From positions 282 through 23,277 of the IMG/VR virus record IMGVR_UViG_3300030389_000357: a stretch of 22,996 nt of DNA. One strand, written 5' to 3'. The notes below the pieces were generated by a model. That model was given only the letters and a program-made list of their open reading frames with translations, searched no databases and was not told where the DNA came from. This DNA comes from a virus. Both the position numbers and the translations under genes were made by a program. Below, in pieces: positions 1 to 22,996 of this stretch (the stretch's first letter is position 1; each line of letters opens with the position of its first letter).

Positions 1-186
1 ACTGCGATACCCAGAATTTATTGTCATGGGTTTGTTAAAATGTTCTCTGATAGGTTCTAATACATTTATACAGAGCGTTTCCATGCACTTAATATGTATT
101 GGCTCTGGTGTATTGTCGATACCTTTTCGTTCTGCTGTTTGTGATTTTGTAAATTCACTTAAAGTGAAATGTGGTGATAGCCTCAT
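1..186 (-). CDS. M15-type peptidase (putative endolysin), N-terminal part only
   Basis: The 62 visible codons run off the left window edge, so the gene is 3'-partial. The start ATG at 186-184 overlaps the TGA of the upstream gene (ATGA), and AGGAGA about 7 bases upstream serves as ribosome binding site. The N-terminus (HFTLSEFTKSQTAERKGIDN at about residues 6-25) followed by LEPIREHF and then INSGYRS at the edge is the pattern of the peptidase M15A_3 family (D-Ala-D-Ala carboxypeptidase/VanY-like), used by many phages as peptidoglycan-cutting endolysins. The zinc-binding HxxGxAxD motif normally follows SGYRS within about 25 residues and would lie outside the window. Its place at the end of the late module, after the internal proteins, fits a lysis role. 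The family assignment rests on the N-terminal third only. Confidence 0.8.
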   Translation of the reverse strand, partial: MRLSPHFTLSEFTKSQTAERKGIDNTPEPIHIKCMETLCINVLEPIREHFNKPMTINSGYRS

Positions 187-3100
187 CCAGTTCTCCTAGC
201 TATGTCTAAATTTTTTAAAATTTCTTCTGGGTTACTTCCAAGAAAAGAAGGAGTTGTTCTAACTCCAGCACTTGGTTGAACACTTGCAGTCTGTACATTA
301 TTAAAGAAAGGCTCTGTCTGAGATTCTACTACGTTTGTGGGTGCTCCACCAAAATTTGGAAGATTCGTAGGAGTTTGATTAGGAGTAATGCCAAATAAAT
401 TACTGACTGGATCTGCTACTGGCTCTTCTTCTTTTCTTAAAGAGTCTCCTCTTCTCATAGATCTCAATATACTTAGCTCTCCAAACGGAATGAAAAGACC
501 TTTTTTGTTTTGAGCATCTATTAATTTTTCTCGGCTTGGTTTGAAAGGAATGTAAATGTCGTTAAGAATAGAATTAATCTCCTCTTTACCTAACTGAGCA
601 TCTTTCATTATTTTTCTAATTTCTCCTACACCCAATCCTAAAGTTTCTAAATCGTCTACAGATACAGCCATTTCTCTAAACACCTTGAGTCTAGCGTCAT
701 CTGCTCTTCTGTATGCTTCTATAATTTGTTCTGGAGAAGCGTCTTCAATTCTTAAAACTTCGTTAAATAGTGTAGCAGTACCAGATCTTTTCTGTTTAAA
801 TTCTTGTGATTTAAATTCTAAAAGTCTAGGAAGATCAAGAGTTTGACTATTTAAACCAGTAAATGCTCTAAATAATTCTGCTCCTTGTTTGTAAGTTTTA
901 CCAGTGGTAGGCTCTGGTTCACCTTCTGGACCAAACACACCTCTTAAAAATCTAGATTTTTCTATTCCTTTAACTGGTTGAAAGTTACCTCCAGCAATAC
1001 CTAGATCTGCACCCACTGGTATTCTGATTGGTATAGCTCCTGGTAAAATTGTGTTGAACATATGCAACAGAGACTTTTCAAATGCCACACCAGTTGAATC
1101 TTGAGGTCTGTATACTTTTGCACCAGATCTTGTTCTGCCTCCACGACCACCCATTGCTGTAGGTAAAGAATCTTGAAGAGCAGAAAAAACCATCGAGTAA
1201 TCTAGAAAAGGAACCATGTATTCACTCAAAGTGTCGAAAGCAACTTTTCTAATCTTACCTTTAAAATCTGCACTTTGTGCATCTGCTTCTTTATAAGAGT
1301 TCAAAGCAGCTCTATAACCTCTAGACAATAAATCGTATGGATTGGTGTGACTAAAATCAATAAACTCAAAGTTATCATTGTCGTCTCTACCCACTGGTAT
1401 TAATAAAGAGTTCCTCTGCCAACTTGCTGCAAGTCTATTTGCAGCTGATAACTCTTCGTCAGTTGTATCAGTCAATGTCTGTGCCATCTTTTGGAGTCCA
1501 GGTCCAACTATACCAAAAGAAGCTATACCACCCATCAATCTTTTCATTCCTATTTCTCTGATTGACTGTATAGGACTTTCTAATTCTTTGGCTGCTACAT
1601 CTAAAACATTAAAACCAGTTCTTAAAATTTCTGCTGGAAACGCTATAAAGTTTCCAAGAGGTATGCCTCTCAAACCTTTAATAAACTCTGGTACAAGTTC
1701 ATAGTTTGGAACTGTGTTACGAACTGTGTCGGCGGCATTTCTTTTCATAGCCTCTTCGATACCTTCACCTTTTCTCTTTCCTATATGCTTGCCAAATTCT
1801 ATTAACTGTTGTCTTCTTAATGAAGCGTTGTCCGCGAAGTCAGTTCCTATTTTAGCTTTGGCGTTTCTTAACTTTTGTAGTTCAAAGGCATAGCTATATA
1901 TTTTCCAAATGTCGTCACCACCTTTATACAGACCTTCTGCTTTATCAAGAAAACGCTTACCTAAGTTCATAGATCCATTCAATACAGTAGCACCCATATC
2001 TTTTAACCCAGTAGGATCTTTTGGAAATTCTAATCTATCACCTTGTCTGTTTATTGAGTCTTCTACATTTCTGTTTCTTGCAGCACCTCTTGCTATTTCA
2101 AAATCAGATACAACGCTAACATCGTCTAATTCTGAACCTTGAGGTGCTCTTTGAGCAGCCACTTCTGTTGGATCATTCACACCTTTATAACCTAAGTTCT
2201 GTCTTAAGTTTGCTTGTATCTCTCTAAGTTGTGCCGAACTACCAATCACACCTCTTCTTTGAAGATCTACCAAGAAATCTAGAACTTCATCATTCAAAGA
2301 AAAATCAAAACGATCTCTCGTGAATTTTTTAATCGTGCCACCACCTTTTATTGTAAGCTCTTTGTCAATTAAATCTCTAAGAACTATATCAACCGACTCA
2401 AACAAACTAGCGTTTTTACCAACATTACCATTTGCTAGTGCAAACAAAGAGGCAGATGTGACGTTTCTAACTTGTGTGATCGGTGATAAAATAGTTTTAG
2501 CATACTGAGAAATACCTTTTAATTTTACCATCGGATAATACAAGGCTCTAAATATATCTCCAAATACACTTGTTCTTTCGTTGATGACATTGGTCAATGC
2601 TTCGTACATCGGTTTAGGAATAGCGTACCCATACATCTCACCAAATACACTGTTCGCAGAAAAAGTACCTGGATCCAAATCACCGTTACGTCCTAAGATA
2701 GAATACACCATGTTTCCACCTCTTGAGTTGAGATTTTCTCTTATTTCGTTTAAGATTTTTTTTGTTGCTGTAGGATCGAATCTTTCTAACTCACTTAATC
2801 TTGATACAAGTGGTAAATTTTGTTGTGCTCTAGCTGCATTTATCTCACTAAGTTTAGCAGCGATCATTTTATTTGTGTCAATAAACAAAGGTGTTTGATC
2901 GGGTGCTGTCTTAGAGATCATGTCGTCTGCAAATTGTTTAAAGCTAGAGTAAAAAGCATCTGCTGAAATAAAATTAGATAGCTCTGCAACGGTGTGCATG
3001 TATGCTTCTTTTGGATTTCTCACTTCACCTAATATTGTTCTAAGTATTTCATTGTCTACTTTTGATTTATTTAAAACAGCTGGATTCATTCTTACAACTG

Positions 3101-4961
3101 GGACATCAAAAGAAACTGCCGCGTTACCTTTAATTGTAGATTTTTTTAAAGATTGATAATGATTTGTAACATTATCTATATATCTTTCAGCTTGTGTTCT
3201 AGTTAATTTAGCTCTGGCTGGATCTCTTGTTCTTAATCCTTCTCTAAATCTTTCAACAAAGTCATTATCAAATCTTAAACTTTCTGGTTCATCTTTTAAA
3301 AACTTTTGAACATGTTTTATATCTACGCCTCTACCTTCAACGATTTGATCAACTAATTCTTTTCTCATTTTCCTAGAAAGTTTAAAATTATTATCGTTAA
3401 ATATCTGATAGTTTCTAGATAAGTATCCACCTTTGTTTATGTTTTCTATGACTTGATTTCTAAACTCGTCTCTAGACATTATGCCAGAAACAGATGTCTC
3501 TGGTAAACTTTTAGCTGCACCAGTTTCCATTACTCTTCTAGATAAATCATCAATAATTTCTTTAGCTTTTACATACTCATCATACAATGCTTTTGGTATT
3601 CGAAGAGTGCTTATATCAGCGCCCTCAAGAACGTCCATAAAATTATTAATTAATTTTTGTTTTGTTATGTCTGGTAGTTTTCTATAATCTGCAAACTCTT
3701 CAGTGGTTCCTTTTAAAACTTCATCTATTTTTTTATCCACTTCCTTTAACGCTTTTTCTGCTATCTTTATGTCGCCTTCAATGGCTGGATTTACCAAAGA
3801 TTTAACTCTTGCTACAGATCCTGGTAAAAGTCCTCTCGATCTAAAAGCCGATAAAGTTTTTGCGACTGCTGACTGTAGAGTATTGATTACACCTGGCTCA
3901 GCGAACTCACCTCTTATGTATCTGTCCTCTTGTTTTACAATCGCCTCTCCAGCTTTTTTAGATGTGGCTCTCAAGACTCGTGACCCAACGCCAGCACCCG
4001 CACCTATTCCAGCGCCATATGCTGCACTCGTTCCTATCTTTCCAAAATCAAAATCTTTTAATTCTTTTCCTTGTGCCGCTTCATCAAACGCTCCAACGGC
4101 AGCACCTACCGCTGCACCTGGAACGGCAAGACCAACTTCTCTTGATGTGGCTGCACCTATTTTTGCAGAGACATTAAATCCTGCACCTATCACTGGAGGT
4201 AAAGTTCCAGCTAGAATAGAGCCAGTAAGACCATGAGCTAAAACTTTGTTATATATTCTAGCCGCGGCTCTTTCCCTACCCTCTAAACCTAAAAGATCTT
4301 TTGTGGCAAAGAAAGGACCATATCCACCTTCAAAAAAATCACCAAGAGATTGTGTACCATCTGTAGCCACAACTGCATCTGCCGCACCAGCCGCTGCGAT
4401 CTGATGTACAGCTAATCCAAGTTTTTGACTACGACTTAATGGTTTTGGATCTAAAGGTTGTTTCGTAATTTTCATTGTTTTTAAAGAACCTTTATCGGCT
4501 CTCATTTTACTTGTGCCTCTTGCCATTCTACCAAGTTTACTGAACTTAGAAACTGCCATAGCAGCACCAATGCCTGGCACACCAAACTGAACTAACCCTT
4601 CTGTAATTTTACCAGCGGCACCTGCTGGATCTATACCGTGCCTATTCCTAAAATTATTAAACGATTGAGTTACGGCACTTGTAAAATCTGTACCTGCTGC
4701 TAAATCAATAACACTCGTTCCAGTCTCAATTAAACCTTGTGGTATAGCAAGAGCACCAGAAGCAAAACCCTCTGCTATTTCTTGTAAAGCACCTTCATCT
4801 TCTGGGTTTTCATAGTCACTATATGTTGATCCTGGTTCGCCCTCTTCTGCCAAGGCTTGATTATCATCTCCAAAATATTTTTTTACAATCTCTTCTGCTT
4901 CATCTTGACTAATTTCATTTGCGAAGAAATAGCTTTTACCATCTACTATATAGTTCGGCAT
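183..4961 (-). CDS. Giant internal/ejected virion protein, polyvalent-protein type (1592 aa)
   Basis: This is the largest gene in the window. It starts with an ATG that shares one base with the TAA of the upstream gene (TAATG). The first ~30 residues (YIVDGKSYFFANEISQDEAE) form a short module seen at the N-terminus of many phage internal proteins. Gly/Ala-rich hydrophobic stretches follow at roughly residues 115-140, 180-200, 245-330. A predominantly helical body carries a segment near residues 815-835 (AKTILSPITQVRNVTSASLF) and YKGGDDIWKIYSYAFE near 1010, both like the large polyvalent-type proteins of marine phages. The C-terminus is Pro/Asn/Thr-rich. Size, hydrophobic glycine-rich segments and position at the end of the virion operon match the long core proteins of T7-like phages (gp16 analogues) that are injected with the DNA. 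No catalytic motif (lytic transglycosylase, protease) was recognised. The ejection role is inferred from position and composition. Confidence 0.6.
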   Translation of the reverse strand: MPNYIVDGKSYFFANEISQDEAEEIVKKYFGDDNQALAEEGEPGSTYSDYENPEDEGALQEIAEGFASGALAIPQGLIETGTSVIDLAAGTDFTSAVTQSFNNFRNRHGIDPAGAAGKITEGLVQFGVPGIGAAMAVSKFSKLGRMARGTSKMRADKGSLKTMKITKQPLDPKPLSRSQKLGLAVHQIAAAGAADAVVATDGTQSLGDFFEGGYGPFFATKDLLGLEGRERAAARIYNKVLAHGLTGSILAGTLPPVIGAGFNVSAKIGAATSREVGLAVPGAAVGAAVGAFDEAAQGKELKDFDFGKIGTSAAYGAGIGAGAGVGSRVLRATSKKAGEAIVKQEDRYIRGEFAEPGVINTLQSAVAKTLSAFRSRGLLPGSVARVKSLVNPAIEGDIKIAEKALKEVDKKIDEVLKGTTEEFADYRKLPDITKQKLINNFMDVLEGADISTLRIPKALYDEYVKAKEIIDDLSRRVMETGAAKSLPETSVSGIMSRDEFRNQVIENINKGGYLSRNYQIFNDNNFKLSRKMRKELVDQIVEGRGVDIKHVQKFLKDEPESLRFDNDFVERFREGLRTRDPARAKLTRTQAERYIDNVTNHYQSLKKSTIKGNAAVSFDVPVVRMNPAVLNKSKVDNEILRTILGEVRNPKEAYMHTVAELSNFISADAFYSSFKQFADDMISKTAPDQTPLFIDTNKMIAAKLSEINAARAQQNLPLVSRLSELERFDPTATKKILNEIRENLNSRGGNMVYSILGRNGDLDPGTFSANSVFGEMYGYAIPKPMYEALTNVINERTSVFGDIFRALYYPMVKLKGISQYAKTILSPITQVRNVTSASLFALANGNVGKNASLFESVDIVLRDLIDKELTIKGGGTIKKFTRDRFDFSLNDEVLDFLVDLQRRGVIGSSAQLREIQANLRQNLGYKGVNDPTEVAAQRAPQGSELDDVSVVSDFEIARGAARNRNVEDSINRQGDRLEFPKDPTGLKDMGATVLNGSMNLGKRFLDKAEGLYKGGDDIWKIYSYAFELQKLRNAKAKIGTDFADNASLRRQQLIEFGKHIGKRKGEGIEEAMKRNAADTVRNTVPNYELVPEFIKGLRGIPLGNFIAFPAEILRTGFNVLDVAAKELESPIQSIREIGMKRLMGGIASFGIVGPGLQKMAQTLTDTTDEELSAANRLAASWQRNSLLIPVGRDDNDNFEFIDFSHTNPYDLLSRGYRAALNSYKEADAQSADFKGKIRKVAFDTLSEYMVPFLDYSMVFSALQDSLPTAMGGRGGRTRSGAKVYRPQDSTGVAFEKSLLHMFNTILPGAIPIRIPVGADLGIAGGNFQPVKGIEKSRFLRGVFGPEGEPEPTTGKTYKQGAELFRAFTGLNSQTLDLPRLLEFKSQEFKQKRSGTATLFNEVLRIEDASPEQIIEAYRRADDARLKVFREMAVSVDDLETLGLGVGEIRKIMKDAQLGKEEINSILNDIYIPFKPSREKLIDAQNKKGLFIPFGELSILRSMRRGDSLRKEEEPVADPVSNLFGITPNQTPTNLPNFGGAPTNVVESQTEPFFNNVQTASVQPSAGVRTTPSFLGSNPEEILKNLDIARRTG

Positions 4962-6694
4962 TAGTTACCACTCAGTATTCCTTGTTGTTGTAACGTATCA
5001 ACAAGTTTTACACCTTTAGTTTTTTTGTTTATGTATCTAAGAACCTCATTCGGTAGATCTTGTATGCTTATAGTTAAGTTAGGAATTGTACTTTTCATTG
5101 ATCTTATAAACTTCACTTGTTCGTTGAACTGTTGTATAGGTTGACCAGTAATTTTTGTTAGTTTCTCATCGAGACCAACACCTGCAACTCCAAATGATTC
5201 TTTTTGACTTTTAGTTAAGTCATCATAATTTGCTGGTTTTTTAATATAAGTATTAGGTATGACACCATCTCTTGCAATAATACTTCTATTCACATTAAAC
5301 TCACTGTCTTTCAGAGTGCTAGTGCCTTTGGTAACTTCATCAAGGTATTTCTTTAGAAACTCGTTACCTGTATCAGTAGGAGTTCCGTCCTCACCAATGT
5401 GTCCCATTCTTTTTAAAATCTTAATAACATCTGGTTCTGCTTTTATAAGGGCAGCTTTAAACACTTTGTCGGCATTTTCTTTTGTTACCGCAAGTGACTT
5501 TTCTTTGAATTGTAAATCGGCAGCAGTAGACAATAAATCTAAGTTCCATTTGTAACCAGCCATCTGTTGATTGAATTGTTGAATCGCATCATTTTTTTTA
5601 TCACCCACAAGAGTTCTTTGTAGATTTACAATACCATTCATTTTTTGTATCTCTAAAGCTCTTTTAGCAATCTCTTCTGACTTCTTATCTTTTAACAAAT
5701 TATACATAGTCGATCTGGCTTCTCTTTGATCCTCTCGTAATTGAGTAGTAAGTTTATCTACATCTTGTCCGTAACCTTGTAATCCGACAGCAAAACCTTT
5801 TGCTACATTTGTTAAAGTATTTGGACTTTCACCAGCCGCAATAGCAAGACCAGCTTTCATCATGTTTAAAAAGATAGATGCTTTTCGATCCTCTTCAAAT
5901 TCACCTTGAAGTTCTTTAGGATCAAACCCTAGTAATTTTATAGCATCGTCTTGTATGTCTGCAAGAGTAGGCTCTTTACCTTCTTCTTGCATTTTAGCAT
6001 ACAGTGCATCTGCATTTTCAGTTAATGTTTTACCACCAATCCTTATATCGTTTGCTTCTGCAACACCAGCTGCCACCTTTGTAATGGCTGATTGTACTTT
6101 GTCAGATAAATTTTTTTGATTACTTTGAAAACCACTTAAAATATTTATATCAGACTCTTGTGTATTATCTTCTGTACCTGCATTAGCAGTTCCTTCGTTT
6201 GATAAAGGAGCGTCTTTTAAAGAAATATCTCCACCAGAAAAAGACTCCTCAGTCTGTGTATCTCCACCTACTTCATCAATCTCATTCTTTTTTTGACCTA
6301 AAAAACCCTCTACCGCACTAGGTGAATCAACCATCAGAGAACCCTTTCTAATATTTTCTTTCTTCTGTGCCTCTCTCTGAAATTTTTTTAAAAGATTGTC
6401 TTTTTCTATTTCTTTTAAACTTTTTTCTTGCGATGGATCTGGATCGTTTAATCCACCAAACTTTATATTTTGTTCTGTCCTACTTAATATCTTATTTTTT
6501 GCAACCTCACTCTCTTTTGGGACTGAAAAATTAGAAGTAATTCTTTGAAGATTATTATTTTGTTGAGGAATAGACGTAACAATATTACCTGGAAAACTAG
6601 CTCTCATTATATTCGGTCCACTAGCCATAATACCACCAGGCTGATTGTTATTCATACCTGGTATTCTAAACATAGGTCTATTAAATACGCTCAT
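4961..6694 (-). CDS. Putative internal virion protein (577 aa)
   Basis: The ATG at 6694 overlaps the upstream TAA (TAATG), with GAGGGT six bases upstream as ribosome binding site. The first ~45 residues are low complexity, rich in Asn, Pro, Met and Gln, followed by a charged disordered region to about residue 200. The central part contains NMMKAGLAIAAGESPNTLT (about residues 274-292), a segment common in internal proteins of uncultured marine podovirus-like phages, followed by a probable coiled coil rich in Lys/Glu/Arg (about 310-350). The order of genes (Gly/Ala-rich protein, Gln-rich protein, this protein, giant protein) parallels the gp14-gp15-gp16 internal core order of T7-like phages, so an internal core or ejection role is inferred. 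No enzymatic motif was seen. Confidence 0.5.
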   Translation of the reverse strand: MSVFNRPMFRIPGMNNNQPGGIMASGPNIMRASFPGNIVTSIPQQNNNLQRITSNFSVPKESEVAKNKILSRTEQNIKFGGLNDPDPSQEKSLKEIEKDNLLKKFQREAQKKENIRKGSLMVDSPSAVEGFLGQKKNEIDEVGGDTQTEESFSGGDISLKDAPLSNEGTANAGTEDNTQESDINILSGFQSNQKNLSDKVQSAITKVAAGVAEANDIRIGGKTLTENADALYAKMQEEGKEPTLADIQDDAIKLLGFDPKELQGEFEEDRKASIFLNMMKAGLAIAAGESPNTLTNVAKGFAVGLQGYGQDVDKLTTQLREDQREARSTMYNLLKDKKSEEIAKRALEIQKMNGIVNLQRTLVGDKKNDAIQQFNQQMAGYKWNLDLLSTAADLQFKEKSLAVTKENADKVFKAALIKAEPDVIKILKRMGHIGEDGTPTDTGNEFLKKYLDEVTKGTSTLKDSEFNVNRSIIARDGVIPNTYIKKPANYDDLTKSQKESFGVAGVGLDEKLTKITGQPIQQFNEQVKFIRSMKSTIPNLTISIQDLPNEVLRYINKKTKGVKLVDTLQQQGILSGN

Positions 6695-6706
6695 TATGCC
6701 ACCCTC
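6692..6706 (-). promoter_or_regulatory. Ribosome binding site inside the -RVA-stop junction before 4961-6694
   Basis: GAGGGT (6706-6701) stands six bases before an ATG that overlaps TAA (TAATG). The same bases encode the last residues Arg-Val-Ala of the preceding 332-aa protein. Confidence 0.65.
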
Positions 6707-7692
6707 GGTCCACCAAAGAAATTACCAAACCCACCAGCCTGTCCTATTGCTCCAAGACCCGCGATCCCAAGACCAAGTAACTGTGATCCTCTGCTTGGAC
6801 CTGGTGTTCGTGTTTGAGAAGTTGTTTGTTGCAGTGCTGGAACACCTCTGAATATATCCGACATGAATCCAACTTGTTGGAAAGGTAACGCTTGTTCTGC
6901 GAGTTGATTTGCTCTTGCAACATCAAATTCTTTCTGCCCTTGTTGTTGTTGCAGACCACCAATACCTAATAATGTATTAATATCTTGCACACCCATTTGT
7001 TGCCCTAACTGTCCTAATCCAGCAGTTGCAGTACCTAACTGTCCTATTTGTGCTCCAAGAGCACCAGTTGTTTGTCCCAACTGTCCAGTTAATTGTGCTT
7101 GTCTTAGTCTTTGATCCGCAGCTTGTTGTGCTAGTTGTTGTGCTTGTGCAAAACCTTGTGATCTTAACTGTGCTCCAGTTCTTGCTTGTTGATCCATAAC
7201 ATTTCTAGCTAACTCTTGCTCTGCAATAGCTTGTCTAGATCCACCAAATGCTCCAGCAGAGGCGGCTCTTGCTCCTATATTTCCTTGTTGTATAGCACCT
7301 TGTCTTGCTATATCTGCTTGAGTTTGTGCTATAACACTTTCTGTAAATGGATCCATAAATTGTTGATAAGATGTTGGATCAAAACCAGCTTGAGCTGTTT
7401 GTCCTATTGCACTTCCTATCGTCCCAAGACCAGTACCAACTGCACCTATTCCTTGCCCTAACGCTTCTGTACCTTTTTCAATAAAAGGTTGAAACGCACC
7501 CACACCAGATAAAGCATTTGAGATTGCCGCTTGTTGTCCCTCGGATAAACCTGCCAACTGTTGTTCGGCAAAAGGCATTTGTGAGCCTTCACCAGTTAAG
7601 GCTTTAGCACTTGCAAATATATCTGCTAGAAAATCTTCCTGGAACGGAGCCAGTCTAACGGTTTGGGTTTGATCTACAGTTTGTGTTGCCAT
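6694..7692 (-). CDS. Gln/Ala/Gly-rich internal virion protein (332 aa)
   Basis: The protein is very rich in Gln, Ala and Gly. The middle (about residues 100-260) is a run of alanine/glutamine helices (QADIARQGAIQQ, AQQLAQQAADQRLRQAQLTG) broken by AGAFGGSRQ. The last 30 residues are glycine-rich and hydrophobic and end in GPRVA. A protein of this composition and place is conserved in marine podovirus-like phages, usually annotated as internal virion or DNA-transfer protein; the helical amphipathic body is consistent with an ejected channel component, which is inference. Its start ATG at 7692 overlaps the upstream TAA by one base, and its final Arg-Val-Ala codons form the ribosome binding site of the next gene. 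Confidence 0.55.
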   Translation of the reverse strand: MATQTVDQTQTVRLAPFQEDFLADIFASAKALTGEGSQMPFAEQQLAGLSEGQQAAISNALSGVGAFQPFIEKGTEALGQGIGAVGTGLGTIGSAIGQTAQAGFDPTSYQQFMDPFTESVIAQTQADIARQGAIQQGNIGARAASAGAFGGSRQAIAEQELARNVMDQQARTGAQLRSQGFAQAQQLAQQAADQRLRQAQLTGQLGQTTGALGAQIGQLGTATAGLGQLGQQMGVQDINTLLGIGGLQQQQGQKEFDVARANQLAEQALPFQQVGFMSDIFRGVPALQQTTSQTRTPGPSRGSQLLGLGIAGLGAIGQAGGFGNFFGGPRVA

Positions 7693-7704
7693 TATGCGAC
7701 CCTC
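7690..7704 (-). promoter_or_regulatory. Ribosome binding site inside the -RVA-stop junction before 6694-7692
   Basis: GAGGGT (7704-7699) stands six bases before the ATG of a TAATG junction and encodes part of the C-terminal Arg-Val-Ala of the 258-aa protein. It is almost identical to the junction at 6692-6706. Confidence 0.65.
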
Positions 7705-8468
7705 TCTAATTCTGACATCATATCATACATTCTAGCTGCACCAACGTCTCTATCTCCACCACCTGCACCTCGTACAGCTTTGGCAGTCAGTACAAACTCA
7801 CCATCAGATAACATAGCTGGGACAGAATCACTTGTGCCAGTCCCAGGTCCATCGACCTCTCCTCCTTGAGCAAAAATACCTACATCATCTTCTTCTTTTC
7901 TTTGACTCTTTCTTAAATCTTCAAAGTATGTTTTTCTTTCTTCTTCATCATCTAAATTGTATGACTTATTGCCTATTCTACCAAACCCTAATCTTGTTCT
8001 ACCTTCTGGAAAAGGTGCTTGTTTTTTTGTGGTTCCCATCTCTTCTTCTCCACCCACAGCCGCTAAACCTCCAGCACCAATAATACTAGCGATACCCACA
8101 GGTGACGTAGCAAAGTCTTTTAAAGAAGACATAATTCCTTGAGAGGCTAGTGGTGTTGTTGAAACAGCAGTAACTGGTACTTTTGATGCCGCCTCAAAAC
8201 CAAAAGATGCGGGTGTTGATGATGCTACTGTTTTAGCTCCCTCTGCTACTCCTTGAGCTGGCCCAAAAAATTTACTGCCTGCATATCCAGCGATACCACC
8301 TAAAGCTGCCGCTTTTAATGAATCCTCTAAATCTCTTCCAGAAGCAAGACTTCCGATTCCAGAACCAAGAGCCGCTCCCATTGGTCCACCTATTGCAAAA
8401 CCTATTGAACCACCAATGATTGGAGCTGCTTTTTTTAAAATTTTTGTAAAACTTTTAAATATTCCCAT
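7692..8468 (-). CDS. Glycine-zipper virion protein with GPGTGTSDS motif (258 aa)
   Basis: An N-terminal amphipathic stretch (IFKSFTKILKKAAPII) leads into a glycine-zipper-like hydrophobic region at residues 16-42 and a second Ala/Gly-rich segment at 53-66, both compatible with membrane insertion. The middle (about 145-195) is charged. Residues 207-225 (GPGTGTSDSVPAMLSDGEF) followed by VLTAKAVRGAGGG match a motif found at the ends of many phage tail and tape-measure-like proteins. The protein ends in ELERVA. It opens the run of internal proteins, so a membrane-penetrating or core role is likely (inference). The start at 8468 lies just after the TAG of the upstream gene, with no clear Shine-Dalgarno sequence. 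Confidence 0.5.
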   Translation of the reverse strand: MGIFKSFTKILKKAAPIIGGSIGFAIGGPMGAALGSGIGSLASGRDLEDSLKAAALGGIAGYAGSKFFGPAQGVAEGAKTVASSTPASFGFEAASKVPVTAVSTTPLASQGIMSSLKDFATSPVGIASIIGAGGLAAVGGEEEMGTTKKQAPFPEGRTRLGFGRIGNKSYNLDDEEERKTYFEDLRKSQRKEEDDVGIFAQGGEVDGPGTGTSDSVPAMLSDGEFVLTAKAVRGAGGGDRDVGAARMYDMMSELERVA

Positions 8469-8470
8469 TA

Positions 8471-8767
8471 CTATACCGATACAGTTACACTACCTAATGT
8501 TGCAGTTGCCGTCAATCCATCAACGCCTGCTATATTTAATAAACTTATCTTAACATCATTTCCGAATCTATACAAGGTTCCAACCTCTAAACCTACATCA
8601 CTTGTTGGCATGGCAGTAAAAACTAATTTTGTGTTTCTACCCTCACCTGGGTTGTCTGATTGTTGTATAAATAAATCTAAAGCTCTGACTAAATCTACAA
8701 TGTACGCTTGGTCTACGTCTCCTACAGGTAAAGGTAGTCTGGGTGATGCAATATCTCTTGAAGACAT
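8471..8767 (-). CDS. Small conserved phage protein, putative virion component (98 aa)
   Basis: The start ATG at 8767 overlaps the upstream TAA by one base; GGGAG six bases upstream is the ribosome binding site and lies inside the last codons of the preceding gene. The N-terminus (MSSRDIASPRLPLPVGDVDQ) precedes a helix containing DLVRALDLFIQQSDNPGEG, and the C-terminus is beta-rich and ends TATATLGSVTVSV. That terminal motif recurs in two other proteins in this window (16259-17473 and 20228-20545). Similar small proteins sit next to the tail stopper gene in marine phages. The function is not known; a neck or tail accessory role is inferred from location. Confidence 0.45.
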   Translation of the reverse strand: MSSRDIASPRLPLPVGDVDQAYIVDLVRALDLFIQQSDNPGEGRNTKLVFTAMPTSDVGLEVGTLYRFGNDVKISLLNIAGVDGLTATATLGSVTVSV

Positions 8768-10626
8768 TATCTTCTCCCGTCTGGTCTAATATCTACTCTT
8801 GGTGTGCCTAATTTCCATGTTACTCCTTGACCCGTTGATTCAAGTTTCATGTTAAAAGATCGCCCTCTTAGTCTGACATTTACTAAATCTGTAAATTGTT
8901 CTACTGGAGCTGTCGCAGTTCTTGTGCTAGTGCCACCAGAGGTATTGGCATAAGTGCTACCAGGTCCTTTTCTTGCTTGCAACGTAAAATCAGCAGAAGG
9001 ACTACCAGAAGTAGATCCATCAAAGGTAATATCTGGTATAAGCTGCTTTATGAAACTAAACTGATATCCGTCTCCAATATCTAATTGACTAGATTCTACG
9101 GATGCAGTCATGGCAGATCCGTCATCATCATTTCCGTTTTCATGTTCAAATAAATAAGAAGAACTAGCTGCAATAGGAAATTGACGGATACCTCTATCAT
9201 GCCATGCAGTCCTAGACAATGATCCGTAGTACCATGTTTTTTCTAAATAATTATATATGACATATTTATCGTTTTCATCAGAACTAGCAGATGGATAAAA
9301 CCACCAGATCTCTCCCCATTTAGAATTAACACCAGCAACAACTTTGTCTGCTTGAGCAACATTAAAATCTAAAAATACTTTGTCTCTAACAGTACATGGT
9401 ATTTGTTGTGTCTGACCTGCATATAAGTAAAAGTTATCTTTACCCATCCAAAACACCGCATCATCTACAGCAACGGCGGCTTTTGGACTCATTATTGTAA
9501 TATTTTTGGAAAGCTCTTGTAAACCAAAAGTAAAAGGCGGTCCAATAAATCTCATACTAAATAAACTTCTGTCTGTATAAACCAATATTTGTTGCTTCGT
9601 TTCTACGGCCTGCACAAAAGTAGAGCCACTACTCAATCTTAAATCACCAGCTGTGTTTGTTGCAGTTGGTGTAAAATCTGTCAAAGATTCTTGTGCTCCA
9701 AATCTAATAAGCAAAGGATCTTGTGTTGTCGTTCCAATCGTATTTGTTCCAAAAACAATAATATGTCTATCTATATCTGAAACCAAAACTTGTTTTGCAA
9801 TGGTTGGTGCGTCTGAAGCATTGGCTAAAGTTGTTATGTTCACGGCTGCTGCACCTACGCCATTAGATTCATCCCAGTAAAAAATACCACCATCCCTAGC
9901 ATTAATTAATAAATCTTCACCAAAATTATCGTGTGACCACAAACGAATTGTTGCAGTCGTTCCACTTGCAGCTGCTTCACCCCAACCAAAAGTTGAGAGA
10001 TCTGCATTAACACCACCAAAACCTCCAGCCCCCCATCCATTACCTCCAACGGTAGTGTCTAAACCTACATTTATTTGATACACGCCATCTACTCCAGAAC
10101 CACCATTACCACTATCAGATGCACTAGCTGTGGCACTTACAGTTATTTTATATGAGTTAGCATTTACCACAGATGTAATTTGATGTTCTGTATTTAAAAC
10201 AGCGGCAGTTATATTGCCTCCTAAAGTAACCGCACCAGATATTGTAACAAAATCATTTGCAACAGCTCCATGAGTAGAATCTGTTACTGTTATTTCAGCA
10301 GAACCATTTGTTGCAGAAAAAGTAATACTATTTGTAGAAGTTTTACGAACTGGTGTTATATCGTTAAAGTTACCACCTTCTTCTATATAATACTTTAAAT
10401 GTGTGCCTACTCCCATATAATTAGATCCATCTAATGCAACCCAATTATGTAAAGCTCTAGCTGTGCCTTGATAAGTATTACCAGATTGTTTGACCCATCC
10501 ACCTATTTTTTCTGGGAATCCTGCGTAGAATCTTACTTTCTCACAATCAAAGTAACCACCTTCGTTTGAATACGAGGTTACTTCTCTGTTAATACCTGGT
10601 CTAAATTTTAACGATATTAAAGGCAT
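8767..10626 (-). CDS. Tail stopper/hub-like protein, P22 gp10-type (619 aa)
   Basis: The N-terminus (LKFRPGINREVTSYSNEGGY, then CEKVRFYAGFPEKIGGW) is a widely conserved opening of a marine phage virion protein of about 600-700 residues. The rest is beta-rich with repeated short strands ending in Gly or Asn, and blocks such as DRSLFSMRFIGPPFTFG, AVFWMGKDNFYLYAG and WYYGSLSRTAWHDRGI spaced as in a beta-propeller. Proteins of this type are annotated as packaged-DNA stabilisation proteins (P22 gp10) or tail nozzle components (T7 gp12), closing the portal and joining the neck to the tail tip. Residues about 100-180 (Ser/Thr/Ala/Val-rich, e.g. SATNGSAEITVTDSTHGAVA) look like an inserted Ig-like or beta-strand domain. 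The gene lies between the accessory oxygenase cassette and the internal proteins. I am confident it is structural, less so about which neck role. Confidence 0.65.
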   Translation of the reverse strand: MPLISLKFRPGINREVTSYSNEGGYFDCEKVRFYAGFPEKIGGWVKQSGNTYQGTARALHNWVALDGSNYMGVGTHLKYYIEEGGNFNDITPVRKTSTNSITFSATNGSAEITVTDSTHGAVANDFVTISGAVTLGGNITAAVLNTEHQITSVVNANSYKITVSATASASDSGNGGSGVDGVYQINVGLDTTVGGNGWGAGGFGGVNADLSTFGWGEAAASGTTATIRLWSHDNFGEDLLINARDGGIFYWDESNGVGAAAVNITTLANASDAPTIAKQVLVSDIDRHIIVFGTNTIGTTTQDPLLIRFGAQESLTDFTPTATNTAGDLRLSSGSTFVQAVETKQQILVYTDRSLFSMRFIGPPFTFGLQELSKNITIMSPKAAVAVDDAVFWMGKDNFYLYAGQTQQIPCTVRDKVFLDFNVAQADKVVAGVNSKWGEIWWFYPSASSDENDKYVIYNYLEKTWYYGSLSRTAWHDRGIRQFPIAASSSYLFEHENGNDDDGSAMTASVESSQLDIGDGYQFSFIKQLIPDITFDGSTSGSPSADFTLQARKGPGSTYANTSGGTSTRTATAPVEQFTDLVNVRLRGRSFNMKLESTGQGVTWKLGTPRVDIRPDGRR

Positions 10627-10634
10627 AGGTTATT

Positions 10635-11330
10635 TTATCTCAATTTTTTAAGTTTTGCTATAGGGTTTCTAAAAAAAGGTATAGTTGTAAATTTTGTTCT
10701 GTCCGTTTCTAAATGTTGATGTAAAACTATTTTTGCCTCTGTTAAAGGAATAACGTGTATAAAAGGTGTCCCTGCTTCAAATAAAACACGAAATGGTTCT
10801 TTTCTTAAAATAAAATTAACATTAGTTGAGTAAGTATATTTGAAGTCTACTACACCATTTACTGCTTGCAGTTGAGGGAATCTAGTATTCCAAAAAGTAT
10901 TAGTAAATAACATATTACAAGATTGTTTAGTTTTAATATGCCAAGGACTATCTAACTTGTGCATAGTAAAATACTCTGAGTTCGCTTTCCACTTATTGTC
11001 TGGATCCCAATGAACCAAAGGTTTTTTTGAACCAGCTTTTATATCAAAAAAAACTTCCCCTTCGACTGTTGTATCTATTAAAAAATCTGTCCATAAAGGT
11101 ATAATAAAACCTTGCTTATATAAATCAGTTATTCCCGTGCAATGTTTAAGACTGGTTTTAACATTTGGATAAGAAACAATGTCGTCTAATTGTTTTGAGG
11201 TTGGGATTTTTTTAAACCAAGATGGTATAACATCTTTAGCATATTTAATAGGAAACAACTCAAACAAAGTTTCTTGTGTACAAAAACAATCTATATGTAT
11301 TTCTGGTTTTTTGTTAAATAAACTAATCAC
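10635..11330 (-). CDS. Conserved phage protein of unknown function (231 aa)
   Basis: There is no in-frame ATG near the N-terminus. The GTG at 11330 is chosen because it overlaps the upstream stop (GTGATTAG, 8 bases), as is usual here; a longer reading from TTG at 11381 would overlap the oxygenase gene by 59 bases. From the chosen start the protein reads ISLFNKKPEIHIDCF, followed by SWFKKIPTSKQ and CTGITDLYKQGFIIPLWTDF. The pattern K-K-P near the start, PSWFKK, C-G-ITDL and IPLWTD is shared by a family of about 230-250 residues found in marine phages, possibly the one catalogued as DUF6065 (from memory, not checked). It is rich in Trp, Phe and Tyr with no signal peptide. Its constant association with 2OG oxygenases here suggests a shared accessory role, but no function can be assigned. 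Confidence 0.5.
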   Translation of the reverse strand: MISLFNKKPEIHIDCFCTQETLFELFPIKYAKDVIPSWFKKIPTSKQLDDIVSYPNVKTSLKHCTGITDLYKQGFIIPLWTDFLIDTTVEGEVFFDIKAGSKKPLVHWDPDNKWKANSEYFTMHKLDSPWHIKTKQSCNMLFTNTFWNTRFPQLQAVNGVVDFKYTYSTNVNFILRKEPFRVLFEAGTPFIHVIPLTEAKIVLHQHLETDRTKFTTIPFFRNPIAKLKKLR

Positions 11331-11949
11331 CAGAAACAACAATCTCTTTTGTCTTGTTTCGAGACATTGGTTTAGGTTCAATTATTTTTGGTATTGGATT
11401 TATCATATCATGTTTATATCTATCGTTCACACCATGACCCCAGTAATTTATATTTATGGTTACTCTAAATGGAACATTTGTTGGTGAGGTGCTTGCGTGT
11501 GGTTTAGTGGGATCAAAAAACAACAAACGATTAGCTTTTGATTCTATCTCTGTACCACACTCCATAATTGTCGGAGCATCACAGTCTTGTAAATAAAATA
11601 ATGCTCCGTTATGAGGAAAATGTGCATCTTGGTGCATTGCGTGTTGCTCTACTTTCCCAGACTGACTTTTAAAATACATATTGGCTTTTATTCTATGCAA
11701 TCCCCATATATTCATTTTTGAGGTTAAATTTAAAAATGGTGCTAAATAATCTGTATTCTTCCATTGATCATTGTACCCATCATATGCGTGAAACATTAAA
11801 GTTGCAAAATACATATCATCATTTTTGTGATCGTTATTATTTATTCTACCCGACAATCTCCAAGGGAAGTGTCCATTAGGTCCTAACATATTTGCTAATT
11901 CCCCAAATTCATTTGGAGGTAAAAAATTATCATATACTACATAAGTCAT
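11323..11949 (-). CDS. 2-oxoglutarate/Fe(II)-dependent oxygenase (208 aa)
   Basis: The double-stranded beta-helix signature of 2OG oxygenases is complete: the iron-binding HxD is His106-Gln-Asp108 (in EQHAMHQDAHFPHNGALFYL), the distal iron ligand is His151 (FFDPTKPHAS) and the arginine that anchors the 2-oxoglutarate carboxylate is Arg162 (PFRVTININY). The opening VYDNFLPPNEF is typical of the marine-phage group of these enzymes. A C-terminal tail (about 172-208) extends beyond the core. The enzyme should couple oxidative decarboxylation of 2-oxoglutarate to hydroxylation of a substrate; the substrate is unknown. AAGGAA upstream of the ATG at 11949 is a fair ribosome binding site. It is the third of three consecutive oxygenases. 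Confidence 0.88.
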   Translation of the reverse strand: MTYVVYDNFLPPNEFGELANMLGPNGHFPWRLSGRINNNDHKNDDMYFATLMFHAYDGYNDQWKNTDYLAPFLNLTSKMNIWGLHRIKANMYFKSQSGKVEQHAMHQDAHFPHNGALFYLQDCDAPTIMECGTEIESKANRLLFFDPTKPHASTSPTNVPFRVTININYWGHGVNDRYKHDMINPIPKIIEPKPMSRNKTKEIVVSGD

Positions 11950-11959
11950 ATCTTTTCCT

Positions 11960-12532
11960 TTATTTAAAAAGAGGACCTAGCCACCAACAAACTAGACTAT
12001 ATCTGATTCCTTTAGTAACTGGTGTCACTCCATGTTTAATATAAGATGGAAAGAATATCACTGTGCCTTGTGCAAGTGAGTCTTCTTCTTTAAATTTTTC
12101 TGAATCATCTGGAAACTGAAAACGCCCGCCTTTATAATATTCTGGAGAGGTAAGTTGTAAAGACATTGACAATTTTCTAACAACACCACCTGATGGAACG
12201 TCATCGTATACTCCATCAATATGAGGTTTGTAAAACCCTCGATTTTTTTCATCATATTTTGTTACTTGTAGAGCTTCAGGATTAACTAAATCAAAACCAT
12301 AAAACTGTTGATTTACTTGTCTTACAAGCTCTATTATAGGTTGATAAATTTCAAGATGTTGAACAAAACTATTTATCCAAAAGGTTTCACTTCTTCTAAT
12401 ATTATGATCAACACCACCTTTATCACCAAATCCAATTTGTGATTCTTGAAAATGTGGTTTTGCTAAATCAACAATTGCATTACATATTTCAGGTTTTATA
12501 GCATTTTTTGCTACTATTATGTTTCTTTTCAT
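11960..12532 (-). CDS. Prolyl-4-hydroxylase-like 2OG/Fe(II) oxygenase (190 aa)
   Basis: This is a compact single-domain P4Hc-type enzyme. The HxD iron motif is His104-Ile-Asp106 (YKPHIDGVYDD), the distal ligand is His167 (FFPSYIKHGVTPVTKG) and the 2-oxoglutarate-binding arginine is Arg177 (GIRYSLVCWW). The segment LSMSLQLTSPEYYKGGRF between them is characteristic of the P4H/PiuC-like branch (2OG-FeII_Oxy_3). FFPS...KHGV is a near-invariant turn before the distal histidine. It is transcribed 10 bases ahead of the next oxygenase; GAGG lies nine bases upstream of its ATG. In phages such enzymes are suggested to modify proteins or to act in host metabolism; the substrate here is unknown. Confidence 0.9.
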   Translation of the reverse strand: MKRNIIVAKNAIKPEICNAIVDLAKPHFQESQIGFGDKGGVDHNIRRSETFWINSFVQHLEIYQPIIELVRQVNQQFYGFDLVNPEALQVTKYDEKNRGFYKPHIDGVYDDVPSGGVVRKLSMSLQLTSPEYYKGGRFQFPDDSEKFKEEDSLAQGTVIFFPSYIKHGVTPVTKGIRYSLVCWWLGPLFK

Positions 12533-12546
12533 GGGGAATTACCTCG

Positions 12547-13614
12547 TCAGTCTTTTTTTGCGTACAGTCCTGGTCTTTCATCGTAAGCGTATTCTTTGTT
12601 TTTCCCATGTTTTTCAACGTAATGTAAAAAAACTTGAGAGTGCCAATCGTATTGTAAATCATTTCTCCAATGTTCTTGCTCACAACCTTTGTAAATAATA
12701 CCCTCTCCAGGCATTGTTTTAAAACCTTTTCCATCTACAAAAATCTCCCAAGAGCAAGACTCTTCAGATGCTCCCAGAGTTAATGTTACGCTCACTTCAC
12801 AAGCTGGTCTGTCTTTGTGAGGAGGACAACACTGCCCTTTGTAATATGTTCTCCAAAAAGAGTATGTGGGTATTAATTCTTTTCCGTATGCTTTTTCTAC
12901 TGTTGGTTGAATGTACGAAAGCAGACTTTCCATTGGAATGTCATAAGGCAGTTGTGATGTTCCACCAAAAGGTATGCCTTGATTTTCTGGCACTTTGCCT
13001 ATTAATGGCTCTACTTGTTTTACATGATGCAAAAGATAATTGGTTGTAGAAGGATCTATGAACTTAATAACATCATTAGTTTTGGGTTCTATCATTTTAT
13101 TGTAGTAGTTTTCTCTATCTTCAAATTTAATTTTGTAAAGATGTCTATCATTATAATAACCTAATTTTTTTAAATGAAAAGAAGATTTTTGAAGAGTAGA
13201 TAATCTTTGAATAAACACAGTTCCGTGGTGCTTGAACTCACATCCAGTAATTACACCCTCAGTTTGATACGGATGCGATGTCATAAAATAAATATCTTTA
13301 GTATTCAAAAGACCGTTTGATATAGACTCGTTTAGTTGTTTAAATTTATCACTATATTTTTTTACATTTGAATCAAAATTAAAATCAATAATTATACTTA
13401 CATCTAACTTTTTATTTATTAACTCTTTTGCTTTTTCTAAAAAAATAGAATCGTCATCATCATATTTAAAAAAAACTGGAACTCGTTCTTTGTTCCATTC
13501 CTCTTCTGCATATGGACACTTTGGAATGTTGTTATGTTCTAAATTAGGTTTTGATAAACTTTCGGTAAGTTCTTTAAGTTCATTTAGAACTCTAGCTTCT
13601 AGATTTACGACCAA
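12547..13614 (-). CDS. Two-domain 2OG/Fe(II) oxygenase with unknown N-terminal domain (355 aa)
   Basis: The C-terminal half (about residues 245-335) carries the oxygenase signature: SFWRTYYKG, HxD at His266-Lys-Asp268 (CCPPHKDRPACEVSVTLTL), then MPGEGIIYKGCEQEHWR with the distal ligand at His315. The usual downstream Arg is less obvious; Arg317 two residues after the histidine is a candidate. The N-terminal half (about 25-170) starts with CPYAEEEW, has an alternating beta-alpha pattern (DVSIIIDFNF) and is not recognised. There is no in-frame ATG before residue 111, so the TTG at 13614, which overlaps the upstream TAA by 10 bases, is the probable start; the N-terminal domain would otherwise be lost. 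It is the first gene of the three-oxygenase cassette. Confidence 0.8.
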   Translation of the reverse strand: MVVNLEARVLNELKELTESLSKPNLEHNNIPKCPYAEEEWNKERVPVFFKYDDDDSIFLEKAKELINKKLDVSIIIDFNFDSNVKKYSDKFKQLNESISNGLLNTKDIYFMTSHPYQTEGVITGCEFKHHGTVFIQRLSTLQKSSFHLKKLGYYNDRHLYKIKFEDRENYYNKMIEPKTNDVIKFIDPSTTNYLLHHVKQVEPLIGKVPENQGIPFGGTSQLPYDIPMESLLSYIQPTVEKAYGKELIPTYSFWRTYYKGQCCPPHKDRPACEVSVTLTLGASEESCSWEIFVDGKGFKTMPGEGIIYKGCEQEHWRNDLQYDWHSQVFLHYVEKHGKNKEYAYDERPGLYAKKD

Positions 13615-13988
13615 GGAAAACTTGCAGTGAAGTTACCCTCAGAATCTGTTGATCCTTGAGCAGTAGCACCATTGACATTTTCTAGAAAAGTAATTTCATT
13701 ATCCATGTGACTTTTAATTGATGCCAATGTTGTAGCATTTAATCTTGACTCAATCCAAGTTTTAACATTAGCCTCACTTACATCTGCGTATGCAGTGAAA
13801 CTACTAGCTAAACCAGTTGTATTCATATCAAGATCTACAAAATGATCTGTTGATATTGAACTGTCGCTTCCAGAAGTTGCTTTCAATGTAGCTTCAACTC
13901 TAGCTATCACACTACTATAAGTTTTACCACCAGTTGTAATATTTTTAGTGTAAACCTTTTCTACTGTCCATGAATATGAATTTGCCAT
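13605..13988 (-). CDS. Conserved phage structural-region protein (127 aa)
   Basis: The start ATG at 13988 is preceded by AAGGAGA, a strong ribosome binding site. The N-terminus SYSWTVEKVYTKN and the C-terminal helical segment (ANVKTWIESRLNATTLASIK, then NEITFLENV) match a family of about 110-130 residue proteins found beside tail fibre genes in marine myo- and podovirus-like phages, possibly DUF7936 (memory only). The predicted fold is a beta-sandwich followed by two helices. Its placement directly after the glycine-rich adhesin suggests an adhesin-associated or virion decoration role; it has no catalytic motif. Confidence 0.45.
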   Translation of the reverse strand: MANSYSWTVEKVYTKNITTGGKTYSSVIARVEATLKATSGSDSSISTDHFVDLDMNTTGLASSFTAYADVSEANVKTWIESRLNATTLASIKSHMDNEITFLENVNGATAQGSTDSEGNFTASFPWS

Positions 13989-13997
13989 TTATTCTCC

Positions 13998-15242
13998 TTA
14001 TGATTGTACTGTTCCGTTTACCGTTCCATTATTTTGAAAGGTTAAAGATATTGGACTCGCTTTTTCAATAGCTAATCCAGCAGCTCCTACACTTCCTGCT
14101 GATCCACCAGCAGAACCATTTGATGAAGAGTTTGTCCCAGCTTGACCAGCTTGACCTCCTGATCCATCTTCAGCAAAGCCGCCACCAGCGCCACCATTAC
14201 CTCCAGCACCACCATTTCCAGCTTGTCCAGTTGATCCAGAAGCACCACTTGCTCCAGAATCTCCTCCTGGTTGATTATTAAAACCTCTACCTAAACCTCC
14301 AGCACCTCCAGCACCTCCTGAGTGACCACTAGCTTGAGTCTGTTGTTGTTGAGGAAAGGTTCTATATATTTGATGAAACCTTTGATAATTAGGTGGGTTC
14401 TGAGAATCAGTATATTGATCTTGATAAGGACCTCTATAATAAGTGTACTGACCTTGAGTTGTTGATGTTGCTTGTGGAATAGGTGAAAAGTTTGTGCTTC
14501 CCCAACGATAATAAGAATATGAATATTGGTTTCCAACATAAACATTTGAAACTAAATAACCTGGAGCTGATCTTTGCCACCTCGGACCTTCTTGACCAGT
14601 TGTCTGTTGTTGTTGATTAAGACCGCCACCTTGACCGCCGCCTCCACCACCAGAGCCACCGCCTCCACCTGCGTGAATACTGCCATTGTTAACAATAGTA
14701 CAATCTGTGGCAACTTTGATAGCATCACCACCTGCGGATCCAGCCGATCCGTCTCCACCTGCACCACTAGATCCAGCCGATCCAGCCGATCCACCTGCAC
14801 CACCAGCGCCCATGATAACACCGTTGTTTGTTATGGTAATTGTTCCAGCACCACCAGCGTCAACTTCTAATGCAAACTCTGCTGTGTTGTTTGTTCCTAA
14901 AGTTATATCAGATGGAATGATAACATTCTTTGGATAGTTTACATCATAGTCATCACCAAATAACGTAGAAACATTTTGATCTGTCGCACTCGTAGCACCT
15001 AGACCAGCTGTAGTATAAGTAAAGGTAAATCCTTTAGCTTGGTCGTAGAAATCACTGGTAGACAAAGCTCCAGATGTAGCAACAGATGCAGCGAGATTAG
15101 TAGCTTGATTATCTCCAGCTTTTTTTAAAATATTAGAGCCACCTCTATAAAGATCGCCTAAACCTATAGAACTAGAACCACCGACAAACTCGGTTCTTAA
15201 CGCAGAAAAAGATAGTGATTGTCCAGAACTTGGTATTGCCAC
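13998..15242 (-). CDS. Glycine-rich receptor-binding adhesin, gp38-like architecture (414 aa)
   Basis: The N-terminal segment (SGQSLSFSALRTEFVGG then IGLGDLYRGG, residues 6-35) is a widespread attachment module of phage fibre proteins. Glycine-rich blocks lie at about 144-173, 190-207 and 308-388, made of GGAGG, GSAGSAG and GGNGGAGGG units, of the kind that form polyglycine-II sandwiches in T-even-like gp38 adhesins. Between the blocks, residues 208-307 are quite different: rich in Gln, Tyr, Arg and Pro (YVGNQYSYSYYRWG). Interleaving of conserved glycine blocks with variable segments is the layout of gp38 receptor-recognition tips. The start is GTG at 15242, with GGAGG seven bases upstream; the nearby ATG at 15246 is in another frame. 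Receptor binding is inferred from architecture. Confidence 0.7.
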   Translation of the reverse strand: MAIPSSGQSLSFSALRTEFVGGSSSIGLGDLYRGGSNILKKAGDNQATNLAASVATSGALSTSDFYDQAKGFTFTYTTAGLGATSATDQNVSTLFGDDYDVNYPKNVIIPSDITLGTNNTAEFALEVDAGGAGTITITNNGVIMGAGGAGGSAGSAGSSGAGGDGSAGSAGGDAIKVATDCTIVNNGSIHAGGGGGSGGGGGGQGGGLNQQQQTTGQEGPRWQRSAPGYLVSNVYVGNQYSYSYYRWGSTNFSPIPQATSTTQGQYTYYRGPYQDQYTDSQNPPNYQRFHQIYRTFPQQQQTQASGHSGGAGGAGGLGRGFNNQPGGDSGASGASGSTGQAGNGGAGGNGGAGGGFAEDGSGGQAGQAGTNSSSNGSAGGSAGSVGAAGLAIEKASPISLTFQNNGTVNGTVQS

Positions 15243-15245
15243 TCA

Positions 15246-16259
15246 TTAGCCTCCGTTGTTAATCTGTTGTTTAAGTTGTGTTACTTCTTGTTTTAATTCC
15301 TTGACTGCTTCAATCAATACAGCCGTCATTTTAGCATAGTCAACTGATTTTGTTCCCATTTCATCTTCAGCTGTTAAAACAACCTCTGGTAAGATAGGTT
15401 CAACCTGTTGTGCTATCACACCTATTTGTGTCTTCGGATCAGTTACATCTTTTCTTTTATAAGTTACACCTTGTAATTGCATAACTTTTTCAAGACCACC
15501 AGTAATAGGTTGTATATCTTCTTTTAATCTTTCATCAGAAAAAGCAGTTACATCATTGTTAAATGTAGCGGCTCCAGCAGCAGACATATCTATGGTCAAA
15601 GCTGTTATCTCACTTGTTGAATCTTGTCCTTTTATAATAAAATCTTTATCATCAACATCCGTAGCTATTACAAAATCACTGGATGAGTTTATAAATTTTG
15701 CGATTGTTGTGCCACCATCTTTGAATATAAGATCTGCACCATCTGCATCAAGCACAATGTCTCCAGCCGAATCAAATGTCATGTCTCCAGAATTAGTTTT
15801 AACTGTGCTAACATTTACAGATCCACCAGATAAATCTAAATCTACAAAAGCATCCACGACAGCAGCACCAGAACCTGCACCATCAAGATAAACAACCTTT
15901 GTATCGCCAGGTCCTATGGTTACATTTGCACCAGAACCTTGTGATATAATTATATTTTGTGACCCACTTGTAGCGTTCTCAATCATGTGAACTCTTTTTA
16001 AAGTATTTGGACCTATGGTTATTGTACATGCAGAATCTAATGTACCAGTATATTTAATATACATGGCTCTGCCCTCATCTGCCGATCCATCTGCTACAGT
16101 CGTAGTATGTGTATCAGCATTTGTGGTTATGGCTTCTGTACCAAAACCTAGTGCTTCACCAATTAATTCAAGATTTGTATTGGTTGAAGTACCCCATGTT
16201 CCTGATTCATCACCAGTTGCTATTTCTTTAAGCCTAAGATTATTAACATATGTTGCCAT
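15246..16259 (-). CDS. Tail fibre protein with C-terminal S74 intramolecular chaperone (337 aa)
   Basis: Residues 238-335 are a peptidase S74 (intramolecular chaperone auto-processing) domain: FSDERLKEDI with the expected catalytic Ser241 and Lys246, then IGVIAQQVEPILPEVV, KSVDYAKMTAVLIEAVKEL and a terminal coiled coil. In this family the domain trimerises the fibre, then cuts itself off at the serine. The N-terminal part (VNNLRLKEIATGDESGTWG, residues 5-23) is a common marine phage fibre opening, and the middle has beta-strand repeats such as DMTFDSAGDIVLDADGADL typical of trimeric fibre shafts. Its ATG at 16259 overlaps the TAA of the upstream gene, with AAGGGT six bases upstream. The cleavage itself is inferred. 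Confidence 0.88.
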   Translation of the reverse strand: MATYVNNLRLKEIATGDESGTWGTSTNTNLELIGEALGFGTEAITTNADTHTTTVADGSADEGRAMYIKYTGTLDSACTITIGPNTLKRVHMIENATSGSQNIIISQGSGANVTIGPGDTKVVYLDGAGSGAAVVDAFVDLDLSGGSVNVSTVKTNSGDMTFDSAGDIVLDADGADLIFKDGGTTIAKFINSSSDFVIATDVDDKDFIIKGQDSTSEITALTIDMSAAGAATFNNDVTAFSDERLKEDIQPITGGLEKVMQLQGVTYKRKDVTDPKTQIGVIAQQVEPILPEVVLTAEDEMGTKSVDYAKMTAVLIEAVKELKQEVTQLKQQINNGG

Positions 16260-16271
16260 TACGCCACCCTT
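16257..16271 (-). promoter_or_regulatory. Ribosome binding site inside the -RVA-stop junction before 15246-16259
   Basis: AAGGGT (16271-16266) stands six bases before the ATG of a TAATG junction and encodes part of Arg-Val-Ala at the end of the cupredoxin-containing protein; third copy of the junction found in the internal-protein genes. Confidence 0.6.
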
Positions 16272-17473
16272 TCAATCCAATTTGCCAGTTGATCTGGTCT
16301 AATAATACCGTAAACTTGTTCTTCACCAGTCGCACCAGTTCCACTAACACCTGTTAAAGATAACACAGATGTACCCGATATTGCAAGTGCTCCGACAGAA
16401 ATACTTAACCCTGCTAAAGTTACTCCAACATCTGCACCTCCTATAACAGTTTCATCACCTAATGCTGTTGTACCTACGTTGCCAGTAGTTGGTGCTCCAG
16501 TCGTAGTCGCTACTCTGAATACTATCGGAGTGTTCGCAGTCCAACCCATCCCTGAGTGGTTTTGACAATAGTAATATAAGGTAGGTGTGTTTTCTGATAT
16601 AACGATTTCCGTATAGGCTCCAGCTTGTCCTGCCGTGCCACTTGTTGTTACTCCTTCCGTAAGTGTATATGCCGTGCCACCACCATGTGTTCCATTTGCA
16701 GTTTCTGAAAATGCTATCGGATGACCAGAGTTACTGCTATCGCTTTGATCAAAACGATAAGTGTTTCCTTCAAAAAGTTCTAGAGTAACATCTGACGTTG
16801 CGGTTGATCCATTTATGGCATATTTATTAGTTGATCCAAAATTGTGATAAGGATGATTTGAAGGATTACCACTTACTACAGTTACAGTAAAAGTTATAGT
16901 TGAATCAGAGTAACCACTTAAAAGCAAAGAGGTTGATGTTCCAGTTAGGCTAAATGTTCCAGTTCCAGTAAGTGTTGAACTACCAATAGAACCAGTCAAA
17001 GCAGGTAGTGTTACAGATACTTTGTTTTGTGGTACAGTGTCTTCATCTCCAACATCACCAGAGGCTTGTACTCCAGTGACAGAGAATGTTACAGAGCTAA
17101 TTATAGTAACACTTTGAACAAGAGTTTGTGCAGATTGTCCAGTTGGAACAATTATTTGTCCAACATCTGCGAATACACCACCGCCCCATACTCCAGAATC
17201 CCAAGCAGAACTACCCCAACCAGATAAAAATCCAGCAGTAGCAGATACACCAGTGACAGAAAAAGTAACTGGTATAATTAAATCTGTTGTAGGATCAAAA
17301 CCTAAAGTTGCAGTAGCAGATACGCCAGTAGGTTCTGCAACATTCTGAATAAAAATTCCTTCGTCACCAAGTGATGTGGTGGCTTCAAAACCAGTGACGC
17401 TAAAACTAACGTCTAGTTGACCACCCCACTTGTTATTACCCCAAGTGCCTTGACCCCAACCGATGTTAGCCAT
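16259..17473 (-). CDS. Beta-repeat virion protein with embedded cupredoxin-like domain (404 aa)
   Basis: The protein has two Trp/Gly patches (IGWGQGTWGNNKWGG at 4-18 and SGWGSSAWDSGVWGGG at 84-99) and at least five short beta repeats of the form VTFSVTGVxAT (about 22-33, 69-80, 128-138, 172-182, 370-380). Residues about 193-322 form a cupredoxin-like domain: TVTVVSGNPSN, then NSGHPIAFSE with His251, and YYYCQNHSGMGW with Cys303, His306 and Met309. His...Cys-x2-His-x2-Met is the ligand set of type-1 copper proteins such as plastocyanin. The C-terminus (about 380-404) ends IRPDQLANWIERVA. It lies among fibre genes and its composition fits a virion surface protein. Copper binding is inferred from ligand spacing only; the beta-sandwich could also be used purely structurally. 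Confidence 0.65.
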   Translation of the reverse strand: MANIGWGQGTWGNNKWGGQLDVSFSVTGFEATTSLGDEGIFIQNVAEPTGVSATATLGFDPTTDLIIPVTFSVTGVSATAGFLSGWGSSAWDSGVWGGGVFADVGQIIVPTGQSAQTLVQSVTIISSVTFSVTGVQASGDVGDEDTVPQNKVSVTLPALTGSIGSSTLTGTGTFSLTGTSTSLLLSGYSDSTITFTVTVVSGNPSNHPYHNFGSTNKYAINGSTATSDVTLELFEGNTYRFDQSDSSNSGHPIAFSETANGTHGGGTAYTLTEGVTTSGTAGQAGAYTEIVISENTPTLYYYCQNHSGMGWTANTPIVFRVATTTGAPTTGNVGTTALGDETVIGGADVGVTLAGLSISVGALAISGTSVLSLTGVSGTGATGEEQVYGIIRPDQLANWIERVA

Positions 17474-17483
17474 CGTGGACTCC

Positions 17484-17939
17484 TTATGCTATACGAATGA
17501 TAGCGTTTGAAGCGTCAGCAGTAGGAAATTGTATTGTAAAAGTTCCAGATGTAGATGATTTATTAGATGTAAAATCTAGTACACAAACAGCTTTGTTACT
17601 ATCAGAACTATTATAAATTAAAGCTCCCATTGCAGTAATCGTTGCTGTTGTAAAACTTAAATCAGCAAAGTCTGTAAACGCTGTTGTTCCAGATGTGGTT
17701 GGATCTACTCTTGTTAAAGTGCCGCCACCAGAACTGTACGAACCACTGTTTGCAACTTCACCAGTTGTAGTAAATGCAGTTGTGGTCGCTCCTAGTGTTG
17801 CAGTTGTTGATGATTTACCACCACCACCTTCTGCGTATAGAGCTAACTTAAAAGTATCTCCACCAGAGTTTTTAAAGTTGTGTACGCCTTCTAGTAACTC
17901 TTGTTTGAAGGAAGTACACATTGCTTGTGCTATAGCCAT
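17484..17939 (-). CDS. Conserved virion structural protein (151 aa)
   Basis: The ATG at 17939 is preceded by AAGGAGA. The protein opens MAIAQAMCTSFKQELLEGVH, then a beta-rich Thr/Ser/Gly body (FKLALYAEG, ATLGATTTAFTTTGEV, ALIYNSS, KAVCVLDF) and closes with FTIQFPTADASNAIIRIA. This pattern is a common, strongly conserved protein of marine phages located beside the tail fibre genes and generally called a structural protein; its exact place in the particle is not known to me. No signal peptide or catalytic motif is present. Confidence 0.55.
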   Translation of the reverse strand: MAIAQAMCTSFKQELLEGVHNFKNSGGDTFKLALYAEGGGGKSSTTATLGATTTAFTTTGEVANSGSYSSGGGTLTRVDPTTSGTTAFTDFADLSFTTATITAMGALIYNSSDSNKAVCVLDFTSNKSSTSGTFTIQFPTADASNAIIRIA

Positions 17940-17940
17940 A

Positions 17941-18228
17941 TTAGAGTCTCCTTATATATTCAGCCGTTTCCTTTTGACCACTTGATCTCAAGGCTTGAAT
18001 GATAGTACCACGTTCCTCTTTTCTTGCCAAGACAAGATAATGATATAAAACATTTTTGAGATGTTCTCTAAATTGATTGGCTTGTTGTCTTACATGTGCT
18101 GGTGCTTGATCCGATATACTAACTATCTTATCTACAGCTAAATCTGCAATCTGTTCATTTGTCAAACCACCTTTGTTGGAGGTCATAACATTCACTTTTC
18201 CAGCTTGTGATACGCCCACATTAAACAT
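17941..18228 (-). CDS. Small helical conserved protein (95 aa)
   Basis: The ATG at 18228 has AAGGAGT as a strong ribosome binding site; the TAA sits one base before the start of the next gene. Residues 20-95 are mostly helical: LTNEQIADLAVDKIVSIS, then VRQQANQFREHLKNVLYHYL and a terminal segment ending KETAEYIRRL. Proteins like this occur near tail genes of marine phages. The function is not known. An upstream accessory pair (18231-19552) separates it from the adaptor genes. Confidence 0.4.
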   Translation of the reverse strand: MFNVGVSQAGKVNVMTSNKGGLTNEQIADLAVDKIVSISDQAPAHVRQQANQFREHLKNVLYHYLVLARKEERGTIIQALRSSGQKETAEYIRRL

Positions 18229-18230
18229 AT

Positions 18231-18836
18231 TTACTCCTTACACATAACATTAAAAGAATATGTAATTCTTATTTTACTAGGTTTTTTCTTACTTAATTTT
18301 ACTCCATGATCTAATCCAGATGGAAATATAATCAAATCACTCTCTTTAATTTGAGGAACAAATTCTTCTTTATATAATAAATCATTTGATGCGTCTAAAT
18401 CTAAATTAGGATTAGCTATCAAAGAACATCTCCATTGAGGTATTGGATTTTTAAAAGATAGTCCACCATGTGTTTCTTCGTCAAACGATACAAAATAAAC
18501 ACCACTGAATAAAGAAGGTAAATGATTGTGAAACTCTTGCCATTGAAATTCTTTATATGCGTTGAACCAACTTTCTATTTTAAGTTGTTTTGCAGAATAA
18601 TTAAAATGTTTTATTATATCTTGTAACGGTTTACTAACCATTTGATTTAAAATGTTTTGTTCTTCTTTACAGAAATCTTGTTGTTTAAAAGATGTCCAAA
18701 CATTACAATTCCAAAAATTAGAATCATACTGACTATCATCAAGATGAGTTATTATTTTATCGCATATACGTTTATTTATTTCTTCTGTGTTACCAACAGA
18801 AATTTTTAGCAACCAAGGTGCAAATATATTTTGCAT
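18231..18836 (-). CDS. 2OG/Fe(II) oxygenase family protein with HxH motif (201 aa)
   Basis: The pattern ESWFNAYKEFQWQEFHNHLP, SGVYFVSFDE, GGLSFKNP and FPSGLDHGVKLSKKKPSKIR is that of the putative 2OG-Fe(II) oxygenase family (2OG-FeII_Oxy_5/TIGR02466). The first metal motif reads His103-Asn-His105 rather than HxD; to my recollection HxH occurs across this family, so it is probably not a lesion. The distal ligand is His177 and the 2-oxoglutarate-binding residue is likely Arg190. The ATG at 18836 overlaps the upstream TAA (TAATG), with AAGGAAG in front, so it is translationally linked to the Rossmann-like gene. It is separate in sequence from the three oxygenases at 11323-13614. The substrate is unknown. 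Confidence 0.78.
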   Translation of the reverse strand: MQNIFAPWLLKISVGNTEEINKRICDKIITHLDDSQYDSNFWNCNVWTSFKQQDFCKEEQNILNQMVSKPLQDIIKHFNYSAKQLKIESWFNAYKEFQWQEFHNHLPSLFSGVYFVSFDEETHGGLSFKNPIPQWRCSLIANPNLDLDASNDLLYKEEFVPQIKESDLIIFPSGLDHGVKLSKKKPSKIRITYSFNVMCKE

Positions 18837-19552
18837 TATTTTTCTTCCTTTTCATAAGAAACACCTGGAATATCTTCTCTTCCTATTAGATTAGATTTTG
18901 AGTCTAGAGGCTCTGGTGGTTCAAGTTTAGATTTTTTGGTGATTAACATACTACCATTTGTAGCAGTAGACACAAGAGGATCGTCTAATCTGTGGTATCC
19001 GTACAACTTTTGATCGGCTGGAACATTCATGTCGAGTAAAGAAGAACTATGTGCAATATGTATTTTTATACCTTTTGAAACTGCAATAGCTAACCAAAAC
19101 TCACAACAAGCTCTGCCCGCCTCTGCAAAAGCTACATCTTTGTGAGTAAAGTCCACACCGTATATGTGCATGTCTGATACTCCTTGTGCTATAGCGTATG
19201 CGAAAGCGTATGCCACTGTGTTGTTTAAATAAGCATAACCAGTTTTATGTATAACTTCATGTAATGGAAACTCAACAACATCTGGACATCTTTCGTCTAA
19301 ACAACAAGAAAAGATAGGGACATTTATCTTTGACTTTAATCTATCTGCCATAATATTCGTTTGTTTACCAGCGTTTGGTGTGTCTAGAAATCTTGATGGT
19401 GGATCCATCATAAAACACTTATCATGGTAGATAACTCCAGACATAGAGTTAATTGCCCAAACTTCGTCAAATTTTTCACTTCTAATCTTTGCTAATATGT
19501 ATTCGTTGAAACTATTTCCTAAAGCAACGATAGCTACGCTTTTGTCTTTCAT
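18836..19552 (-). CDS. Rossmann-like protein, DUF115/GT-like, conserved in marine phages (238 aa)
   Basis: The N-terminus SVAIVALGNSFNEYI (residues 5-19) is a beta strand followed by a glycine-containing loop as in nucleotide-binding Rossmann folds. VWAINSMSGVIYHDKCFMMD (31-50) and NNTVAYAFAYAIAQGVSDMH then IYGVDF (110-135) follow, with AGRACCEFWLAIAVSKGI (145-162) and AHSSSLLD. This layout resembles DUF115/MptE-like and some sialyltransferase-like proteins (inference, no catalytic residues confirmed). The gene is the first downstream of a strong promoter at 19560-19587 and lacks room for a normal 5' leader. No Shine-Dalgarno sequence is evident before its ATG. It overlaps the following 2OG oxygenase by one base, implying a shared function. 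Confidence 0.5.
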   Translation of the reverse strand: MKDKSVAIVALGNSFNEYILAKIRSEKFDEVWAINSMSGVIYHDKCFMMDPPSRFLDTPNAGKQTNIMADRLKSKINVPIFSCCLDERCPDVVEFPLHEVIHKTGYAYLNNTVAYAFAYAIAQGVSDMHIYGVDFTHKDVAFAEAGRACCEFWLAIAVSKGIKIHIAHSSSLLDMNVPADQKLYGYHRLDDPLVSTATNGSMLITKKSKLEPPEPLDSKSNLIGREDIPGVSYEKEEK

Positions 19553-19579
19553 ATAAGATACTATAAATTTTATCTTATA
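19552..19579. repeat. 9-bp perfect inverted repeat overlapping the promoter and start codon
   Basis: The arms tataagata (19552-19560) and tatcttata (19571-19579) are exact reverse complements separated by 10 bases. One arm covers the spacer and flanks the -10 box; the other reaches the A of the ATG at 19552. It could be an operator for a dimeric repressor, or, if the transcript begins upstream, an RNA hairpin that hides the start codon. There is no U-tract after it in the transcription direction, so a terminator is unlikely. AT-rich sequence raises the chance of coincidence. Confidence 0.5.
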
Positions 19580-19587
19580 AATGTCAA
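19560..19587 (-). promoter_or_regulatory. Near-consensus sigma70-type promoter before the 18836-19552 gene
   Basis: On the minus strand TTGACA (19587-19582, 6/6 match) is followed after 16 bases by TATAGT (19565-19560, 5/6 match to TATAAT). The stop codon TGA of the upstream adaptor gene is contained in the -35 box. Only seven bases separate the -10 box from the ATG at 19552, so the transcript would start at or within a base or two of the start codon, giving a leaderless or nearly leaderless mRNA. It is the only convincing promoter in an intergenic position that I found in the window. Transcription start is predicted, not shown. Confidence 0.6.
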
Positions 19588-20231
19588 GTTTTAGGAACTC
19601 TAACTAATCCATCTCTGTAAGAGTCTGAATAGTTTCTACCCTCTGCGTATGTCTTAAGTCTACTTAAGGCTTCTGTGTATCTTGTGTTATATAGTTGAAC
19701 AAGATCTGCTTCACCTTTCATAAAAGTATACGCTTCAACAAGAGAGGCATAAAGTAAAGCATCTGGTGCATTTGTGCTAATCCATGTTGTTCCAGAATCA
19801 TCTGTATTTAAAGAAGCAGGTCTATAATAATAATGTAGCTCTACCGCTAAATCTGCGTTTGGTGTCGGAGCAACAATAAAATTATCTACATCAAATTGTG
19901 CATAATAAATTGGTTCTCCAGTTGTAGCTGGATTAGCAGTGTATTCTTGAATAAAGTTTACGTCTTTTTGTAATAAAAAAACATTTTCACTGCTAGTGTT
20001 AACATAAGATAAGGAATGTGCAGCTAAATAATCAGAAGGCTTTTGCAAAAATTTATTACCAGATGTCATAGAACCAGTAACATTTTTTCTAAAATAATCT
20101 AAATCAACAGACTTAAATATTCTTTCTTCTGCATTACTTATGAAAAAAGGTATCTCTGCCGTAAATGTAGACTCATCATTCTCTGTCCAGTCTTTAATAG
20201 ATTGAGTTAAAGTGGTTAATGTAAAGCTCAT
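19584..20231 (-). CDS. Head-tail adaptor-like protein 2 (215 aa)
   Basis: The protein starts with SFTLTTLTQSIKDWTENDES and has FFISNAEERIFKSVDLDYFR (29-48), a helical opening of the adaptor family seen in SU10-like and other podoviruses. KPSDYLAAHSLSY, GEPIYYAQFD and VELHYYYRPASL form the central beta region, and the C-terminal helix is TRYTEALSRLKTYAEGRNYS. Such proteins form the ring under the portal. The start ATG at 20231 overlaps the upstream TGA (ATGA). It shares its general plan with the adaptor-like protein at 20817-21482, so the phage may have two stacked neck rings or one adaptor plus a tail terminator; which is which cannot be decided by reading. Confidence 0.65.
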   Translation of the reverse strand: MSFTLTTLTQSIKDWTENDESTFTAEIPFFISNAEERIFKSVDLDYFRKNVTGSMTSGNKFLQKPSDYLAAHSLSYVNTSSENVFLLQKDVNFIQEYTANPATTGEPIYYAQFDVDNFIVAPTPNADLAVELHYYYRPASLNTDDSGTTWISTNAPDALLYASLVEAYTFMKGEADLVQLYNTRYTEALSRLKTYAEGRNYSDSYRDGLVRVPKT

Positions 20232-20545
20232 GTTGTACTCACTGTTACTGTTCCAAGGCTAGTTGTAGCCGTAAAATTTGTTAACTTCTTTCCTATTATA
20301 CCATCTCCAGCGTTAGTGTATACCACAAATGCGGTTAAGTCTGTATCTTGATTTGGTCTTGGTTCGTATAATGCTGTAGGATCTGGACCTGGATAGTTAG
20401 GTTCTAACTGTGGATGTTTAGCTTCATACTCGTCTGGACCTACTTTTAATCCGTTCCATTCTTTTCTCATCTCACGAAGACGGTAACGAAAGCCAGATCG
20501 ATCTGAATAACCCCACGCTTTTCTACCACTTGCGTACCTAGCCAT
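20228..20545 (-). CDS. Small conserved virion-associated protein (105 aa)
   Basis: The N-terminus MARYASGRKAWGYSDRSGFR followed by YRLREMRKEWNGLKV and EAKHPQLEPNYPGPD is a recurrent marine phage protein next to neck genes. The C-terminus ends FTATTSLGTVTVSTT, a beta motif shared with 8471-8767 and 16259-17473. The ATG at 20545 overlaps the upstream TAA (TAATG) with AAGGA as ribosome binding site. Likely a neck or tail structural accessory; function unknown. Confidence 0.45.
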   Translation of the reverse strand: MARYASGRKAWGYSDRSGFRYRLREMRKEWNGLKVGPDEYEAKHPQLEPNYPGPDPTALYEPRPNQDTDLTAFVVYTNAGDGIIGKKLTNFTATTSLGTVTVSTT

Positions 20546-20817
20546 TAGTACAATCCTTTAAATGTTCCACCTCTTCCACGAGCAACTCCACCTTTAGCAA
20601 GGTTTAATCTTTTTTTAATTTTTCTTATTTCGTGGTCTTCTTGAAAATCATCTACTTTCATAGGTAAAGCGTCTATTTCTTTCTTACTTTGTTTTTTTCT
20701 TCTTTTGTTTTCTATAGCTCTTGCTATCATTCGTTGTGGAGAAAACCCTGCACCCGTTATAGACAAAGGCTTATTTTTCTTTTTTATTTTTTTTACTTCT
20801 TTTTTATAATCAGCCAT
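20545..20817 (-). CDS. Small basic protein with KGGVARGRGG C-terminus (90 aa)
   Basis: The first third is extremely Lys-rich (KKEVKKIKKKNKP), the middle holds mixed-charge helices (ENKRRKKQSKKEIDALP, EDHEIRKIKKRLNLA) and the C-terminus KGGVARGRGGTFKGLY matches a Gly/Arg tail seen in small proteins of marine phages. TAATG joins it to the upstream adaptor gene. The high positive charge suggests nucleic acid contact or a capsid-lumen role, which is inference. No fold can be named. Confidence 0.4.
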   Translation of the reverse strand: MADYKKEVKKIKKKNKPLSITGAGFSPQRMIARAIENKRRKKQSKKEIDALPMKVDDFQEDHEIRKIKKRLNLAKGGVARGRGGTFKGLY

Positions 20818-21482
20818 TAGTACCTCAAGTAAGATATATTCGGTGTTAGTTTAAGTGGTGTACTGTTAGCATCTTCAGAAGCTGCTCTTTGAAACTCCTC
20901 TTCATAGACTGCCTTTAGTATCTGTATTCTATCTGGTGCTTTTTTCATAGATATATAATACGCCAGACCAGCTGCCATACATGGTAAAAACCTAAATGGT
21001 GCATCCGTTGTATTAACTAAACTATCTGCATCTTGGATTCTTCTTACATAATAATACACCAATGTGTAAGAAGTATCTGGTGTTGACCACAATGTAATCG
21101 TGGGAGTGATCTGTCTATCAAAGAAATACTGACTTGGTTGTCCACTATTATCTTTGTTTGGTATTCTTAAATACTCACCACGACTCATCTGTGTAAGAGT
21201 AAAATCTGTACCAGAACTATTTCGTAGTACGACTTCTAATAAATCTACAAACTCACTATCTAATGTATAGACTGCTGTGCCAGATGTTACTGCCTTTGTT
21301 TCTTGTGTTACAGTCCATAAATTAAGACCTCTGTTTGCCCAATCAGCAAACATAAGATTCAAGGAACGTCTGGCTGTTCTAGCATCATAACCAGTTCTCA
21401 TCTCTAAGCCACATCTTTCGTAGGCTTCTTCGATAAGCTCTGCTACATCTAAATCAAAATCTCTTGAGTTTGAAGTCGCCAT
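20817..21482 (-). CDS. Head-tail adaptor-like protein 1, P22 gp4 type (221 aa)
   Basis: The opening helix region VAELIEEAYERCGLEMRTGY (13-32) followed by RRSLNLMFADWANRGLNLWT is typical of P22 gp4-like/T7 gp11-like neck adaptors, which dock onto the portal ring. QETKAVTSGTAVYTLDSEFV and YYVRRIQDADSLVNTTDAPF give the middle beta region, and a final helix (KAVYEEEFQRAASED) ends the core. Length (about 220) is as expected for the family. TAATG joins it to the preceding basic gene. The portal gene expected upstream is not in the window. Confidence 0.7.
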   Translation of the reverse strand: MATSNSRDFDLDVAELIEEAYERCGLEMRTGYDARTARRSLNLMFADWANRGLNLWTVTQETKAVTSGTAVYTLDSEFVDLLEVVLRNSSGTDFTLTQMSRGEYLRIPNKDNSGQPSQYFFDRQITPTITLWSTPDTSYTLVYYYVRRIQDADSLVNTTDAPFRFLPCMAAGLAYYISMKKAPDRIQILKAVYEEEFQRAASEDANSTPLKLTPNISYLRY

Positions 21483-21763
21483 TAGGCTTTACCACCTCTT
21501 TTTAGCTTTTTAAATCCAGCTTTTAAAGACACACCTTTTTTACCAGTGCCTGCTTTACCAATGCCTTTTTTTGGTGTAATAGCTGGTATCTTTACAGTTT
21601 TACCTCTTTTAGCCATCATTGGCTTTCTCATAGTTCCACCACCCATCATTTTTTTACCACCATGAGATGGTGTTCTAATTTGTTTTTTAGGTGAGACTGG
21701 TTTTTTCTTTATACCCTTAGTAGGGTCTTTGATTCTTGGGTCTTTTAGTCTAGTTGGCATCAT
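21482..21763 (-). CDS. Very basic Lys/Gly-rich small protein (93 aa)
   Basis: About a third of residues are Lys or Arg and there are almost no acidic residues: TKGIKKKPVSPKKQIRTPSH, GGKKMMGGGTMRKPMMAKRG and a C-terminal KKLKRGGKA. It begins with two Met codons, overlapping the upstream TGA (ATGA). No domain is recognised. The composition is like DNA-condensing or capsid-lumen proteins; low complexity makes homology weak evidence. The ribosome binding site GGAGAA lies just upstream within the preceding gene's last codons. Confidence 0.4.
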   Translation of the reverse strand: MMPTRLKDPRIKDPTKGIKKKPVSPKKQIRTPSHGGKKMMGGGTMRKPMMAKRGKTVKIPAITPKKGIGKAGTGKKGVSLKAGFKKLKRGGKA

Positions 21764-22041
21764 TTTCTCCTTTTTCTAGTTAATGATTTCACTCTTCTTG
21801 GTTTACCAGCAGGTTGCCCTAACCGATTCTTTTGACTTATTCTACTTCTTTTTTCTTTAGCTGTCATCTCCTTAGTAGTCTTTGGAGTTTTAGAACTAAT
21901 TCTTTTACTTGGTCTACAATACGGAGTTCCTCGCTTTTCACCCTTTTGACGACCACATGGTTTGCCAGTCTTGACATCTTTCCAATCTTCTTTAAACCAC
22001 CTTTTAAGTGCTAGACCCTTTTTTGTCTTTCGAACTGCCAT
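21760..22041 (-). CDS. Basic Cys-containing phage protein, CGR..PYCRPSKR family (93 aa)
   Basis: The start is placed at the ATG at 22041, which overlaps the TAA of the upstream gene by one base; a longer reading from 22089 adds 16 residues and needs an unusual overlap. The sequence has LKRWFKEDWKDVKTGKPCGR (12-31), GTPYCRPSKRISSKTPKT and AKEKRSRISQK, a conserved family of short proteins found in marine phages and some giant viruses (possibly DUF5872, from memory). Two cysteines (29 and 42) within Arg/Lys surroundings could bind a metal together with partners, but that is speculation. Function unknown. Confidence 0.55.
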   Translation of the reverse strand: MAVRKTKKGLALKRWFKEDWKDVKTGKPCGRQKGEKRGTPYCRPSKRISSKTPKTTKEMTAKEKRSRISQKNRLGQPAGKPRRVKSLTRKRRK

Positions 22042-22349
22042 TACGAATACTTTGTTTTCTTTCTTCTGTTTGACATTATAGCTCCACAACCTCTAGCTAT
22101 ATTAGGATTACTAGACTTTCGTTTAGTTCTTCTAACGACTGCACCCTCTTTTGCTTTCATTGATTGTTGTCTATCTACTTTTTTAATAGCAGCCATGAGA
22201 CCACCGTCTGCTTTTTTCTTCTTTTTACCACCAGTTCCATAGTTGGCTGCACCGACTTTTCTACACTTTGCGATGGCACCTGAGGCATACGCTGATGGAA
22301 AAACCTTATATCTAGCTTTTACTTTATGGTAACATGCGTCTTTAGGCAT
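22041..22349 (-). CDS. Basic Cys-containing phage protein, DACYHKVKARYKV family (102 aa)
   Basis: The N-terminus DACYHKVKARYKVFPSAYAS followed by GAIAKCRKVGAANYG is a well-conserved short domain of marine phages and large viruses (possibly DUF6321, from memory). After a Lys-run linker the C-terminus reads NPNIARGCGAIMSNRRKKTK, another motif often found separately at the ends of small marine phage proteins, so this gene looks like a two-module protein. Cysteines are at 6, 29 and 88. ATG at 22349, preceded by AAGGAAGA. Function unknown. Confidence 0.6.
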   Translation of the reverse strand: MPKDACYHKVKARYKVFPSAYASGAIAKCRKVGAANYGTGGKKKKKADGGLMAAIKKVDRQQSMKAKEGAVVRRTKRKSSNPNIARGCGAIMSNRRKKTKYS

Positions 22350-22461
22350 AATATCTTCCTTTCTTTATTTTCCAACAAGTGCAAAAAAATTCTTTTTTCT
22401 TACATTTGTGGCATACTTTAATTGGTTCACCCCTTACGACTTCTCCTTTTTTTAGAGGCAC
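22342..22461 (-). CDS. Candidate small Cys4 zinc-knuckle-like protein (39 aa)
   Basis: Read from GTG at 22461 the frame gives 39 residues with CHKC at 17-20 and CTCW at 27-30, four cysteines in a compact CxxC-x6-CxC arrangement, and ends by overlapping the next start by 8 bases. A longer start, GTG at 22521, shares its G with the TAG of the upstream membrane protein gene (TAGTG) and would give 59 residues. Only this frame uses the stretch 22350-22426, which otherwise would be the longest non-coding gap in the cluster. Weak start signals and overlap with the 22427-22594 gene make it uncertain. Confidence 0.4.
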   Translation of the reverse strand: MPLKKGEVVRGEPIKVCHKCKKKEFFCTCWKIKKGRYYA

Positions 22462-22594
22462 AATGTGCTCTTTCAGAAAACCCTTTAGGTCGTTTACAAT
22501 CGATCCGCCTCTTCCTAGCACTACTCCACTTTGAGGAGCGTTTTCCAGGAGATTTTGTGATCTGTTTTGACATCGATCCCCGCGAGATTGCCAT
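22427..22594 (-). CDS. Small basic protein, RRIDCxxPKGFSExAHC family (55 aa)
   Basis: The core SKWSSARKRRIDCKRPKGFS (21-40) followed by ERAHCASKKRR is a family I recognise from marine phage genomes (Trp, then RRIDC, PKGFSE, AHC). Cysteines at 33 and 45. ATG at 22594 is chosen because AAAGGG/GGTGAGG stands just upstream and the resulting MAISRGSMSKQIT opening resembles relatives; the inner ATG at 22573 (48 aa) is possible. It overlaps the 3' end of the membrane protein gene by 74 bases in another frame, an unusually long overlap for this region. Confidence 0.65.
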   Translation of the reverse strand: MAISRGSMSKQITKSPGKRSSKWSSARKRRIDCKRPKGFSERAHCASKKRRSRKG

Positions 22595-22784
22595 CCTCAC
22601 CCTTTCTTTTCATAAAATCTGCCCACAACACTGTTATCATTTTGTTGTTTTCTTTGACTTTTATTTCAGTAATTGCAGTTCTTTTGTCTACATTAATCAG
22701 TGTTAAGCATATCCATGCTATGGCTCCAGTCGCTGAAGTCACAATAACACCTGTAATTATTTGTTTTATATTTAACATTTCCAT
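22521..22784 (-). CDS. Single-pass membrane protein, possible holin or spanin-like (87 aa)
   Basis: One transmembrane segment at about residues 9-31 (ITGVIVTSATGAIAWICLTL) is followed by a charged helix (DKRTAITEIKVKENNKMITV) and LWADFMKRKGEDG. One N-terminal TM plus a charged helix of this size is a plan shared by phage holins and i-spanins; similar short proteins with a helix ending in W-x-DF are common in marine phages. The ATG at 22778 is an alternative start (AAGAAG spacing favours it slightly). The last 74 bases overlap the 22427-22594 gene. A lysis role is inferred from topology, and it lies far from the endolysin at 1-186. Confidence 0.5.
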   Translation of the reverse strand: MEMLNIKQIITGVIVTSATGAIAWICLTLINVDKRTAITEIKVKENNKMITVLWADFMKRKGEDGNLAGIDVKTDHKISWKTLLKVE

Positions 22785-22996
22785 CTTCTTCTTGCTTGTC
22801 TTAACCTACTATTAGGATTCTTGGCTGCTTTAGGAAACTTTTTCATCTGACCTGCACTTCTTGCACAAAATGACTTTCTTCTTTTCGCTGCCTTACTCCC
22901 AGCTTTAACTTTACCAGTAACAGCAGTTTTTAATTTACTGCCTGGATTTTCTCTTCGATAACGAGCAACCCCAGCCTTTGTCATTCCCGCCCCAGA
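22772..22996 (-). CDS. Basic Cys-containing phage protein, 5'-partial at window edge (74 residues visible)
   Basis: The frame is open to the window edge. The residues SGAG before the Met at 22984 fit the family pattern (G-A-G-x-T-x-x-G-x-x-x-Y-R-R-x-NPGSKLKTAVT), so the true start probably lies beyond 22996; an ATG start at 22984 giving 70 residues is possible. The body has ENPGSKLKTAVTGKVKAGSK, RRKSFCARSAGQMK and a C-terminal NPNSRLRQARRRWKC, a recurring set in marine phages. Strongly basic with two cysteines. Function unknown. Confidence 0.6.
   Translation of the reverse strand, partial: SGAGMTKAGVARYRRENPGSKLKTAVTGKVKAGSKAAKRRKSFCARSAGQMKKFPKAAKNPNSRLRQARRRWKC

Follow-up and report, generated by a model that had tools for sequence, protein, structure and literature searches.

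The window, as the whole analysed stretch of 22,996 nucleotides is called here, makes up nearly the whole of a virus record of 23,277 bases. On its minus strand an ORF with a GTG start was found to encode a protein of 414 amino acids, in agreement with the position given in an earlier note, which was made from the sequence alone and described the product as a gp38-like adhesin. The ORF directly follows the gene of a tail fibre with a C-terminal S74 domain and is itself followed by a gene for a DUF7936 protein, which lies on the same strand in at least 89 relative loci (Table 1).

Table 1. Coordinates in the window of the putative adhesin, its segments and the adjoining genes.
Feature	Position	Strand	Evidence
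Tail fibre encoded upstream, 337 aa, with an S74 intramolecular chaperone at its C-terminus	15246..16259	-	PF13884, E 7.5e-19
Presumed mature fibre, residues 1-240, tip ...AAGAATFNNDVTAF then SDERLK	15540..16259	-	Site of cleavage by analogy with S16
S74 chaperone, presumably released by self-cleavage, residues 241-337	15249..15539	-	
Putative gp38-like tail-fibre-tip adhesin, 414 aa, GTG start	13998..15242	-	Structural match; phrog_10745, E 3.7e-28
Adhesin residues 1-70: N-terminal adaptor module, conserved and putatively docking on the fibre tip	15033..15242	-	Mean entropy 0.72 bits
Adhesin residues 71-145: beta-helix core	14808..15032	-	
Adhesin residues 146-207: glycine block 1 (approximately GRM1-3 of S16 gp38), with beta-helix strands	14622..14807	-	
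Adhesin residues 208-307: hypervariable, predicted all-beta insert at the loop-B position	14322..14621	-	
Adhesin residues 308-414: glycine block 2 and last beta-helix strands	14001..14321	-	
Downstream DUF7936 protein, 127 aa	13605..13988	-	

In the window protein, the insert at residues 208-307 contains 8% Gly, 20 Y/F/W/H, 20 Q and 6 R residues. The preceding glycine block has 45% Gly with one aromatic or His residue and one Q, and the following segment has 35% Gly with three aromatic or His residues and six Q, so the sharp difference in composition described in the earlier note is real. Trp was present in the insert of all 68 unique complete members of the family and in residues 2-145 of one of these, and 156 of the 169 Trp residues of the segments counted in the unique members lie in the insert. 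Residues 308-414 of the adhesin and the corresponding parts of its relatives fall into distinct C-terminal types (..GTVQS, ..PTSD, ..AGGTE and ..GAVA).

The remainder of the window carries podovirus-type genes, including those for a DNA ejection protein, a match to an internal virion protein and SU10-type adaptors, together with a stabilisation-protein homologue that shares 40% identity with its counterpart in phage DSL-LC04 and is matched in HTVC027P and CRP-902. No DNA-level match was obtained by megablast of the whole window against phage records. The podovirus-type ejection and stabilisation proteins and the lack of such a match agree with the suggestion that the phage is not T-even-like. 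Judged by its genes, this uncultivated phage is probably short-tailed, and a marine origin is likely from its relatives of the DSL-LC04, HTVC027P and CRP-902 type. Scans of genome contigs for a host, with the family profile and with the stabilisation protein, gave 20 and 28 pattern stretches, respectively, none of which was confirmed as a relative.

Several other minus-strand ORFs of the window were noted. A tail-fibre-like protein at 16259-17473 contains a stretch, GHP...YYYCxNHSGMG, that is conserved across 34 unique relatives and that we take to resemble the copper-ligand pattern of cupredoxins; the ORF had no Pfam match at E <=0.1. Among the tail genes, the ORFs at 11960-12532, 12547-13614 and 18231-18836 are of the 2OG-Fe(II) oxygenase kind or are labelled ferrochelatase in PHROGs. 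The ORF at 11323-11949 (208 aa) matched PHROG 274, ‘DNA endonuclease V’ (8e-37), which suggests a mislabelled family, since the adjacent 2OG-oxygenase ORF at 11960-12532 also matches PHROG 274, weakly.

Among relatives of the upstream fibre the shaft varies, and strong conservation is seen in the residues before the presumed cleavage site (ITALT.DMSAAGAATFNNDVTAF, followed by SD.RLK). The region upstream of the adhesin was surveyed in 101 partly redundant loci with at least 1200 nt of upstream sequence. In 86 of them, the end of an S74-like ORF lies no more than 60 nt from the adhesin start, and in the remaining 15 the fibre lacks S74 and ends TA[FY]G.. (13 of 71-83 aa and two of 270 and 346 aa); one locus, L034, has S74 by one count and is unmatched by the motif of a second scan. 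These 15 loci belong to clade B (L035, L037-L050), and their fibre ends, N[VI]TA[FY]G.., resemble the predicted S74-cleaved tip of clade A. In S16, gp37 also carries S74 and gp38 follows gp37 in the gene order, and gp37 cleavage is described as exposing the gp38 docking site (PMC7917993). Since an S74 fibre adjoins the adhesin as in S16, the pair probably works like the gp37-gp38 tip, with another socket.

Adaptor-type N-termini were also seen on a different glycine-rich domain in Lentibacter phage ICBM3 (L138:2295-3436) and Burkholderia phage JC1 (L142:1453-3190), where the directly preceding gene encodes either a fibre of 68 aa with the end NVTAYGTV or one of the S74 type. The adaptor in these two phages is possibly a modular fibre-tip socket. 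The idea of fibre tip and adaptor as a universal joint fits ICBM3 and JC1 partly and has counterexamples elsewhere; it is not claimed here, because a protein of ~130-145 aa intervenes between fibre and adaptor in Xanthomonas X1 and Rb1 and Stenotrophomonas DLP_6, and the adaptor is embedded in a larger protein in S-SSM7 and, by annotated coordinates, in Sf-FS3.

The fold of the adhesin was modelled with AlphaFold2. With 35 sequences, most of residues 91-210 and 311-414 reached a pLDDT of ~87-97, and much of the insert stayed below 50; the model from 61 sequences had a mean pLDDT of 86.8, with the insert at ~80-90 and forming six strands. Residues 1-70 were modelled at low confidence (pLDDT ~48-64, except one block at 88-90). 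By VIA alignment, the closest chains to the models were S16 gp38 (6f45_D; 217 residues aligned at Z 18.9 and 19.1, rmsd 5.2-5.3) and PP01 gp38 (9v85_A; 193 residues at Z 18.3 and 18.5, rmsd 2.6), with the next-best chains at Z 3.1 and 6.2 in the two model searches. The S16 alignment spans 217 of the 248 gp38 residues. Among predicted viral structures (BFVD), the best match (E 2.1e-27) was a protein of Rhizobium phage RL2RES that has a Gp38 domain, and a search of solved structures by sequence returned chance low-complexity matches only. The adhesin is thus predicted with high confidence to be a beta-helix carrying a polyglycine-II sandwich, and the packed glycine sandwich anticipated for a gp38-like protein is present in the model (Z ~19 to S16 and ~18.5 to PP01).

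The window adhesin had no match in Pfam, and GP38 (PF05268) was matched at E <=0.01 by two of 35 members (best 9.5e-4); the adhesin of RHph_N34 barely clears the curated cut-off of GP38 (25.9 vs 25 bits). Gp38_N (PF21721) was sought in 35 members and found in none, with S16 gp38 as a control at 1.1e-19. The window adhesin matched phrog_10745 over residues 53-412; all 35 members of the first alignment matched this PHROG, and the window adhesin weakly matched a tail fibre family as well. The same PHROG was matched by the RHph_N34 adhesin at E 1.4e-103 and by S16 gp38 weakly, at E 8.8e-5. Direct profile comparison with S16 gp38 was likewise weak (prob 30, E 5.6e-4). Searches of phage records by tblastn with the whole adhesin or its first 146 residues found nothing, and cultured phages were reached by search only via a distant-clade member. 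With its different attachment module, the protein does not count as a T2-type gp38 in the strict sense.

The profile alignment pairs residues 56-198 of the window protein with residues 31-158 of S16 gp38, covering the beta-helix and the glycine runs and ending at GRM3. In S16 and PP01, the residues of loop-B directly follow the GRM3 glycine run. In PP01, loop-B comprises Q161-V170, residues 158-170 of gp38 are reported to be essential for adsorption, and K168 and Y169 are suggested to contribute to LPS sugar recognition (PMC12892980). Based on the model and this alignment, the insert of ~100 residues is predicted to take the place of loop-B of gp38 and to form an all-beta subdomain. Within it, G264 and G271 are nearly invariant, and the motifs GQYTYxRG and YxIYR recur. 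The earlier note had read the insert as a set of receptor-contact loops, which does not match the model: what is predicted is a beta-domain in which the framework is conserved and variability peaks in two parts. When the whole model was searched, the insert fold (residues 211-302) gave only matches of Z 2-3, including one to the lectin LecB (Z 2.5), all of which were read as chance. In the accessible text of the open-licence literature searched, nowhere was a domain-sized insert described at loop-B.

Relatives were gathered from 52 loci by protein search and by a profile search with at least 167 confirmed and 80 kept. Family ORFs were present in at least 125 loci including the window (at least 107 complete and at least 68 unique, with two ORFs lacking the RTEF motif excluded), and these counts are not independent, because many loci are one contig fetched twice or near-identical contigs. 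In an unguided scan of 68 unique members, the window included, the most variable stretch of 100 residues starts at residue 207, with a mean entropy of 2.22 bits; the best such stretch in 2000 column shuffles reached 1.67 bits. The mean was 2.21 bits in the insert against 0.96 bits in the rest of the protein, where residues 1-70 were the most conserved segment (0.72 bits), and the contrast in variability is beyond chance. Inside the insert, the most variable parts are ~274-286 (3.05 bits) and ~220-257 (2.49 bits), and the framework at ~258-273 (1.95 bits) and ~287-307 (2.15 bits) is less variable. Insert length ranges from 69 to 139 aa among unique members.

The same picture was obtained from pairwise identities. 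Among 35 unique proteins (595 pairs), the mean identity was 19.6% in the insert and 76.2, 61.6, 55.9, 59.3 and 44.1% in residues 1-70, 71-145, 146-207, 308-388 and 389-414, respectively. The insert was less identical than the flanks in 590 of the 595 pairs, as expected from the proposal that a hypervariable insert lies between conserved flanks; L043 and L048, for example, share 93.5% of their flanks and 17.2% of the insert. Substitution rates (Nei-Gojobori, protein-guided alignment) were calculated for 71 pairs with a flank pS <=0.40, among which members are shared. Insert dN exceeded flank dN in 65 of 71 pairs and insert dS exceeded flank dS in 51 of 71. The dN/dS ratio was higher in the insert in all 65 pairs with both values defined (medians 0.51 vs 0.11) and above 1 in two of them, the insert values being inflated because codons can misalign in a protein-guided alignment.

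Insert alleles have also been exchanged between backgrounds. L028 and L093 are 92-100% identical in DNA on either side of the insert, except for one step of 77% after it, and 58-73% identical over the insert. The nearest neighbour by flank is also the nearest by insert for 30 of 55 clade A members; the flank of L076 is nearest to that of L128 (insert 23.8%), and its insert is nearest to that of L100 (77.1%). Flank and insert trees reject each other (AU test, 24 chosen of the 55 clade A taxa). The conflict is not specific to the insert: the trees of the N-flank and the C-flank (residues 308-414) also reject each other, so the exchange is not confined to the insert and mosaicism extends over the gene. 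It may be presumed that the exchange of insert alleles is tied to changes of receptor.

A loosely constrained, drifting spacer between glycine blocks that are fixed by packing would also be variable, and the wide range of insert lengths (69-139 residues) and a dN/dS that is mostly below 1 are in keeping with it. This explanation is nevertheless considered unlikely. The insert keeps its framework (G264, G271, GQYTYxRG and YxIYR), is predicted to fold and holds nearly all of the Trp, and drift alone would not give an insert dS that is often above that of the flanks. In addition, the framework is common to the adhesins of rhizobial phages: insert-only profiles matched seven rhizobial inserts at E 1.3e-4 (clade A) and 2.8e-4 (all inserts), with E 0.21 as the best of 30 column shuffles of all inserts. 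Clade B inserts alone had no match among the rhizobial inserts (E 0.42) and matched the clade A inserts at E 3.2e-5.

A structural or decoration protein of the head or tail surface with a polyglycine fold, in place of a receptor-binding tip, is a slightly poorer explanation again. Polyglycine ‘brush’ domains are also described in tail hubs (PMC13243795), and other tail proteins of the window, such as that at 16259-17473, could bind receptors. Against this, the gene immediately follows that of an S74 fibre whose tip, before the presumed cleavage site, is highly conserved, as gp38 follows gp37 in S16, and most of gp38 (217 of 248 residues) is taken in by the structural alignment. Rewriting of the insert by a diversity-generating retroelement, which local hypervariability in an aromatic-rich part of a tail protein might suggest, was rejected as highly improbable, since the variable region targeted by such an element has a constant length and receives directed substitutions only, whereas the inserts differ in length and diverge at synonymous sites too, and the reverse transcriptase family PF00078 was absent from all 16 records searched (23-61 kb, possibly fragments), with three of 14 control genomes positive.

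On the strength of the model, the alignments and the analogy with S16, the ORF very probably encodes a tail-fibre-tip adhesin that works like T2-type gp38 and has a receptor-touching, diversifying insert. The fibre would trimerise with its S74 chaperone, cut itself after ...NNDVTAF as inferred from S16, and so bare its conserved tip, on which the conserved N-terminal module of the adhesin would dock. Docking is proposed by analogy, because this module is poorly modelled and is without Trp prongs. The beta-helix would bear the polyglycine-II sandwich, and the aromatic- and Gln-rich subdomain is predicted to project from the apex between the third glycine run and the one that follows and may contact the host receptor. 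The insert would diversify through relaxed or diversifying selection and through allele exchange between backgrounds. The location of the adhesin at the tip, its docking, its receptor contact and its role in host range are inferred, and the adhesin is a strong candidate for the protein that decides which bacteria the phage binds, because a large, fast-changing domain replaces the short receptor-contact loop of gp38. For a more specific reading the chances appear about even. Here the insert would be a receptor-binding beta-domain in its own right, attached at the loop-B apex of the polyglycine sandwich, and an old module common to uncultivated podovirus-type phages and rhizobial Pootjesviridae. 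It would keep a folded framework with two hypervariable parts and move between phages as an allele cassette that can be swapped while the fibre-tip socket stays constant.

Among host-range determinants, T2-type gp38 is a textbook example. Apart from the window, the predicted receptor-binding core is now seen in at least 124 partly redundant IMG/VR loci of an uncultivated group, and the insert may serve directly as a marker by which host-range alleles are followed in metagenomes. In this group the gp38-like core is joined to a different attachment module, and the variability is concentrated in one foldable domain. The spread of the polyglycine fold among phages has been named as an open question (PMC13243795).

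Two further systems show a partial likeness. The gp24 fibre of myocyanophage Pam3 (PDB 7YPX) is described as having a glycine-rich domain and a variable distal tip (PMC9608196), and is in this respect like the window adhesin; it differs in having a TNF-like middle domain, in being a self-trimeric fibre and in its separate chaperone, and it matched the adhesin model at Z 2.2. Three genes annotated ‘Phage tail fiber adhesin Gp38’ were reported in under-recruiting islands of marine phages by Mizuno 2014, an observation at the level of genes, with no insert domain or loop mapping described in the accessible text (PMC3909814).

Like T2-type gp38 (S16, 6F45; PP01, 9V85), the adhesin is predicted to have a beta-helix that bears a polyglycine-II sandwich; its glycine runs are likewise separated by hypervariable sequence, and its gene directly follows that of an S74-processed fibre. 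However, T2-type gp38 attaches through Trp prongs, whereas the window adhesin has another N-terminal module, without Trp prongs or Gp38_N. The five short loops of gp38 contrast with one domain-sized insert of ~100 aa at loop-B in the window family, the glycine blocks of the window adhesin are longer, and its carrier is a phage with podovirus-type genes and not a T-even phage. The whole architecture is shared with the adhesins of the rhizobial Pootjesviridae (RHph_N34, phiM9 and RL2RES), which have the same adaptor, beta-helix and glycine blocks and an insert of 90-98 aa at the same place with a related framework; in RHph_N34 and phiM9 the gene also directly follows an S74 fibre. The family profile matched the RHph_N34 protein (EVC06_011, annotated ‘putative tail fiber adhesin protein’; phiM9_135 is the phiM9 counterpart) over 357 columns with 34% identity (E 1.1e-30). 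These phages differ in their large genomes (~143-159 kb) and rhizobial hosts and, being cultured, they offer a tractable system for the function of the loop-B domain.
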